NCBI RefSeq assembly: GCF_003258295.1
Contig: NZ_QKYN01000110.1
Coordinates: 1-64,000 of the forward strand
Direction: 5' to 3'
DNA: 64,000 nt
Source: Streptacidiphilus pinicola
GTDB lineage: Bacteria > Actinomycetota > Actinomycetes > Streptomycetales > Streptomycetaceae
In this document: positions 1 through 64,000 of the stretch, one piece after another
Layout of the letters: each line of letters begins with the position of its first letter
How positions within the stretch are numbered: position 1 is the stretch's first letter
Notes under the pieces: generated by a model
Database searches by the model: none
Told to the model about the DNA's origin: nothing
What the model saw: the letters and a program-made list of their open reading frames with translations, nothing else
Position numbers and translations under genes: made by a program

Positions 1-4
1 GGCC

Positions 5-58
5 GCCCGCCCGGCAGCTGCCGGCCCGGCCGCCCGCCCGGCTGCTGCCGGCCCGGCC
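5..58. repeat. 27-bp tandem repeat, two copies
   Basis: Positions 5-31 and 32-58 are near-identical 27-bp units (one is gcccgcccggc followed by agctgccggc..., differing only at the centre). The period is nine codons, and in the ureD frame it reads as Ala/Pro/Gly-rich ARPAAAGPA-type units. The frame is open to the window edge, so the repeat may encode a flexible N-terminal extension of UreD or the 3' end of an upstream reading frame. Confidence 0.7.
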
Positions 59-76
59 GCGCGCCCGGACCGGCTC

Positions 77-1006
77 GTGCCCGCGCACTACGAGCCGTCC
101 CGCGTCCCCGCCGAGGTGCGGCGGTTCGCGGGACGGCCGAAGGCGCTGGGCGTCGGCAGGCCCGGGAAGATCGGTCTGCTGGAGCTGGGCTTCGAACGCA
201 TCGGGCCCCGCACCGAGTTGGTCACCCACTACCAGAAGTCGCCGCTGCAGATCATGCGGCCGCTGTACTTCGACCCGGCACGCCCCGACCTCGCGGTCGC
301 GCTGCTGATGTCCACCGGCGGCGGTGTCGTCCAGGCCGACCGGCTCCGGATGGACCTGCACTGCGGCGCCGGCACGGCCGTCCACCTGACCACCCAGGCC
401 GCCACCCGGATCCACCGGATGGACACGGACTACGCCACCGCGCAGGTCTTCCTCCACGCCGGGGAGGACTCCTACGTCGAGTACCTGCCGGACACGACCA
501 TCCCCTACCGCGACTCGCGCTTCTACCAGCGGACCGTGATCACCGCCGACCCGTCGGCCACCGTGCTCGCGGGGGAGACCGTGATGGCCGGCCGGCTGGC
601 CCACGGCGAGCGCAACGCCTACCAGGTGTTCGCCTCGGACCTGGAGATCCGGCGCCCCGACCGCCGGCTCCTCGCCCTGGACACCGTCCGGCTGACGCCC
701 GGCCGGAGCGGCGGCGGCGTCACCGGCCCGGCCGTGCTGGCCGGGCACGACCTGGTGTCCACCTTCTACGCCGTCACCCCGCTGGCCCCCGCCGCCGAGG
801 TCGCCGACGCGCTGCACACCGCGCTGCGTGCCTTCGACGGCCGGGGGCTGCTCTTCGGGGTGAGCGTGCTGCCGGACGAGTGCGGAGCCTGGCTCCGCGT
901 CCTCGGCGGCGATTCACCCACCGTCGGCGCGGCGCTCCGGCACGCCTGGGACGCCGTCCGCCGACTGTTGACCGGCGCGCCCGCGCCGGTCCTGCGCAAG
1001 TCCTGA
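77..1006 (+). CDS. ureD: Urease accessory protein UreD (possibly 5' partial)
   Basis: UreD (UreH) is a cytoplasmic chaperone that, with UreF and UreG, docks on apo-urease and helps deliver nickel. The sequence has the family signature from about residue 30: GKIGLLELGFERIGPRT, then HYQKSPLQIMRPLYFDP and STGGGVVQADRL, followed by the beta-rich AATRIHRM and YLPDTTIPYRDSRFYQRT blocks. The GTG at 77 is the first usable start inside the window, but the frame is open through the 27-bp repeat to base 2, so the true start may lie upstream. Two ammonium transporters follow 20 bp downstream, linking urea breakdown to ammonium transport. Confidence 0.9.
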   Translation: MPAHYEPSRVPAEVRRFAGRPKALGVGRPGKIGLLELGFERIGPRTELVTHYQKSPLQIMRPLYFDPARPDLAVALLMSTGGGVVQADRLRMDLHCGAGTAVHLTTQAATRIHRMDTDYATAQVFLHAGEDSYVEYLPDTTIPYRDSRFYQRTVITADPSATVLAGETVMAGRLAHGERNAYQVFASDLEIRRPDRRLLALDTVRLTPGRSGGGVTGPAVLAGHDLVSTFYAVTPLAPAAEVADALHTALRAFDGRGLLFGVSVLPDECGAWLRVLGGDSPTVGAALRHAWDAVRRLLTGAPAPVLRKS

Positions 1007-1026
1007 TCCCCGACGGAGAGACTCGG

Positions 1027-2439
1027 ATGCCCTCCCACCTCGATACGGGTAACACCGCGTGGCTCATGGCGAGTACCGCCATGGTCCTGTTGATGACCCC
1101 CGGCCTCGCCTTCTTCTACGGCGGCATGGTCAAGACCAAACACGTGCTGGTCATGCTCAAGATGAGCTTCGTCTGCCTGGCCCTGGTCACGCTGCTGTGG
1201 CTGGCCATCGGCTACAGCCTCGCGTTCGGCAAGGACGTGAACGGCTGGGGCCTGATCGGCACCCCGGCCCACTGGATGATGCACGACGTCGGTATGACCA
1301 GCCTGACCGGCAACATCCCGACCGTCATCTTCTCCGCCTTCCAGATGGCCTTCGCCATCATCACCGTCGCCCTGATCAGCGGCTCGATCGCGGGCCGCGC
1401 CACCATGCGCGGCTGGCTCTGGTTCGTCGTCGCCTGGACCCTCTTCGTCTACGTGCCGATGGCCCACTGGGTCTTCGCGCCCGACGGCTGGATCGTCGCG
1501 CACCTGGGCGCGCGTGACTTCGCCGGTGGTATGCCGGTGGAGATCAACTCCGGCGCGGCCGGTCTCGCGGTCGCCATCGTGGTCCGCAAGCGCAAGGACT
1601 TCGAGCGCGAGACGATCCGTCCGCACAACCTGCCGCTGGTCGTCATCGGCCTGGCGCTGCTGTGGTTCGGCTGGTTCGGCTTCAACGCGGGCTCCGCGCT
1701 GGAGACCGGCGGCACGGCGCCGATGGCCTTCCTCAACACCCAGCTCGCCGCCTGCGGCGCGATGGTGGGCTGGCCGCTGATCGAGAAATGGCGTCTGGGC
1801 CACGTCGAGATGCTGGGCGTCGCCTCGGCGGCCGTGGCCGGCATGGTCGCGATCACCCCCGCCTGCGGTGAGGTCTCCCCGACCGGCGCCCTGCTGATCG
1901 GCTTCGTCGCGGGCGTGGTCTGCGCCTTCGCGATCAACCTCAAGTTCAAGCTGCGCTACGACGACACCCTCGACGTGGTCGGCGTGCACGGCTGGGGCGG
2001 TGTCGTCGGCGTGCTGGGCATCGGCCTGTTCGCCACCTTCCAGATGAGCGGCAAGAAGGGCCTGTTCTACGGCGGCGGCGTGGACCTGCTGTGGCGTCAG
2101 GCCGTCGGCGTGGTCGTCTGTGCGGCCTTCTCCTTCGGCGTGACCTGGCTGATCGCCAAGGCGATCGAGAAGACCGTCGGCTTCCGTGCCGCGGAGGAGT
2201 ACGAGCACGTCCCCGGCGCGGAGGAGGAGCAGGCTTACGACGACGAGACGATCGCCGAGATCCGCGAGCGCCTGATCCAGGCCCGCGTGGCCGTCCCGGT
2301 CGCGGTCGCCGCGACAGGCGCGGGCGAGGCCGAGGGCCGGGCCGCGGCCGCTGCGACGGGCGGCCTCGGCGTCGGCGTCGACGCTGAACTGCTGGCGGAG
2401 CTCCGGCGGTTGCTGGAGCTGCGGGAGCAGGAGAAGTGA
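1027..2439 (+). CDS. amt: Ammonium transporter (Amt family), first of a tandem pair
   Basis: A 470-residue Amt/Mep/Rh channel with about 11 membrane helices that conducts ammonium/ammonia across the plasma membrane. The opening GNTAWLMASTAMVLLMTPG and GLAFFYGGMV motif are typical. The twin pore histidines are present as H147 (MAHWVF) and H321 (GVHGWGG). The ATG at 1027 has a ggagag ribosome site seven bases upstream; longer upstream frames overlap ureD and are not convincing. The roughly 70-residue cytoplasmic tail is longer than usual, Ala/Gly-rich, and ends in an amphipathic Leu/Glu/Arg helix. No glnK gene follows; a second amt overlaps the stop as TGATG. Confidence 0.93.
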   Translation: MPSHLDTGNTAWLMASTAMVLLMTPGLAFFYGGMVKTKHVLVMLKMSFVCLALVTLLWLAIGYSLAFGKDVNGWGLIGTPAHWMMHDVGMTSLTGNIPTVIFSAFQMAFAIITVALISGSIAGRATMRGWLWFVVAWTLFVYVPMAHWVFAPDGWIVAHLGARDFAGGMPVEINSGAAGLAVAIVVRKRKDFERETIRPHNLPLVVIGLALLWFGWFGFNAGSALETGGTAPMAFLNTQLAACGAMVGWPLIEKWRLGHVEMLGVASAAVAGMVAITPACGEVSPTGALLIGFVAGVVCAFAINLKFKLRYDDTLDVVGVHGWGGVVGVLGIGLFATFQMSGKKGLFYGGGVDLLWRQAVGVVVCAAFSFGVTWLIAKAIEKTVGFRAAEEYEHVPGAEEEQAYDDETIAEIRERLIQARVAVPVAVAATGAGEAEGRAAAAATGGLGVGVDAELLAELRRLLELREQEK

Positions 2440-3785
2440 TGCCGCAGCTCTTCGACTCGGGCAACTCCGCCTGGCTGATCATGGCGGCGGCGATGGTGCT
2501 GCTCATGGCACCCGGCCTCGCCTTCTTCTACGGCGGCATGGTGAAGACCAGTCAGGTCATCGCCATGCTCAAGATGTGCTTCGGCTGCGTGGTGCTGGTC
2601 AGCATCCTCTGGTTCGCCGTCGGCTACTCCCTCGCCTTCGGCAAGGACGCCGGCGGGCTCGGCGTGATCGGCTCCTTCGACCACGTCTTCATGACCGGCG
2701 TCGGCCTCGACAGTCGCACCGGATCCGTCCCGACGGTGACCTTCTCCGTCTTCCACATGTCCTTCGCCATCGTCACGGTCGCCCTGATCAGCGGCTCGGT
2801 GGCGGGGCGCGCGAAGATGCGGGGCTGGCTGGTCTTCGCCTCCGCCTGGACGCTGCTGGTCTACGTGCCGATGGCGCACTGGGTCTTCTCGCCCGACGGC
2901 TGGGTGGCCAAGCAGCTGGGCGCGGTCGACTTCTCCGGCGGCACCGTGGTCGAACTCGCCTCCGGCGCGGCCGGCCTGGCCCTGGCGGCGGTCGCCGGCC
3001 GGCGCAAGGACTTCGAGCGCCAGCCGATCCGCCCGCACAACCTGCCGCTCGTCGTGGTCGGGCTGTCGCTGCTCTGGTTCGGCTGGTTCGGGTTCAACAC
3101 CGGCTCGTCGCTCGGCGTGCCGGGCGCGGCGCCGATGGCCTTCGTCAACACCCAGTTCGCCGCCGGAGCGGCCATGGCGGGCTGGGCGGTGACCAGTTGG
3201 TGGCGCACCCGGCAGGTGGGCCTGCTCGACATCAGCATGGGCGCCGTCACCGGCATGGTCGCGATGACCCCGGCCGCCGGCGACCTCACCCCGCTGTGGG
3301 CCTCGGTGATCGGCTTCCTGGCCGGTCTGACCTGCGCCTTCGCCATCAGTTGGAAGTACCGCTTCGGGGTGGACGACACCCTCGACGTGGTCGGCATCCA
3401 CGGCTGGGGCGGCCTGTTCGGCATGGTGATGGCCGGACTCGCGGCCACGGGGCTGATGACGGGCAAGAAGGGCCTCTTCTACGGCGGCGGCTGGGGCCTG
3501 CTGGGCAAGCAGCTGGTCGCCGTGCTGATGATCGGTCTGTTCTCCTTCGCCATGACCGCGTTGATCGGAAAGGTCGTCGACCTCACCGTTGGCCTGCGCC
3601 AGTCGCACGCGGCCGAGGAGCACGAGCAGGTCTACCAGAACGAGTGGGACGCCCAGTTCAAGGTGATCGCCGACGCTCTGCGCGGCAGCGGCATCGACGA
3701 GGGCCGCAAACCGGAGGACCCGAGCGCGCTGCTGGAGCAGGTCCGCAAGATCCTCGCGGCCGACTCCGAGCGACTGCGCGACTGA
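2439..3785 (+). CDS. amt: Ammonium transporter (Amt family), second of a tandem pair
   Basis: A 448-residue Amt channel closely related to its upstream neighbour. It keeps the GLAFFYGGMVKTSQV segment and both pore histidines at the same positions, H147 and H321. I choose the ATG at 2439, which shares its A with the TGA of the first amt (TGATG), implying translational coupling; a GTG one codon earlier is also possible. The cytoplasmic tail differs from that of the first copy and ends in charged helices. The pair probably arose by gene duplication; different tails suggest different regulation by PII proteins, which is inference. Confidence 0.93.
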   Translation: MPQLFDSGNSAWLIMAAAMVLLMAPGLAFFYGGMVKTSQVIAMLKMCFGCVVLVSILWFAVGYSLAFGKDAGGLGVIGSFDHVFMTGVGLDSRTGSVPTVTFSVFHMSFAIVTVALISGSVAGRAKMRGWLVFASAWTLLVYVPMAHWVFSPDGWVAKQLGAVDFSGGTVVELASGAAGLALAAVAGRRKDFERQPIRPHNLPLVVVGLSLLWFGWFGFNTGSSLGVPGAAPMAFVNTQFAAGAAMAGWAVTSWWRTRQVGLLDISMGAVTGMVAMTPAAGDLTPLWASVIGFLAGLTCAFAISWKYRFGVDDTLDVVGIHGWGGLFGMVMAGLAATGLMTGKKGLFYGGGWGLLGKQLVAVLMIGLFSFAMTALIGKVVDLTVGLRQSHAAEEHEQVYQNEWDAQFKVIADALRGSGIDEGRKPEDPSALLEQVRKILAADSERLRD

Positions 3786-3792
3786 GCCGGCG

Positions 3793-3836
3793 CCCGGTCG
3801 GACGGCATCTGCGTCAAGGAATGCCGTCCGGCCGGG
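3793..3836. terminator. Strong hairpin between convergent genes
   Basis: A 16-bp stem with one G-T wobble (arms cccggtcggacggcat and atgccgtccggccggg) encloses a 12-nt loop. It begins eight bases after the amt stop and lies before the 3' end of the convergent membrane gene. There is no U-tract, as usual for high-GC actinobacterial terminators, so it probably acts in both directions. Confidence 0.8.
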
Positions 3837-3870
3837 CCCGGGGCCGGTCAGTGCCCCGCCAGGGCGGCGG

Positions 3871-4410
3871 TCAGTGCCCGGACGCCAGCTTGATCACGAC
3901 CACGACCGCGCCCACGCCGAGGTCCAGCAGTCCGACGACCACGGCCGCCAACCGGCTCGCGCCCATGCGCAGACCGCCCGCGCAGCCCCAGACGAACAGT
4001 GCGGCGGCCCCGAGCCAGGTGGAGGTGTAGAGCGCGGCGGTCAGGGACAGAGCTCCCAGGGCCGACAGCCCGATGAGCAGGAGCGGAGTCAGCGCGCAGC
4101 CGAGCAGCGGACCGCTGACGTAGAGCAGCCGGCGCAGCTCCGCGCCCCGCGCCAGCGCGCCGTAGACGACGTTGTGTGCCTGCTGGTCGGCGATGACGGT
4201 CGCCAGCCACAGCCCCAGCGCCGTGGCCGTGACGGCGAGAGCGGCCGAGCCGTGCGACAGGTGTTCGGCCCGGGTGAGTCCGAGGGTGACCGCCATGACG
4301 GTCAGGGTGGCGTAGAGCTGCTCTTTCAGGTTCTCGGCCACCATCGCCGGTGGCTTCGTGCCACGCCCGGTCGCGTCCGCCCGCTCCGCCGGCCGACTTT
4401 CTTCGGTCAT
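3871..4410 (-). CDS. Hypothetical multi-pass membrane protein
   Basis: This 179-residue protein has a charged N-terminal segment of about 30 residues followed by four or five hydrophobic helices, for example LYATLTVMAVTLGL, ALAVTATALGLWLATVIA and a C-terminal LAAVVVGLLDLGVGAVVVVI. I do not recognise a named family. The start is the ATG at 4410, preceded by a gggggt ribosome site; a TTG three codons upstream is less likely. It converges with the second amt across the hairpin. It stands alone, with nothing in the context that points to a function. Confidence 0.7.
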   Translation of the reverse strand: MTEESRPAERADATGRGTKPPAMVAENLKEQLYATLTVMAVTLGLTRAEHLSHGSAALAVTATALGLWLATVIADQQAHNVVYGALARGAELRRLLYVSGPLLGCALTPLLLIGLSALGALSLTAALYTSTWLGAAALFVWGCAGGLRMGASRLAAVVVGLLDLGVGAVVVVIKLASGH

Positions 4411-4559
4411 AACCCCCAAGCTAGGTGTTTTCCCGTCAGATCAGGCCTCCCCGCGGCGCACACGCCGAGAAAGATCGCCGCGCTCTCGAGTGTCGCTCCA
4501 GGCTCCCGGGGAAAGATCCTCCTCTACCGGATCGGCCGGCGACCGAGGAGGAGATCGAC

Positions 4560-4658
4560 ATGGCGGGCATCAAGCAGATCAAGCGAACCGCGGCGCCGCG
4601 CCGCCCCCAGCCTCCGCTCGACCTGCGCACGCCGTCAGGTCGCCCGCTGCCGTACTGA
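4560..4658 (+). CDS. Possible 32-residue basic, proline-rich peptide
   Basis: The small frame begins MAGIKQIKRTAAPRRPQPP and ends RPLPY. It is supported mainly by a strong ribosome site (gaggagga) seven bases before the ATG. It is Lys/Arg/Pro-rich with no membrane segment. If it is not a gene, the 384-bp stretch 4411-4794 is otherwise empty of features I can support. No homologue is recognised. Confidence 0.4.
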   Translation: MAGIKQIKRTAAPRRPQPPLDLRTPSGRPLPY

Positions 4659-4794
4659 GCCCTCGCCCGGCCGGGACCCGACCTCGGTCGGGCGAAGAGC
4701 AGCGGGGTGGGGAAGGCCGGCGGCAGGAGCGGCGCCTCGGCCTGGACCGGCTCTTGCCCGGACACGGCGGTTCCTCTCGGTTCGCCCCGACGGG

Positions 4795-5373
4795 TCACGC
4801 CTGCGTGAGCCGGAGGTAGGTGTCGGTGGTGCGGACACCCGTGAGCGGCGAGCCCGCCGCGCAGCCGCCCGTCACGCTGGTCACCGCGTTCGCCGAGAGG
4901 CCGGCCACGGTCACGGCCGCTCCCCGGAACAGCCCCGACGTGACCGTTCCGGCGAACACGACGCTCCCCATGTCCACCTGATGCGCCGCCCAGGAGACCC
5001 GGGAGGTTCCGGCGGTGTCTCCGTCGGCCTTGTTCCAGCTGATCGCCATGGTGCCGGTCAGGTCGAGCGTGGTCAGCGCCGGATCGGCGAGACAGGTGGC
5101 CTTGCCCGATCCGATCAGCGTGGCCTGGGCGTCCACGATGCCGTCCGGCGCACCCGTGCAGCCGGGGCCGGTGCTCAGTCCTGGTCGTGACAGACCCCCG
5201 CTGACGCTCTGGGCGAGGGACGCTGTCTGTACGCCGGGGCTGAAGTCCTCCGCGGAGCTGACGGTGCAGGACACGAGTGGCTGGGCCGAGGCGTGCAACG
5301 GAGCGGCCAGCGCGAGTGCGGGCGGCGACACGACTGCCAGGGCTGAGACGAGGCCGACGAGGCCGCGGCGCAT
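4795..5373 (-). CDS. Secreted protein of unknown function
   Basis: A 192-residue protein starting with a clear Sec signal peptide (MRRGLVGLVSALAVV, then PPALALAAPLHASA), so cleavage near residues 23-30 is likely. The mature part is Ser/Thr/Gly-rich, probably beta-structured, and has four cysteines (SCTV, GPGC, ATCL, GGCA) that could form two disulfides. It lies 43 bp downstream of the GH16-like gene on the same strand, so the two are likely cotranscribed and exported together. I do not recognise the family. Confidence 0.75.
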   Translation of the reverse strand: MRRGLVGLVSALAVVSPPALALAAPLHASAQPLVSCTVSSAEDFSPGVQTASLAQSVSGGLSRPGLSTGPGCTGAPDGIVDAQATLIGSGKATCLADPALTTLDLTGTMAISWNKADGDTAGTSRVSWAAHQVDMGSVVFAGTVTSGLFRGAAVTVAGLSANAVTSVTGGCAAGSPLTGVRTTDTYLRLTQA

Positions 5374-5416
5374 GATGTTCTCCTTCGGACGGTGATCGGC
5401 GTGAACCAGGGGAGTG

Positions 5417-6295
5417 TCAGGGCGTCACCGGCCCTACGGGCCGTGCCATCGGGCGGTAGACCCGTACGCCGGCGATCTGGGTGGTGATGGGCGTCAGGGT
5501 CTTCGGCGCGCGACCCGGCTGGTCGGAGACGCTGAGGTTCACGATCAGATAGGCCTGCCAGTCGACCGGCACGCCCTTGTGATCGCTGAAGACGGCCTTC
5601 ATGTCCTGCAACGTGTCGCCCAGGTACCAGGTGACGGTGTCCGTGCCGAGCCGGGCGCCGACATAGACCCATTTGCCGAAGCCGAGGAGCTTGTTCCGGA
5701 CCAGGGCGCCGACGTCGCCGTCCACATGGTTGACGAACTCCGCGACACCGGGTTCCTCGCTGTGCCACTCCAGGATGTCTACCTCGTTGTCGCCGTCCTT
5801 CCACGTCCACACGCCGGGCCAGGCGGCGTGGCCCCCGCCGTCGGTCCGGTTGGGCAGACGCAGATGAACCAGCACGAAGTCGTCGGGCTGCACCATGAAC
5901 CCGTTTCCTCCGCAGGGGCCGCCGTCCCAGGGCTCGGTCGTGAGCAGACCCGTGGCCCACTGACCGAGCGGCGAGCGGGTGAGCGGTCGGGCGCGGAACA
6001 GCACACCCCCGCCCTTGACGATCGACATCGACGACGTCGTGATCTTGTCCAGCTTCGAGTTTCCGGGGTTGGTCTGCCCGTCCGGATAGGCGGACGTGCG
6101 CGGGCACCACACGGCGCCGGGCCTGCCCCAGTCCGCCTTCTTGAACAGATCGCTGAAGACCACAGGCGCCTGCGGCGGAACGGCCTGAGCGGCCGTTGCC
6201 TGCTGGGGCGTCACCAGTGGGATCGCCAGGAGCGGGAGGAGCGCGGAGAGCAGTGCGCCGGGGAGCGGACCGTACTGGGGCCAGGACACCGTCAT
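5417..6295 (-). CDS. Secreted glycoside hydrolase family 16-like protein
   Basis: This 292-residue protein has an N-terminal signal segment (ALLSALLPLLAIPLV then TAAQA) and a jelly-roll-like body. The motif DNEVDILEWH fits the GH16 catalytic E-x-D-x-x-E pattern, with the nearby GVWTWKDG and the later LGDTLQDMK typical of laminarinase/licheninase folds. GH16 enzymes cut beta-1,3 or beta-1,4 glucans or galactans; the substrate cannot be read from sequence. I start at the ATG at 6295; the longer frame adds an implausible 23-residue arginine-rich lead before the signal peptide. The gene diverges from the LacI regulator and is followed by another secreted protein. Confidence 0.75.
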   Translation of the reverse strand: MTVSWPQYGPLPGALLSALLPLLAIPLVTPQQATAAQAVPPQAPVVFSDLFKKADWGRPGAVWCPRTSAYPDGQTNPGNSKLDKITTSSMSIVKGGGVLFRARPLTRSPLGQWATGLLTTEPWDGGPCGGNGFMVQPDDFVLVHLRLPNRTDGGGHAAWPGVWTWKDGDNEVDILEWHSEEPGVAEFVNHVDGDVGALVRNKLLGFGKWVYVGARLGTDTVTWYLGDTLQDMKAVFSDHKGVPVDWQAYLIVNLSVSDQPGRAPKTLTPITTQIAGVRVYRPMARPVGPVTP

Positions 6296-6355
6296 GTCCC
6301 AAAGAAACTCCCGCCCCGCCTGACGCGCACCCCCACAGAGCCGTTCGGGACCGCG

Positions 6356-6374
6356 GTGAACCACGAACGTTCAC
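6356..6374. promoter_or_regulatory. Inverted repeat between divergent GH16-like and LacI genes
   Basis: The sequence gtgaac-cacgaac-gttcac is a perfect 6-7-6 inverted repeat, 61 bp before the GH16-like start and 161 bp before the LacI gene. It could be an operator for the divergent pair; this is inferred from position and symmetry only. Confidence 0.4.
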
Positions 6375-6534
6375 GTCGGATTCGCCGCCGCGCCCGCCCA
6401 GTGGGCCGAGGGGGCGTATTCTCGAAGCAGAGGCCGTCGCTGTCCCCCCGTCAGCGGCGGCCTCCCGTGCGCGCGGGTGGGACGGGACGCGGGGAGGTCC
6501 GTCGGGCCGGACCGCGACCTCATAAGCTGTTCGC

Positions 6535-7551
6535 GTGCCCAATCGTCAGCGACGCGTCACCTTGCGCGACATCGCGGAGGACACCGGTCTGTCCTCCGCC
6601 GCGGTCTCCTACGCCCTGCGCGGCCTGCACGTGCCACCGGAGACCCAGCAGCGGGTGCGCGAGGCGGCGGACCGCCTCGGCTACCGCGTCGACCCGATCG
6701 CCAGGGCGCTGGCCTCCGGCCGCACCGACACCGTCGGGGTGCTGTGCGAGTCGCTGGCCGACGTCTGGCAGCAGGGGCTGGCGGCCGCGCTGGGCCGCAG
6801 GCTGCTGGCCACCGGCCGGCACGCGCTGATCGTCGACTCCTCCAACGATCCGCGGCTCGAGGTCCAGCTGGCCGCGCACCTGGCGGCGCAGCGGGTGGAC
6901 GCGCTGATCGTGCTGCCCGTCGACCCGGCCGCAGCGCATTGGCGTCAGATCGCCCAGCAGACCGTGCTGATCTCCATCGGCGACAGCCTCCCCGGGGCGA
7001 CCACGGCAGCCGAGGTCGTCTTCGACAACGACCTCGGGGTGACCGACGCGCTCGGTCGGCTCGCCTCGGCCGGGCACCGCACGATCGCGGTCGTGACGCC
7101 CGGCCTGCCCGGGACCCCGGACCGGCCGGCCGAGGGGGTGGTCCGCCGGGTGGCGGGCACGCTGGGGTTGGCGGTGACCGTGCACACCTCGCCCTACGAC
7201 CTGGAGGGCGCGACCGAGGTGGCCCGCACGGTGCTCACCGGCCCGGACCGCCCGACCGCCTTCCTGTGCCTGGGCGACTCGATGGCCTACGGCGTCTACG
7301 CCGCCGCGCAGGACCTCGGCCTGACCGTGCCGGACGACGTGTCCGTGCTCGGCTACGACGACCAGCCCCTGTCGCGGTTGCTGACCCCCCCGCTGAGCAG
7401 CTACCGCTGGCCGGTGGACGAGCTGCTGGACCTCGTCGTCGAGCGCACCGTGAAGGCCGTCGAGGAGGGCAAGCGCAGCCGGCGCAAGGTGCTGGCGCCG
7501 GTGGTGCAGCTGCGCGGCTCGATCGCCGGGCCCCCCGACCCGGCGCCCTGA
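6535..7551 (+). CDS. LacI-family transcriptional regulator
   Basis: A 338-residue regulator: an N-terminal helix-turn-helix (VTLRDIAEDTGLSSAAVSYALRG), a hinge helix (VDPIARALASGRTDTVGVL) and a periplasmic-binding-like effector domain ending with the PDDVSVLGYDD block. Such proteins repress transport or catabolic genes until a small ligand binds. The GTG at 6535 gives the usual short lead before the HTH. It converges, six bases apart, with the ammonia-lyase/MFS operon, whose upstream region (10521-10558) carries three LacI-like operator sites, so that operon is its most likely target. Confidence 0.9.
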   Translation: MPNRQRRVTLRDIAEDTGLSSAAVSYALRGLHVPPETQQRVREAADRLGYRVDPIARALASGRTDTVGVLCESLADVWQQGLAAALGRRLLATGRHALIVDSSNDPRLEVQLAAHLAAQRVDALIVLPVDPAAAHWRQIAQQTVLISIGDSLPGATTAAEVVFDNDLGVTDALGRLASAGHRTIAVVTPGLPGTPDRPAEGVVRRVAGTLGLAVTVHTSPYDLEGATEVARTVLTGPDRPTAFLCLGDSMAYGVYAAAQDLGLTVPDDVSVLGYDDQPLSRLLTPPLSSYRWPVDELLDLVVERTVKAVEEGKRSRRKVLAPVVQLRGSIAGPPDPAP

Positions 7552-7557
7552 CCCGCG

Positions 7558-9072
7558 TCACCGAGGCTGGACGGGTACGCCGGGCGTGACGGGCGGAGTG
7601 GCGTCCGGCAGGCCCAGATCGACGGAGCGCAGCAGCGCCGCCGCCGAGTGGACGTCCTCGGTCAGCTTGTGGTCGGCGAGGTCGGGGTCGAGGACGGCCG
7701 CGGCCGCGTGGTGGAACTGGGACAGCTCGCCGTCGCCCGGCGCGGTGCGCTCCTGCATGCGCAGAGCCCGTACGGCCGCCACGAGTTCGCAGGCCAGAAT
7801 CAGGCGGAAGTGGTCCACCGCCTCCGTCAGACGGCGCGCGGCCGTGGCGGCGAAGCTGGCGTGTTCCTCGACTCCCCGGGAGATCACCGTATGACCGAGC
7901 GTCACCGGCTGCGCGGTGCCCCGCAGTTCGGCGAAGGCGCTGTGCGCGGCGTACTCGGTGATCATCAGGCCGCTGCTGCCGTTCTCCGCCTCCGCCAGGA
8001 ACGGAGGCAGGCCGGTGAAGGCCGGTTCGTTGAGCGCGCCCTGCCGGGCGGTGGTGAGTTGCGCGGTGCCCAGCAGACCCAGCCGCATCTGGTCCAACGC
8101 CAGGGCCAGGGACGCCTGGTGGAAACCCCCGTGGTGGTAGTAGTCGTCGCCGTCCAGGAGCGGGTTCTCCGCGCTGGCGTTGAGCTCCACCGTCAGCACG
8201 CGGTCGAGCGCGTTCCACGCGTCCAGCGCGGCGCCGTGCACCTGCGGCAGACAGCGGAACCCGAACGGGTCCTGGACCAGCGACGGGCTCCAGTCGGCGC
8301 AGGCCAACAGCCCCGACACGCGTCGGGAGACCTCCTGCGCGCCCGGGTGGGGCCGACGGGCGTGGACGGCCTCGGCAAACGGTTCCAAGGAGCCGCGGAC
8401 GGCGGTGAGCGACAGGGCCGCGACGAGCGGCAGCCGGTCCAGCAGCGTACGGAGATCGGTGGCGGCGAGCGCGGCCTGACCGATCGTCAGAGCGCTGCTG
8501 GACAGCAGCGGCAGCGCGTCCCAGGAGTTCAGCACGAGCGGGCGGGGCGGCTCGCCGAGGCCGACGCCGGGCTGCCAGGGCTGCTCGCCGGCGAGGGTCA
8601 GGCCGAGCTCGGCCAGCGCGGTCAGGTCGGCGGTGCCCAGCGAGCCGAGCGCGTGGACCTCGGGGACGTGGCCGCTGGTCAGCGCCTGGGCGAGCGCGTC
8701 GACGACGGCTCCGTCGATGGCGGACCCCGCACCCAGGAGCTGGTTGAGGCGCACCGCCAGCATGGCTCGGCTCTGCTCGACCGGGACGAGCGGACCGATG
8801 CCGCCGGCATGGCTGCGCAGCAGCCGCAGCCCGAACGCGCGGGTGGCCTCCTCGTCCAGTGCGGTGGTGCGGTTGGCGCCGACGCCGGTGGAGTGACCGT
8901 AGACGGGCCGCCGCGCGGTGGCCCGGACCGCCGCCGACCGGGCCGCGGTCACCCGCGCCCTGGCCTGCGGGTCCAGGTGGACCGGGAGCAGGGTGCGAGC
9001 CAGGGCGGTCACCTGATCCGCCGTCAGGGACGCGCCGTCGAAGCAGACGGCGTCGGGGTGCGGGGCGGTCAT
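7558..9072 (-). CDS. Aromatic amino acid/histidine ammonia-lyase family protein lacking the MIO triad
   Basis: A 504-residue member of the HAL/PAL/TAL superfamily. Conserved blocks are present: Y58 in VYGHSTGVGANR, QDPFGFRCLPQVHGAALD, ELNASAENPL, GLMITEYAAHSAFAE and SRGVEEHASF. The loop that should form the MIO cofactor from A-S-G or T-S-G (for example GSLGTSGDL in known PAL enzymes) reads GSLGTADL, residues 143-150, one residue short and without the Ser-Gly pair. Canonical MIO formation therefore looks impossible, so the protein may be inactive as a lyase or have another role. It overlaps the MFS gene as TGATG and is likely LacI-regulated. Confidence 0.85.
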   Translation of the reverse strand: MTAPHPDAVCFDGASLTADQVTALARTLLPVHLDPQARARVTAARSAAVRATARRPVYGHSTGVGANRTTALDEEATRAFGLRLLRSHAGGIGPLVPVEQSRAMLAVRLNQLLGAGSAIDGAVVDALAQALTSGHVPEVHALGSLGTADLTALAELGLTLAGEQPWQPGVGLGEPPRPLVLNSWDALPLLSSSALTIGQAALAATDLRTLLDRLPLVAALSLTAVRGSLEPFAEAVHARRPHPGAQEVSRRVSGLLACADWSPSLVQDPFGFRCLPQVHGAALDAWNALDRVLTVELNASAENPLLDGDDYYHHGGFHQASLALALDQMRLGLLGTAQLTTARQGALNEPAFTGLPPFLAEAENGSSGLMITEYAAHSAFAELRGTAQPVTLGHTVISRGVEEHASFAATAARRLTEAVDHFRLILACELVAAVRALRMQERTAPGDGELSQFHHAAAAVLDPDLADHKLTEDVHSAAALLRSVDLGLPDATPPVTPGVPVQPR

Positions 9073-10412
9073 CAGTGGTGGAGGCCTTCCGTGGTCACCA
9101 GGTTCTTGGTCTCGGGGGCCCAGGCGATGCTGACCACGGTGCCGAGCAGGAGCACCCCGGCGAGCCAGGCCATCGACCAGCCGGCCCCGAGCTGGTCCAG
9201 GCTGATCGGCAGGACGAAGGTGCCGACCGCCGACGCGACCCTGCTCGCGCCGTTGAGGAAGCCGACCCCGGCGCCGCGCAGCGCCGTCGGGAAGAGCTCG
9301 GGCGGGTAGACCTGCGTGATGTTGGACGCGGCCGACATCACGAACGTGTAGAGGACGAACGGCACCATCAGCACGAGGCCGGAGGCGTTGCTCAGTCCGG
9401 CCATCGCCGCCAGGCACACCGTCAGGATCGCGAAGGTCCAGATCGTGAAGGGCCGGCGCCCCATGCGCTGCACCGGCCACAGCCCGACCACGCCGCCGAG
9501 CAGCAGGAACAGGTTGAGGACCGTGTTCTGCGTGTTCGCGTCCGAGACGTGCAGCGAGGCGAGGATCGTCGACATGAAGGTGTAGATCGCGAAGTACGGC
9601 AGGACCTGGGCGCTGTAGAAGATCGCGCCGAACCAGGTGTTGCGCCGTTGACCGCGGGCGAACAGCGCGGAGTAGCTCGGCGTGACCTGCGCCGCGGCGG
9701 GCTGCTCCGGCGTGCGGCCGGGGTCCGGTTGCTCGCCGAGGTAGCGGCGCCGGATCTCGTCCGCCTCGCCGCTCCGGCCCCGGCTCGCCAGCCAGCTCGG
9801 CGACTCGGGGGTGCCGATCCGCAGCACCAGGACGAGCGCCGCCGGGAGCGCGCCGCTGGCCAGCAGCAGGTGGGCGGAGGAGTCGGAGAGGGAGATGTAG
9901 GTGCCGAGGATGTTGGCCAGCACGTAGCCCACGGTCCACAGGACGGTGAGGGAGCCCAGCAGCAGGCCGCGCAGGCGGCGGGGGGAGAACTCGGCGAGGA
10001 GAGTGGGGCCCACGGCGTAGTCGGCTCCGAGTCCGAATCCGATCAGCAGGCGCAGCAGGAACAGGCTCCAGGGGCCGTGTGCCCACAGCTGGGCGGCGGA
10101 GGCGAGCGTGATCAGGACGAAGTTGTAGAGGTAGAGCTTCTGGCGGCCGATGGCGTCGGCGACCCGGCCGAGGATCACGCTGCCGAAGAAGAGCCCGATC
10201 AGGGCGGAGGAGCCGAGCAGGCCCTGCCAGACGCCGTTCAGGTGCATCGAGGTGGACAGCACGGGCAGGACGGCCCCGATCACCCCCAGCGCGTATCCGT
10301 CGGAGAAGTTCGCGCCGAAGGTCGTGGCGGTCACCCGCAGGTGGAACCGGGTGAGAGGTTCCTTGGGTCTGCCGGCGGTCGCGGCCCTGTGGACTGCTGC
10401 TTCGGTCGTCAT
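9072..10412 (-). CDS. MFS transporter (sugar porter/aromatic acid symporter-like)
   Basis: A 446-residue major facilitator with 12 predicted helices. It starts with a cytoplasmic lead, then TTFGANFSDGYALGVIGAVLP, and carries the signature between helices 2 and 3, GRVADAIGRQKLYLY, and later the repeat QRMGRRPFTIW. A long central loop is present (residues about 210-250). The arrangement resembles the metabolite:H+ symporter group. The substrate is unknown but probably the ligand or product of the overlapping ammonia-lyase homologue. Start is the ATG at 10412; the LacI-type operator array lies 109-146 bp upstream. Confidence 0.87.
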   Translation of the reverse strand: MTTEAAVHRAATAGRPKEPLTRFHLRVTATTFGANFSDGYALGVIGAVLPVLSTSMHLNGVWQGLLGSSALIGLFFGSVILGRVADAIGRQKLYLYNFVLITLASAAQLWAHGPWSLFLLRLLIGFGLGADYAVGPTLLAEFSPRRLRGLLLGSLTVLWTVGYVLANILGTYISLSDSSAHLLLASGALPAALVLVLRIGTPESPSWLASRGRSGEADEIRRRYLGEQPDPGRTPEQPAAAQVTPSYSALFARGQRRNTWFGAIFYSAQVLPYFAIYTFMSTILASLHVSDANTQNTVLNLFLLLGGVVGLWPVQRMGRRPFTIWTFAILTVCLAAMAGLSNASGLVLMVPFVLYTFVMSAASNITQVYPPELFPTALRGAGVGFLNGASRVASAVGTFVLPISLDQLGAGWSMAWLAGVLLLGTVVSIAWAPETKNLVTTEGLHH

Positions 10413-10520
10413 GGAGCGCCTCCTGGCACAGGTGGGGGTGTGCGGAGCGGGCCGCTGACCGCCGTCCCGTGGCTGCCCGCGACCTCGTGAGCGCGACTGC
10501 CGGAGGGGCCGGCAGAATGG

Positions 10521-10558
10521 TGATGCGCTTCACTGATGCGCTTCAGTGAAGCGGTTAA
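10521..10558. promoter_or_regulatory. Array of three LacI-type operator-like sites
   Basis: Two exact copies of tgatgcgcttca occur at 10521-10532 and 10535-10546, and a third related 12-mer tgaagcggttaa follows at 10547-10558. Each resembles the LacI-family consensus TGAARCGCTTCA. The same stretch also contains a perfect 11-bp inverted repeat, cgcttcactga (10526-10536) and tcagtgaagcg (10543-10553). The array sits between the minus-strand MFS/lyase operon and the plus-strand marC gene, so it could control either or both. Confidence 0.7.
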
Positions 10559-10628
10559 ACGGAAAGGGGTCAAGACCCCGACCGCGCCGTTCCGCCGCGT
10601 CCCGGCCGGGGTACGGGATCATCGGCCC

Positions 10629-11279
10629 ATGTCTTCGATCACCGGGCCGATCAATGTGACCAGCACCTTCGTCACGTTCTTCGCGGTCGTGGGGCCGCCG
10701 AAGGTCATGCTGACCTTCGCCCACGTCGCGCGGGAGCGCACCGTGCCGGAGGCGCGCCGCGTGGCGCTGGTCGCCTCGGCGGCCTCAGCGGTGCTGGGAG
10801 CGCTCTGCGCGTGGACCGCGCCCTACGTGACGGAGTTCTTCCACATCAGCCCGGAGTCACTGGAGTTGGCGGGCGGGATCATCTTCTTCCTCTACGCGGT
10901 CGGGCTGGTGATCGGCATGCACCTGGGCGCCGACACGGAGGAGGCGGCGGACGAGATGCACCCGCTGGTCTCCGGCTTCCGTCAGCTGCTGCTCCCGTAC
11001 GTGGTCAGCCCGCTCGCCGTGACCGCGGTCCTGGTGGAGTCCCTCAGCCGGGAGGGCTGGGGCTGGCGTTCCAGTGTCGTGGCGTCCTTCGTCGCCGTGG
11101 CGGCGATCGACGCGGTCTGCATGGTCGCGACGACCGGGCTGCTCCGCAAGGTGCACACGACCACCCTCGAGATGTGCTCCCGCCTGCTGGGCCTGCTCCT
11201 CGCGGCGGTCGGCGTGGAGCTGTTCCTCACCGGGCTGGACCGCGCGATCAGCGGCTGGGACCGGCTCAGCCAGCACTGA
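10629..11279 (+). CDS. MarC-family integral membrane protein
   Basis: A 216-residue MarC (PF01914) protein with six membrane helices, for example FVTFFAVVGPPKVMLTFAHV at the start, and a C-terminal LGLLLAAVGVELFLTGLDRAI typical of the family. The biochemical role of MarC proteins is not settled. The ATG at 10629 gives the usual N-terminus a few residues before the first helix; the longer frame would run through the operator array and is rejected. It faces the TetR gene, ending 26 bp from its 3' end. Confidence 0.85.
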   Translation: MSSITGPINVTSTFVTFFAVVGPPKVMLTFAHVARERTVPEARRVALVASAASAVLGALCAWTAPYVTEFFHISPESLELAGGIIFFLYAVGLVIGMHLGADTEEAADEMHPLVSGFRQLLLPYVVSPLAVTAVLVESLSREGWGWRSSVVASFVAVAAIDAVCMVATTGLLRKVHTTTLEMCSRLLGLLLAAVGVELFLTGLDRAISGWDRLSQH

Positions 11280-11305
11280 ACGGCGCGTGCGCCGTCGCCG
11301 CGCTG

Positions 11306-11953
11306 TCACCGCGGCGGCAGCGCGAGGCGGAGCAGCAGGCGCACCTGGTCGACCAGGTGCGCCGGGTCGAAGGTCTCGGGATCGGTGAGCGCCAGCCGGC
11401 CGAAGTGTTCCGCGCAGGCGACGAGCGCGTGGGCGAGGACCTGCGGGTCGAGGCCGGTGACGCCGCGGCCGGCCAGGGCGACGGAGATCCACTCGGCGAC
11501 GTGGTCGCGGAACCGGGCCCGGTCCGCCTCGATCCGCTCCAGGACGATCGGCGGCATGGCGCCGGGGGGCAGCAGGATCAGCCGCCAGGTGTCCGGGTCG
11601 GCGCGGAGCATGGCCGACATCCGGCGTACCGTCGCGGCGGCGAACTCGGCAGGATCGCGCAGCTCGGCCCCGTCTGCGAGCGTCTCCATCAACTGGCCGT
11701 AAGCGCGCGCCTGTTGGCGGTCCAGTAGGGCGCCGAGCAGGGCGCCGAGGTTCTCGAAGGCGCCGTAGACGACCGACCGGGCGACGTCGGCCCGCTTCGC
11801 GACGGCGTCGATGGAGACCCGGTCGAAGCCGTCGTCCACGATCACGGCCAGGGCCGCGTCCAGGAGCTGCTCGCGTCGTTCCTCGATCGGGACGCGCGGG
11901 GCGTAGGGACGCCGCTGGCGCGGCCGGGCGTTCGATGAGGAAGTCGCGGACAC
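11306..11953 (-). CDS. TetR-family transcriptional regulator
   Basis: A 215-residue TetR regulator with an arginine/proline-rich lead and an N-terminal helix-turn-helix at about residues 25-70 (ERREQLLDAALAVI, then VSIDAVAKRADVARSVVYGA), and a helical ligand-binding C-terminus. The start is a GTG at 11953. The gene diverges from the MpaB-like oxygenase gene, and two palindromic sites lie in the intergenic space, which indicates that it represses its own gene and the neighbour. Confidence 0.9.
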   Translation of the reverse strand: MSATSSSNARPRQRRPYAPRVPIEERREQLLDAALAVIVDDGFDRVSIDAVAKRADVARSVVYGAFENLGALLGALLDRQQARAYGQLMETLADGAELRDPAEFAAATVRRMSAMLRADPDTWRLILLPPGAMPPIVLERIEADRARFRDHVAEWISVALAGRGVTGLDPQVLAHALVACAEHFGRLALTDPETFDPAHLVDQVRLLLRLALPPR

Positions 11954-11962
11954 CTTGGCAGT

Positions 11963-12002
11963 TTACGACAGACGTGTCTTAATTTACGACAGCAGTGTCG
12001 TA
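11963..12002. promoter_or_regulatory. Tandem TetR-type operators
   Basis: Two imperfect palindromes are arranged as direct repeats with a 21-bp period (two helical turns): ttacgacagacgtgtctta (11963-11981) and tttacgacagcagtgtcgta (11983-12002). They are the only AT-richer stretch between the divergent TetR and MpaB-like genes and lie close to both starts, as expected for an autoregulated repressor. Confidence 0.75.
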
Positions 12003-12029
12003 TTCATGGGTGGCACGAGGAGCGGCAGC

Positions 12030-13091
12030 ATGGCCAGATCGCAGCGCGGCGAGATCCAACCGCACGAGGACTACGGCTTCTTCGGTCCCGGCTCGGTGGT
12101 GTGGAAGGTCTGGAGCTACCCGACCTCGCTGACGGTGGGCTTCCAGCGCGCCGTGGTCGTCGAGGAGCTCGACCCGCCGCTGGTGGCCGCCGTCCACGGG
12201 ACCCAGGGCATCTACGAGCGGCCCCGCACCCGCTACGACCGGACCCTGCGCTACTTCGCGATGGTGGCCTTCGCCGGCACGCGGGAGGTGTGCAAGGCGG
12301 CGGACGTGCTGGTCAAGGTCCACTCCAAGGCGATCGGCCGGCTCCCCTACAGCGAGGGGACCTACGACGCCAACGACCCCGACTCGCAGCTGTGGATCCA
12401 GCTGACCGGCTGGCACTCGATCCTCTACGCCTACGAGCGCTACGGCCCGGGCAGGCTCACCGCCGCGGAGGAGGCGGAGTACTGGGAGGCCTGCGCGACC
12501 GCCGCCGAGCTGCAGACCTGTTCCCCCGCCGACGTCCCGCGCAGCCGCGAGGGCGTGCGGGCCTACTTCGAGCGGATGCGCCCGCAGCTGTCCGCCAGCC
12601 CCATCGCCCGTCAGGCGATGGAGCACCTGTTGCGGACCGAACTCGTGCTGCCGCCGACACCGCTGTGGGCGAAGCCGGCCAGCCTGGCCGTCGCCAAGGC
12701 ACAGCGGATCGCCACGATCGCCACGATGCCGCGCTGGATGCGCGAGCTGGCCGGGATCCGGCAGTCCCGCCTGCTCGACGCGCTCATCGTGCCCGTCATG
12801 CGCGTCTCCTTCGCGGCCGTGCACCTCAGCCCCCGGCTGGAACTGCTGTTGCTGGGCCGGATCTCGCCCTCGACCGTTCCGGTCGTCGCCCCGATGAAGC
12901 TCGGCATGACGCCGCGTCACGAGGAGGTGCTGACGCCCGCCGAGGCGCGCGCCCGCCACGGCTACCCCAGGCCCGCCGAGGCCCACCTCGACCTCCGCGC
13001 CCGCCAGGCCGCCCGCGTCCTGGGTGAGGGAGAAGCCCCCAGCGACCTGGGGCTCATCGAGTCCCAGGAGTCGCTCGGACCGCTCTCCTGA
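12030..13091 (+). CDS. Oxygenase MpaB family protein (DUF2236)
   Basis: A 353-residue protein of the MpaB/latex-clearing-protein superfamily (PF09995), whose studied members are haem b oxygenases. Family landmarks include GFFGPGSVVWKVWSYP, the RYDRTLRYFAMVAFAGT block, KVHSKAIGRLPY with the conserved histidine, and LWIQLTGWHSILYAYERYG. I choose the ATG at 12030 because a gaggag ribosome site lies nine bases upstream; an ATG at 12006 touches the operator and has none. Its expression is probably controlled by the divergent TetR protein. Confidence 0.85.
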   Translation: MARSQRGEIQPHEDYGFFGPGSVVWKVWSYPTSLTVGFQRAVVVEELDPPLVAAVHGTQGIYERPRTRYDRTLRYFAMVAFAGTREVCKAADVLVKVHSKAIGRLPYSEGTYDANDPDSQLWIQLTGWHSILYAYERYGPGRLTAAEEAEYWEACATAAELQTCSPADVPRSREGVRAYFERMRPQLSASPIARQAMEHLLRTELVLPPTPLWAKPASLAVAKAQRIATIATMPRWMRELAGIRQSRLLDALIVPVMRVSFAAVHLSPRLELLLLGRISPSTVPVVAPMKLGMTPRHEEVLTPAEARARHGYPRPAEAHLDLRARQAARVLGEGEAPSDLGLIESQESLGPLS

Positions 13092-13107
13092 GGCTGTGCG
13101 TAGTGGT

Positions 13108-13464
13108 TCACGCGTAGGAGACGAGCAGGACGGCGGCCGAAAGCGCCAGCATGCCCAGGCAGTTCAACCAGAACTCCGTCCTGAGGTAGCGCGCCCGCAA
13201 GTGCGCGTAGGCGGCGCACAGGAAGTAGGCGACCACGGCTGCGTTGACGGTCACGCCGACGCCGGCGTACCTGAGCCCGACCACGAGCCCGGCGGCGGCC
13301 AGCACCTTGATCACGACCAGCGTCCACCACCACTCGCGCGGGAACCCCACGCCGGTCAGGCACTGCTGGATGAAGGCGGGCGGGCGCACCGACATCACCG
13401 CGTCGGAGAGCAGCACCACCGCCAGTATCGCCGTGGGCCACCAGAGTTGCGGCGTGCTCGTCAT
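13108..13464 (-). CDS. DoxX-like small membrane protein
   Basis: A 118-residue protein with four membrane helices: WPTAILAVVLLSDAVMSV, WTLVVIKVLAAAGLVVGL, VTVNAAVVAYFLCAAYAHL and LGMLALSAAVLLVSYA. Length and topology fit the DoxX-like family (PF13564). Its ATG overlaps the stop of the TetR gene upstream by four bases (ATGA), so the two are translated together and the regulator probably controls this gene. Confidence 0.8.
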   Translation of the reverse strand: MTSTPQLWWPTAILAVVLLSDAVMSVRPPAFIQQCLTGVGFPREWWWTLVVIKVLAAAGLVVGLRYAGVGVTVNAAVVAYFLCAAYAHLRARYLRTEFWLNCLGMLALSAAVLLVSYA

Positions 13465-14081
13465 TCCCGTTTCCCTTCCTGATCCTGCCGGACGACGAAT
13501 CGGACGATCTCCTGCAACTGCGCAACCGCGGCCTGCTCGTCCAGCACGCCGTGAGAGGCCGTCATGAGCAGCCCGAGATAGGCGAAGTAGACGGCCTGCG
13601 CCCCGCGCCCCGCGTCGGCCGCACTCAGCCCGGCGCGTGACAGGACCGAGGTGAACTCGGTCAGCAGGGCGAGCGCGAGGTCCACGAAGACCTCCGACGT
13701 GTGCGACCCGCGCACGATGATCGCCGCGTACTCCCGGGACAGCTCCCGGTCGCTCTCGAAGTACGTGATGAACGGCGCGACCAGCGCCATGAGCTCCTGC
13801 ACGGCCGCGGCGGGCGTGAGCGCCCCGTCGCTCTGCGCGAGCGCCCCGCCGCGCTCGCGGTGCACGGCGCCGATCCAGCCGTCGAAGATCGCGACAAGCA
13901 GTGCGTCCTTGTCGCCGACGGCCATCACGGTCCCGGTGCTCACCTCCGCGTCCGCCGCGATCTGCCGCACCGTCGTCGCCCCGAACCCCTGCTCCCGGAA
14001 CAGCCGCTCGGCCGACGCCAGCACCTTCCTCCGCGTCCCCTCCCGCCGCTCCGCGCGAGACTGAACGTGTTCACTGAACAT
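13461..14081 (-). CDS. TetR-family transcriptional regulator
   Basis: A 206-residue TetR protein: helix-turn-helix near the N-terminus (RRKVLASAERLFREQGFGAT, then TVRQIAADAEVSTGTVMAVG) and a helical C-terminal domain. The ATG at 14081 is chosen because the longer frame has no conserved sequence and runs through the palindromic sites that overlap this start. The gene is coupled to the DoxX-like gene. The two palindromes covering the first codons suggest tight self-repression. Confidence 0.88.
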   Translation of the reverse strand: MFSEHVQSRAERREGTRRKVLASAERLFREQGFGATTVRQIAADAEVSTGTVMAVGDKDALLVAIFDGWIGAVHRERGGALAQSDGALTPAAAVQELMALVAPFITYFESDRELSREYAAIIVRGSHTSEVFVDLALALLTEFTSVLSRAGLSAADAGRGAQAVYFAYLGLLMTASHGVLDEQAAVAQLQEIVRFVVRQDQEGKRE

Positions 14082-14086
14082 GTTCG
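14062..14086. promoter_or_regulatory. Tandem palindromes over the TetR start codon
   Basis: tgaacgtgttca (14062-14073) and tgaacatgttcg (14075-14086) are two copies of a GAACRTGTTC palindrome with a 13-bp period. The second contains the start codon and the first lies inside codons 3-7. A 13-bp period cannot be explained by codon repetition, so DNA-level function (operator) is likely. Confidence 0.7.
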
Positions 14087-14125
14087 GCAGACTAGGCCGC
14101 ACCGGCCCGCGGACGCAAGACCCCC

Positions 14126-14147
14126 TCGCGTGCGCCCGAGAGCGGAA
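14126..14147. repeat. 22-bp direct repeat, copy 1
   Basis: The 22-bp sequence that begins tcgcgtgcgcccgag and ends agcggaa is repeated exactly at 18200-18221. This copy ends five bases before a promoter-like TTGGAG and 99 bp before the ATG of the hypothetical/MoxR/VWA operon. The pair brackets that operon. Confidence 0.9.
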
Positions 14148-14152
14148 AATCG

Positions 14153-14182
14153 TTGGAGGGGGCGTCGTCGAGGCGCTAGCCT
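14153..14182 (+). promoter_or_regulatory. Probable promoter of the MoxR/VWA operon
   Basis: TTGGAG at 14153-14158 and TAGCCT at 14177-14182 are separated by 18 bp, a reasonable housekeeping-type promoter 65 bp before the first gene. The 22-bp repeat sits just upstream of the -35, where an activator would bind. Confidence 0.45.
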
Positions 14183-14246
14183 GCTGCGCGATGAAAACTC
14201 CTGCTGACGACAGAATGGGGGTCCCGTCCACGCAAGGTGAGTGCTG

Positions 14247-15647
14247 ATGGCCACTCAACCTGCGTACGGGGACTTCCCGCCGCCCTCGCGGTGGCTCCAG
14301 CTGTGGCGGCGTGTGCGCGAGTTCGCCGTGCCGCCTTCGATGATCGAGACGGCCGGCGCCCGGCGTGCGGCCGGCGACTGGGGCGGCGCGTGTGCCGCGG
14401 CCCGTGTCGACGTCGACCTCAACCTCCGGACGGTGGCATCGCGTCATGGGAGCGACGTCGCGGCGCAGATCCGTGACGACCTGCGACATCTCGCGCCCGA
14501 CCTGCTGCGGTGGCACATGCCGCGCATCGTTCCCGACGGCCTGCTCCGGCCCGGCCTGACGGTCGGTCTGGCGTGCTACGCGCGGCCCGACGCCGGGCCG
14601 CCGCTCCATCTGGTGGCCCGGACCTCACCCGGCTGGGCGGACGCGGGGCAGCGGTTCAGTCTGGCGATCTGGGACCCGACGCGTCCCTTGGCGGACGTCG
14701 GGCTGCATCCGCACCCGAGACCCGGCCGCCGGTTCCGCCTTGATCTGCATCGGCACCTGTGGGACGTCCGGCGGACCGATGAGCTGCGGGCTCGCAGCGG
14801 AGCGGAGCTTGCCGACCCGGAAGGCCCCGAGCGGTGGGCTGCGGAGGCGGCGATCCTGCTGCGGGCCGAGGCGGGTTCGTCGTGGAACGGCGCGCCTTTC
14901 GGGCCGCAGGACGGACCGCGCGACGCCCGTGGTCGCGTCGGTGTGCGGATCGGATCGCGCCGCCTGCTCGTCCTGGACACGGCCACCGGTTCGGGGACGC
15001 CGCCGGTCCTGTCCGCGTCGGCGCGTTCGCGGGAGGCCGGGCTTCCGTTGCTCCCGGACGCGTCGATCTGGACGCCACCCGATCTGGCGCTGCTGCGCGC
15101 CGGACTGGTCGACGCCGACGCGCTGCACCCGTTCGTGGCCTCGGCCCTGGCGCCGGGTCACAAGTCCGCGGGTCCCCGGGCCGGCGCCGAGAAGGCACCG
15201 GGGCAGCAGATCGTCGAGTGCCGTGGCTCCCGGCACCGGATCGCCGTGGTCGACGGCGTGCTGTCGCCGCTCGACCACGACCCCGACGAACTGCGTCGTG
15301 AGGAACTGCTGATCGCGCTCGGCGGCCCGCCCTTGCCCTGCCTGCGGACCATCGACCTCGTGCACCGCGGCCCGGACTGCCTCGACGACGTGCGCGGGCG
15401 CCTTGACCACGGCGACCTCGCAGGCGCGATCGACGTTGTGGAGGCTCTGCTCGGACCCGACGCGGTGCTGCGTGACGGCGCGCTGCGCGACGAACTCGCC
15501 GAAGCCGCTCTGCGCCGGATCGACCACGGGCTCTATCGGGCGGGCTTGATCGCCTCCCGGACCAAGAACGCGCCACGGCCACCGCGTCGCGACGTCCCCG
15601 CGCGCCGCTTCCTGCGTTCCCGGCCGCGCTACGGCATCGCCCGCTGA
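14247..15647 (+). CDS. Conserved-looking protein of unknown function, first gene of the MoxR/VWA operon
   Basis: A 466-residue soluble protein with no signal peptide or membrane segment. It opens YGDFPPPSRWLQLWRRVREF, has an arginine/histidine-rich middle (HRHLWDVRRTDELRARSGAE), an ILLRAEAGSSWN segment, and a basic C-terminus ending RRFLRSRPRYGIAR. I do not recognise a domain. The ATG at 14247 is used; a GTG two codons earlier is possible. It is 51 bp upstream of the MoxR ATPase. By position it could be the third, substrate- or effector-type partner of a MoxR/VWA chaperone pair; that is inference. Confidence 0.75.
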   Translation: MATQPAYGDFPPPSRWLQLWRRVREFAVPPSMIETAGARRAAGDWGGACAAARVDVDLNLRTVASRHGSDVAAQIRDDLRHLAPDLLRWHMPRIVPDGLLRPGLTVGLACYARPDAGPPLHLVARTSPGWADAGQRFSLAIWDPTRPLADVGLHPHPRPGRRFRLDLHRHLWDVRRTDELRARSGAELADPEGPERWAAEAAILLRAEAGSSWNGAPFGPQDGPRDARGRVGVRIGSRRLLVLDTATGSGTPPVLSASARSREAGLPLLPDASIWTPPDLALLRAGLVDADALHPFVASALAPGHKSAGPRAGAEKAPGQQIVECRGSRHRIAVVDGVLSPLDHDPDELRREELLIALGGPPLPCLRTIDLVHRGPDCLDDVRGRLDHGDLAGAIDVVEALLGPDAVLRDGALRDELAEAALRRIDHGLYRAGLIASRTKNAPRPPRRDVPARRFLRSRPRYGIAR

Positions 15648-15698
15648 CGAACCGCCGCGTCCGCGCATACCCCTTTCGACCAATCCAAAGGTGATCAC

Positions 15699-16937
15699 AT
15701 GGTCATGTCCGCCCCTGTCCCTTCCCCACTCGACGTAGCCGCCCAGCTGCTGACCCTGCTCACGGACAGCACCACGGAGCCCCGCCCCGACCAGCAACTT
15801 GAGGCGCTGACGCTCGCTGTCGCCGCGGACCTGCCCGTGCTGCTGTGGGGTGAGCCCGGCATCGGCAAGACCGCCGCGCTCACGCAGCTCGCCCAGGCGC
15901 TGGAACTGCCGTTGACCACCGTCATCGCCAGCGTCCATGAGCCGTCCGACTTCTCGGGGCTGCCTGTCGTCGGCGACGATCCCGCGCGGCAGGGCGTGCC
16001 CCTGGCCCCGCCCGACTGGGCGGTCCGCCTGGTGCGGGCCGGAAAGGGCCTGCTGTTCCTCGACGAGCTCTCCACGGCACCACCCGCGGTCCAGGCCGCG
16101 CTGCTCCGGCTGGTTCTGGAGCGGCGCATCGGTTCCCTGCAACTGCCGCCCGGGGTGCGGATCGTGGCGGCCGCCAACCCGCGCGCCTCGGCCGCCGACG
16201 GTTGGGAACTCAGCCCGCCGCTGGCCAACCGCTTCGTCCACCTGCAGTGGACGCACGACCACGAGGTCGTGGTCCGCGGACTGGGCGGGACCTGGCCGCG
16301 CGCCACGCTCCCGCGGCTCGACCCGGACCGGTTGCCGCAGGCGGTGGCCCTCGCGCGACGGGCGGTGTGCGGTCTGCTCTCCGTGCGGCCTGGACTGGTG
16401 CACCGACTGCCCGAGAACGAGACCGGCCGGGGCGGTGCCTGGCCCTCCCCGCGCAGCTGGGAGATGACGCTGCGGCTGATCGCCTTCGCGACTGCGGCCG
16501 GTTCATCCAGGGATGTGCTCTCCCTCCTGGTCCGGGGCACGGTCGGGGACGGCCCCGGACTGGAGCTGCTGGTGAGCATGGATCGGATGGACCTCCCCGA
16601 CGCCGAGACGCTCCTCGCAGACCCCCACGCCGCTGTCCTGCCGGAACGAGGTGACCTGCGCCAGGCCGTGCTCGACGGCGTGGTCGCCGCGGTCCGTCGG
16701 CGTCCCGAGCCGGCGCGCTGGGACGCGGCGTGGACCCTGCTCGTCCGGGCCGTGGAAACCGGAGCGCCGGACCTGGTGGTCGTCCCGGCGACCACCCTCG
16801 CCTCCCTCCGGCGGGAGGGCTGGAACATTCCGCCGGCGATCGAGGCGCTGGCCGGCGCGGTCTCCCTCTCCCGCCGTGCGGACCGCGTGGCCGCCGCCGT
16901 GGCGAGCGGCGGGCCGAAGAGCGAGGCGGGCCGATGA
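15699..16937 (+). CDS. MoxR-type AAA+ ATPase
   Basis: A 412-residue AAA+ ATPase of the MoxR/AAA_5 type. Walker A is GEPGIGKT at residues 51-58 and Walker B is LLFLDE at 118-123, followed by the sensor-1 segment VRIVAAANPRAS and the FVHLQW strand. MoxR proteins act as chaperones that remodel partner complexes, often with a VWA protein encoded next door, as here. Ribosome site aaggtg precedes the ATG. The stop overlaps the next start as ATGA, so ATPase and VWA protein are translationally coupled. Confidence 0.88.
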   Translation: MVMSAPVPSPLDVAAQLLTLLTDSTTEPRPDQQLEALTLAVAADLPVLLWGEPGIGKTAALTQLAQALELPLTTVIASVHEPSDFSGLPVVGDDPARQGVPLAPPDWAVRLVRAGKGLLFLDELSTAPPAVQAALLRLVLERRIGSLQLPPGVRIVAAANPRASAADGWELSPPLANRFVHLQWTHDHEVVVRGLGGTWPRATLPRLDPDRLPQAVALARRAVCGLLSVRPGLVHRLPENETGRGGAWPSPRSWEMTLRLIAFATAAGSSRDVLSLLVRGTVGDGPGLELLVSMDRMDLPDAETLLADPHAAVLPERGDLRQAVLDGVVAAVRRRPEPARWDAAWTLLVRAVETGAPDLVVVPATTLASLRREGWNIPPAIEALAGAVSLSRRADRVAAAVASGGPKSEAGR

Positions 16938-18181
16938 GCGCGGGCCCGAGGCAGGGCGAGACGACACGGCTCCTCCTCGACCTCGACAAGCTCCTCGTCG
17001 CCAGGCTCTATGCGGCGCGTGTCCGGCCCTACCTGGCCACGGCGCTGTTCGCGTTGCAGGTGGTCGAGTCGAGGCGCACCCCCACGATGGCGGTCGACCG
17101 GCACTGGCGCTGCTACGCCTCGCCGGCCTTCGTGGCCCGGGCATCCGAGGCGGAGCTCGCGGCGGTCTGGGTGCACGAGGTCTCCCACCTGCTCCGCGAC
17201 CATCACAGCCGCAGCGACCGGTATGCCCGTACCCACGGTCTGACCGGCCCCGCGGAGCGGCTGCGCATGAACATCGCCGCCGACTTCGAGATCAACGACG
17301 ACGCGTTCGGCGACGGGCTGGTCCGCCCGGAGGGCGCCGTCGAGTCGGGTATGGCGCACCTCCCGGAGAACTGGCTGATGGAGGACTATCTGCCGCACCT
17401 GCGGCTCGGATCCTTCCCCAGGGACCTGGCCTGGCTCGACTGTGGCAGCGGAGCCGACGGCCTCGACCGCCCCTGGGACCTCGGCCCGGACGGGGCCCAC
17501 GGGCTGAGCGAGCAGGAGCGCGACGCCGTGCGGTTCCGCGTGGCCCAGGGCATCACCGCCAGGCCGGGCAGGGTCCCGAGGAGCTGGCGCCGCTGGGCCG
17601 AGGAGGCGTTCCAACCGCCGCAGCCCTGGCGCGAGTTGCTCGGCGCGGCACTGCGGGCGTCGGCATCCGGCGGGGGAGCGGGCGGCGATTACAGCTTCGG
17701 ACGACCTGCTCGCCGCGCCGCGAGCCTGCCCGGAATCATCCTGCCCAGCCTGCGCCGGACACCGCCGAGGGTCGCCGTCGTCATCGACACCTCGGGTTCC
17801 GTCAGCGACGCGGAACTCGGCGCCGCCCTGCGCGAGGTCGCCGCGATCTGCCGCGCGGTCGGCGGGCGCCGTGATCTCGTCACCGTCGTCCCCTGCGACG
17901 CCGCAGCCACCGTGGCGCACCCGCTGTGCAAGGCGGAGGGCATCCCGCTGATCGGAGGCGGCGGCACCGATTTGCGGGCTGGCTTCGACCGTGCGCTCCG
18001 GGCCCACCCCCGCCCCGACGTGGTCGTCGCGCTCACCGACGGCCAGACCCCGTGGCCGAGCCGCCGGCCCCCTTGCCGAACGGTGGTGGGCCTCTTCGGC
18101 CGGCCGCGGTACGACGAGGACTCCGATGCCCTGGTGGGTCCGCCACCGTCGTGGGCGCGGGTGGTCGAGATCCGGAACTGA
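16934..18181 (+). CDS. Metallopeptidase-like/VWA-like protein (DUF2201 type)
   Basis: A 415-residue protein with an N-terminal putative zinc-peptidase domain carrying HEVSH at residues 81-85, followed by FEINDDAF, and a C-terminal VWA-like domain with the metal-ion adhesion motif DTSGS at 285-289, plus GGGGTDLRAGF and VVVALTDG, which supply the further MIDAS residues. The layout matches PF13203 plus PF09967. VWA proteins of this kind work with MoxR ATPases. It overlaps the MoxR gene by four bases. Whether the HExxH site is catalytic is not known for the family. Confidence 0.85.
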   Translation: MSAGPRQGETTRLLLDLDKLLVARLYAARVRPYLATALFALQVVESRRTPTMAVDRHWRCYASPAFVARASEAELAAVWVHEVSHLLRDHHSRSDRYARTHGLTGPAERLRMNIAADFEINDDAFGDGLVRPEGAVESGMAHLPENWLMEDYLPHLRLGSFPRDLAWLDCGSGADGLDRPWDLGPDGAHGLSEQERDAVRFRVAQGITARPGRVPRSWRRWAEEAFQPPQPWRELLGAALRASASGGGAGGDYSFGRPARRAASLPGIILPSLRRTPPRVAVVIDTSGSVSDAELGAALREVAAICRAVGGRRDLVTVVPCDAAATVAHPLCKAEGIPLIGGGGTDLRAGFDRALRAHPRPDVVVALTDGQTPWPSRRPPCRTVVGLFGRPRYDEDSDALVGPPPSWARVVEIRN

Positions 18182-18199
18182 GCGGGCCCGCCTCCGGCA

Positions 18200-18221
18200 T
18201 CGCGTGCGCCCGAGAGCGGAA
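18200..18221. repeat. 22-bp direct repeat, copy 2
   Basis: An exact copy of the 22-bp sequence at 14126-14147. It lies 19 bp after the VWA gene stop and 96 bp before the hemerythrin ATG, nearly the same distance that copy 1 has to its own downstream gene. It may be a shared regulatory element or the boundary of an inserted cassette. Confidence 0.9.
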
Positions 18222-18317
18222 TGGCGGAGTCTGGTGGGGAGCAGACGTGCGCCGGGAGACCGTTCTGGCGGAGGGGTCGCGCGGTGGCGTCGGGGCCGAG
18301 GAACGAGGGCGGATCCG

Positions 18318-18956
18318 ATGACTGACACGCACTATCGGCTGGACTGGTCCGGCGCCATCGGATGGCGTGGTGGACATGTCGACGAGGGTGACCTGCTGGA
18401 CCAGCTCGAGGCCGAGCACGAGAAGATCCGGTTGCTGTTCGGCGCCGTCCAGGGGATCCCGATCGGGGACCCGGACCGGAAGGCGCAGATGGACCAGGCC
18501 GTGCCGGTGATGGTGCGGCACGGGGTGATCGAGGAGGAGTGCCTCTACCCCCTGGTGCAGCGGCTCCCCGAGGACGCGGAGGGTGGACTCTCGCACGTCG
18601 GGCGGGACGACCACGCGCGGGCGGAGGCGGCGCTGCGGCTGCTCGGGCAGCTCAAGGCCGACGACCTGGTGTTCACGCGCGAGTTCGCGGTGCTGCAGGA
18701 GCACCTGACCGGACACATGTCGTGGGAGGAGGCACGGATCTTCCCGCTCGTCCGGGCGGCCGTGTCGCAGGCGGAGCTGGACGAGATGGGTGTGAAGGCG
18801 CGGGAGATCCGCCGGCGCGGCCGGACCACGCCGCAGGCGCCCGCCGGCACCAAGCCGCCGGAGGACCACTTCCGGCCAGGGGAGAAGAGTTTCCGCGAGC
18901 GGATGCACGACCGGTTCACCCCGGCGGGCGGCTGGGGCAGCCTGCGTCCGCACTGA
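18318..18956 (+). CDS. Hemerythrin-like HHE-domain protein
   Basis: A 212-residue cytoplasmic protein with a four-helix hemerythrin HHE cation-binding domain: EAEHEKIRLLFGAV, VRHGVIEEECLYPLV, RDDHARAEAALRLL and LQEHLTGHMSWEEARIFPLV supply the His/Glu ligands for a di-iron centre. Such proteins bind oxygen, NO or iron. The C-terminus is basic and extended (about 50 residues). The ATG at 18318 is used. It shares the upstream 22-bp element with the MoxR/VWA operon and converges with the stress sigma factor gene. Confidence 0.87.
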   Translation: MTDTHYRLDWSGAIGWRGGHVDEGDLLDQLEAEHEKIRLLFGAVQGIPIGDPDRKAQMDQAVPVMVRHGVIEEECLYPLVQRLPEDAEGGLSHVGRDDHARAEAALRLLGQLKADDLVFTREFAVLQEHLTGHMSWEEARIFPLVRAAVSQAELDEMGVKAREIRRRGRTTPQAPAGTKPPEDHFRPGEKSFRERMHDRFTPAGGWGSLRPH

Positions 18957-18969
18957 TCAGGAAGAGATC

Positions 18970-19842
18970 TCACTCGTCGGCGAGCAGCGCGGCGCGCAGA
19001 TCAGCCAGGACGCGGGAGAGGATCCGGGAGACGTGCATCTGCGAGATGCCCAGCCGCGCGCCGATCTCGGCCTGGGTCAGCTCGCCGGTGAAGCGCAGCG
19101 CCAGGATGGTCCGCTCGCGTTCCGGCAGGGCCGCGATCAGCGGGCGGAGCGTCTCCACGTCCTCGACCTCGTCGAGGGCCGGATCGAGGTATCCGAGGCG
19201 GCGGCCCTGCGGGCCTTCGGCCTCGGTCTCGTCGGGGGGTTCCAGGGTGCCGGCGGTGTAGGCGTTGCCCGCCACCCGGCCCTCGGCGATCTCCTCCGGG
19301 CTCACGTGCAGGTGCTCGGCCAGCTCCACGTCGGTCGGCTCGTGCTCCAGCTCCTGTTCGAGCTCCTCCGTGGCCTTGGCCAGGCGCAGCCGCAGCTCCT
19401 GCAGGCGCCGGGGGACCCGCACCGACCAGCTCGTGTCCCGGAAGTGCCGCTTGAGCTCGCCGGCGATGGTGGGCAGCGCGAAGGTGGAGAACTCCACCTC
19501 GCGCGCCGGGTCGAACCGGTTGATCGCCTTGATCAGCCCGACGATGCCGACCTGGAGCAGATCCTCCGCCGGCTCGGTGCGGTGCCGGAACCGGCCTGCG
19601 GCGTAGCGCACCAGCGCGAGATTCAGCTCGACGAGCGTGTTACGCACGTACGAGTACTCCGTGGTGCCCTCCTCCAGCTCGCTCAGTCGGAGGAAGAGCG
19701 CGCGGGAGAGCGCGCGGGCGTCCTCGGTCTCGACGGCGTGCGGTGAGGGGAGCCGAGCCGGAACGGTCGGGACCGGCGGATCCGACGGTTCGGTCGGTCC
19801 GGTCGGGTCGCGATCGGTCGCGGGCAGTCGCGAACGGGGCAT
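18970..19842 (-). CDS. SigB/SigF-family RNA polymerase sigma factor
   Basis: A 290-residue sigma-70 factor with regions 2 (EDLLQVGIVGLIKAINRFDP), 3 (ELEHEPTDVELAEHLHVS) and 4 (LPERERTILALRFTGELTQAEIG) and no region 1, the pattern of the SigB/SigF stress and sporulation group. The start at 19842 is set by a ggaggaac ribosome site; the longer frame upstream is not conserved. A promoter of the kind this group recognises (GCTT-N15-GGGTAG) lies upstream, suggesting autoregulation. No anti-sigma gene is adjacent. Confidence 0.9.
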   Translation of the reverse strand: MPRSRLPATDRDPTGPTEPSDPPVPTVPARLPSPHAVETEDARALSRALFLRLSELEEGTTEYSYVRNTLVELNLALVRYAAGRFRHRTEPAEDLLQVGIVGLIKAINRFDPAREVEFSTFALPTIAGELKRHFRDTSWSVRVPRRLQELRLRLAKATEELEQELEHEPTDVELAEHLHVSPEEIAEGRVAGNAYTAGTLEPPDETEAEGPQGRRLGYLDPALDEVEDVETLRPLIAALPERERTILALRFTGELTQAEIGARLGISQMHVSRILSRVLADLRAALLADE

Positions 19843-19925
19843 GGAGCTTGTTCCTCCGGTGGTAGGCGCCCGCGGCGGCACAGGCCGCGCGGGGCCGTCC
19901 CTCGTCGGGGCGTCCACATCACCCC

Positions 19926-19950
19926 CTACCCGTTCCTGCGCCCGGGAAGC
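19926..19950 (-). promoter_or_regulatory. Sigma-B-like promoter for the sigma factor gene
   Basis: On the minus strand, gctt and gggtag are separated by 15 bp, matching the Streptomyces sigma-B-type consensus GNNT-N14-16-GGGTAY except for the last base. It lies 84 bp before the sigma factor start. Confidence 0.6.
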
Positions 19951-19963
19951 CCGTGCGCCGCGC

Positions 19964-19987
19964 GTTTGCCAGGCGGTGGACGGGTCA
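19964..19987 (+). promoter_or_regulatory. Sigma-B-like promoter for the divergent membrane gene
   Basis: gttt and gggtca are separated by exactly 14 bp, close to the GTTT-N14-GGGTA pattern of SigB/SigF regulons. It ends 36 bp before the ATG of the small membrane protein and lies 13 bp from the opposite promoter of the sigma gene. Confidence 0.6.
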
Positions 19988-20023
19988 GACGCCGATGGGA
20001 ACCAGACGAGGAAGGAGCCCGGA

Positions 20024-20428
20024 ATGCTGTTGCTCGGCTTGTTGCTGCTCGCCGCCACCGGGGCGTTCACCGGCCTGCTCATCGCGGACAACCTGTCCGG
20101 CGGGCCCGACTACCACGTGACGGTCCTCGGTAACACCATCGCCACCATGAACAGCCTGGAGATCTTCCTTTCCGGCCTGGCCCTGGCGCTGATCTTCTGC
20201 CTCGGCCTGGCCATGATGGGGGCGGGCGGGATGCTGTCCCGGCGTCGCCGGACCCGGATGCGCGAGGCGCGGCGCCACGCTGCCCGCCGCGACACGGCCG
20301 GCGCGGCTGCGGCCGACGACGACACGATGGCGGAACCGGTGACCTCCGAGGGTGAGACGCCCGCCCCGACCGCCGCGGCGGCCACCGCGGTCGGCGCGCG
20401 GACCCACCGCCACCTCTACGGTCACTGA
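20024..20428 (+). CDS. Small two-helix membrane protein, likely stress-sigma dependent
   Basis: A 134-residue protein with two membrane helices (MLLLGLLLLAATGAFTGLLI and SGLALALIFCLGLAMMGAGG), a basic RRRRTRMREARRH stretch after the second helix, and an Ala/Thr-rich tail. The ATG at 20024 has an aaggag ribosome site. The sigma-B-like promoter just upstream suggests it belongs to the regulon of the neighbouring sigma factor. Similar small proteins are common in actinobacteria; no function is recognised. Confidence 0.8.
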   Translation: MLLLGLLLLAATGAFTGLLIADNLSGGPDYHVTVLGNTIATMNSLEIFLSGLALALIFCLGLAMMGAGGMLSRRRRTRMREARRHAARRDTAGAAAADDDTMAEPVTSEGETPAPTAAAATAVGARTHRHLYGH

Positions 20429-20446
20429 GCCGCGAGCACCGTCCCC

Positions 20447-20473
20447 GGCGGCGAGTGCCCCGCGCTCGCCGCC
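20447..20473. terminator. Hairpin after the small membrane gene
   Basis: Arms ggcggcgag and ctcgccgcc form a perfect 9-bp stem with a 9-nt loop, 19 bp after the stop codon and before the aldehyde dehydrogenase gene. Confidence 0.65.
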
Positions 20474-20600
20474 GCACGCATGCGCAGGACGACCAGAATC
20501 GGTGTGCCGACCGGTTGCAGACGCACCCGTCCTGGCCGAGAGTCAAGGCAGTCAACACCGTCACACCAGTCGACGACGACAGTGAAGTGAGGGGACCGTC

Positions 20601-22013
20601 ATGGCGATCGCGACCGTCGACCCGGCCACCGGACGAACGCTGGCCACCTTCCCGCCGCTCGACGCCCAGGGCGTCGAGGAGCGGTTGCGGCGCGCGGCCG
20701 AGGCGTTCGAGCAGTACCGGACCTCCCCGTTCGACCACCGGGCGCAGCTGCTGCGCCGCGCCGCCGACCGGCTCACCGCCGATCGGGAGAAGGTGGCCGC
20801 CACGATGGTCACTGAGATGGGCAAGCCGCTGGTCCAGGCGCGCGCCGAGGTCGACAAGTGCGCCAAGTCGATGCACTGGTTCGCCGACCATGCGGCCGGA
20901 CTGCTCGCCGACCAGATCCCGGACGCCGCGGACGTGGCCGACAGCGGCGCGGCGGGGGTGCGGGTCCGGTTCCGGCCGCTGGGGCCGGTGTTGGCGGTCA
21001 TGCCGTGGAACTTCCCGCTGTGGCAGGTGATCCGAGCCGCTGCGCCCGCGCTGATGGCGGGCGACGTGCTGCTGCTCAAGCACGCGTCGAACGTGCCGCG
21101 TACCGCGCTCTACCTGCAGGAGCTGTTCGCGCACGCGGGCTATGAAGCCGGCTGCTTCCAGACCCTGTTGATCGCCTCGGGGCAGGTCGCGGAGGTGATC
21201 CGGGACGACCGGGTCGCCGCGGTCACGCTGACGGGCAGCGAGGGGGCCGGTCAGTCCGTCGCGACGGTGGCGGGGGAGCAGCTCAAGAAGTGCGTGCTGG
21301 AACTCGGCGGCAGCGACCCGTTCCTGGTGCTGCCCTCGGCGGACGTCGCCAAGGCGGCCCAAGTGGCCGTCCGGGCACGGGTGCAGAACAACGGTCAGTC
21401 CTGCATCGCCGCCAAGCGGTTCATCGTGCACGAGGCGGTCTTCGCCGAGTTCGAGCGGGCGTTCGTGGAGGGGATGCGCGCGCTGCGCGTCGGGAACCCG
21501 ATGGACGAGCACACCGACGTCGGCCCGTTGGCCACCGAGCAGGGGCGCGACGAGCTGGAGGAGCAGGTCGAGGACGCGCGGGGCAAGGGCGCCCGCGTGC
21601 TGTGCGGCGGGCGGCGGCCGGAGGGGCTGGCCGAGGGGCTCGGTGAGGGCTGGTTCTACGAGCCCACCGTGCTCACGGACATCGACCCGGCCATGCGGGT
21701 GCACCACGAGGAGTGCTTCGGACCGGTCGCCACGCTCTACCGGGCGGCGGACCTCGCCGAGGCGGTCGCGATCGCCAACGACACGCCGTACGGCCTGAGT
21801 TCGAACGCGTGGACGCGCGACCCGGGCGAGCAGGGTGTGCTCGCCCGGGATCTGCAGGCCGGCGGGGTGTACTTCAACGGTATGACCGCCTCGCACCCCG
21901 CCTTCCCGTTCGGCGGCATCAAGCGCTCCGGCTACGGCCGGGAGCTGGACGGGCTGGGCATCCGGGAGTTCACCAACCCGACCACGCTCTGGTACGGGCC
22001 CGAGGACTCCTGA
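20601..22013 (+). CDS. Aldehyde dehydrogenase, succinate-semialdehyde dehydrogenase-like
   Basis: A 470-residue NAD(P)-dependent aldehyde dehydrogenase. The cofactor block VLAVMPWNFPLWQVIRAAAP, the general-base glutamate in LELGGSDPF and the catalytic cysteine in NNGQSCIAAKRF are all present, as is the closing PFGGIKRSGYGREL. Sequence style is that of GabD1-type succinate-semialdehyde dehydrogenases, which feed succinate to the TCA cycle; the exact substrate is inferred. A gaagtgagggg ribosome region precedes the ATG. It converges with the old yellow enzyme gene, 18 bp away. Confidence 0.88.
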   Translation: MAIATVDPATGRTLATFPPLDAQGVEERLRRAAEAFEQYRTSPFDHRAQLLRRAADRLTADREKVAATMVTEMGKPLVQARAEVDKCAKSMHWFADHAAGLLADQIPDAADVADSGAAGVRVRFRPLGPVLAVMPWNFPLWQVIRAAAPALMAGDVLLLKHASNVPRTALYLQELFAHAGYEAGCFQTLLIASGQVAEVIRDDRVAAVTLTGSEGAGQSVATVAGEQLKKCVLELGGSDPFLVLPSADVAKAAQVAVRARVQNNGQSCIAAKRFIVHEAVFAEFERAFVEGMRALRVGNPMDEHTDVGPLATEQGRDELEEQVEDARGKGARVLCGGRRPEGLAEGLGEGWFYEPTVLTDIDPAMRVHHEECFGPVATLYRAADLAEAVAIANDTPYGLSSNAWTRDPGEQGVLARDLQAGGVYFNGMTASHPAFPFGGIKRSGYGRELDGLGIREFTNPTTLWYGPEDS

Positions 22014-22031
22014 CCCACCCGACAGCTGGGC

Positions 22032-23159
22032 TCAGCTCAGGGACTTCAGCGAGGCGGCGTCGTAGGGCTTGAGCTCGTCGAAGCGGCCGGCGAGGACCTT
22101 GGCGGCCCACTCCGGGTCCTGCAGCAGCGCGCGGCCGACGGCGACCATGTCGAACTCGTCGCGCTCCATGCGGTCGAGGAGGTTGTCCAGGCCCTTGACC
22201 GGCGAGCCCTCGCCCATGAACGCGCCGATGAAGTCGCCGTCCAGGCCGACCGAGCCGACGGTGATGGTGGGCTTGCCGGTCAGCTTCTTGGTCCAGCCGG
22301 CCAGGTTGAGGTCCGCGCCCTCGAACTCCGGCAGCCAGTAGCGGCGGGTGGAGGCGTGGAACACGTCGACGCCCGCCGAGGCGAGCGGGGCCAGGATGGC
22401 CTCCAGCTGCTCGGGGGTCTCGGCCAGGCGCGCGTCGTAGGCCTCCTGCTTCCACTGCGAGAAGCGGAAGATCACCGGGAAGTCTGCGGAGACACGCGCG
22501 CGGACCGCGGCGACGATCTCCGCGGCGAAGCGGGCGCAGGAGACCGGGTCGCCGCCGTAGGCGTCGGTGCGGCGGTTGGTGCCCTCCCACAGGAACTGGT
22601 CGACCAGGTAGCCGTGGGCGCCGTGCAGCTCGACGCCGTCGAAGCCGATGCGCTCGGCGGCGGCCGCGGCGTCGGCGAAGGCGCCGATCACGTCGTCCAG
22701 GTCCTGCTGGGTCATGGCCTTGCCGGTGCCCTCGGTGCCGTCGATGCGCAGGCCGGACGGGCCGACCGCGGGGGCTTCGGCGAACGGCGGCTGGCCCTGC
22801 TGGCGGACCATGCCGATGTGCCAGAGCTGCGGAACGATGGTGCCGCCCGCCGCGTGCACGTCCTCGGCGACCCCGGCCCACCCGGCCAGCTGCTCCTCGC
22901 CGTGGAAGCGCGGCACCCGGCTGCTCTGACCGGCCGAGTCGTGACCGACGTAGGTGCCCTCGGTGACGATCAGGCCGACGCCGGCGCCGGCGCGGCGCGC
23001 GTAGTACGACCGGACGTCCTCGCCCGGCACGCCACCGGGGGAGAACATGCGCGTCATCGGGGCCATCGCGATGCGGTTGGGGACGGTCAGACCGTTCAGC
23101 GCGATGGGGCGGGAGAGGATCTCGGCGGCGCGGGAGGTGGCGGACGCGGCGGTGGTCAT
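22032..23159 (-). CDS. NADH:flavin oxidoreductase, old yellow enzyme family
   Basis: A 375-residue FMN-dependent TIM-barrel ene-reductase. Visible markers are VPNRIAMAPMTRMFSPGG at the start, the paired active-site residues in LWHIGMV, the FDGVELHGAHGYLVDQFLW block, NRRTDAYGGD and the phosphate-binding DMVAVGRALLQDPEWAAKV near the end. These enzymes reduce activated C=C bonds of enones or nitro compounds with NADPH/NADH. The ATG at 23159 follows a tgaggaac ribosome site; the longer frame through repeats is rejected. Confidence 0.9.
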   Translation of the reverse strand: MTTAASATSRAAEILSRPIALNGLTVPNRIAMAPMTRMFSPGGVPGEDVRSYYARRAGAGVGLIVTEGTYVGHDSAGQSSRVPRFHGEEQLAGWAGVAEDVHAAGGTIVPQLWHIGMVRQQGQPPFAEAPAVGPSGLRIDGTEGTGKAMTQQDLDDVIGAFADAAAAAERIGFDGVELHGAHGYLVDQFLWEGTNRRTDAYGGDPVSCARFAAEIVAAVRARVSADFPVIFRFSQWKQEAYDARLAETPEQLEAILAPLASAGVDVFHASTRRYWLPEFEGADLNLAGWTKKLTGKPTITVGSVGLDGDFIGAFMGEGSPVKGLDNLLDRMERDEFDMVAVGRALLQDPEWAAKVLAGRFDELKPYDAASLKSLS

Positions 23160-23279
23160 GGTGTTCCTCAAGGGGCTGGACATTTGATGTGCACAAGTAT
23201 CTCGCCCCGGTGACAACCGCCGGAACCCGGGGTCGCATTTCCCGGGTCGCCCCTCACCTGCTGTGATCCGCGTCACGCG

Positions 23280-23339
23280 CGCGACCTGCCGCACCGCGAC
23301 CTGCCGCACCGCGACCTCCCGCACAGGGCCCTGCCGCAT
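23280..23339. repeat. 15-bp tandem repeat, four units
   Basis: Units cgcgacctgccgcac at 23280-23294 and 23295-23309 are identical, followed by cgcgacctcccgcac and the more diverged agggccctgccgcat. The block lies in the intergenic region between old yellow enzyme and bL37, and I see no gene in it. Confidence 0.8.
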
Positions 23340-23343
23340 GCGT

Positions 23344-23372
23344 CGGCCCGGCCGCCCGCGGCGGCCGGGCCG
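23344..23372. terminator. Hairpin downstream of the bL37 gene
   Basis: cggcccggccgcc and ggcggccgggccg make a perfect 13-bp stem with a 3-nt loop, 20 bp beyond the stop of the minus-strand bL37 gene. Confidence 0.7.
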
Positions 23373-23392
23373 AACGCCCGAAGAGACCGGAT

Positions 23393-23470
23393 TCAGCAGC
23401 AGGGACGCTTGCCGTGGTTCGCGCCGTGCTTCCTGCGCTGCTTCTTCCTGCGGCGGCGTTTGGACGACAT
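23393..23470 (-). CDS. Small ribosomal protein bL37-like
   Basis: A 25-residue, extremely basic protein, MSSKRRRRKKQRRKHGANHG followed by KRPCC. It matches the actinobacterial bL37 type, a tiny component of the large ribosomal subunit first seen in mycobacterial ribosome structures, whose usual ending is ANHGKRPNA. A gaggag ribosome site lies upstream and a strong hairpin downstream. The terminal Cys-Cys instead of Asn-Ala is unusual. Such a short gene is easily missed by automatic annotation. Identification is from memory of the family, not a search. Confidence 0.7.
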   Translation of the reverse strand: MSSKRRRRKKQRRKHGANHGKRPCC

Positions 23471-23596
23471 GGCCACTCCTCTCCGTGCCTGGCCCCCGTT
23501 CCACGCTGGCACAGACGGGCGGGCACGGCACCCGCGCGCCCGGTTGCGGGGGTTCCCCGGCGGGGTTTCAGTGGTGGGAACGTCGAGGAGGAGACC

Positions 23597-24055
23597 ATGG
23601 CCGGAGAGGCGGAGCCGATCAGCTCCAAGGCGCGCGAGGCGATCGAACGGGATCTGGTCCAGCTGCGCGGCGAGCGCGCGGCCGTCGCCGCCACCCTGCA
23701 CGACGTCGACTCCACGGGGGACCGCGCGGACCAGGCGGACGAGCTCCAGCGCGCGGAGGAGCTGTCCCGGCTCGACGACCGGATCGAGACGCTCACGCTG
23801 CGCCTCAAGCAGGCGTCCGTCGCGGGACCTCCCGGAGTCGAGGTCGTGGGCGTGGGCAGCAGCGTCTCCGTGCGGTTCGCCGACGGAACCGTGGAGGCGG
23901 TGGAGATCGGCGAGGTCGCCGAGAACCTCGACAGGACGCTGGTCACCGCCGACAGCCCGCTCGGCCGCGCGCTGCTCGGACGCCGGGCCGGCGACGTGGT
24001 CGAGTACGACACCCCGCAGGGCCCCGCCAGCGCGACCGTCGTCTCCCTCGGCTGA
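23597..24055 (+). CDS. GreA/GreB-family transcription factor-like protein
   Basis: A 152-residue protein with an N-terminal helical coiled-coil region (about residues 10-75, KAREAIERDLVQLRGERAAV and RAEELSRLDDRIETLTLRL) and a C-terminal FKBP-like Gre domain (GVEVVGVGSSVSVRFADG, then LGRALLGRRAGDVVEY). Gre factors bind the RNA polymerase secondary channel and stimulate transcript cleavage. The tip of the coiled coil contains DVDSTGDRADQADE, so acidic residues are present. The ATG at 23597 has a gaggaggag ribosome site. Confidence 0.82.
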   Translation: MAGEAEPISSKAREAIERDLVQLRGERAAVAATLHDVDSTGDRADQADELQRAEELSRLDDRIETLTLRLKQASVAGPPGVEVVGVGSSVSVRFADGTVEAVEIGEVAENLDRTLVTADSPLGRALLGRRAGDVVEYDTPQGPASATVVSLG

Positions 24056-24125
24056 GTCCATGCGGGCGTCCTCTAGACTGCGCAGCACAGTTGATCGACT
24101 GTCACGACGAGGGGTGGGGCGACGC

Positions 24126-24947
24126 ATGTCCGAGGTGGTCAGAGATTCCGCCGGCAACGGTGACGCGAGCGGTGGCATCGGCTTCGACCCGGAGGTGCCC
24201 AGCACCGCGCGCATCTACGACTACCTCATCGGCGGCAAGGACAACTTCGCCGCCGACCGCGCCGCCGCCGAGCACCTGCTGACGATGGAGCCCAGCGCCC
24301 GGGCGATCGCGCAGGCCAACCGCCGCTTCATGGTGCGCGCGGTGGAGCTGCTCGCCCAGACCGGGATCCGCCAGTACGTCGACATCGGCGCGGGCATCCC
24401 GACCAGCCCCAACGTGCACGAGGTCGTGCGCCGGCACCAGCCGGACGCCCGCATCGTCTACGTCGACTACGACCCGGTCGTGCTCGCCCACACCCGTGCG
24501 CTGCGCGCCGAGACCGGCGTCTACGCGCTCGACGCCGACATGCGCAACCCGCACGAGATCCTGGACCGCCTGGAGGAAGCGGGGACGATCGACTTCTCGC
24601 AGCCGGTCGGCCTGCTGCTCATCTCGGTGATGCACTTCGTGCGCCGCGACCAGGACCCCGCCGGGATGATCCGCGCCTACACCGAGCGGCTTGCGCCCGG
24701 CAGCCACCTGGTGATGTCGGTCGCCAGCGGCGGGCAGCTGGCGCAGGACGAGATCGACAGGGTCGAGGCCGTCTACGCCAACGCCTCCTCGCCGCTGGTG
24801 CTCTACACGCCGGCCGCCGTCGCCGACTGGCTCAAGCCGTTCGAGCTGGTCGAGCCGGGCCTGGTCTCCTACTCCAAGTGGCGCGCCGACGAGGCCGAGC
24901 CGGGCAGCATCGGCGCCCCGCTCGCGGTCGTCGCCAAGGTGCGCTGA
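24126..24947 (+). CDS. S-adenosyl-L-methionine-dependent methyltransferase, PF04672 type
   Basis: A 273-residue protein of the actinobacterial family formerly called DUF574. Family motifs are STARIYDYLIGGKDNFAADR at the start, YVDIGAGIPTSPNVHEV (SAM-binding motif I), RIVYVDYDPVVLAH and VMHFVRRDQDP. The substrate is unknown. The family is highly expanded in Streptomyces; a second member lies at 40204-41055. The start is the ATG at 24126. An 11-bp tandem repeat and a hairpin follow directly after the stop. Confidence 0.9.
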   Translation: MSEVVRDSAGNGDASGGIGFDPEVPSTARIYDYLIGGKDNFAADRAAAEHLLTMEPSARAIAQANRRFMVRAVELLAQTGIRQYVDIGAGIPTSPNVHEVVRRHQPDARIVYVDYDPVVLAHTRALRAETGVYALDADMRNPHEILDRLEEAGTIDFSQPVGLLLISVMHFVRRDQDPAGMIRAYTERLAPGSHLVMSVASGGQLAQDEIDRVEAVYANASSPLVLYTPAAVADWLKPFELVEPGLVSYSKWRADEAEPGSIGAPLAVVAKVR

Positions 24948-24949
24948 CC

Positions 24950-25004
24950 CGAAGCACGCCAGAAGCACGCCAGAAGCACGCCCGAAGCACGCCCGAAGCA
25001 CGGG
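24950..25004. repeat. 11-bp tandem repeat, five units
   Basis: Five consecutive 11-bp units of the type cgaagcacgcc / agaagcacgcc occupy the gap between the methyltransferase stop and the terminator hairpin. The period is not a multiple of three and the block is non-coding. The number of units may vary between strains. Confidence 0.9.
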
Positions 25005-25014
25005 AAACAGGAAC

Positions 25015-25038
25015 GGGCCGGCCCCGAAGGGCCGGCCC
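25015..25038. terminator. Bidirectional hairpin between methyltransferase and katG
   Basis: Arms gggccggcc and ggccggccc form a perfect 9-bp stem with a 6-nt loop (ccgaag) between the convergent methyltransferase and katG genes. Confidence 0.75.
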
Positions 25039-25059
25039 GCACTCACGTCTCCGTGCGGA

Positions 25060-27300
<2,241 letters not shown>

Positions 27301-27331
27301 CTAGGGGAGAGAGTCCGTCTGCGACCCTACC

Positions 27332-27346
27332 TTAGACATTGTCTAA
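27332..27346. promoter_or_regulatory. Fur-type 7-1-7 operator between katG and fur
   Basis: ttagaca-t-tgtctaa is a perfect 15-bp palindrome of the kind bound by actinobacterial FurA/FurS/CatR-type peroxide sensors. It lies 47 bp before the katG start and 57 bp before the regulator start, so it could control both. Confidence 0.85.
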
Positions 27347-27402
27347 GTCAACAGGTGTACTAATCTCGAACTTGGTCCGACCTGGCTGATACCCTCGATC
27401 CC

Positions 27403-27819
27403 ATGAGTGACCTGCTGGCACGACTCAGAGACCGCCACTGGCGGCTCACCGCGCAGCGGCGCGTCGTCGCGCAGGTGCTGGACGGCGACCACGTCCACTT
27501 CACCGCCGACGAGATCCACGCGCGGGCCGTGGCCCTGCTTCCGGAGATCAGCCGGGCGACGGTCTACAACACGCTGGGCGAGCTGGTGGCGCTCGGCGAG
27601 GTGCTCGAGGTGAGCACCGACGGCCGGGCCAAGCGGTACGACCCCAACGCCCACCACGCCCACCAACACCTCGTCTGCGAGTCCTGCGGCACGATCCGCG
27701 ACGTCCACCCCTCGGGCGACCCGCTCGGCTCCCTTCCGGCGACCGAGCGGTACGGCTTCAGCGTCTCGGGGGTCGAGGTCACCTACCGCGGTCTCTGCCC
27801 CAACTGCGCTCAGAAGTAA
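27403..27819 (+). CDS. furA: Fur-family regulator (FurA/PerR-like)
   Basis: A 138-residue Fur protein: N-terminal winged helix (RLTAQRRVVAQVL, ISRATVYNTLGELVALGEV) and a C-terminal metal-binding dimerisation domain with HHAHQHLVCESCG. Two CxxC pairs (C92/C95 and C132/C135) should hold structural zinc. Its position opposite katG and the shared operator point to peroxide or iron-responsive repression of katG. In many relatives the two genes are in one operon; here they are divergent. Confidence 0.9.
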   Translation: MSDLLARLRDRHWRLTAQRRVVAQVLDGDHVHFTADEIHARAVALLPEISRATVYNTLGELVALGEVLEVSTDGRAKRYDPNAHHAHQHLVCESCGTIRDVHPSGDPLGSLPATERYGFSVSGVEVTYRGLCPNCAQK

Positions 27820-27884
27820 TCCCGTCCGGGGTGAGACCGTCTGGTCGACGACCTGCTGCGGTGCTACGCCGCGCCCGGACGCAC

Positions 27885-27933
27885 GGAAGCCTGACCCGTC
27901 GGCGCGAGGCGCGCGGGGACGGGTCAGGCTTCC
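27885..27933. terminator. Long perfect hairpin after fur
   Basis: ggaagcctgacccgtc and gacgggtcaggcttcc form a perfect 16-bp stem around a 17-nt loop, between the convergent fur and small hypothetical genes. Likely a bidirectional terminator. Confidence 0.8.
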
Positions 27934-27943
27934 TCAGGTCAGA

Positions 27944-28135
27944 TCAGGGCAGCAGGCGCTCGACGGCGGCGGCGCCTTGCTCCTCCAAGGCCTTGCGAGC
28001 CTTCTCGATCAGTGCCGGAGTGGGCTCGCGACCGCTGGCGCGGACCAGGTCCTCCGGGTCCACCGGGTGCTCGGATCCGGTGTGCAGCAACCGGTCCGGC
28101 GTGGGCCGCTCGTCGGCGCCCTCGGGCTGGGTCAT
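27944..28135 (-). CDS. Small hypothetical protein (63 aa)
   Basis: A 63-residue acidic N-terminus/helical C-terminus protein: MTQPEGADERPTPDRLLHTG, then HPVDPEDLVRASGREPTP, ending KARKALEEQGAAAVERLLP. The ATG at 28135 has an aggaggt ribosome site six bases upstream, which makes it a convincing gene; the longer frame to 28195 is not needed. No domain is recognised. It may be a conserved actinobacterial protein. Confidence 0.7.
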   Translation of the reverse strand: MTQPEGADERPTPDRLLHTGSEHPVDPEDLVRASGREPTPALIEKARKALEEQGAAAVERLLP

Positions 28136-28233
28136 CTGGTACCTCCTGCCCTGCATGAAAGAAACGCTCTTCCCTGCACTGTAGACCTCCGGCAACCCAC
28201 CCGCACCGTGCCGCCCCGGCCTAGGCTGGACGC

Positions 28234-28509
28234 ATGTGCCGATCGATCAAGACGCTCCGAGCCCCGGTCACGCCCGACCCCCAGGAGGCCGACATCCACG
28301 CGGCCGCGCTGCAGTACGTGCGCAAGGTCTCCGGCTTCCGCGCGCCCGCGGCGCACAACCGCGAGGCGTTCGACAGTGCCGTGGAGGCCATCGCCGAAGC
28401 GACGCGTGAGCTGCTGGAATCGCTCGTGGTGCGCGGCGCGCACGCGCATCCGCACCCCCACGACCAGCAGCACGAGCATGAGCACGTCGCGGAGGCGGCC
28501 TCCGTCTGA
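28234..28509 (+). CDS. DUF2277 family protein with His-rich tail
   Basis: A 91-residue protein starting MCRSIKTLR, then ADIHAAALQYVRKVSGFRAP and an AFDSAVEAIAEATRELLESL helix: the standard DUF2277 (PF10041) pattern. The C-terminus carries a histidine-rich run (HAHPHPHDQQHEHEH) that could bind metal ions such as nickel or zinc. It converges with hemC, four bases apart. Function unknown. Confidence 0.85.
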   Translation: MCRSIKTLRAPVTPDPQEADIHAAALQYVRKVSGFRAPAAHNREAFDSAVEAIAEATRELLESLVVRGAHAHPHPHDQQHEHEHVAEAASV

Positions 28510-28513
28510 GACG

Positions 28514-29443
28514 TCAGTGCGGGATCTCGTCGATCAGCTCGCGCGCGCCCTGGCGCAGCAGTTCGAGCGCCGTGGCCATGCCGAGCTCGTCGGGGGAGAG
28601 TGCCCCGGCCCACTCGTGCGTGGCCAGGACGCGTTTGCCGTCCGGGCTGAAGACGCGGGCCCGCAGCGAGAGCCGGCCGTCCTTCTCGGCGCGCGCGTAG
28701 CCGGCGATGGGGGAGTTGCAGTGGCCCTGCAGGGCGTGCAGCATCATCCGCTCGGCCGCGGCCTCGCGCCACGTCGGGGCGTGGTTGAGCGCGGCCACCG
28801 CGTCGACCGTGGCCGTGTCGTCCGCGCGGCACTGCAGCGCGAGGATCCCGGCGCCGATCGGCGGGCACATCTCGTCGACCTCGAGCACCTGCGTGATCCG
28901 CTGTGCCTGCCCGATCCGCTCCAGGCCGGAGACGGCCAGCAGCAGCGCGTCGTACTCGCCCGCGTCCAGCTTGGCAAGGCGCGAGTTGGCGTTGCCCCGG
29001 ATCGGCACGCACTCCAGCTCCGGGTACTCGGCGCGGAGTTGGGCCACGCGGCGAACGGCGCTGGTGCCCACGCGGGCACCCGCGGGCAACTGGTCGAGCC
29101 GCAGCCCGGACGGGCTCACGACCGCGTCCCGGATGTCGTCACGCGGCAGGTAGGCCGCGACGGCGGTGCCCTCCGGCAGCGGGCGGTCGCCCGGCATGTC
29201 CTTCAGGCAGTGCACGGCCAGATCCGCGCCGCCCGCCAGCAGCGCGGCGTCCACCTCCTTGGTGAACGCCCCCTTGCCGCCCAGCGCGGACAGCGCGCCC
29301 AGCCAGCGGTCCCCGGACGTGGTGACCGGCACGACCTCCGTCACCAGCCCCGGATGCCGCTCGGCCAGCAGCGCGCGCACGCGCTCGACCTGGGCGAGCG
29401 CCATGGGGGAGGAGCGGGTCACGATCCGGATCACCTGAGGCAT
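28514..29443 (-). CDS. hemC: Porphobilinogen deaminase (hydroxymethylbilane synthase), stand-alone copy
   Basis: A 309-residue enzyme that joins four porphobilinogen molecules into hydroxymethylbilane in haem and corrin synthesis. The dipyrromethane-cofactor cysteine is C242 (QGHCNSP), with the catalytic aspartate in HCLKDMP and the arginines in GTSAVRR and RGNANSR. These motifs differ from the usual forms (HSLKDLP, GTSSLRR, RGNVxTR). No hemA, hemD or hemB is adjacent, unlike the normal Streptomyces cluster, so this may be an extra, diverged paralogue. Start at 29443, giving the usual length. Confidence 0.88.
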
Positions 29444-29562
29444 GGCACGAGACGATACTCCGTCAGCTTGGAGCCCCCGTTCACCCCCGCCCGTTCCCGA
29501 ACACCCGCTCCGCCGCGGCATACCACCGTCCCGGCGGGGAGGGGGCGTCGCCGGATGAGGTG

Positions 29563-29934
29563 TTATCCGCGGTCCGTCCACTCCGTCAGTCCCGTCGGGT
29601 GTCCCTCCGCATCCCACTCGACCCGCAGGATGCCGGTGACGGCGTCACGGTTGACCGGGCCGAAGACGTGCGGGAAGAGCGTCCCGGCGGACACCCCGGG
29701 CGGCGGGGTCGGGACGGGGGCCTCGAAGACGCACGGGGCGGTGAGGCGGGACTCGTCGATCAGCAGGGCCAGCAGGGGGCGCGGGGCGTCGCGGTAGAAC
29801 GCGTCGACGACGGCCAGGGTGGTGGGCACGTCAGGGGAGCAGTGGACGAAGCGCTCCTCCTGGAGCGACGCGGGCGCGTAGGGGGCGTCCGGCTCGGCGT
29901 CCCAGTCGGCGCGCGGTACCACGTGGTAGATCAT
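29563..29934 (-). CDS. DUF952 domain protein
   Basis: A 123-residue protein of the DUF952 family (PF06108): [14 protein letters not shown] at the start, [20 protein letters not shown] in the middle and [18 protein letters not shown] near the end. The family resembles ADP-ribosyltransferase-like folds but its reaction is not established to my knowledge. The ATG at 29934 matches the usual N-terminus. A 21-bp perfect palindrome separates it from the divergent acetyltransferase gene. Confidence 0.82.
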
Positions 29935-29989
29935 GTGCGCATTCAACACCAGATCGCCCACCGGCTGCCGCGCGCTGCTCTTGAAAAGG

Positions 29990-30010
29990 CATGGCTGCCA
30001 GGCAGCCATG
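29990..30010. promoter_or_regulatory. Perfect 10-1-10 palindrome between divergent genes
   Basis: catggctgcc-a-ggcagccatg is perfectly symmetric. It lies 56 bp before the DUF952 start and 51 bp before the GNAT start, a typical operator position. No regulator gene is adjacent, so the binding protein is unknown. Confidence 0.6.
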
Positions 30011-30060
30011 GTGCGAACATCGGTCCGCAACGTGATCCATATCTGCGTCCGGAGGTCCGT

Positions 30061-30630
30061 ATGGACGTCGCCTCGCTGCTGCCGTTGACCACGGCCCGGT
30101 TGTCGCTGCGTCTGTTCATTCCCGGCGACGCCGACGACCTGTACGCCTACCAGAGCCTGCCGAGCGTGGCGCGCTACTTGTACCGGCCGGCGCACACGCG
30201 TGAGCGCAGCGAGCAGGTTGCAGCCGAGCGCGCGGCGCAGACGGCCTGGCGCGCCGACGGGGACAAGCTGGCGCTCGCCGTCTGCCGACGCGATCAGCCC
30301 GGCGTCCTTGGCGAGGTGAGCCTCGCCCTGGCCGATGCCCGCGCCGCCCTGGCCGAGATCGGCTGGACCCTCGACCCAGGTCACCAGGGGCACGGCTACG
30401 CGACCGAGGCGGCCGCGGCGCTGGCCGGGTTTGCCTTCGACACGCTGGGCGTGCACCGGCTCTATGCACGGCTGGATGTGGAGAACACCGGGTCCGTGCG
30501 GGTCTGTGAGCGCCTCGGGATGCGCCGGGAGGCGCACCTGGTCGAGAACGACCTCGACGGGGATCGGTGGGGCAGCGAGTACATCTACGCGGCGCTGTCC
30601 GCGGATCTTGGCAGTCGATCAGGCGACTGA
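30061..30630 (+). CDS. GNAT-family N-acetyltransferase
   Basis: A 189-residue GNAT of the RimJ/RimL type. Residues 8-18 (PLTTARLSLRL) open the fold; the acetyl-CoA pyrophosphate loop is HQGHGYATEAAAAL, followed by the typical HRLYARLDVENTGSVRVCER and LGMRREAHLVEN. It probably acetylates an N-terminal or small-molecule amine; substrate unknown. A cggagg ribosome site precedes the ATG at 30061. Confidence 0.88.
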   Translation: MDVASLLPLTTARLSLRLFIPGDADDLYAYQSLPSVARYLYRPAHTRERSEQVAAERAAQTAWRADGDKLALAVCRRDQPGVLGEVSLALADARAALAEIGWTLDPGHQGHGYATEAAAALAGFAFDTLGVHRLYARLDVENTGSVRVCERLGMRREAHLVENDLDGDRWGSEYIYAALSADLGSRSGD

Positions 30631-30687
30631 GCCCGGCGCCGCCCGACCACCAACCCTCGACGGCTTGCCCGTCACCGACCCACGCTC

Positions 30688-31911
30688 CTAGCCCCGGCCC
30701 AGTGGACGGCCGCCGACGCCCGTACCGCTGTTCGCCTGCCACCAGGCGTCGAAGGACCGCTGGTCCAGCGACGCCCAGTCGGGCGTCCGCTGGACGTGGG
30801 CGCGGCCCAGGCTGCGGCCGAGTTCGAGGATCGCGCGGCCGACCGGGGCCCGTTCGGCGTCGTAGGCGGCCAGGCCCTCCGGGACGGAATCCGCCGTGGC
30901 GAGGGCGCGGCCGAGAACGGTCGCGTCCTGCAGCGCCTTGAGCGCGCCGCTGCCGGTGTGCGGGCGCGCGATCGCGGCCGCGTCGCCGAGCAGCACCAGC
31001 CGTCCGCGTGCGAAGGACGGTGCGGCGAGGTCGTGGATCGGCTGCAGCAGTCGGTTCTCCTTGGGCGTGCCGTGTACCACGTCCTGCCAGTAGCCGGGGA
31101 AGTGCTGGGCCACCACCGTGTGTTGATAGTCCGTCAATTCCGCTGACAGTTCCGCCGAGACGGTCGCGTCCGGGTCGGTGAGCCGCTCGGCGAGACGGGC
31201 CGGCGGGGTGGTGTAGAAGACCCAGTTGACCTGCAGGCCGCCGTCGCCCCCGGGCGTGCCGGGGATCCGGTAGGCGATCAGGTGGCCGCCGGGAAAGGCC
31301 ACCGTCGTCGCCGCGTTCTCGGGGAACGCCTCGGCGGGGACCGGGAGTTGCTCGGCGGGCAGGGTGCCGCGCCAGGCCAGGTAGCCGCCCCAGCGGGGGC
31401 GCGCCGAGCCCGGCGGCAGCAGGGCGGTACGCACCGACGAACGGTGGCCGTCCGCGCCGACGACGAGGTCGAACCGCTCCTGGGTGCCGTCCGCGAGAGT
31501 CACCGTCGCGCGGTCGGGGCCGTCCGAGACGGCGGTCACGGCCGTGCCGCCGCGGTAGTCGACGGCGTCCGGGAGGCGGCGGCGCAGCTCCTGCCAGAGC
31601 GAGCCCCAGCTGTAGGACCGGTACGGGAACGGCATCGAGGCGATCTGACGGCCCGCGCGCCGCGCGCCGTCGCGGACCACCCACGGGCGCCGGGCCAGGG
31701 TCACGCAGGGCATGTCGGCGTCGAGGTAGCCGGCCGCCTCCAGTTCGGCGTAGCGCTCGTTCTGGATGCCCAGGCCCACGCCCCGGTCCTGGAGGCGTCC
31801 CGAGGCGCGTTCCAGGACGACCACCTCGCCCGCCCCGGCCCGGTGCAGCGCCCGCGCCGCCGCGCAGCCCGCGATGCTCCCGCCGACGACCGCCACCCGC
31901 TGACCGCGCAC
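30688..31911 (-). CDS. FAD-dependent monooxygenase/oxidoreductase
   Basis: A 407-residue flavoprotein of the PHBH-like group. The N-terminal Rossmann motif reads VAVVGGSIAGCAAARALHRA, the mid-chain DG motif is FDLVVGADGHRSSVR, and the FAD-binding GD motif is GRLVLLGDAAAIARPHTGSG. Such enzymes hydroxylate aromatic or polyketide substrates with NAD(P)H and oxygen. It converges with the acetyltransferase gene. The substrate cannot be read from the context. Confidence 0.88.
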   Translation of the reverse strand: MRGQRVAVVGGSIAGCAAARALHRAGAGEVVVLERASGRLQDRGVGLGIQNERYAELEAAGYLDADMPCVTLARRPWVVRDGARRAGRQIASMPFPYRSYSWGSLWQELRRRLPDAVDYRGGTAVTAVSDGPDRATVTLADGTQERFDLVVGADGHRSSVRTALLPPGSARPRWGGYLAWRGTLPAEQLPVPAEAFPENAATTVAFPGGHLIAYRIPGTPGGDGGLQVNWVFYTTPPARLAERLTDPDATVSAELSAELTDYQHTVVAQHFPGYWQDVVHGTPKENRLLQPIHDLAAPSFARGRLVLLGDAAAIARPHTGSGALKALQDATVLGRALATADSVPEGLAAYDAERAPVGRAILELGRSLGRAHVQRTPDWASLDQRSFDAWWQANSGTGVGGRPLGRG

Positions 31912-32087
31912 GTCTCCCCCTCGAGTCCACGACCCTGCCCGCCCTTGCCAGCCGAGTATGGCGGGTGGCGCCGTTCCGCGGCGATCACCCGTCCGTTGGG
32001 GCGAAACGGGGCAAACCTCACTAGAATTGGGCAGATATCCAGGGCGGGCACGATGCGCGCGCCAGGCGCGCGGAGAGGAGGGGCCCG

Positions 32088-32378
32088 ATGGCCGCTCGTC
32101 AGTCCAAGAAGCTCCGCCGGAGCGCGGAGGACCTGCTGCGCAGGACGGGGATGTCCGGGGCGATCACCGACGCCGGCACACCGGGCGCCATGCCCAGGCC
32201 CATGTCCGGGATGGGCGGACCGGGCGCCGCCGGTCCGATGAACGCCGCCTTCGCCCACCACGCCGCCGACGACCGCCGCGCGCAGCGGACAGGCTCCCGC
32301 ATGGCCGCCGCGCACGACCTCGTGCCCGGCCACCGGCATCGCGGCGCGGAACAGCACTCCGCCCTGAGCGGGAGGTGA
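32088..32378 (+). CDS. Hypothetical basic protein (96 aa)
   Basis: A 96-residue protein with a Lys/Arg-rich N-terminus (ARQSKKLRRSAEDLLRR), a Gly/Met/Pro-rich middle (PGAMPRPMSGMGGPGAAGPM) and a His/Arg-rich end. It has no membrane segment. A gagaggagg ribosome site and a TAGAAT element (32022-32027, possible -10) support expression. The bias resembles its neighbours. No family is recognised. Confidence 0.6.
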   Translation: MAARQSKKLRRSAEDLLRRTGMSGAITDAGTPGAMPRPMSGMGGPGAAGPMNAAFAHHAADDRRAQRTGSRMAAAHDLVPGHRHRGAEQHSALSGR

Positions 32379-32409
32379 CACCCCCGGCGGCGCCGGTGCC
32401 ACGCCCGTT

Positions 32410-32426
32410 GGTCACGTTGCGTGACC
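32410..32426. promoter_or_regulatory. 7-3-7 palindrome upstream of the small basic gene
   Basis: ggtcacg-ttg-cgtgacc is a perfect inverted repeat 105 bp before the ATG at 32532. It may be an operator, or a weak hairpin after the gene ending at 32378. Confidence 0.4.
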
Positions 32427-32531
32427 GTTCGAGATGCGATCGTGAACCGGCGCTGTCAGGGTGAAGCCGTGCGCCGGGAGTTTCCGCCCGGACCACCGGG
32501 CACGGCGCCTCACCCCTTCGGGAGAGATCAG

Positions 32532-32732
32532 ATGACGAAGGTCAAGAACCAGCCGCGTAAGCAGAAGCAGTCCGCGGCTCGCACCCCGAGCCGCGTCGAG
32601 ATGCACGACAAGGCGATGCTCGCGGACATGAAGGCCGGTCAGCAGATGCCGGGCAAGGACCCGATGGCCGACTCCGGCGACATGCCGATGCGCCACCCGC
32701 GCAAGAAGGAGAAGCGCTTCGGCCACAACTGA
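32532..32732 (+). CDS. Small lysine-rich protein (66 aa)
   Basis: A 66-residue protein: MTKVKNQPRKQKQSAARTPS, then VEMHDKAMLADMKAGQQMPG and a basic ending MRHPRKKEKRFGHN. It is hydrophilic and methionine-rich in the middle. The ATG follows gggagagatcag, an acceptable ribosome site. It could be a nucleoid- or ribosome-associated peptide, but that is only a guess from composition. Confidence 0.65.
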   Translation: MTKVKNQPRKQKQSAARTPSRVEMHDKAMLADMKAGQQMPGKDPMADSGDMPMRHPRKKEKRFGHN

Positions 32733-32894
32733 CCTGCGGCGGCTCCGGGTTGACCCGGGGGCCGCGTGACCTGCCTGCCGGCCCGACCGCGTGCACCGCG
32801 GCCGGGCCGGTGCGGTGCGGAGCGCGTTCGCGGGTCGTTCGCGGGTTTCCGACCAAGACCCGCCGTTGTCAGTGCCGTGTGGTGGGATGGAACC

Positions 32895-33713
32895 ATGATC
32901 AAGGCTGATGTCGAACTCGTCGAGAAGGCCCGTCTCTTCCACTCCCTCCACCAGCCCGGCCGCCCGCTGGTGCTGCCCAACGCGTGGGACGTGGCCTCCG
33001 CGCGCGTCGTCGAGGCGGCCGGCGCGGCCGCGGTCGCCACGACCAGCGCCGGCGTCGCGTGGGCGCTGGGCTACGCCGACGGCGGTCGGCTCACCCGCGA
33101 GGCCGGGGTCGCGGCCATCGCCCGCATCGTCGAGGCCGTTTCGGTGCCGGTGACCGCCGACATCGAGCGCGGTTACGCCGAGGATCTCCCGGGCCTCGCC
33201 GAGACGATCCGCGCCGTGATCGCCGCAGGCGCGGTCGGCGTCAACCTCGAGGACTCCCTCCTGCCGATCGAGGAGAGCGCCGCGCGGATCGCCGCCGCGC
33301 GGGAGGCGGCGGACGCGCTCGGCATGCCGCTCTTCATCAACGCCCGCATCGACACCCATCGCCTCCCGGCGGACCAGCGCGACCGCCACCACGAGGAGAG
33401 CGTCGCCCGCGCGGCGGCGTACGCGGCGGCGGGCGCGAGCGGCGTCTTCGTCTTCGGCGCGCTCAGCGGGGACGCGGTGGCAGCACTGGCCAAGGAGATC
33501 ACGCTCCCGCTCAACGTCACGGTCGCCGCGGACACCCTCCCGGTCGCCACCCTGGCCGAGGCCGGCGCGGCGCGGATCAGCGCGGGCGCGTCCATCGCGG
33601 AGGCGGCGTACGGCGTCGCGGACCGCGCGGCGCGGGAGATCCTCTCCCAGGGCACGGCGTCTGCGACGCAGGGCGGCCTGGACTGGCCGACGCTGAACGG
33701 TCTCTTTTCGTGA
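32895..33713 (+). CDS. Isocitrate lyase/PEP mutase superfamily protein
   Basis: A 272-residue TIM-barrel protein. FHSLHQPGRPLVLPNAWDVA and the ATTSAGVAWALGY strand are typical of the actinobacterial PEP phosphonomutase-like branch; the metal-binding aspartate/glutamate sites are represented by TADIERGY and GVNLEDS, and INARIDTH follows. Members act on 2-oxo acids or phosphonates (C-C or C-P lyases); the specific reaction is unknown. The ATG at 32895 is used. Confidence 0.85.
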   Translation: MIKADVELVEKARLFHSLHQPGRPLVLPNAWDVASARVVEAAGAAAVATTSAGVAWALGYADGGRLTREAGVAAIARIVEAVSVPVTADIERGYAEDLPGLAETIRAVIAAGAVGVNLEDSLLPIEESAARIAAAREAADALGMPLFINARIDTHRLPADQRDRHHEESVARAAAYAAAGASGVFVFGALSGDAVAALAKEITLPLNVTVAADTLPVATLAEAGAARISAGASIAEAAYGVADRAAREILSQGTASATQGGLDWPTLNGLFS

Positions 33714-33832
33714 CGAGCTGAGGTTGCACCACCGCTAGGGGGCCGAGGCTCTGCCGATTTGCGGCTCCGCCGTGTGAGCGCGAGAAACCCCCCTGTGCGG
33801 ATGGCCCTGCGCGTTGAGGACCATCTGCTGAT

Positions 33833-33870
33833 CAGTGGCTTGTCGCGCAGTTCCTCGCGCCCCTGGGGGT
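33833..33870. repeat. Fragment resembling the dispersed Streptomyces intergenic repeat
   Basis: The stretch around gtcgcgcagttcctcgcgcc, preceded by gtggctt and followed by cctggggg, closely resembles the short element found in very many Streptomyces intergenic regions (core gcgcagttccccgcgcccct). It sits in the 251-bp gap before the Clp gene. The rest of that gap shows no clear promoter or known heat-shock operator. Confidence 0.6.
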
Positions 33871-33964
33871 AGTGCAGCTGGCGCATCTGCACATGTGCTC
33901 CACCGACTTCGGGGGTTGAATGGGACTCGTCCTGCCGACTCGGGGGTGAGGAGGCTGTACTCCC

Positions 33965-36517
33965 ATGTCGATGTCCACCTTCGGCTCCTACGGTGGTCAA
34001 GACCCGTTCTCCGATCTGCTCAACCGCTTCTTCGGGATGTCCCCCTCCTCCTCACCCCCGGCGGTCCAGCGCGTGCCGATCGGCAAGCTGCTGACCGAGT
34101 CCGCGCGGGAGCTGATCGGTCGGGCGCAGCAGAAGGCCGCCGAGGACGGCAGCGAGGACCTCGACACCGAGCACCTGCTGTGGGCCGCGTGCCTGGTCGA
34201 TCCCGCCCGGACGCTGCTCGCGCAGGCGGGAGTGGATCCGGACGGGCTCGCGCAGGCGATCGACAAGGTGCTGCCGGGGGTGGCGGGCACGCCGTCCGCG
34301 GAGCCGAGCCTGACGCCCGCCGCCAAGCGCGTGCTGATCGCCGCGCACGCGCGCTCACAGGCCGGCGGCGGCTCGTACATCGGGCCCGAGCACATCCTGG
34401 CCGCGCTGCTCGACGACCCGGACTCCGGCGCGGGACGCCTGCTCGAGACGGGCGCTGTGGACGTCGACCGGCTGCGCGGGGACTCCGACCGAGCCGCCGC
34501 CGGCGAGCACACGCCGTCGAAGCAGGCGAGCAACACCCCCACGCTCGACGAGTACGGGCGCGACCTCACCACGGAGGCGAAGGCGGGCAAGCTCGACCCG
34601 GTGGTCGGGCGTGGTGAGGAGATCGAGCAGACCATCGAGATCCTCTCCCGCCGCTCGAAGAACAACCCGGTGCTGATCGGCGAGCCGGGCGTCGGCAAGA
34701 CCGCGATCGTCGAGGGCCTGGCGCAGCGCATCGTCGCCGACGAGGTGCCGGAGACGCTGCGCGGCAAGCGCGTCGTCGCCCTCGACCTGGCCGGCATGGT
34801 CGCCGGGGCGAAGTACCGGGGCGAGTTCGAGGAGCGGCTGAAGAACGTCATCAAGGAGGTGCAGGAGTCGACCGATTCGCTGATCCTCTTCATCGACGAG
34901 CTGCACACCGTGGTCGGCGCGGGCGCCGGCGGCGAGGGCGCGATGGACGCGGGCAACATGCTGAAGCCCGCGCTCTCGCGCGGCGAGCTGCACGTGATCG
35001 GCGCGACCACCATCGACGAGTACCGCAAGTACATCGAGAAGGACGCTGCGTTGGAGCGTCGCTTCCAGCCGGTGCTGATCCCGGAGCCGAGCGTCGAGGA
35101 GACGGTGCAGATCCTGGAGGGCCTGCGCGACGCGTACGAGGCCCACCACCAGGTGCGCTTCACCGACGAGGCGCTGCGCGCCGCCGCCGAACTGTCCGAC
35201 CGCTACATCTCCGACCGGTTCCTGCCCGACAAGGCCATCGACCTGATGGACCAGGCGGGCGCGCGGGTGCGGCTCAAGTCGCTGAGCCGGTCGAGCGAGG
35301 CCAACGACCGCGAGGACCGGCTGGCCAAGCTGAAGCGGGAGAAGGACCAAGCCGTCGCCGCCGAGGACTTCGAGGCGGCGAAACGGATGAAGGAGCAGAT
35401 CGCCGAGGCCGAGGGCGAGTTGGCGGGCATCGCCGAGCGCCGCGAGGGTGTGATGGCGGTGACGGTCGACGACATCGCCGACGTCGTCTCGCGGCGCACC
35501 GGCATTCCCGTCGCGCAGCTCACCCAGGACGAGAAGGCCAAGCTGCTCAAGCTGGAGCAGGAACTGCACGCCCGCGTGGTCGGCCAGGACGAGGCCGTGG
35601 TCGCGATCTCCGAGGCGGTGCGCCGCAACCGGGCCGGCATGGGCGACCCGAACCGTCCCGTCGGCTCCTTCCTCTTCCTCGGCCCGACGGGCGTCGGCAA
35701 GACCGAGCTGGCCAAGGCGCTCGCGGAGCTGCTCTTCGGTGACGAGGACCGGCTGATCCGCTTCGACATGAGCGAGTTCCAGGAGAAGCACACGGTCTCC
35801 CGCCTGGTCGGCGCCCCTCCCGGCTACGTCGGCTACGAGGAGGCCGGGCAGCTGACCGAGAAGGTCCGTCGCAAGCCGTACAGCGTGCTGCTCTTCGACG
35901 AGGTGGAAAAGGCGCACCCGGACGTCTTCAACACGCTGCTGCAGGTGCTCGACGACGGCCGGCTGACGGACGCGCAGGGCCGTACCGTCGACTTCCGCCA
36001 CTGCGTCGTCATCCTGACCAGCAACATCGGTGCGCAGCGGATCCTCGCCCACCACGGTGACGCCGACAGCATCCGCGAGCAGCTGATGGGGGATCTGCAG
36101 GGCCACTTCCCGCCCGAGTTCCTCAACCGGATCGACGCCACGATCATCTTCCACGCGCTCACCATGGACGAGTTGAACAAGATCGTGGACCTGCTGCTCA
36201 AGGGCAGCGAGCGCCGGGTGAAGTCCCAGGGCATGGAGCTGGACGTCACCCAGGCCGCCCGCGACCTGCTGGTCGCGCACGGCCACCAGCCGGAGTTCGG
36301 CGCGCGGCCGCTGCGGCGGACGATCCAGACCGAGCTGGACAACCGCATCGCCTCGCTGCTGCTCGGCGGCGAGGTCTCCCCGGGCGACACGATCGTCGCG
36401 GACGTCCAGGGCGACGCCCTGGTCTGCACGGTCAGGAAGTCCGTCACCGCCGCGGCCCAGGAGCCGGCTGCGGACCCGCAGACCGCCGGGAAACCCGAGG
36501 AGTCCGAGCAGAGTTGA
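33965..36517 (+). CDS. ClpC-like AAA+ chaperone ATPase
   Basis: An 850-residue Clp/Hsp100 protein. A Gly/Ser-rich lead precedes the Clp N-domain (about 40-165), then AAA domain 1 with Walker A GEPGVGKT (239-246), a short UVR-type middle segment ([20 protein letters not shown], about 465-490), and AAA domain 2 with Walker A GPTGVGKT (573-580). The short middle segment is ClpC-like rather than ClpB-like. However, the stretch after [10 protein letters not shown] (about 682-720) lacks the VGF/LGF loop with which ClpC/ClpA dock on ClpP. It may be a ClpP-independent unfoldase. A gaggagg ribosome site precedes the start. Confidence 0.88.
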
Positions 36518-37287
36518 CCCTGCCGGACCGGGTGACCGAGCCCCGCGAGGTGGCGCCGCAGGCGCGAGACCTCGCGGGGCTCGACGCTGCCGTGAGCCAC
36601 TGCTACGCCTGCCCGCGGCTGGTTGAGTGGCGCGAGGAGGTCGGCCGGGTCCGGCGGCGCTCCTTCGCCGACCAGGCGTACTGGGCCCGCGCGGTGCCGG
36701 GGTTCGGCCCCGCCGACGCCTCGCTGCTGCTCGTCGGGCTCGCCCCCGCGGCGCACGGCGGCAACCGCACCGGCCGGATGTTCACCGGCGACCGCTCCGG
36801 TGACGTGCTCGTCGCCGCGTTGCACGAGCTCGGCCTCGCCTCCCAGCCCACGTCCACCAGCAGCGACGACGGACTGCGGCTGCACGGGGTGCGGTTCACC
36901 GCCCCCGTTCACTGCGCCCCGCCGGACAACAAGCCGACCACGGCGGAGCGCGACACCTGCCGTCCCTGGCTGGTGCGGGAGCTGGACTTGCTGCGGCCGA
37001 CGGTGCGCGCGGTCGTCGCGCTCGGCGCGTTCGGCTGGCAGGCGGTCCTGCCGGTACTGGCCGGCGCGGGGTGGACGGTGCCGCGTCCGCGCCCGGCGTT
37101 CGGGCACGGCGCCCGCGTCCTGCTCGAACCGGTGGCGGACGGGCCGGCGTTGACGCTTTTCGGCTGCTACCACGTCAGCCAGCAGAACACCTTCACCGGT
37201 CGGCTCACCCCCGCGATGCTGCGGGATGTCCTGGCCGAGGCGTGGCAGGCGGCGGGCGGCGAGCCGACGCGCCGTCACCAGGGCTGA
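36514..37287 (+). CDS. Family 5 uracil-DNA glycosylase (UdgB-like, iron-sulfur)
   Basis: A 257-residue DNA repair enzyme that removes uracil or other deaminated bases. Motif A is [20 protein letters not shown] and motif B is [17 protein letters not shown], both typical of family 5. Four cysteines for an Fe4S4 cluster are C30, C33, C134 and C149. The TTG start overlaps the clp stop (TTGA), implying coupling; a GTG at 36532 lacks a ribosome site. Cotranscription of a Clp ATPase and a repair enzyme suggests a stress operon. Confidence 0.88.
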
Positions 37288-37368
37288 GAGCGCGCGCCCT
37301 CAGTCAACCTCGCTACCCTCGACCGGTGGCGCACGCCGGAAGTGCGCGCGGAAGGGGAGAGGTCACTC

Positions 37369-38325
37369 ATGTCGTTCAACCCAACCGGCCCGTCCGGCGG
37401 TCCCGTCCCGGGACCCGGCCCGGGGCCGCTCCCGGGCGCGATGCCCGGTGCTGTCCCAGGCCCGATGCCCGGCCAGGTGCCCGGTGCGATGCCAGGCCCC
37501 TACCCGGGGCAGCCGCCGACCGGCGGACCGGGACGGTCCGTCGGCGGAGCGCCGCCGGTCGCGCTGATCGGGGCCGGGGCGATGCTGCTGCTGGAGGCGG
37601 TGCTCCTGCTGCTCACCCTGGTCTCGGCGCAGAGCCCGGGGCAGTCGCTGCTCGGCCTCTTCGGGCTGAGCGACCACTGGGCGATCGACGCCCCGACCCA
37701 GTTCACCTCCGGTGACATCGCGACCTGCGCCGTACTGGTCGCCGGGATCATCGGCCTCCAAGGTGGGCGCACCTGGGGCCGCCCGGTGATCATGGCGACG
37801 ATGGGCCTGGTCGCCTACCCGATGGCGACGCTGCTGCTGTCGCAGGTGGTCAGCAGCGAGGGGAGGCACTACCTCACGGAGGGTCACAACCTCTGGTTCA
37901 ACCTGCTGGTGCTGGTCGAGCTCTTCGTCGCCGCCGGCACACTCGCGGCCGGCCTCGCGACCTCACGCAGCGGCGCGCCCGCGGCTGCCGCATCCGGCCC
38001 GGCTGCGATGCCCGGGCCGGTGCCGGGTCAGGCGCCCGTACCGGGCCAGGGGCAGCCGTTCCCGCAGCAGCAGCCCGCGCCGGGCTACGCGCCGCCGCAG
38101 GGTCAGCCGGGCTACCCCGCGCAGCCGATGCCGCAGCAGCCCGCGCCGGGCTACGCGCCGCCGCAGGGTCAGCCGGGCCCCGGCTACTCCCCGCCGCCGG
38201 TGCCACCCCAGGCCGGCCCGGGCCGGCAGCCCTCCCCGGCGCAGGACAACGTGGCCTACCAGCCGACCCAGTACGCCCCCCGCCCCGGCCAGCCGGGTCA
38301 GCCCCCGGCCCAGCCCGGCGCCTGA
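37369..38325 (+). CDS. Membrane protein with PG-rich repeats at both ends
   Basis: A 318-residue protein. The first ~55 residues are a Pro/Gly/Met repeat of the type PGAMPGAVPGPMPGQVPG; then come about four membrane helices (ALIGAGAMLLLEAVLLLLTLV and others, residues 63-205); the last ~110 residues are Pro/Gly/Gln-rich. In the tail the 15-residue unit QQPAPGYAPPQGQPG occurs twice with a 22-residue period, identical at the DNA level. Such disordered tails are common in actinobacterial septal or wall-associated membrane proteins; function unknown. Ribosome site ggggag precedes the ATG. Confidence 0.8.
   Translation: MSFNPTGPSGGPVPGPGPGPLPGAMPGAVPGPMPGQVPGAMPGPYPGQPPTGGPGRSVGGAPPVALIGAGAMLLLEAVLLLLTLVSAQSPGQSLLGLFGLSDHWAIDAPTQFTSGDIATCAVLVAGIIGLQGGRTWGRPVIMATMGLVAYPMATLLLSQVVSSEGRHYLTEGHNLWFNLLVLVELFVAAGTLAAGLATSRSGAPAAAASGPAAMPGPVPGQAPVPGQGQPFPQQQPAPGYAPPQGQPGYPAQPMPQQPAPGYAPPQGQPGPGYSPPPVPPQAGPGRQPSPAQDNVAYQPTQYAPRPGQPGQPPAQPGA
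38068..38178 (+). repeat. 45-bp in-frame repeat, 66-bp period
   Basis: The 45 bp at 38068-38112 recur exactly at 38134-38178 inside the PG-rich membrane gene, encoding the same 15 residues. Exact identity at third codon positions suggests recent duplication or slippage. Confidence 0.9.
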
Positions 38326-38356
38326 GGCATCTTCACACGCTCGCGTCGCCCTCCAC

Positions 38357-38426
38357 CTCCACCTGCGCAGGGGCCTCCCGGTGCAGGTGGAGAGTGCGCC
38401 CGTCGCCCGCCACCCGGGTGGCGGGC
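38357..38426. terminator. Two hairpins between convergent genes
   Basis: ctccacctgc (38357-38366) pairs with gcaggtggag (38383-38392), and gcccgccaccc/gggtggcgggc (38405-38426) is a perfect 22-bp palindrome. They separate the PG-rich membrane gene from the convergent AraC gene. A minus-strand frame ending at 38333 looks faintly protein-like but I cannot support it as a gene. Confidence 0.6.
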
Positions 38427-38525
38427 GGGCGCCGGGAGAGAACCCCGACCGAGGCGCCCACCAGGTTGGTCCGCCCTCGAACAACGGGTTTCGTCAGCGC
38501 CGCGTCCCTGACGCCGTGGAGGCCG

Positions 38526-39296
38526 CTACCGGTCCGCGACACGGTACGACGTCGGCGGCCGGCCGAGCAGGCGACCGAAGGCGGCGGTGTAGGCGGCGGG
38601 GTTGTCGTAGCCCAGGCGGGACGCGATGCGGGTGACGGGCTCGCCCGCCGCGAGCGGGCCGAGCGAGTGCAGGATGCAGGCGCGCTGCCGCCACTGCGCG
38701 AAGCCGAGTCCCGTGCCGCGCCGGAACAGCCGGGCCAGCGTGCGCTCGCTGACGCTGAGTTCCGCGCACCAGCGCGCCGGGGCGTCGTGGATGTGCGGCT
38801 GCCGCAGGAACTGCTCACACAGGCGGCGCAGGCGCGGATCCGCGGGCAGCGGCAGGTCCAGGGGGAGAGGCGTCAGGCTCCGCAGCTCGTGCAGGATCAG
38901 GGCGACGACCGCCGCGTCGCGGCTGTGCTCCGGGTAGCGCGGTTCCACCTCGACGGCAGCGAGGATCAGTGCGCGGAGCAGCGCCGAGACGTCGACCACC
39001 TGACAGCGGGCCGGGAACCACGGCACGGCCGACGGCTCGATGTAGAGGCTGCGGGTGCTGACGCCCGTCATCGCGACCTGGTGGGCGACGGTCGGCGGGA
39101 TCAGCACCGCGCGGGCGGTCGGCACGGTCCAGGCGCCCTCGGCGGTCTCCACGTGCATCAGGCCGGTGGCCGCGTACAGCACTTGGGCGCGGCGGTGCTC
39201 GTGCCAGGGGAGCAGGTGGTCCGGCGGGTAGTCGGTGCCGATGGCCACGACGGCCCGGTCGAGGCCGTCGACCTCGGCGATCGGGATGTTGCGCAC
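38526..39296 (-). CDS. AraC-family transcriptional regulator
   Basis: A 256-residue AraC regulator with an N-terminal cupin sensor (LLPWHEHRRAQVLYAATG, IPPTVAHQVAM) and a C-terminal double helix-turn-helix (WCAELSVSERTLARLFRRG, and VTRIASRLGYDNPAAYTAAF). The start is a GTG at 39296. It diverges from the TauE/SafE gene, about 100 bp away, which is its likely target. Confidence 0.9.
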   Translation of the reverse strand: MRNIPIAEVDGLDRAVVAIGTDYPPDHLLPWHEHRRAQVLYAATGLMHVETAEGAWTVPTARAVLIPPTVAHQVAMTGVSTRSLYIEPSAVPWFPARCQVVDVSALLRALILAAVEVEPRYPEHSRDAAVVALILHELRSLTPLPLDLPLPADPRLRRLCEQFLRQPHIHDAPARWCAELSVSERTLARLFRRGTGLGFAQWRQRACILHSLGPLAAGEPVTRIASRLGYDNPAAYTAAFGRLLGRPPTSYRVADR

Positions 39297-39398
39297 GTGC
39301 CGAGGCTACGCGTTCGCGCCAGGCAATGTCTGATGCGCGTAGGAGTATGGCAAACCATCGATTGCCCGACAGCAGCCGTGATCCCTAGCGTCGGAACC

Positions 39399-40214
39399 GT
39401 GCTGATCTCCTTCCTCACTCTCCTCTTCTTCGGCTGCCTGACCGGCGTCACGACCGTGCTGTTCGGATTCGGCGGCGGCTTCGTCACCGTCCCCGTCGTC
39501 TACGGCGTGCTGAGTCTGGACGGACGTCCAGGCGCGGACGCGATGCACGTCGCCGTGGCGACCTCCGCCGCGGTGATGGTCGTCAACGCCGGGGTCGCGG
39601 CGCTGGCCCAGTGGCGGCAGGGGCGGCTTCGGCGCGCCTACCTGTGGCCGCTGGCGGGCTTCGTCGCGCTGGGCGCTGCGGCCGGGGCGTGCGCGGCCGC
39701 GCTGATCGATGGCACGGTGCTGCGCGTGCTCTTCGGCGTCTACCTGCTGGTGACGATCGGCGACAGCGTGCTGCGCCGGGGTTTCCTCACGGTCGCGCAG
39801 CCGGAACGGCCGCGACCGCTGGGACGCCGCACGGTCACCCTCGGCGGCACCGGCATTGGCCTGGTGGCCGCCGGACTGGGAGTCGGCGGCAGCGTCATGA
39901 CGGTGCCGCTGCTCCGTCGCCGCGGCCTGCCGATGGCGGAGGCGACGGCGATGGCCAACCCGCTCAGCGTCCCGGTCGCCGTGGCGGGCAGCCTCGTCTA
40001 CGCCCTCGCCCCCGCAGGAGCAGCAGTCGGCACGGACCGCCTCGGCTTCGTCGACCTCGGCGCGGGCGCTGCCCTGCTGCTCGGCTCGCTGCCGACCATC
40101 GCCGTGCTGCGCCGCGTCACCGGCCGCGTGCCCGACCGGATCCACTCGGTCGCCTACGTGGCGCTGCTCCTGGTCGTGCTCGCCGTGATGCTGCTGCTGG
40201 GTGTCAACGCTTGA
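39399..40214 (+). CDS. TauE/SafE-family sulfite or anion exporter
   Basis: A 271-residue membrane protein with about eight helices and the duplicated TauE half-structure: GVTTVLFGFGGGFVTVPVVYG in the first half and GLVAAGLGVGGSVMTVPLLR in the second. The family moves organosulfur or sulfite anions. The start is GTG at 39399 with a weak ggaacc ribosome site; an in-frame GTG at 39378 is an alternative. The divergent AraC gene suggests specific induction. Its 3' end overlaps the convergent methyltransferase by 11 bp. Confidence 0.85.
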   Translation: MLISFLTLLFFGCLTGVTTVLFGFGGGFVTVPVVYGVLSLDGRPGADAMHVAVATSAAVMVVNAGVAALAQWRQGRLRRAYLWPLAGFVALGAAAGACAAALIDGTVLRVLFGVYLLVTIGDSVLRRGFLTVAQPERPRPLGRRTVTLGGTGIGLVAAGLGVGGSVMTVPLLRRRGLPMAEATAMANPLSVPVAVAGSLVYALAPAGAAVGTDRLGFVDLGAGAALLLGSLPTIAVLRRVTGRVPDRIHSVAYVALLLVVLAVMLLLGVNA

Positions 40215-41055
40215 CGCCGACGCCGCCCAGGAAGCCGCGGGAGGCACGGAGCTCGCCGACGGAGGCGTCCGCGCCCCAGGCCGCGCACGGGACCAGGCCG
40301 GGTGCGAGCAGGTCCAGGCCGTCGAAGAACTCCTCGATGGCCGGCAAGGGGCGCGGGCTGAGCCGGTCCACCATCTCGCGGTAGAGCGCGACGACCTCGA
40401 GCGCACGCTCGCGGTCCTCCTCGCCGACCCACTGCGACTCGTGGCAGAGGTGGCTGACGACCAGCCGGCTGCCCGGCGCCAGCGGGTCCAGCAAGCGGCG
40501 CACCACGGCGTGCGGCTCGTCGCCTTCGGCGACGAAGTGGAGCACCGCGCCGAGCACCAGGGCCACCGGCTCGCCGTCGCCGATCAGTTCCGCGACCGCC
40601 GGGGCGGCCAGGAGCTCCTCGGGCCGGCGCAGGTCGGCCTGGACCACCGCCGTCCCCGGCTCGCCGGGGTGCGCGGCGAGCGCGCGGGCGTGGGTGACCA
40701 CCAGCGGGTCCCGGTCGACGTAGACGACGCGCGCGTCGGGCCGTACCTCGCGGGCGACCTCATGGGTGTTGTCCGGTGCCGGGATGCCAGTGCCGACGTC
40801 CAGGAACCGGGTGATCCCGGCCTCCGCCGCGCTGCGGACGCTGCGCGCGAGGAAGGCCCGGTTGAGGCGCATCGCGTCCCGGCTCTCCGGGACCAGCCGG
40901 GTCAGGGCCTGTGCGGCCTCGCGGTCGACCGCGAAGTGGTCCTTGCCGCCGATCAGGTAGTTGTAGATCCTTGCCGGATGCGGTCTGTCCAGATCGAGGG
41001 CGGCTGAGGGCGCACTCGTGCCCTCGTCGCCCGGCCAGGTGGACTGTCGTCCCAT
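40204..41055 (-). CDS. S-adenosyl-L-methionine-dependent methyltransferase, PF04672 type (second copy)
   Basis: A 283-residue relative of the protein at 24126-24947. Shared motifs are [55 protein letters not shown] and [15 protein letters not shown]. The substrate is unknown. Start at the ATG at 41055, which follows a gggggct ribosome region. The 3' end overlaps the TauE gene on the other strand. Confidence 0.9.
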
Positions 41056-41250
41056 CTCGGAGCCCCCGTTCCCCGTTCCCACCCCCGGCCGCATCGCGCG
41101 CGGACAGGGCATGTGGGAACCACCGTACGCGTCCCGAACACCGCTGCGCCGAAGAACGCGGACGAACGGTCGGGAGGCGAACAGACGCACCGTCACCGTC
41201 CCGGCGTGCCGGGCTGGCGCCCGCACGACCCCGGTGTGAGGCTTTCGTCC

Positions 41251-43320
41251 ATGAGCACCGTCGCCGAAACGCCGCAGGCCGCCGCCCCGCCCTTGCTCGA
41301 CGTGCGTCAGCGCAACATCGTCTTCGGGACGATCGTGCTGGGCATGCTGCTGGCGGCGCTCGACCAGACCATCGTCGGCACCGCGTTGCCCACGATCGTC
41401 GCGGACCTCGGCGGCGCCGCGCACATGTCCTGGGTGGTGACCTCCTACCTGCTGGCCGAGACGGTCAGCACGGCGCTGGTCGGCAAGTTCGGCGACCTGT
41501 TCGGGCGCAAGTTGATCTTCCAGACCTCGGCGATCGTCTTCATCACGGGCTCGTTCTTCTGCGGGTTCGCCACCAACATGGGGCTGCTGATCGGCTGGCG
41601 GGCGCTGCAGGGCATCGGCGCGGGCGGGCTCATGGTCACCTCCATGGCGCTGATCGCCGACGTGATCCCGCTGCGCGAGCGTGGCAAGTACCAGGGCGCG
41701 ATCGGCGCCGTCTTCGGCGTCGCCACCGTGATCGGGCCGCTGCTCGGCGGGCTCTTCACCGACCACCTGTCCTGGCGCTGGGCCTTCTACGTCAACGTGC
41801 CGATCGCGATCGTGGTCGTCGCGGTGGCGGCGCGCACCATCCCGTCGGTCCGCTCGGCGGCGAGGCCGATCGTCGACTACCTGGGCATCACCCTCGTCGC
41901 CGTCGGCGCGAGCGCGCTGATCCTGGCGACCAGCTGGGGCGGCAACGAGTACCCGTGGGGCTCGGGCACGATCGTCGGGCTCTTCGTCGTCGGCGCGATC
42001 GCGCTCGCGCTGTTCGCCTACGTCGAGACGCGGGCGGCGGAGCCGATGCTGCCGATGCGGCTGTTCCGCAACCCGGTCTTCGCCGTCTGCACAGTGCTGA
42101 GCTTCATCGTCGGTTTCGCCATGCTCGGCGCGATGACGTTCCTGCCGACCTATCTGCAGTACGTGGACGGCGTCTCCGCGACCGAGTCCGGGCTGCGGAT
42201 GCTGCCGATGGTCGCCGGGCTCTTCCTCGCCTCGATCACCAGCGGCAACGTCGTCAGCAAGACCGGCCAGTACCGCTTCTTCCCGATCGCCGGGTCGCTG
42301 GTGATGGCCGTCGGGCTGTGGCTGCTGTCGCTGATGAAGCCGAGCACCGGGGTCTGGCTCAGCTCGCTCTACATGTTCGTGCTCGGTGTGGGCATCGGGC
42401 TGTCCATGCAGGTGCTCACCATCGCCGTGCAGAACACCGTCGACTACGCCGACCTCGGCACCTCGACCTCCGGCGTCACCTTCTTCCGCACGCTGGGCAG
42501 TTCCTTCGGTACCGCGGTGTTCGGCACCATCTACGCCAACACGCTCAAGACCAACCTCGTCGACGGCGTCGCCGCCTCCGCACGGCTGACCGGCGCCGAC
42601 CCCGCCGCGCTGGCCAAGGCCGCGCAGAGCCCGCAGGGCCTGCACGCGCTGCCCAAGCTGCAGGCGGCGCCGATCGTCTCGGCCTACTCGGAGTCGCTGC
42701 ACACGGTGTTCCTGTGGACCGTGCCGGTCGCGCTGCTCGGCTTCGTCGTCTCGCTCTTCCTCAAGCAGGTGAAACTGCGTGACACCGCGCGGTCGACCTC
42801 GACCGACGTCGGCGAGGGCTTCGCCCAGCCGACCGGCGCGGACTCGGGGCGGCAGCTGGAGTACGCGGTCTGCAAGATCATCTCCGGGGTGGACCTGGAC
42901 ACCGCCCGGCAGATCGTCCGCGACTCCGGTGCGGACGTCGACATCGCCGGAGCCTGGGCGCTGATGGAGGTCGACGGCCTGACACGGACGGTGGGCCACG
43001 CCCGGGTCGGCCTGATCGCCGCCCGCAAGCGCCTCCCGCCGGAGGTCCTCGACCCGGTCTTCGACCGTATGGTCGCCGAGGGCTACCTGACGCGCAGCCA
43101 CGACTTCCTCGACCACACCCAGGCCGGCGCCCAACAGGTCGACACCCTCTCCGCCGCCTGGTCCGACTGGCTGGGCGCGAAGCTGGCCGAGGACCTCGGC
43201 CGCCCCGGCGGCGCGGAACTGCGCACCGCCGTCGACGCCATCGCCAAGCGCCTCCTGGTCGAGGACCTCGCCCACGGCCTGCCCCAGGGCCGCGCGACCG
43301 CGGCCGTGCGGGCCGCGTAG
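41251..43320 (+). CDS. DHA2-family drug exporter with extra C-terminal domain
   Basis: A 689-residue 14-helix major facilitator of the EmrB/QacA type: [19 protein letters not shown] (motif D1 style), [16 protein letters not shown] (motif A) and [19 protein letters not shown] (motif B), then [19 protein letters not shown] (motif C). After the last helix (about residue 505) there is a soluble domain of about 165 residues with a pattern like a MarR/winged-helix fold ([36 protein letters not shown]). Proton-driven multidrug export is likely; the tail may sense substrate. The ATG at 41251 is used. Confidence 0.88.
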
Positions 43321-43333
43321 GCCCTGGCCGGTC

Positions 43334-44170
43334 CTACACCTTGCGGCGGTGCATCCACTTGTGCCACGCCGTCGCCTCCGAGCTGTGCCCGTTGCGGCGG
43401 AACGCCTGCTGCATGGGGACGTTGAGGGTGTCGGTGTCCGACAGGACGGCGTGGAGGCCGAGCTCCCTGGCCGTCCGGTTGGCCAGCCGCAGCAGCGCGT
43501 CGGCGTGTCCGCGGCCCCGGTGGCCGGGGTGCACGCCGATGTAGGTGATCGTCCCCACGCCCGGGTCGAACTCGCCGACGCTGACGAAGCCGACCGCTTC
43601 CCCCGCCGGGTCCTCGGCCAGCAGCCAGGTCGAGTCGCGACAGTGCCACAGGAAGGCGGCGGCCCAGGCGTCGGCGCCCATGGCGGCCATGGCGTCCGCG
43701 TCGATCCGGTCCAGCGTGCCGACCGAACACGCGGCGACGAGGTCGGCGAAGCGTTCCTCGCCGACCTCGGACAGCGGCCGCGCGGTGACGCCCTCAGGAG
43801 CGGGCAGGTCGAGACCCTCGTCCTCCCACCAGAACCCCTCCTTCTCCTGCCACAGCTCGAAACCGAAGGACTCGAACAGGGCGATCCGCTCGGCCGGTTC
43901 GGCGTGCACGTCGGCGTTGGTCGCGGCGTTGAGCACCTGGCCCGGTTCGGCGGCCGCGACGACCGCGTCCAGCACCCGTCGGGCGGCGTCCAGCCGGCCC
44001 GCCTCCCAGCGCAGGTTGACCAGGCGTCCGGTCTCGTCGCCCATCCAGGAGCGCGCCAGCAGCTCGCCCTGGGCCACCGCAGCCCCGCCCTGCTCGGCGA
44101 CGAACGGGGAGCGGGCCCCGAGCGGGTTCCCGTCGACGACGTCGTCCAGCCGCCTGATCGTGATCACCAT
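43334..44170 (-). CDS. GNAT-family acetyltransferase, two-domain
   Basis: A 278-residue protein with a degenerate N-terminal GNAT-like half (residues 1-120) and an active-looking C-terminal GNAT half: GTITYIGVHPGHRGRGHADA contains the acetyl-CoA loop (R/Q-x-x-G-x-G/A), followed by LHAVLSDTDTLNVPMQQAFR and NGHSSEATAWHKW. Substrate unknown; mycothiol synthase has a similar two-half design but this is not clearly MshD. It converges with the drug exporter, 13 bp apart. Confidence 0.85.
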   Translation of the reverse strand: MVITIRRLDDVVDGNPLGARSPFVAEQGGAAVAQGELLARSWMGDETGRLVNLRWEAGRLDAARRVLDAVVAAAEPGQVLNAATNADVHAEPAERIALFESFGFELWQEKEGFWWEDEGLDLPAPEGVTARPLSEVGEERFADLVAACSVGTLDRIDADAMAAMGADAWAAAFLWHCRDSTWLLAEDPAGEAVGFVSVGEFDPGVGTITYIGVHPGHRGRGHADALLRLANRTARELGLHAVLSDTDTLNVPMQQAFRRNGHSSEATAWHKWMHRRKV

Positions 44171-44224
44171 CCGGCGATGCTCTCACAGCGCAACCACGGC
44201 AGAACGGCGCAGATGGAGGCGGAC

Positions 44225-45676
44225 TCAGCAGCGCAGACGGGGTCGGAGCCGGACGGCGGCGTCGGCGGCGGGCCGGTCGCGGTAGGTGTCCTCGACGAAG
44301 AGCAGGAAGACCGCGAGATCCTCGGGGGAGGAGGCGATGCCGAGGGAGACCCGGACCGCTCCGCCCGAGGGCAGACCCAGCCGGGTCAGGTAGTCGTCCA
44401 AGGTGCCCGACATCCGCCCGACGGTGCGTCCGCGCAGCAGCCGGCGCGAGATGGCGAACGCCTCCTCGCCCGCGCCCGGATTGCAGAAGCAGCCGGTGCG
44501 CAGCGAGATGCCGCAGGCCGTGGAGTCCCGGCCGACCGCGCGCTCGTCGACGACCCGCCCCTGCGGGTCGAGCACGTTGAGCGCGATCGTGCCGCCGCGG
44601 CGCTCGGTGTCCTCGGGGCCGTAGACGCGCACCAGCGGCCGGCCGCCCGAGTGCCGCAGGGAGCGCAGCCCCGTCAGGAGCCGCCCGGTGAGGTCGCTGA
44701 CGTGCGAGGAGATCGCGTCGAGGCCGACCGAGGCGATGTGGTCGAGCCCGGTGGCCACGTCCGGGATGGCCAGGAAGTTGAGCGTGCCGTCCTCGAACGC
44801 CGACTCGTCCTCGGCCATCCGGTGCCAGCCGCCCTCCGCGCTGACCACGTGGATCGTTCCGCCGGAGAACCACGGCCGGCGCAGCATGTCGAGCGAGTCG
44901 CGCCGGGCGACCAGGCAGCCGACGCCGGTCGGATAGCCGAAGACCTTGTACCAGCTGGCGGTGACGAAGTCCGGCTTGACCACCGAGAGGTCGAGCGACT
45001 GGGTGGGCAGGTAGGCCGCCGCGTCGAGCAGCACCGCGTAGCCCCGGTCGTGGGCGAGCTCGATCCACTCCAGCGGGTGCCGCACGCCCGTGAAGTTGCT
45101 CTGCGCCGGGTAGGCCAGCAGTCCGGCCCGGCCGCGGTCCTCCGGCCGCCGCGTCCGGCCGCCGTCGAGCGCGGCGGCCATCGCGTCGTCGCCGACGCGC
45201 AGGTCCGGGGTGCTGAACGGCACCTGGACCACGCGGGCGTGACCTGACCGGGCGAACTCGCGCAGGCCGTTGACCGAGTTGTGGTTGTCCAACGGCAGCA
45301 CCAGTCGGCTGCCGCGCCGGAACGGGAAGGCCTCGCCCACCAGGCGGCAGGCGCCGGTCGCGTTGGCGGTGAAGATCGCCGCGTATTCGGCGGGATCGGC
45401 GTTGAGGTGCTCCAGCACCCGGGCCCGGGCCCGCTCGACCAGTTCGGTGGCGGCAGCCGAGGTGGGGTTGTCGGAGTGCGGATTGCCGTAGCACGCCCCG
45501 GTGATCCGGGCCTTGTGGGCCGCGAGTTGGGATCGGGCCGGGAGCCCGGCGCCGGTGTAGTCGAGGTAGGTGTGGCCGTGCTCGTCGAGGTAGCCGTACT
45601 CGTCCGCGCGCAGGCGCGCGAACCGCCCGGGGTCCGCGGATAAGCGGGCAGCCGTGGTCGTCCTGGTCTCGCTCAT
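44225..45676 (-). CDS. Class V aminotransferase, molybdenum cofactor sulfurase-like
   Basis: A 483-residue PLP enzyme of the cysteine-desulfurase superfamily. The N-terminal YLDYTGAGLPARSQL and FTANATGACRLVGEAFPF blocks, the PLP lysine in TASWYKVFGYPTGVGCL, and the conserved RTGCFCNPGAGEEAF near residue 400 match the N-terminal domain of MOCOS-type proteins, which transfer sulfur to molybdenum cofactor. The MOSC domain of full MOCOS is absent, so the sulfur acceptor is unknown. It diverges from the ABC transporter gene with a 100-bp gap. Confidence 0.82.
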   Translation of the reverse strand: MSETRTTTAARLSADPGRFARLRADEYGYLDEHGHTYLDYTGAGLPARSQLAAHKARITGACYGNPHSDNPTSAAATELVERARARVLEHLNADPAEYAAIFTANATGACRLVGEAFPFRRGSRLVLPLDNHNSVNGLREFARSGHARVVQVPFSTPDLRVGDDAMAAALDGGRTRRPEDRGRAGLLAYPAQSNFTGVRHPLEWIELAHDRGYAVLLDAAAYLPTQSLDLSVVKPDFVTASWYKVFGYPTGVGCLVARRDSLDMLRRPWFSGGTIHVVSAEGGWHRMAEDESAFEDGTLNFLAIPDVATGLDHIASVGLDAISSHVSDLTGRLLTGLRSLRHSGGRPLVRVYGPEDTERRGGTIALNVLDPQGRVVDERAVGRDSTACGISLRTGCFCNPGAGEEAFAISRRLLRGRTVGRMSGTLDDYLTRLGLPSGGAVRVSLGIASSPEDLAVFLLFVEDTYRDRPAADAAVRLRPRLRC

Positions 45677-45776
45677 GTGTCAAATCCCCCGTGTCATCGC
45701 GGTGTTGACCGCTGTCCTACAGTGTGGACCGGGTCGGCCGGTGGCGACAGGGGGAGCGACTGTGAGGAGCCAGGGG

Positions 45777-47354
45777 ATGCGGATCGAGGCCCGTGGGCTG
45801 GCGGTTCGGCTGCGGGACGGCCGCGAGCTGCTCAGTGGCGTGGACGTCGCCGTGGCGCCCGGGGCGATGCTCGCGATCGCCGGGCCGAGCGGCGCCGGCA
45901 AGACCACACTGCTGGAGGAGCTGGCCACCGGACACCCCGCCGGAACGATCGGCTTCGTCCCCCAGGACGACATCGTGCACCTCGATCTGCCGCTGGCCCG
46001 GACGCTCGGCTACGCCGCGCGGCTGCAGTTGCCCGCCGGCAGCCCGCGCGCGGAGGTGGAGGCGGCTGTCGCCCGTGTGCTGGACGCGCTCGGGCTGGAG
46101 CAGCTGGCCGGGCAGCGCGTCGGCTCGCTCTCGGGCGGCGAGCGCAAACGCGCCAGCATCGCCGTCGAGTTGCTGACCCGGCCCCGTGCGCTCTTCCTGG
46201 ACGAGCCGACCTCCGGCCTGGACCCGGCAGCGGCAGCCCGACTGCTGGGCGTGCTGCGGGAGTTGACGGGATCGGGCACGACGGTGGTGCTCACCTCGCA
46301 CAACCCGTCCGATCTCGCGCACGCCGACGAGGTCGCCTTCCTGATGGGCGGCCGGCTGTTGTACCAGGGGCCTTCCGCGCAGTTGCCCGCCGCCTTCGGC
46401 GTGATCAGCATCGAGGAGGTGTACGGCGTCGACCCGGCGACGGTCGTGCCCGTCACGGCTGCCGAGCCGACCACTCGGGAGCCGGTCGAGGAGTCAGCGC
46501 CGGGGGCCGCGTTCGCGCCCGTCGGCGCGGTGCGGCAGTGGTGGCTGCTGACGCGGCGGTCCACTGCCATCCTCACCCACAACCGGCTGTCGGCGGCGGT
46601 CGCGGTCGGCTCGCCCCTCATGATCGCGGTGATGTTCGCGATGCTCTTCCGGCCGCACGCCTTCGCGCCGGGGTCGGACAACCCGGGCAGCTCCGCGATG
46701 ATCATGTTCTGGATCGCCTTCGGCGCCTTCTTCTTCGGCCTGACCTACGGGCTGCTGCAGATCTGTACGGAGCTGCCGATCGTGCGGCGCGAGCGACGCA
46801 CCGTGCTGCGTCTGGGGCCCTACCTCGCCTCGAAGCTGACGCTGCTGCTCCCGGTCCTGGCGGCGGCGAACGCGCTGCTGCTTCTGGTGTTGCGCGCCAC
46901 CGACCGGCTGCCGGGGGCCGCCGCGAGCGTCTACGGCTCCCTCTTCGTCACCACCCTGCTCGCGTCCGCGAGCGCGCTGACGCTCGGGCTGCTCGCCTCG
47001 GCCGCCGTGTCCGACCCGGGCCAGGCCACGTTGATGCTGCCGCTGCTCTGCTTCCCGCAGGTGCTCTTCTCCGGCGCGTTCGTGCCGGTGCCGCAGATGG
47101 GCGCGGTCGGCTCGGGGCTGAGCTGGGCGATGACCAACCGCTGGGCGTACGAGGCGCTGGGCCGCGGCATCGGCCTCGACACGCTCTGGGCCCACGGCTC
47201 CTCGCCGCTCGGCCCGCCGCTGCTCGCCTCCTACGGCCGCACCTTCACCGGCTCGGCCGCCGAGGGCTGGGCCTGGCTCGGCGGCTACGGCCTGCTGTTC
47301 CTCGCCGGCGCCTGGCTGGTGCTGGCCCGCAAGTGCCGCCGCACCGGCCGCTGA
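45777..47354 (+). CDS. ABCG-type ABC transporter (ATPase fused to permease)
   Basis: A 525-residue half-transporter. The N-terminal ATPase has Walker A GPSGAGKT, signature LSGGERKR and Walker B ALFLDEPTSGLDP with the H-loop TSHNP. After a linker (about 245-280) an ABC-2 permease with six helices follows. This ATPase-first order is that of ABCG/White proteins; it should work as a dimer to export lipophilic compounds or flip lipids. I choose ATG 45777 with gaggag seven bases upstream; a GTG at 45762 is also possible. Confidence 0.88.
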   Translation: MRIEARGLAVRLRDGRELLSGVDVAVAPGAMLAIAGPSGAGKTTLLEELATGHPAGTIGFVPQDDIVHLDLPLARTLGYAARLQLPAGSPRAEVEAAVARVLDALGLEQLAGQRVGSLSGGERKRASIAVELLTRPRALFLDEPTSGLDPAAAARLLGVLRELTGSGTTVVLTSHNPSDLAHADEVAFLMGGRLLYQGPSAQLPAAFGVISIEEVYGVDPATVVPVTAAEPTTREPVEESAPGAAFAPVGAVRQWWLLTRRSTAILTHNRLSAAVAVGSPLMIAVMFAMLFRPHAFAPGSDNPGSSAMIMFWIAFGAFFFGLTYGLLQICTELPIVRRERRTVLRLGPYLASKLTLLLPVLAAANALLLLVLRATDRLPGAAASVYGSLFVTTLLASASALTLGLLASAAVSDPGQATLMLPLLCFPQVLFSGAFVPVPQMGAVGSGLSWAMTNRWAYEALGRGIGLDTLWAHGSSPLGPPLLASYGRTFTGSAAEGWAWLGGYGLLFLAGAWLVLARKCRRTGR

Positions 47355-47390
47355 ACCAGGCAGCAGGACTGCCGGCCCGGCCGGGGGCGG

Positions 47391-47436
47391 CCCCGGCGGG
47401 CTACGCCCCGGCGGGCTACGCCCCGGCGGAGCTACG
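47391..47436. repeat. 15-bp tandem repeat
   Basis: ccccggcgggctacg occurs at 47391-47405 and 47406-47420, and a third copy with one inserted base (47421-47436) runs into the stop codon of the minus-strand hydrolase. The block lies between two convergent genes. Confidence 0.8.
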
Positions 47437-48139
47437 CTTCGGCCTGCGGCCGGACCGTGCGTTCCAGATGGTCCGCCAGGTCGCGCGGCCGGCTGAGCGC
47501 GGCGAGGTGGCCGCCGGGGATCTCCTCGACCTCCAGGCCGAGCCGCTCGCGGGCCTGGGCACGCTGGAACTCCAACGGGAAGAAGCGGTCCTCCCGCCCC
47601 TGCAGGAAGCGCGTCGGCACGTCCGGCCACGCCGCAAGAGGCCAGGGCTGCCCGAACAGCGCGGCGGGCGGCGCGGCTCCGCCCCTGGCGAAGGCCTCCT
47701 CGGTGACCTCCGGCGGCACGTCGTGGAAGAAGTCGACCCGCAGGTCGAACTCGGGATCGACGCCGCGTCCCATCGCCGCCGCGTACTCCGAGCGCGCCTT
47801 GGCCTGGCCGGTGTTCTCCCACCACTGGCCCGCCGTCTCCCCGGGCAGCGGGACCATCGCGTTGAGCAGCACCAGCTCCGCGGCCGGCAGCCGGCCGCAG
47901 ACCAGCGGAGCGGAGAAGCCCCCGAGCGACTGCGCCACCACGACCAGCGGCTCGGAGCGCGGCCCCGCCTCCTCCACGGCCGCGACGATGGCGTCGGCGA
48001 ACTCCGGCAGACCCGCGGACTCCTCGCCCGGCAGATCCATGGTGATCGTGTCGTGCCCGCGCGCCCGCAGCTCGGACACGACCCGATGCCAGAACCAGGC
48101 GCGGCCGTCGGCCCCGGGAACGAGTGCGAAGGTCGCCAT
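47432..48139 (-). CDS. Alpha/beta hydrolase
   Basis: A 235-residue hydrolase with FALVPGADGRAWFWHRVV at the start, the nucleophile elbow VVAQSLGGFSAPL, a late acid in LQGREDRFFPLEF and the catalytic histidine in IPGGHLAALSRP. The size and style fit salicylate-esterase/polyneuridine-esterase-like proteins. The substrate is unknown. It is followed in the opposite direction by the 15-bp repeats and the ABC gene end. Start at the ATG at 48139. Confidence 0.85.
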   Translation of the reverse strand: MATFALVPGADGRAWFWHRVVSELRARGHDTITMDLPGEESAGLPEFADAIVAAVEEAGPRSEPLVVVAQSLGGFSAPLVCGRLPAAELVLLNAMVPLPGETAGQWWENTGQAKARSEYAAAMGRGVDPEFDLRVDFFHDVPPEVTEEAFARGGAAPPAALFGQPWPLAAWPDVPTRFLQGREDRFFPLEFQRAQARERLGLEVEEIPGGHLAALSRPRDLADHLERTVRPQAEA

Positions 48140-48214
48140 CGTCCTCTCCTCCCACCTTCCTTCGACGACGCTGTCAGTCCCCGACGCTAGCCGCTCCCAC
48201 TGACAGGGGCGGGT

Positions 48215-49195
48215 TCATCGGCCGACGACCCGCCGGAGCCAGCGCAGCCGCGCCTCCCGGGCGTCCCGGCTGACGGTCGCCTGCGGCGCGATCGTGTCGA
48301 AGCCGTGGAACGCGCCCGGCCACACGTGCAGCTCGGCCTCTCCGCCGGCCCGCCAGAGCCCGTCGGCGTAGGCGACGGCCTCGTCCCGGAAGGTCTCGGC
48401 CGAGCCGACCTCCAGATAGGCCGGTGGCAAGCCGGTCAGATCCGTGGCCCGGGCCGGGGCGACGTACGGTGACACGTCGTCGGTGCCGTACCGGTCGCCG
48501 AGCAGCGCCCGCCAGGCGGTCGCGTTGGAGGCGCGGTCCCAGGGGTCGTGGCCGGCGAGCTGGTGCGCCGAGAAGCTCTCGCCCCGGTCGTCCAGCATCG
48601 GGCTCAGCAGCAGTTGCCCGATGGGTGCCGGTCCGCCGCGGTCGCGGGCCAGCTGGGCCAGCCCGGCGGTGAGGCCGCCGCCCGCGCTCTTGCCGCCCAG
48701 GACGATGCGCTGCGGGTCGACGCCCAGCTCGCCCGCGTGCCCGGCCACGTGGAGCAGCCCGGCGAGGCAGTCCTCGACGGGTTCGAGGTAGCGCGCCCGG
48801 GGCGCCAGCCGGTACTCGACGGAGACGACGGCCAGACCGAGCGGGAGGGCCCACTCGCGCAGCACACGGGGCAGCACGGACCAGGCGTTGCCGGTCACCA
48901 TCCCGCCGCCGTGCAGGTAGTAGAGCAGGGGGAGCGGCCCCTCGGAGCCGGCCGGTCGCGCGCTGACGAGCGTCACCTCAGGGCCGTCGCCGCCACCTTG
49001 GGCGCTCAGCTCCTCGACCTCGAACCGGCCGTCGGCGCGCAGCTCGTGCAGCGTCGGCCGGGGCCGCGCGGCGGCGTCCTCGGCCTGCCATGCGGCCAGG
49101 CTCTCCGGGGTGAGTGGCCGCCTGGCGTCCGGGCCCAGGGCGTCGAGCGCGGTGCGCAGCTCCGGGTCGAACGGGGGGACACCGGCGAAGCCCAC
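48215..49195 (-). CDS. Alpha/beta hydrolase, hormone-sensitive-lipase (HSL) type esterase
   Basis: A 326-residue esterase. The oxyanion motif is LLYYLHGGGMVTGNAW, the nucleophile serine is in VLGGKSAGGGLTAGL, and the acid and histidine lie in LEVGSAETFRDEA and PGAFHGFD. These are the standard features of HSL-family carboxylesterases. There is no signal peptide, so it acts in the cytoplasm. The start is GTG at 49195. It is divergent from the first alpha-galactosidase gene. Confidence 0.88.
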   Translation of the reverse strand: MGFAGVPPFDPELRTALDALGPDARRPLTPESLAAWQAEDAAARPRPTLHELRADGRFEVEELSAQGGGDGPEVTLVSARPAGSEGPLPLLYYLHGGGMVTGNAWSVLPRVLREWALPLGLAVVSVEYRLAPRARYLEPVEDCLAGLLHVAGHAGELGVDPQRIVLGGKSAGGGLTAGLAQLARDRGGPAPIGQLLLSPMLDDRGESFSAHQLAGHDPWDRASNATAWRALLGDRYGTDDVSPYVAPARATDLTGLPPAYLEVGSAETFRDEAVAYADGLWRAGGEAELHVWPGAFHGFDTIAPQATVSRDAREARLRWLRRVVGR

Positions 49196-49261
49196 AAGCG
49201 GACTCCCTTCCGCCGAGAATCAACAAATCCAAAACCGTGACTGATCACAATGCCACAGATA

Positions 49262-49290
49262 TTGACACCCCGTCCGGTGGGCGCTTGCAT
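49262..49290 (+). promoter_or_regulatory. Probable housekeeping promoter of the first alpha-galactosidase
   Basis: TTGACA at 49262-49267 and TTGCAT at 49285-49290 are spaced by 17 bp, 34 bp before the ATG. The -35 is perfect consensus; the -10 is weaker. Confidence 0.55.
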
Positions 49291-49324
49291 GCACATGCCC
49301 GACTCTCGGAAGGGGAGTTAACAC

Positions 49325-51082
49325 ATGACCCTGCGCCTCCGCAGCGTCACCCGACGCTGCGTCAGTTCCCTTGCCGTAGGCGCTCTCGCCGTCGGCGGCC
49401 TGCTGCTCGGCCCGCTCGCCCTCGCCCCCGCCGCGCACGCCGAGAGCAACGGCGTCGGCCTCACGCCCGCGCTCGGCTGGAGCAGTTGGAGCTTCGTCCG
49501 GCACAGCCCCACCGCCGCCGTCATCGACGCCCAGGCGGACGCCATGAAGAGCAGCGGCCTGGCCGCCGCCGGCTTCCAGTACGTCAACGTGGACGACTTC
49601 TGGTACCAGTGTCCCGGCAGCCAGGGCCCCAACGTCGACCAGTACGGCCGCTGGCAGACCGACACCACCAAGTTCCCGCCCTCCGGCGCCACCGACGGCA
49701 TCGCCGCGGTCGCGGCCCATGTCCACGCCGACGGGCTCAAGTTCGGCCTGTACATCACCCCCGGCATCTCCGCGCAGGCCGTCGCGCAGAACACCGCGAT
49801 CGAGGGTACGGCCTACCACGCCAAGGACATCGCCACCACGACGGCGGAGAAGAACTACAACTGCCACGGCATGGTCGGCATCGACTACAGCAAGCCGGGC
49901 GCGCAGGCGTTCGTGAACTCCTGGGCGAACCAGTTCGCCTCCTGGGGCGTGGACTACGTCAAGATCGACGGGGTCGGCACCAGCGACGTCGGCGACGTCC
50001 AGGCCTGGTCCGCGGGCCTGAAGCAGACCGGCCGCCCGATCCACCTGGAGCTCTCCAACAGCCTCGCCATCGGCAGCGCCGCCACCTGGCAGCAGTACAG
50101 CAACGGTTGGCGCACCGGCGGCGACATCGAGTGCTACTCCTGCGAGTCGGGCAGCAGCTACCCGCTCACCCAGTGGTCCAACGTGCAGTCCCGCTTCGGC
50201 CAGGTCGCCAACTGGCAGCCCTACGGCGGGCCGGGCGCCTTCAACGACTACGACTCGCTGGAGGTCGGCAACGGCTCCAACGACGGCCTGACCGCCCCGG
50301 AGCGGCAGTCCATGATGAGCCTGTGGGCGATGGGCGCCTCTCCGCTGATCCTCGGCACCGACCTCACCCACCTCGACGCCACCGACCTCGGCTACCTGAA
50401 GAACAGCGCCGTCCTCGCCGTCGACCAGGACGCGGTGGACGCCTCACGCATCGTCAACAGCGGGAACCAGCAGGTCTACAGCAAGACCGAGAGCAACGGC
50501 GACGTCGTCATCGGCCTGTTCAACTACAGCGGCACCTCCAGCACCACCGTCACCGTCCCGCTCTCCGCCGCCGGTATCGGCGGCAGCGCCACGGCCACCG
50601 ACCTGTGGACCGGCGGCTCGCTCGGCACGATCAGCGGCAGCTACAGCGTCACCCTCGCCCCCGGCGCCGTCCAGCTCATCCGCGCCGTCCCGAGCTCCGG
50701 TTCCGCGGTCCGCGTCGAGGCCGAGGCCTCGGGCAACACCCTCGCGGGCGCGGCCCGCGTGGCCACCTGCGCGGCCTGCTCCGGCGGCGCCAAGGTCGGC
50801 TACATCGGCAACGGCGCGGCCGACTACGTGACGGTCAACGGCATCAACGAGCCCTCGGCGGGCTCCCGCACGCTGACGATCCAGTACCTCCTCAGCGGCT
50901 CCCGCTCCTTCTCCGTCAGCGTCAACGGCGGCCCGGACATCCAGGTCCCCCTGACCGGCACGAGCTGGTCGACACCGGCCACGACCAGCATCCCGATCAC
51001 GGTCGCCGCGGGAACGAACACCATCAGGTTCCACAACGACACCGCCTACGCCCCGGACCTGGACGTGATCACGGTGGGGTGA
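49325..51082 (+). CDS. Secreted GH27 alpha-galactosidase with C-terminal CBM
   Basis: A 585-residue exported enzyme. A signal peptide with a basic start and long hydrophobic core ends near PAAHA (about residue 38). The GH27 barrel opens LTPALGWSSWSFVRH; the nucleophile aspartate is in SWGVDYVKIDGVG and the acid/base aspartate in GWRTGGDIECYS. A beta-domain follows, then a carbohydrate-binding module of CBM35/6 type from about residue 455 (AVRVEAEASGNTLAG). It releases galactose from plant galactosides. The gene precedes an oxidoreductase, and a second GH27 gene lies 6 kb downstream. Confidence 0.9.
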   Translation: MTLRLRSVTRRCVSSLAVGALAVGGLLLGPLALAPAAHAESNGVGLTPALGWSSWSFVRHSPTAAVIDAQADAMKSSGLAAAGFQYVNVDDFWYQCPGSQGPNVDQYGRWQTDTTKFPPSGATDGIAAVAAHVHADGLKFGLYITPGISAQAVAQNTAIEGTAYHAKDIATTTAEKNYNCHGMVGIDYSKPGAQAFVNSWANQFASWGVDYVKIDGVGTSDVGDVQAWSAGLKQTGRPIHLELSNSLAIGSAATWQQYSNGWRTGGDIECYSCESGSSYPLTQWSNVQSRFGQVANWQPYGGPGAFNDYDSLEVGNGSNDGLTAPERQSMMSLWAMGASPLILGTDLTHLDATDLGYLKNSAVLAVDQDAVDASRIVNSGNQQVYSKTESNGDVVIGLFNYSGTSSTTVTVPLSAAGIGGSATATDLWTGGSLGTISGSYSVTLAPGAVQLIRAVPSSGSAVRVEAEASGNTLAGAARVATCAACSGGAKVGYIGNGAADYVTVNGINEPSAGSRTLTIQYLLSGSRSFSVSVNGGPDIQVPLTGTSWSTPATTSIPITVAAGTNTIRFHNDTAYAPDLDVITVG

Positions 51083-51143
51083 GGCGGATCCGTTTCGGCG
51101 TAGGGTCGGTGCGTTGGTGATCACTCGTTCGCTTGGAGCGTCC

Positions 51144-52067
51144 ATGCCTGACTCCTTCGTGTCCGACGACCGTCTCCCGGTCGGGGTGATCGGTCTCGGG
51201 GACATCGCGCAGAAGGCCTACCTGCCGGTGCTCAGTGCCCTCCCGGGCCTGGACCTGCGGCTGATGACGCGCGACGGCGCGAAGCTCGACCGGCTCGGCG
51301 CGGCCCACCGGGTCGGTCCCGAGGATCGCTTCACCGACCTGGGTGAGCTGATCGACAGCGGCATCCGGGCCGCCTTCGTGCACGCCGCCACGGACCAGCA
51401 CGTGCCCATCGTCGAGCGGCTGCTGACGGCCGACGTCGACGTCTACGTCGACAAGCCGCTCGACTACACCCTCGACGGCGCCCGCCGCCTGGTCGAGCTG
51501 GCCGAGCGACGCGGCCGTTCGCTGATGGTCGGCTTCAACCGCCGTTTCGCGCCCGGCTACGTGCAGGCCAAGCAGTCGCCGCGCGACCTGATCGTGCTGC
51601 AGAAGAACCGCGTCGGGCTCGCCGAGGCGGCACGCACGCTCGTGTTCGACGACTTCGTGCACGTCGTCGACACGTTGCGGTTCCTGGTCCCCGGCGAGAT
51701 CGAGCACGTGGACGTACGGGCCCGGAGCCGGGACGGCCTGGTCGAACACGTCGTGCTGACGCTGGCGGGGGACGGCTTCACCGCGCTCGGGATCATGAAC
51801 CGCGCCAGCGGCTCGACCGAGGAGGTGCTGGAGGTCTCCGGTGCCGACGCCAAGCGCGTCGTCATCAGCCTCGGCGAGGTGATCGACCACGACGGCGGGC
51901 AGACCGTCACCCGTCGCGGCGACTGGACTCCCGTCGCCCGCCAGCGCGGCGTCGAGCAGGCCGTCCTCGCCTTCCTCGACGCCCTCCGCGCCGGCAAGAC
52001 CGTGGATGCGCGGGACGCGCTGCGGACGCACGAACTGTGCGAGGAGATCGTGCGGCGTATCGGATAG
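51144..52067 (+). CDS. Gfo/Idh/MocA-family oxidoreductase
   Basis: A 307-residue NAD(P)-binding protein: VGVIGLGDIAQKAYLPVL is the Rossmann motif, DVYVDKPLDYTLDGARRLV is the EKP-like catalytic lysine block (here DKP), and RSLMVGFNRRFAPGYVQAK follows. The family oxidises sugars, inositols or their derivatives. The adjacent alpha-galactosidase suggests a sugar-related role, but they need not be cotranscribed. Start at the ATG at 51144 with a ttggag ribosome site. Confidence 0.87.
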   Translation: MPDSFVSDDRLPVGVIGLGDIAQKAYLPVLSALPGLDLRLMTRDGAKLDRLGAAHRVGPEDRFTDLGELIDSGIRAAFVHAATDQHVPIVERLLTADVDVYVDKPLDYTLDGARRLVELAERRGRSLMVGFNRRFAPGYVQAKQSPRDLIVLQKNRVGLAEAARTLVFDDFVHVVDTLRFLVPGEIEHVDVRARSRDGLVEHVVLTLAGDGFTALGIMNRASGSTEEVLEVSGADAKRVVISLGEVIDHDGGQTVTRRGDWTPVARQRGVEQAVLAFLDALRAGKTVDARDALRTHELCEEIVRRIG

Positions 52068-52166
52068 TTTGCAATGTTTTGCCCGTTTCCATAAGTCGGT
52101 GAAGATTTCCAGCTGGGGGTTCCCGCGGTACGAAGGCGTCATCCGGGTGTGAAAAGCTCTGCGGCT

Positions 52167-52955
52167 ATGGCGAGAGATCAACTGCTGCAGGCGGACCACG
52201 GTCGGGCGGACGCCCGCCAGGCGCTGAGCAAGGTGCCGGAAGTCACGGTGCTCTTCTGGATCATCAAGGTGCTCACCACGGGCATGGGCGAGACCACCTC
52301 GGACTTCTTCGTGAAGAAGTACGACCCGTTCCTGGTCGTGCCCGCCGCGGGCGTGGTGCTCGCCGTCGCGCTCGCGGTGCAGCTGGCCGCCAAGCGCTAC
52401 AACGCGGCGATCTACTGGTTCGCGGTCGTCATGGTCAGCGTCTTCGGGACCATGGCCGCCGACGTCCTGCACGTGCAGCTCGGCGTTCCCTACATCGCCT
52501 CCAGCGTCTTCTTCGCGGTCGTGCTCGCCGGGATCTTCGCGCTCTGGTACCGCACGGAGAAGACGCTCTCGATCCACAGCATCACCACACGGCGTCGCGA
52601 GCTCTTCTACTGGGCGACCGTGCTCACCACCTTCGCGCTCGGCACCGCGACCGGCGACATGACCGCGAGCACCCTGAAGCTCGGCTACTTCGCGTCCGGC
52701 CTGCTCTTCGCCGCCCTGATCGCCATCCCCACGATCGGCCACTGGAAGCTGGGCCTGAACGCGATCTTCGCGTTCTGGTTCGCCTACATCGTCACCCGCC
52801 CGCTGGGTGCCTCCTTCGCCGACTGGATGGGCGTGTCCCATGAGCGCGGCGGTCTGAACTGGGGCACCGGCTGGGTCAGCCTCGTGCTCGGCGTGCTGAT
52901 CGTCGCGTTCGTCGGCTACCTCGGCGCCAGCCGCAAGGACGTCGCCCGCGCCTGA
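52167..52955 (+). CDS. COG4705-type membrane protein with internal duplication
   Basis: A 262-residue protein with seven or eight membrane helices. Two halves resemble each other: LFWIIKVLTTGMGETTSDFF in the first and FYWATVLTTFALGTATGDM in the second, each with a G-[ET]-[TA]-[TG]-[SG]-D motif, and there is a later RPLGASFADWMGVS. This is the pattern of COG4705 membrane proteins of unknown function. The start is uncertain: ATG 52167 or GTG 52149; neither has a strong ribosome site. Confidence 0.8.
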   Translation: MARDQLLQADHGRADARQALSKVPEVTVLFWIIKVLTTGMGETTSDFFVKKYDPFLVVPAAGVVLAVALAVQLAAKRYNAAIYWFAVVMVSVFGTMAADVLHVQLGVPYIASSVFFAVVLAGIFALWYRTEKTLSIHSITTRRRELFYWATVLTTFALGTATGDMTASTLKLGYFASGLLFAALIAIPTIGHWKLGLNAIFAFWFAYIVTRPLGASFADWMGVSHERGGLNWGTGWVSLVLGVLIVAFVGYLGASRKDVARA

Positions 52956-53098
52956 GCGGGAGATGACGCAAGTGTGACGTCCGCACGGATGAGCGTGCCC
53001 GGCGCGATCGCCTCCACCAGAATGGCAGGGCGCGCAGCGGCCCGCGGTTCCGAGCGGGAACGGCCTGCGCTCCCCAGCTGAGGAAGCAGGAGAGGCTC

Positions 53099-54625
53099 AT
53101 GGCGGCGGCAGTCGATCCGGACCGGTCGGAGTGGGACGTCATCGTGCTGGGCGGTGCGGCGGCCGGCGAGAACGCCGCGCAGTACGCCGCCCAGTTCTCC
53201 GGCCTGGAGACGGTCCTCGTCGAGGCGGAGCTCGTGGGCGGCGAGTGCTCGTACTGGGCGTGCATGCCCAGCAAGGGTCTGCTCCGGCCGGTCGAGGTAC
53301 TGAACAACGCTCGCCACCTGCCCGGCGTCGCCTCGCTGGTGGGCCGCGCCGGCGTCGACGTCGGGGCGGTGCTGGCCCGCCGCGACGCCATCGTCAACAA
53401 TCTCGACGACGCGAGCCAGGTGAAGTGGGCGCTCGACACAGGTATCGACGTGATCCGCGGCTACGGCCGGCTGACCGGTGAGCGGACCCTCGCCGTGACG
53501 GCGCCGGACGGCTCGGTGCGGACCATCACCGCCCGCCACGCCGTCGTGATCGACACCGGCACCAGAGCCGCCGTCCCGGACATCCCCGGCCTGCGCGCCG
53601 CGCATCCGTGGACCTCGCGGGACGTCACCCACGTGCACCGGATCCCGTCCCGGACCGCGGTGCTCGGCGGCGGCGTGGTGGGCTGCGAGTCGGCCACCTG
53701 GCTGCGCGGCCTGGGCGTCGAGGAGCTGACGCTGATTCACCGGGGCCCGGGGCTGCTGGAGAAGGAGGAGCCCTTCGCGGGCGAGCTGGTCGCCGCCGAA
53801 CTGCAGAAGAGCGGGGTCGACCTCCGGCTGGGCCGGTCCGTCGTCGGCGTGCGACGCGACGACGCGGGCAACACCGGTGTCGGCCTGCCGCACGGTGGCC
53901 CGGCCACGCTGACCCTGGACGACGGCTCGGAGCTGACGGTCGACGAGATCGTCGTGGCGCTGGGCCGGACGCCGTCCACCGGTGACATCGGTCTCTCCTC
54001 GATCGGCCTGCCGGACGGCGGCTTCCTCGCCGTCGACGACCAGCAGGCCGTCCAGGGCGTGCCGGGGCAGTGGCTCTACGCCATCGGCGACGTCAGCGGC
54101 CGGGCGCTGCTCACGCACATGGGCAAGTACCAGGCCCGGATCGTCGGCGAGGTCATCGCCTCCCGAGCCGGAGCGGCGGGCGTCACCGGCGTCACCAAGG
54201 CTCCGGGCGGCTTCGCCGCCGAGCTGAGCAGCGCCGAGGGCCACCGGGCGGTCCCGCAGGTCACCTTCACCGACCCGGAGGTCGCCTCCGTCGGTCTGAG
54301 CGAGCGCCGGGCCCGCGAGGCCGGTATCGACGTCGAGACGGTCGAGTACGACATGGCCGCACTCGCCGGCACCTACCTCCTGCGCGAGGACTACGCGGGC
54401 CGCGCCAAGCTCGTCGTCGACAGCGCGACGGACACCCTTGTCGGCGCCACCTTCGTCGGCAGCGGCATCGCCGACCTGCTCCACGCCGCGACCGTCGCCG
54501 TGGTCGGCCGCGTCCCACTCTCCGCACTCTGGCACGCCGTGCCCAGCTACCCGACCCCGAGCGAGATCTGGCTCCGGCTGCTGGAGACCCTCAACCGGCA
54601 GCGCCGCCTGGGCGACCAGGGCTGA
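53099..54625 (+). CDS. Pyridine nucleotide-disulfide reductase-like flavoprotein
   Basis: A 508-residue FAD/NAD(P) oxidoreductase of the lipoamide dehydrogenase/mercuric reductase class. FAD-binding VIVLGGAAAGENAAQYAAQ, the redox pair C50 and C55 in GGECSYWACMPSK, the NAD-binding RTAVLGGGVVGCESATWL, and the second FAD motif WLYAIGDVSGRALLTHMGKY are visible. At the C-terminus the usual catalytic His of HPTxSE is replaced by Tyr (Y484, YPTPSE), so it is not a standard lipoamide dehydrogenase. The ribosome site is aggagagg. Nitronate monooxygenase follows. Confidence 0.85.
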   Translation: MAAAVDPDRSEWDVIVLGGAAAGENAAQYAAQFSGLETVLVEAELVGGECSYWACMPSKGLLRPVEVLNNARHLPGVASLVGRAGVDVGAVLARRDAIVNNLDDASQVKWALDTGIDVIRGYGRLTGERTLAVTAPDGSVRTITARHAVVIDTGTRAAVPDIPGLRAAHPWTSRDVTHVHRIPSRTAVLGGGVVGCESATWLRGLGVEELTLIHRGPGLLEKEEPFAGELVAAELQKSGVDLRLGRSVVGVRRDDAGNTGVGLPHGGPATLTLDDGSELTVDEIVVALGRTPSTGDIGLSSIGLPDGGFLAVDDQQAVQGVPGQWLYAIGDVSGRALLTHMGKYQARIVGEVIASRAGAAGVTGVTKAPGGFAAELSSAEGHRAVPQVTFTDPEVASVGLSERRAREAGIDVETVEYDMAALAGTYLLREDYAGRAKLVVDSATDTLVGATFVGSGIADLLHAATVAVVGRVPLSALWHAVPSYPTPSEIWLRLLETLNRQRRLGDQG

Positions 54626-54691
54626 GACCGCGCGCCCGACCCCTACCCAACGACGCTGCCGAACGACGCTGCCGAAGGAATGAGAGAGCGC

Positions 54692-55729
54692 ATGACCTCG
54701 CCCCTGGAAGCATTCCGGCTCCACCTCCCGGTGCTGGCCGCGCCGATGGCCGGTGGGCCGAGCACGCCGGCGCTCGTCACCGCCGCGGCGCGGGCCGGGA
54801 GCCTCGGGTTCCTCGCGGGCGGATACAAGACGCCCGAGGCGCTGGCCGCCGAGATGGCCAAGGTACGGAGCGCGGGCGGGCCGTTCGGGGTGAACCTCTT
54901 CGCACCCAACCCCGTCCCGGTCGACCGCGCCGCGTTCGAGCACTACGCCGCCTCGCTCGCCGAGGACGCACGGGCGCTGGGGCTGGACCCGGCCACGCTC
55001 GGCGGGTCCCCGGTCGAGGACGACGACCGCTGGGCCGAGAAGATCGACCTGCTGCTCACCGACCCGGTGCCGGTCGTCAGCTTCACCTTCGGGCTGCCCG
55101 ACGTGGCGGTCGTGGTCTCGCTGCGGGCCGTCGGGACCGTGGTCGTGCAGACCGTCACCTCGCCCGCCGAGGCCCTGATCGCCGCCGAGCTGGGCGCGGA
55201 CATGCTGGTCGTCCAGGCCTCGGCCGCCGGAGGCCACTCCGGGACGCTGACCCCGCAGGTGATCCCGGATCAGGTCCCGCTGCCGGAGCTGGTCGCCCAG
55301 GTGCGTGAGGCGGTCGCGCTGCCGCTGATCGCGGCGGGCGGCGTCGGTACGCCCGAGGGGGTCGGTGAGGCGCTGCGCGCGGGAGCCGTGGCCGTCGCCG
55401 TCGGCACCGTCCTGCTCCGCGCCGACGAGGCCGGCACCTCCGCGACCTACCGTGACGCCCTGGCCGATCCGGCCCGTCAGGAGACCGTGGTCACCCGGGC
55501 CTTCACCGGTCGCCCGGCCCGCGGGCTGCGCAACGGCTTCACCGACCGCCACTCGGCCTCCGCCCCCATCGGTTACCCGGCCCTGCACCACCTCACCTCG
55601 CCGCTGCGCCGCGCCGCGGCCGCTTCCGGCGACGCCGAACGGCTCCATCTCTGGGCCGGCACCGGCCACCGGCACGCGACGGCCGAGCCGGTCGCCGACA
55701 TCCTGACCCGCCTCGCGGAGCGGAGCTGA
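54692..55729 (+). CDS. Nitronate monooxygenase (2-nitropropane dioxygenase-like)
   Basis: A 345-residue FMN-dependent TIM-barrel enzyme. LPVLAAPMAGGPSTPALVTA at the start, GPFGVNLFAPNPVPVD, DMLVVQASAAGGHSGTL with the catalytic histidine, and LIAAGGVGTPEGVGEALRAG with AVAVGTVLLRADEA at the FMN phosphate site are typical. It oxidises nitronates such as propionate-3-nitronate. The ATG at 54692 is chosen; an ATG four codons earlier sits too close to gaagga. Confidence 0.88.
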   Translation: MTSPLEAFRLHLPVLAAPMAGGPSTPALVTAAARAGSLGFLAGGYKTPEALAAEMAKVRSAGGPFGVNLFAPNPVPVDRAAFEHYAASLAEDARALGLDPATLGGSPVEDDDRWAEKIDLLLTDPVPVVSFTFGLPDVAVVVSLRAVGTVVVQTVTSPAEALIAAELGADMLVVQASAAGGHSGTLTPQVIPDQVPLPELVAQVREAVALPLIAAGGVGTPEGVGEALRAGAVAVAVGTVLLRADEAGTSATYRDALADPARQETVVTRAFTGRPARGLRNGFTDRHSASAPIGYPALHHLTSPLRRAAAASGDAERLHLWAGTGHRHATAEPVADILTRLAERS

Positions 55730-55956
55730 GGACGAGCCGCCCCGGGACCTCGGCGGACGTTCGGTAACGATCCGGGACGGGCGGTGAAGCGTTCTTGCAG
55801 GTCAAGTGAGCAAGCCGAGCGGTTTCGTCCTATTCGCCCCAGAGTGTTGAGCTACCGTCAAGGACGAGATCCCTGGCACAATCGGGCGGTCTGTCGCAGA
55901 AGATCAGCCGTCCATCGCGGGCCGGCGCGCTGAGCGCGCCCGGCTCTGGGGGAGTC

Positions 55957-57219
55957 ATGTCTCGGCCTCGCCGTACCCTTCGTCCTGCCCTGCGTCGTGC
56001 GTGCGTCGTCGCGCTCGTCGGGGTTTCCGCGCTCAGCCTCGGAGTCGGCACGGCCATGGCCGCCGGTGCCACCGCGGGGGACCAGCGCATCGCGCACAAC
56101 CTCGACGTGCGCTTCCACCCGTTGGCGAACTCGCAGGCAACCGGCGAGGTGCTGGACGCCGCCAGTGGCCGCGTCGTCTGGTCGTCGGGGGCCGGCGCGC
56201 AGCTGATGCCCGCGTCCACCACGAAGGTCGCGACCGCGATCGCCGCCCTCACCGTGCTGGGCCCGAACCACTCCGAGCGCACCCGCGTGGTGCTCTCGGG
56301 CCACGCGCTCTACCTCGTCGGCGGCGCCGACCAGCACCTGACCGGCGACGACGTGAACGCCCTGGCCGACGCGGCCGCGGCCGCGCTGAAGGCCCGGCAC
56401 GTCGGCAGCGTCACGCTCTACGTCGACGACTCGCTCTTCCCGCACGACCAGCCGACCTCGCCGGGCTGGCAGCCCGGCTACATACCGGGCGAGATCTCCT
56501 CGATCAGCGCGCTGCAGGTCTTCGGGCACGAGAACGTGGACAGCGCCCTGTACGCGGGCAACGTCTTCCGCTCACGGCTCGGCACGCACGGCATCGGCGT
56601 GCAGGGCCACACCCTGCCGCGCGGCAAGGCACCGCGCTCCGGCGTCCAGCTCGTCTCGCACACCTCGCCGTCGCTGGCGTACGAGGTGGAGCAGATGCTC
56701 AAGGACAGCGTCAACGACAACGCCGAGGGCTTCGCGCGGCTGACCGCGCTCGCCGTCGGGCAGCCGGCCGACTGGCAGGGCGCCACCCGCGCGGTGCTCG
56801 CCGAGGTCGCCCGCTACCACGTGCCGCTGAGCGGCGTGCACCTCTACGACGGCAGCGGCCTCTCCCGCGACGACCGGATGACGGCCTCCGCGCTGGCGTC
56901 CATGGCGGCGCTGACCGTCGACCCGCGCTACGCGTCCGTGCTGAAGCCGGTGCTGACGGGCTTTCCGATCGCCGGCGTGGACGGCACCCTGGGCCCCGGC
57001 TGGGGCCGGTTCACCACCTATCCGACGGACTGCGCCAAGGGGAAGATCGACGCCAAGACCGGCACGCTGACCGGCGGGATCGCCCTGGCCGGCGTCACCG
57101 TGAACAAGACGGACGGCCGCTGGAAGGCCTTCGCCTTCCTGGAGATGGGCGGCTTCAACACCACCTCGGCCCGCGACCTGATCGACCGTTGGGCGACCAC
57201 GGTCCAGGGCTGCTGGTAG
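55957..57219 (+). CDS. D-alanyl-D-alanine carboxypeptidase/endopeptidase (PBP4, peptidase S13)
   Basis: A 420-residue exported penicillin-binding protein with a basic start and signal segment (VVALVGVSALSLGVGTAMA). The three active-site motifs are SxxK in PASTTKVATA, SxN in KDSVNDNAEGFARL, and KTG in AKTGTLTGG. It trims peptidoglycan cross-links outside the membrane. The gene is followed by a strong bidirectional hairpin. The 227-bp upstream gap has no promoter I can support. Confidence 0.9.
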   Translation: MSRPRRTLRPALRRACVVALVGVSALSLGVGTAMAAGATAGDQRIAHNLDVRFHPLANSQATGEVLDAASGRVVWSSGAGAQLMPASTTKVATAIAALTVLGPNHSERTRVVLSGHALYLVGGADQHLTGDDVNALADAAAAALKARHVGSVTLYVDDSLFPHDQPTSPGWQPGYIPGEISSISALQVFGHENVDSALYAGNVFRSRLGTHGIGVQGHTLPRGKAPRSGVQLVSHTSPSLAYEVEQMLKDSVNDNAEGFARLTALAVGQPADWQGATRAVLAEVARYHVPLSGVHLYDGSGLSRDDRMTASALASMAALTVDPRYASVLKPVLTGFPIAGVDGTLGPGWGRFTTYPTDCAKGKIDAKTGTLTGGIALAGVTVNKTDGRWKAFAFLEMGGFNTTSARDLIDRWATTVQGCW

Positions 57220-57234
57220 CCCCGAGCCGCATGA

Positions 57235-57271
57235 GAAGCCGCCGCCCCGTCGTGCTCGGGGCGGCGGCTTC
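57235..57271. terminator. Strong bidirectional terminator
   Basis: gaagccgccgccccg and cggggcggcggcttc make a perfect 15-bp stem with a 7-nt loop between the convergent carboxypeptidase and second alpha-galactosidase genes. Confidence 0.85.
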
Positions 57272-57292
57272 CGGTGTGCAGAAGCCGGACGG

Positions 57293-59458
57293 CTACGGCT
57301 GCACGGCGAGCCCGAACACGTGGATCGCCGGCGCGTTCGGCAGGGTGACGAAGCGGACCGTCTTGCCGGGGGTCAGCGGCACGGTGTTGGTGAACACCCC
57401 GTAGCTGATGCCGTAGTTGGCCGGACCGGTGGGCGTGTCGCGGTGGTCCGTGGTGAAGGCGGTCTTCGCGCCGTAGGCGTCGGTCGGGGCGCAGCACCAG
57501 TTGGGGAAGCCGAGTTGGCCGGTGCTGGTGCTGCCGTCGGTGTAGGTGACGGTCACCGTGCCGGAGACGAAGCCCGCCTCCGCGCCGAGGAAGCCGAGGG
57601 CACTGCCCTGGCCGCCGAAGGTGATCTCCTGGCCGCCCGCGGCGACGTTGTCGACGGTGCCGGGCGCGGCCGAGGGCCAGGTGAAGCTCAGGCCGTTGGC
57701 CTTGATCGTGGCACCCGGGGTGGCCCCGGCCTTGGCGAGCGCCTCGGTGGAGTAGCTGTCGCCGCCGCCGTCGAGGTTGCCGGGCGTGGTGTCGCTCTCG
57801 GAGGTGGCGCCGACGTTGTCGAAGGCGGAGGCCAGCGTCGGGTACGGGACGACCTGCACGATCGTCTGCTGACCGGCCACCGTGTCGACCCGGCCCGAGC
57901 CGACGGCCCGGTAGGCCGCCGTCGCGCTGATCGGCGTCACGGTCGTGCCGGGCGCGCCCTGCGGTCCGTGGACCGTCACGGTCGTGCTCGCCGAGCCGCC
58001 GGCGGCGACGCGCGGCAGCCGCGCGGAGGACGGGGTGACCGTCCAGCCCGCCGGGGCGGCGAAACGCAGCCGCGCGTCGGCGAGCGCCACCGCGCCGTGG
58101 TCGGCGAGGGTGACACGGTACGTCCCGGGGTGCTGCGCGGTGCTGACGTCGTGCCAGGTGATCGCCGTCGCGGGCGCGAGACCGCGGGCCGCGCCGGAGT
58201 GGACCCGGAGCAGGACGGTGGCGTGCGGCGGCACGTCCGCCGAGATCACCCCGGTGGTCTCGGTGACCTGCTTGGTCACCAGGTCTCGCAGGGAGTAGCC
58301 GGCGGCCGCCCGCAGGCCGGCCTTGGCCGCCGTTGTGGTGACGGTCTGGGCGCGGTCGGAGGAGTTGAACAGCGCGACGGCCCGGTCACCGCCCGCCAGC
58401 GGCTTGCTCAACACGTCGTAGCCGGTGCCCTGTTGGACGATTCGGCCCTGGATGCCGAGGCGGTCCTGGTCGACGGCGATGACGTCCTTGTTGCCGAGCA
58501 CGGCGAGCGCGGCGGGGGACAGGTGGGTGAGGTCGGTGCTGGATATCAGCGGCGCGGCCATCATGGACCAGAGCGAGACCTGGCTCTGGATCTCGTCGCG
58601 GCTCAGCCCGGAGTCGCCGGCGAGCAGGAAGTCCGGGTCGTTCCAGCGGCCCGGCCGCTGCAGCGCCGCGAGGCCCACGTTGTAGCCGTAGTTGTAGTCG
58701 ATGGACGCCCACTTGTCGGCGCCGCTGTCCTGGCCGAGCGCGATGTCCGCGCCCTCCCGCCACAGGTTGCCGAGCTGGGCGGACCAGCGGATCACCGAGT
58801 CCCAGTTCGCCTCGCCCTGGAAGTAGGCGGGGGCCGAGATGGAGAAGACGATCCGGCGGTGCGTGTTCAGCAGCGCCTGGCTCATCGCGGTGTAGGTGTC
58901 GCGGTAGCTCTGCTCGTCCGTCTCACCGGTTTTGGTGGGCACGTTGCAGCCGTCGAGCTTGACGTAGTCGACGCCCCAGGAGGCGAAGAGGTCGGCGTCC
59001 TGCTGCCAGTGGCCGAGTGAACCGGGGTAGCCGCCGCAGGTGTTGGTCCCGGCGTCCTCGTAGATGCCGAACTTGATCCCGAGCTTGTGCAGTTGCTGCC
59101 CGACGTAGGCCATGCCGTGCGGGAAGAGCTTGGGGTTGGCCACCAGGTCGCCCGCCGCGTCGCGCTGCTGCGCCATCCAGCAGTCGTCGATCGTGACGGT
59201 GTCGTATCCCTTCTTCGCCAGTCCCGTGCTGACCAGGGCACGGGCGTTGCCGAGGATGGTCTGTTCGTCGATGCCGCACTGGTAGTAGGACCAGTCGTTC
59301 CACCCCATGGGCGGGGTGGGGGCGAAGTTCGGGTACTGCGTCACCGCCCCGGCGGCGGCCTGGGCCGGCGGGGCGAGGAGTAGGCCGGCGGAGGCGGCGG
59401 CCAGAGTCGTGCAGCAGGCGACGGTGGCACGCAGCCACCGGGGCAGGGGAGTCGTCAC
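57293..59458 (-). CDS. Secreted multidomain GH27 alpha-galactosidase
   Basis: A 721-residue exported enzyme. A signal peptide ends near PPAQAAA (about 35). The GH27 barrel opens TPPMGWNDWSYYQCGIDE, has YDTVTIDDCW, the nucleophile in SWGVDYVKLDGCN and the acid/base region RWNDPDFLLAGDSGLS. After the beta-domain (to about 420) comes a NEW3-like segment (AAPAGWTVTPSSARLPRVAA) and a C-terminal galactose-binding-like beta-sandwich. It is clearly distinct from the GH27 at 49325, sharing the family but not the accessory domains. It probably binds and cleaves galactosides in plant polymers. Confidence 0.9.
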   Translation of the reverse strand: MTTPLPRWLRATVACCTTLAAASAGLLLAPPAQAAAGAVTQYPNFAPTPPMGWNDWSYYQCGIDEQTILGNARALVSTGLAKKGYDTVTIDDCWMAQQRDAAGDLVANPKLFPHGMAYVGQQLHKLGIKFGIYEDAGTNTCGGYPGSLGHWQQDADLFASWGVDYVKLDGCNVPTKTGETDEQSYRDTYTAMSQALLNTHRRIVFSISAPAYFQGEANWDSVIRWSAQLGNLWREGADIALGQDSGADKWASIDYNYGYNVGLAALQRPGRWNDPDFLLAGDSGLSRDEIQSQVSLWSMMAAPLISSTDLTHLSPAALAVLGNKDVIAVDQDRLGIQGRIVQQGTGYDVLSKPLAGGDRAVALFNSSDRAQTVTTTAAKAGLRAAAGYSLRDLVTKQVTETTGVISADVPPHATVLLRVHSGAARGLAPATAITWHDVSTAQHPGTYRVTLADHGAVALADARLRFAAPAGWTVTPSSARLPRVAAGGSASTTVTVHGPQGAPGTTVTPISATAAYRAVGSGRVDTVAGQQTIVQVVPYPTLASAFDNVGATSESDTTPGNLDGGGDSYSTEALAKAGATPGATIKANGLSFTWPSAAPGTVDNVAAGGQEITFGGQGSALGFLGAEAGFVSGTVTVTYTDGSTSTGQLGFPNWCCAPTDAYGAKTAFTTDHRDTPTGPANYGISYGVFTNTVPLTPGKTVRFVTLPNAPAIHVFGLAVQP

Positions 59459-59634
59459 GCGGCGACCTCACGGCATCTCGGGGTCAGGGCGGGGTCAGGG
59501 CATGGTGGCTGACGTGTCCTCAGCAGCCGGGACTCTTTCTACGGGACGGTGCTCATTTTTGACAAGACCTGGGATTAATCAATCAGGTCCGCGCACCGGT
59601 CCTGCCAAGCCTTGCATATGCCCCGCGCGCGAGG

Positions 59635-60261
59635 TCAGCGCACCAGTCGCTCCGCCAGCAGCAGCACGCCGATCACCACCATCGCGGCGCCGGAGCAGCG
59701 CGTCACCGCGCGGGCGACGGCGGGGCGGGCGCGCAGCACGCGCCGGGCCGCGGTGCCGACGCCCGCGTAGACGGCGGCGCAGTTGGCCGTGTGCACCAGG
59801 CCCAGCAGCGCGATCTGCGCGGCGAACGGCCAGGCCGCTCCCCGGGTGGCGAACTGCGGCAGCAGCGCGACGAAGAGCAGCAGCGCCTTCGGGTTGAGCC
59901 CGCTGATGCCGGCGCCCTTCGCGGTCCGGCGCAGCCACGACACGGCGGCGGGATCGTCCTCGGCTCCGGCGGCCTGCGGGGTCGACGGTCGGGTCAGGGT
60001 GGCGACGCCGAGCCGCACCAGGTAGCCGGCGCCCACCGCCGTCAGCACCGTCAGCACCAGCGGCGACCCGGCGACGAGCGCGGCCAGGCCCGCGGCCACC
60101 ACCGCGGTCAGTGCGACGTACCCCAGCAGCAGTCCGCCGACGGCGGGCAGCACCGTCCGGTCCCGCAGGCCGGCGGCGATGGCGTGGGCCCAGTCCGCGC
60201 CCGGGACCAGCACGAGCAGGAACGACACCGCCCAGAACGCGCCGACACTGCCCATCGCCAT
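59635..60261 (-). CDS. LysE-family amino acid exporter
   Basis: A 208-residue membrane protein with six helices. FWAVSFLLVLVPGADWAHAI carries the usual P-G-P/A-like motif and AGISGLNPKALLLFVALLPQF is the family signature in the middle. LysE/RhtB proteins export amino acids. The divergent Lrp/AsnC regulator starts 109 bp away, and three AT-rich Lrp-like boxes fill the space, so amino acid-dependent control is likely. The ATG at 60261 is used; an ATG two codons later is possible. Confidence 0.87.
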   Translation of the reverse strand: MAMGSVGAFWAVSFLLVLVPGADWAHAIAAGLRDRTVLPAVGGLLLGYVALTAVVAAGLAALVAGSPLVLTVLTAVGAGYLVRLGVATLTRPSTPQAAGAEDDPAAVSWLRRTAKGAGISGLNPKALLLFVALLPQFATRGAAWPFAAQIALLGLVHTANCAAVYAGVGTAARRVLRARPAVARAVTRCSGAAMVVIGVLLLAERLVR

Positions 60262-60321
60262 GGTCTTCCCCTCACCCTTCGACGTTCGAGGGGAAGACTA
60301 GGGCGAATCGGACAGAAGGTG

Positions 60322-60397
60322 CTTCCAAGAATTCCTCGGCGCTCCGCCCATAGTGGAAGAATCTTCCCCATGGACGACGTGGACCGGAAAATTCTTG
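60322..60397. promoter_or_regulatory. Three Lrp-like boxes at ~30-bp spacing
   Basis: cttccaagaattcctc (centre about 60330), ggaagaatcttcc (centre 60361) and ggaaaattcttg (centre about 60391) are similar AT-rich dyads spaced 30-31 bp, three helical turns, the spacing expected for an Lrp octamer wrapping DNA. The third box lies inside the regulator's own first codons. Confidence 0.65.
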
Positions 60398-60822
60398 CCG
60401 AGCTCCAGCAGGACGGGCGGCTGACCCTCACCGAGCTGGCGGAGCGGGTCCGCCTCAGCGTCTCCCCCTGCCACCGGCGGCTGCGCGCGCTGGAACGCTC
60501 CGGCGCGATCGCCGGCTACCACGCGCGCCTCGACGCGAACAGCCTCGGCCTGACCTTCGAGGCGCTGGTCTTCGTGACCATGCGTTACGAGGACCGCGAG
60601 ACGGTCGCCGCCTTCGAGCAGGCGGTCGCCGAGATCCCCCAGGTGCTGCAGGCGCAGCGGCTCTTCGGTGACCCGGACTACCTGCTCCGGGTGGTCACCC
60701 GCGACCTGGCCGCCTACCAGCAGCTCTACGACGAGCGCCTGGCGACGCTGCCGGGAGTGCAGCGGCTGAGTTCCACGCTGGTGATGAAGAGCGTCGTCGA
60801 GGCGCGGTCGTTGCCGCTGTAG
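60370..60822 (+). CDS. Lrp/AsnC-family transcriptional regulator
   Basis: A 150-residue regulator. The HTH is at residues 4-45 (VDRKILAELQQDGRLTLTEL, RLSVSPCHRRLRALE) and the RAM effector domain follows (FVTMRYEDRETVAAFEQAV, QRLFGDPDYLLRVVTRDL). The ATG is close to the centre of an operator-like dyad, in line with autoregulation. The divergent LysE exporter is its probable target. Confidence 0.92.
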   Translation: MDDVDRKILAELQQDGRLTLTELAERVRLSVSPCHRRLRALERSGAIAGYHARLDANSLGLTFEALVFVTMRYEDRETVAAFEQAVAEIPQVLQAQRLFGDPDYLLRVVTRDLAAYQQLYDERLATLPGVQRLSSTLVMKSVVEARSLPL

Positions 60823-60864
60823 GCCAGACGCCGCAGACCGGAACCTGTAGGCCGGGCGCGAGGA

Positions 60865-62112
60865 TCAGGACGGACCGGCCTGGTCCCGGCCCGCGTCGCG
60901 CATGCGGCCGTAGGAGTAGACGCAGCCGGCCAGGGCGACGTCGGACAGCAGCATGAACCCGATCGAGTAGGAGTGCTGGGTGCTGTAGACCGCGCCCATC
61001 ACCAGCGGCGGCAGGAAGCCGCCGAGCCCGCCCATCGCGCCGACGATGCCGGTGACGCTGCCGACCTGGGACACCGGGGTGACCCGGGAGACCAGCGCGA
61101 AGACCGAGCCGCTGGCCGTGCCGAGGCCGCCCGCCATCAGCAGCAGCACCACGGTCGCGCCCGGCGTCAGCTTGGGGTCGAAGGCCTGGACGATGGCGAG
61201 CACCGCGGTGATCGCCAGCGCCCACGCGGTCACCACCGCCGGGTGGATCCGGTCCGCGAGCCAGCCGCCGACCGGCCGCAGCAGCACCGTGACCGCGGCG
61301 AAGCCCGCGGCCTTGGTCCCGGCCTCGGTGGCGCTGAGCCCGTACCAGGTCTTCAGGTAGGTCGGCAGGTAGACGCCGAAGGCGACGATGCCGCCGAAGC
61401 CGATCGCGTAGAGCGCGGACAGCTCCCAGGTGACCCGAAGCCGTCCGGCCCGCGCCAGCCGGGCACCGAGTGAGTCGGTGGGGACGGCGCGGTCGGGCCG
61501 GTCCCGCAGCAGGAAGAAGGAGACCACCGAGAACGCCGCGAGCGCGACGGCCACGATGAGGAAGGGCAGGTCCTGCCCATGTTTGTACAGCCGCGGGGTG
61601 AAGTAGCCGGACAGGGCGACGCCGCCCATGCCCATGCCGAACACGCCCAGCGCCGCACCCCGGTTGGCGGGCGGGAACCAGGAGTTGACCAGCGGGACGC
61701 CGATGGCGAAGGTGGTGCCGCCCAGCCCCAGCAGGAAGCCCACCGCGACCAGCGTCCCGTAGGAGCCGCGGGCCGGGATCAGCAGCAGCACCGGAACGAT
61801 CGTCAACGCGCTGACCAGCGGGAACATCAGCCTCGCGCCGTAACGGTCGGTCAGCGCCCCGACCGGGACCCGGCCGAGGGAGCCGACCAGCACCGGCACG
61901 GCCACCAGCAGTGACTGCGCGAACGAGCTCATGTGCAGCTTCTGGTCGAAACTGCCGGCCAGCGGTGCGATCAGGTTCCACGCCCAGAACGTCAGCGTGA
62001 AGCCGATCGTCGCCACCGCCAGGTTGAGCCAGGCCGTGGCGCCGGGCCCCTTTGCCGTGTCGGCCGCTCCGGCCGGGGGCGCCGCGGGGGTTCCGATCCG
62101 GGGCTCGGCCAT
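60865..62112 (-). CDS. narK: Nitrate/nitrite transporter NarK-type (MFS, NNP family)
   Basis: A 415-residue 12-helix transporter. The two nitrate-signature segments are visible as VFGMGMGGVALSGYFTPRL (helix 5 region) and TGIVGAMGGLGGFLPPLV (helix 11). The substrate arginines of the family are likely in SLGRVPVGALTDRYGARL and LRPVGGWLADRIHP. It imports nitrate or exchanges nitrate and nitrite. Its start lies one base after the sortase stop, so it is cotranscribed with the sortase, an unexpected pairing. Confidence 0.88.
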   Translation of the reverse strand: MAEPRIGTPAAPPAGAADTAKGPGATAWLNLAVATIGFTLTFWAWNLIAPLAGSFDQKLHMSSFAQSLLVAVPVLVGSLGRVPVGALTDRYGARLMFPLVSALTIVPVLLLIPARGSYGTLVAVGFLLGLGGTTFAIGVPLVNSWFPPANRGAALGVFGMGMGGVALSGYFTPRLYKHGQDLPFLIVAVALAAFSVVSFFLLRDRPDRAVPTDSLGARLARAGRLRVTWELSALYAIGFGGIVAFGVYLPTYLKTWYGLSATEAGTKAAGFAAVTVLLRPVGGWLADRIHPAVVTAWALAITAVLAIVQAFDPKLTPGATVVLLLMAGGLGTASGSVFALVSRVTPVSQVGSVTGIVGAMGGLGGFLPPLVMGAVYSTQHSYSIGFMLLSDVALAGCVYSYGRMRDAGRDQAGPS

Positions 62113-62113
62113 C

Positions 62114-62788
62114 TCAGACGCTCTTCGACCGGGTCGAGCCGGTGAGGTGGGCGAAGACGACCACGTTGCCCAGGTACTCCTGCCGGGACTTGTCGAAGCC
62201 CGCGCCGCAGGTGATCAGACGCAGCTCCGGGTCCGCGGTCTGGCCGTAGACCTGCTGGGTCGGGAAGCTGCTGGCGGCGTAGGCCTGCACCGCGTCGATG
62301 GTGAAGACGGCCGTGGTGTGGTCCGCGCGGTCGACGTCGATGGTCCACCCCTTCTTCAGCGCGCCGAGGTTGTAGAAGACGGCCGGCCCCTGGGTGTTGT
62401 CGACGTGTCCGGCGATCACCGCGGTGCCGCTCTCGCCCGGGGTGATGCCGGCCTGGTACCAGCCGGCCAGGTTGCGGTCGGCCTCCGGCGGAGCGTCGAG
62501 GTGGCCGTTGGCCAGCAGCGACAGACCGGTCAGCGGGGCGTTGACACCGATGACGGGGATCCGCACCCGGGTCGGCGTCGCGGGCGGGAGCGGTGTCGCC
62601 GCGCCGGACGGGCTCGCGCTCGGGGGCCCGGAGGCGAGACCCTGCGCGGCCGTGGGCTGCGGCGGCGGGGAGTAGCGCGGCCAGCCGTGGACGACGAGGG
62701 CGGCGCCGATCAGTACGACGGCGGCGATCGAGGCGATCACCATGAGGTGGCGACGCCGGCTGGTGGGCTGGTTCTCCACGGTGCTCAC
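62114..62788 (-). CDS. Class F sortase
   Basis: A 224-residue membrane-anchored transpeptidase with one N-terminal helix (LMVIASIAAVVLIGAALVV), a Pro/Ala/Ser-rich linker and a sortase barrel. The catalytic histidine is H128 (VIAGHVDNT), the cysteine C194 (LITCGAGF) and the arginine R202. The GTG at 62788 has a ggag ribosome site at six to seven bases. It lies between a small surface protein gene, its probable substrate, and narK. Confidence 0.87.
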   Translation of the reverse strand: MSTVENQPTSRRRHLMVIASIAAVVLIGAALVVHGWPRYSPPPQPTAAQGLASGPPSASPSGAATPLPPATPTRVRIPVIGVNAPLTGLSLLANGHLDAPPEADRNLAGWYQAGITPGESGTAVIAGHVDNTQGPAVFYNLGALKKGWTIDVDRADHTTAVFTIDAVQAYAASSFPTQQVYGQTADPELRLITCGAGFDKSRQEYLGNVVVFAHLTGSTRSKSV

Positions 62789-62913
62789 GCGGGACTCCGG
62801 TACGAGGGTTGCGGCAGGGGATCTGGGGGTGGGGCCGGAGAAGGCCCGGCCCCGGGTGCGAGCGCGGCACGAGGCCGCGGCGCGCACACGGGGCCGTCTG
62901 GGATCGCGAGGGG

Positions 62914-63348
62914 TCAGGCGCGGCCGGAGGCGCGGCGGCGCTTGAACAGCACCGTGCCGCCGACACCGGCCAGCGCGACCAGGGCGGAGCCCGCGGCGAG
63001 GTCCGCGGTGTTCGCGCCGGTGCTGGTGGAGCCGACACCGGTGGTCATGGTGCCGCTCGGGCTGACCGGGCAGAGCCGGGCGGCGCGCGAGGCGGCCGCG
63101 TCGGCGGCCTCCTTCAGGTCCTCCAGGTTGGCCCGCTCGGCCTTGCCCGGGTGCCCGCCGTCCTTGATCTGCTTCTTGAAGTCCCGCCACGCCGCCTCGA
63201 ACGCGTCCTCGGCCTTCTCCGCCTTGACGACCGCGCGGTGGCAGTCGTCGTGGTGGTGCCCCGTGGTCGCGGCGTTGGCGGCCGGGGCGGCGAACATCAG
63301 GCCGACGGCGACGACCGCGGTGCCGGCGATGGTGGAGATGGTGCGCAT
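62914..63348 (-). CDS. Small secreted protein with C-terminal sorting-type tail
   Basis: A 144-residue exported protein: signal peptide with cleavage near APAANA (about residue 26), a His/Asp patch (TTGHHHDDCHR), a charged helical body rich in Lys/Glu, two cysteines, a Ser/Thr/Gly stretch (TTGVGSTSTGANT), a hydrophobic helix (AGSALVALAGVGGTVLF) and a KRRR end. That is the layout of a sortase substrate without a canonical LPxTG motif. It lies 125 bp upstream of the class F sortase on the same strand. Confidence 0.82.
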   Translation of the reverse strand: MRTISTIAGTAVVAVGLMFAAPAANAATTGHHHDDCHRAVVKAEKAEDAFEAAWRDFKKQIKDGGHPGKAERANLEDLKEAADAAASRAARLCPVSPSGTMTTGVGSTSTGANTADLAAGSALVALAGVGGTVLFKRRRASGRA

Positions 63349-63622
63349 GTTGGACCTTTCGTCACGGGTCGGCGGAGGCTCCGCTCGTCCCTGTCTGAAA
63401 GTCATAAGAAATGTCTTAAAGTCGTCCCGCACCTCGAGGATTCGGCCTGACGGGTTGTCGAATTACGGCGTGTCAGTGCACGATTTGGCTGGTCAGAAGC
63501 GGTATAAGCGGGGCCTGTGCCGCCCGTGGAGATCCGCTCCGTCGGAGTAACCCCAAGGGGCCCTAGGATCGGCATCCGGCTCCCGTGACGGGGGCGCCGG
63601 GGCGAGACGAGCTGGAGGACGG

Positions 63623-64000
63623 GTGCCACGCGAGAGCGGTGACGCGAGCTTCCTGCGCCGGCTCAACCAGGTCGCCGTGCTGCGCGGCCTGCACGGGACC
63701 GAGACCGCCACGCTCGCCGAGCTGGCCCGCACCGCCCGCCTCTCCCGCGCGACCACCGAGACGATCATGGAAACGCTGCTCCGCGAGGGCCAGGCCGAGG
63801 AGTTCGCCCCCAGCGCGACCGAGCGCCTGCGCGGCCGACCGGCCCGGCGCTTCGCCTTCCGGGGAGCCGTGGGGCACGTGGCCGGGGTCGGCATCGGCGG
63901 GGCCCGGCTCACCGCCATGGTCGCCGATCTGCGCGGCCGGATCGTCGCCCGCGAGCAGGTGAGCGCCCCGCCCGACCTCCCGTCAGCGGGCCGCCTGGAC
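63623..64000 (+). CDS. ROK-family regulator, 3' truncated by window end
   Basis: The frame starts GTG at 63623 after a ggagg ribosome site and stays open to the last base (126 codons). The N-terminal winged-helix part reads SFLRRLNQVAVLRGLHGTET and LARTARLSRATTETIMETLL; then RLRGRPARRFAFRGAVGHV leads into the start of the sugar-kinase-like ROK domain (VAGVGIGGARLTAMVADLRG). ROK repressors control sugar or amino-sugar genes. The rest of the gene lies outside the window. The 274-bp upstream gap has no feature I can support. Confidence 0.85.
   Translation, partial: MPRESGDASFLRRLNQVAVLRGLHGTETATLAELARTARLSRATTETIMETLLREGQAEEFAPSATERLRGRPARRFAFRGAVGHVAGVGIGGARLTAMVADLRGRIVAREQVSAPPDLPSAGRLD

Follow-up and report, generated by a model that had tools for sequence, protein, structure and literature searches.

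The window analysed here, the whole stretch of 64,000 nucleotides from Streptacidiphilus pinicola, carries a transporter-lyase gene pair, a convergent regulatory gene and a putative operator:

6535 to 7551, plus strand: LacI-family regulator, convergent with the transporter-lyase pair; 79%, 62% and 54% identical to the LacI proteins of the ABC-type loci L133, L095 and L063
7558 to 9072, minus strand: HAL/PAL-family lyase homologue without the MIO triad, 504 aa (open reading frame with PF00221 match; stop codon at 7558-7560)
8623 to 8646, minus strand: short loop GSLGTADL, residues 143-150 of the lyase, replacing GSLG(A/T/C)SGDL (by alignment)
9072 to 10412, minus strand: MFS transporter (Sugar_tr/MFS_1), first gene of the pair, its stop codon overlapping the lyase start
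10525 to 10554, no strand assigned: putative LacI operator, tandem palindromes with a 13-bp period upstream of the MFS gene (by motif recurrence)

The window lyase contains the PF00221 domain (364 bits; cut-off 27.3). It shares with HutH the fold, the imidazole-side His and Glu, the catalytic Tyr and the carboxylate-binding Arg, but it has neither the MIO triad nor N195 and stays below the cut-off of the NCBIfam equivalog TIGR01225 (271.7 bits versus 539.15). An earlier note on this DNA had described the loop as one codon shorter than in MIO enzymes and devoid of the Ser-Gly pair, and this was confirmed against the three other PF00221 proteins of the source genome (GSLGCSGDL, GSLGCSGDL and GSLGTSGDL); the position given there (8620-8650) is correct to a few bases. 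Because the Ala/Thr-Ser-Gly triad is absent, the formation of MIO by the known route is, judging from the sequence, impossible in this protein. The blocks Y58, QDPFGFRCLPQVHG, NASAENPL and GVEEHASF were found as listed in the earlier note, but its wider statement that all other blocks are kept does not extend to the columns of HAL N195 and HAL Y280, which are Ser191 and Phe270 (Tyr280 in all 11 MIO enzymes aligned). The predicted structure is a HAL fold with a mean pLDDT of 82, based on 18 sequences and with pLDDT below 50 at residues 62-68, 263-265, 395-399 and 489-504, and its best structural matches are all HAL, PAL, TAL, TAM or ergothionase (Z 37 to 27 in the best 39 rows). Structure comparison was tried as a discriminator between HAL and ergothionase and rejected, the two being effectively tied (best eleven rows Z 37.0 to 35.2, ergothionase ninth).

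The window lyase is under purifying selection (dN/dS of 0.18 and 0.21 against its nearest relatives, L035 and L036), and these two relatives carry the loops GSIGTADL and GSLGTADL in codons that differ from those of the window, which argues against both sequencing error and decay. For a misread or decaying normal HAL nothing speaks beyond the missing codon itself; this explanation is refuted by the dN/dS values and by the same loop in all 80 named loci, from many assemblies, so that its probability is negligible, and the claim that the gene is not a decaying pseudogene stands.

Rather than an isolated oddity, the window lyase is one member of a large actinobacterial family in which further active-site positions changed alongside the triad. 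A search of the family sample gave 142 matches below E 1e-60 in 133 of the 394 genomes (counted from the table), whereas canonical enzymes begin at about 1e-54 in the same search and these 142 score far better. The proposed search for other lineages with a GTADL-type loop found the short loop in 80/80 named loci (L035-L114; Streptomyces, Streptacidiphilus, Kutzneria, Sphaerisporangium, Prauserella, Umezawaea and one unclassified actinobacterium) and in 29/29 relatives L006-L034, two sets that are partly from the same genomes and were picked by similarity. It recurs in 19 of the 20 loci L115-L134 (L116 shows no loop in the frame read), in seven of the nine loci L146-L154 (L146 and L147 are fragments) and in all four more distant relatives L182-L185, one of which reads GSIGIGDL, that is GIGD and not GT(A/G)D. 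In the phylum sample, 8 of 296 genomes matched an Arthrobacter relative at 1e-60, the four new ones among them being those of L182-L185. In the canonical controls L135-L145 the (C/T)SG loop is complete throughout (11/11 loci).

Several members are irregular. The window-subgroup copies L146 (G353) and L147 (G070) are in pieces or without the N-terminal part, through a frameshift or an assembly fault, and L117, L119, L121, L123 and L127 carry long insertions rich in Gly, Ala or Pro after the loop and before the N195 region and therefore gave partial matches in the family-sample search. L134 encodes two PF00221 proteins (1167-2567 and 7575-8927) with the loops GSIGASDL and GAVGTGDL, together with LacI, RpiR and ABC genes. 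Near a GT(A/G)D-type lyase lies the very divergent PF00221 protein L195 (G509; in L184 at about 11304-12599), the loop of which, AVGAAGEI, is of full length with Ser replaced by Ala, hence no MIO either.

We compared active-site columns in an alignment of 47 rows (28 of the family, 11 MIO enzymes, five of ergothionase type, one from Klebsiella and two others); HAL residue numbers are used, of which Y280 and D145 are also named in PDB titles. The positions in the window are:

8899 to 8901, minus strand: Tyr58, equivalent of the catalytic HAL Tyr53, kept (Tyr in 26/28 family rows)
8809 to 8811, minus strand: His88, equivalent of HAL His83, kept (His in 26/28 family rows)
8500 to 8502, minus strand: Ser191 at the position of HAL Asn195 (Ser in 28/28 family rows, Asn in 11/11 MIO rows)
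8254 to 8256, minus strand: Arg273, equivalent of the carboxylate-binding HAL Arg283, kept (Arg in 28/28 family rows)
7954 to 7956, minus strand: Glu373 where most MIO enzymes have Gln (Glu in 28/28 family rows, Gln in 10/11 MIO rows)
7867 to 7869, minus strand: Glu402, equivalent of HAL Glu414, kept (Glu in 28/28 family rows)

The two family rows without a match at Tyr53 or His83 are N-terminally cut or misaligned (L123 and L124 for the His83 column). At the S143 column none of the 28 family rows has a residue; among the 11 MIO rows it is Ser in seven and hidden inside the X of four crystal sequences. Asn195 occurs in none of the 36 triad-less rows. The joint change of the loop and of Asn195, the MIO-partner residue, is what would be expected if Asn195 serves MIO chemistry. 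Gln at the Glu414 column was found in two aminomutases and L145. The aminomutases (tyrosine 2,3-aminomutase, 2OHY; phenylalanine aminomutase AdmH, 3UNV) share the fold and most blocks with the window lyase but have N195, show Gln in the Glu414 column and contain MIO, written as X in the PDB sequence, whereas the His83/Glu414 pair of the family is that of HAL and ergothionase.

The closest precedent is ergothionase, which is stated in a passage of a 2026 paper (PMC13405746, citing Maurer et al. 2019) to lack the MIO cofactor. The loop of the Treponema denticola enzyme (6S7J, 6S7Q), one residue short and without Ser-Gly, aligns gap-free to that of the window lyase (RSSIGEGDIT in 6S7J versus ALGSLGTADLT), and both proteins have the HAL fold, Ser at N195, a QDP motif and the Tyr53-, His83-, Arg283- and Glu414-type residues. 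The leaving group of ergothionase is trimethylamine, which departs more readily than ammonia. A MIO-free lyase thus has a precedent with the same short loop and the same Asn-to-Ser change, and the proposal in the earlier note of a lyase with another mechanism gains from it, the activity of the window lyase itself being deduced here. The same likeness would be expected if the window lyase were itself an ergothionase, converting ergothioneine to thiourocanate and trimethylamine. The two differ, however, in the loop (EGD versus T(A/G)D in the family), show about 25% identity in the structure comparison and form separate clades (support 100/100 for the window-lyase family, 100/99 for the ergothionases). 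Moreover, four of the five ergothionase rows have Lys after the Gln/Glu position, whereas the residue there is Tyr in 27 (Tyr374 in the window lyase) and Val in one of the 28 family rows, as in HAL; the Lys of ergothionase has a catalytic role. The branching between the two clades falls in an unresolved centre of the tree, which is unrooted and compatible with either loss or gain of MIO having come first. One shared MIO-less clade had appeared in a first tree (100/99, the split setting the MIO rows and Klebsiella apart from the rest), and was given up when, with more MIO enzymes, the clades met in that centre; therefore, we claim no shared loss. In the open-licence papers searched, neither the window-lyase family nor a hercynine lyase was reported, and no HAL relative other than ergothionase was described as having lost MIO; PMC3903478 contains the term 'MIO-less'.

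The regulatory region links the window to other members of the family. At up to three mismatches the doubled motif occurs at one place only in the 8.4-Mb genome (three overlapping matches; none for the reversed pattern). The single motif at one mismatch had seven matches across the window (chance mean 3.6; 9 of 100 shuffles reached seven) and is not significant, so it is the tandem arrangement, together with its recurrence, that supports the operator claim. L035 and L036 have the same tandem upstream of MFS; in L063, L095, L133 and L160 it separates LacI from a gene pair encoding an amidohydrolase and a cysteine-dioxygenase-family protein. The tandem is present in six of the seven loci with a detected LacI (in the exception, L134, LacI is cut off by the locus end) and in three of the 125 loci without one, although one of these three, L160, does have LacI. 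Because LacI and operator recur at L063, L095, L133 and L160, the MFS-type group of the window is tied to the ABC-type loci, which suggests a shared effector; L063 also carries hutU at 15318-16901 (identified by cluster). The transporter and dedicated LacI regulator named in the earlier note were thus borne out, with the transporter gene co-directional, the LacI gene adjoining and its likely operator at one genome site.

The amidohydrolase (PF04909 in L095) and the cysteine-dioxygenase-family gene stand under the tandem operator, divergent from LacI (L063, 1528-2918; L095, 5240-6704; L133, 10373-11997; L160, 10528-11903). No orthologue of that amidohydrolase was matched in the source genome, which shows little, and the dioxygenase has distant matches only there (41% and 33%). 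A dioxygenase gene of this family under the same operator at four loci would suit an ergothionase.

We then considered the neighbourhoods of 110 lyase loci, 96 of which extend 5 kb or more to either side, with genes called by codon composition and neighbours counted within 6 kb of the lyase; the counts are descriptive because the lyase loci themselves served to define the neighbour families and are in part not independent of one another. An OpuAC-type binding protein was found in 64/96 lyase loci and an MFS transporter in 8/96, with one or the other in 72/96 and neither in 24/96; both were absent from the ten canonical hutH controls (0/10 each). RpiR was found in 57/96 loci (controls 1/10) and hutU in 43/96 (controls 2/10). 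NCBIfam and Pfam place the binding protein, permeases and ProV-like ATPase in the glycine betaine/choline class, at scores below the equivalog cut-offs, and the ATPase matches are unspecific (a similar ATPase is present in 3/10 control loci). The MFS protein gave GlcP as its first match among solved structures (5.4e-19) and organic cation/carnitine transporter 2 at 5.3e-11, none of them close or informative. Kutzneria, Prauserella and Sphaerisporangium together have a transporter within 6 kb in 0/9 loci, the binding protein of Prauserella muralis lying at 6.4 kb.

Some relatives sit directly among hut genes. At all three Sphaerisporangium loci hutI, hutF, an amidohydrolase and hutU adjoin the lyase (hutU 0.4-1.5 kb off, one hutI just beyond 6 kb), and the Arthrobacter plasmid L159 has ATPase, permease, permease, binding protein, hutU and lyase on one strand. 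L185 (G433), from another actinobacterial class, reads RpiR, HutH, ABC genes, lyase, amidohydrolase, hutU, hutF and hutI on one strand; its HutH is canonical (612 bits, cut-off 539, intact ASG), its lyase loop is GSLGTGDL and its hutU scores 935 bits. HutH and a MIO-less lyase therefore coexist in one apparent operon, which would provide two entrances to urocanate. The hydratases neighbouring the lyases of L052, L043, L159, L185 and L184 were all urocanases (5/5 scanned, NCBIfam), below the thiourocanate-hydratase cut-off, whereas near the Burkholderia ergothionase relative L158 lies a thiourocanate hydratase (1044 bits, cut-off 930); this speaks against ergothioneine as the substrate. As a marker of the two families the partner hydratase is imperfect, since the Paracoccus ergothionase relative L156 adjoins a true hutU, the urocanase gene, and has a whole hut operon. 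At the locus of the window no hydratase was noted beside the lyase, and no hut gene and no betaine-family transporter were found, so the link to urocanate rests on the relatives.

The loss of the cofactor, the adjoining LacI and the apparent operon of L185 with a canonical HutH might also indicate a pseudoenzyme, either a sensor or a protein that partners HutH in a regulatory role. However, the family as a whole keeps the Tyr53-, Arg283- and Glu414-type residues, the window gene is under purifying selection, the pairing with a transporter fits catabolism, and the two canonical hutH genes of the source genome (G000:C230 44837-52095; G000:C277 6950-10160) lie on other contigs, each with hutU within about 0.2 to 4.3 kb. 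The sensor suggested in the earlier note gained no support, and the kept residues make such a role quite improbable rather than impossible.

The binding proteins of the ABC-type loci give an ambiguous picture of the ligand. The best solved match of the Streptomyces-locus protein is the ergothioneine-binding EgtUC (2.7e-23), of which E375 and R379 are kept, as would suit an ergothionase; however, EgtUC is barely ahead of other betaine-family proteins and was not the best match in two further binding-protein searches. The aromatic cage holding the trimethylammonium group, described for EgtUC in a passage of PMC9732360, is largely gone: the actinobacterial and Klebsiella proteins have Asp for Tyr341, Gln, Glu or Ala for Tyr443 and Arg for Thr275. 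With cage residues changed and other betaine-family proteins scoring nearly equally, the EgtUC match was dropped as proof of ergothioneine, and an ergothionase is, on the evidence of clades, Lys, hydratases and binding protein, an unlikely identity for the window lyase. Judged by sequence, Arg275 and Asp341 give the pocket more the look of a normal amino-acid site, which speaks against a simple betaine ligand. A transporter of the glycine-betaine/choline class can carry histidine itself.

From these data we consider some MIO-independent elimination by the window lyase quite likely, and the family member probably splits an amine off a methylated histidine without MIO. It would be a C-N lyase of the HAL fold that acts on a histidine-like substrate by the same anti elimination, with a leaving amine that would need no electrophilic activation, as for the trimethylammonium in ergothionase; the kept Tyr would abstract the beta proton, the Arg would bind the carboxylate, and the His and Glu would face the imidazole, in the roles they have in HAL. 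Hercynine (histidine betaine, N-alpha-trimethylhistidine) fits best as the main substrate because of the HAL-like imidazole site, the MIO-free state shared with ergothionase, the urocanase nearby and the betaine-class transporters, and, reasoning from sequence comparison, we give it a probability of about 0.5. The lyase would then release trimethylamine and urocanate, and the latter would enter the normal hut pathway, for which the source genome has two hutU genes elsewhere. Import of the substrate would be the task of the MFS protein. LacI would occupy the tandem palindromes (10525-10554) and release the gene pair when substrate or product is present. Hercynine is an intermediate of ergothioneine biosynthesis; egtD is present in the source genome and absent from three of four distant genomes. 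This absence counts against hercynine, as do the changed EgtUC cage, the 24/96 loci without either transporter, the presence of hutU in only 43/96 loci and also in 2/10 controls, and the cysteine-dioxygenase-family gene at several LacI loci, which hints at a sulfur compound.

The amino-acid-like pocket of the binding protein might instead be read as a sign that the family acts, without MIO, on another histidine derivative with another leaving group, or on histidine by means of a new electrophile. Glu373, which is specific to the family, would agree with this, and His83 is replaced by Arg in the related short-loop proteins L163 and L134p2, which shows that substrates differ among MIO-less lineages. 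However, all genomes searched for PF00221 (G000, G433, G477, G509 and G519) contain a second PF00221 protein, at least one with an intact triad in four of the five (the second of G519 is an unread fragment), and there is therefore little need for a second histidine lyase. We regard this alternative as rather doubtful. Should hercynine be the substrate, the family would add a recycling route for this compound in soil bacteria, plus a possible source of trimethylamine. MIO is the textbook essential electrophile of the HAL/PAL superfamily, and a large constrained family without it, with a coordinated change at N195 and its own transporters and regulators, makes the dispensability of the electrophile testable.

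A second MIO-less HAL homologue, apparently independent, was found in a plasmid-borne hut cluster of Klebsiella quasipneumoniae (L161; NZ_CP092408.1, 5001-6533). The gene lies between betaine-class ABC genes and hutD/hutC/hutF, near hutU, and 163 plasmid records contain it with at least 95% identity. The triad is missing from its loop, GSVGYLIATAH, Gly stands at the N195 position, and in the tree the protein joins the MIO enzymes at their base (98/99).

We tentatively propose that MIO-free hercynine trimethylamine-lyases may constitute a widespread unrecognised class that feeds the hut pathway by a second route and has its own importers and regulators, in a third of the Streptomycetaceae sampled, and that MIO may have been lost more than once, including in Klebsiella plasmid hut clusters and perhaps in HutH1 of Pseudomonas, such as that of P. 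fluorescens SBW25. If true, a MIO-less HutH1 would explain why this HutH paralogue of Pseudomonas is dispensable on histidine.

Automatic annotation names such genes 'aromatic amino acid ammonia-lyase' or hutH, as in the Klebsiella (the former name), Polaromonas and Sinorhizobium cases, and is probably wrong about their chemistry. One lyase subgroup (L122-L129) has the binding protein beside a 983-aa sensor-like protein and small roadblock-like and GTPase-like proteins, a gene set that resembles a conservon.
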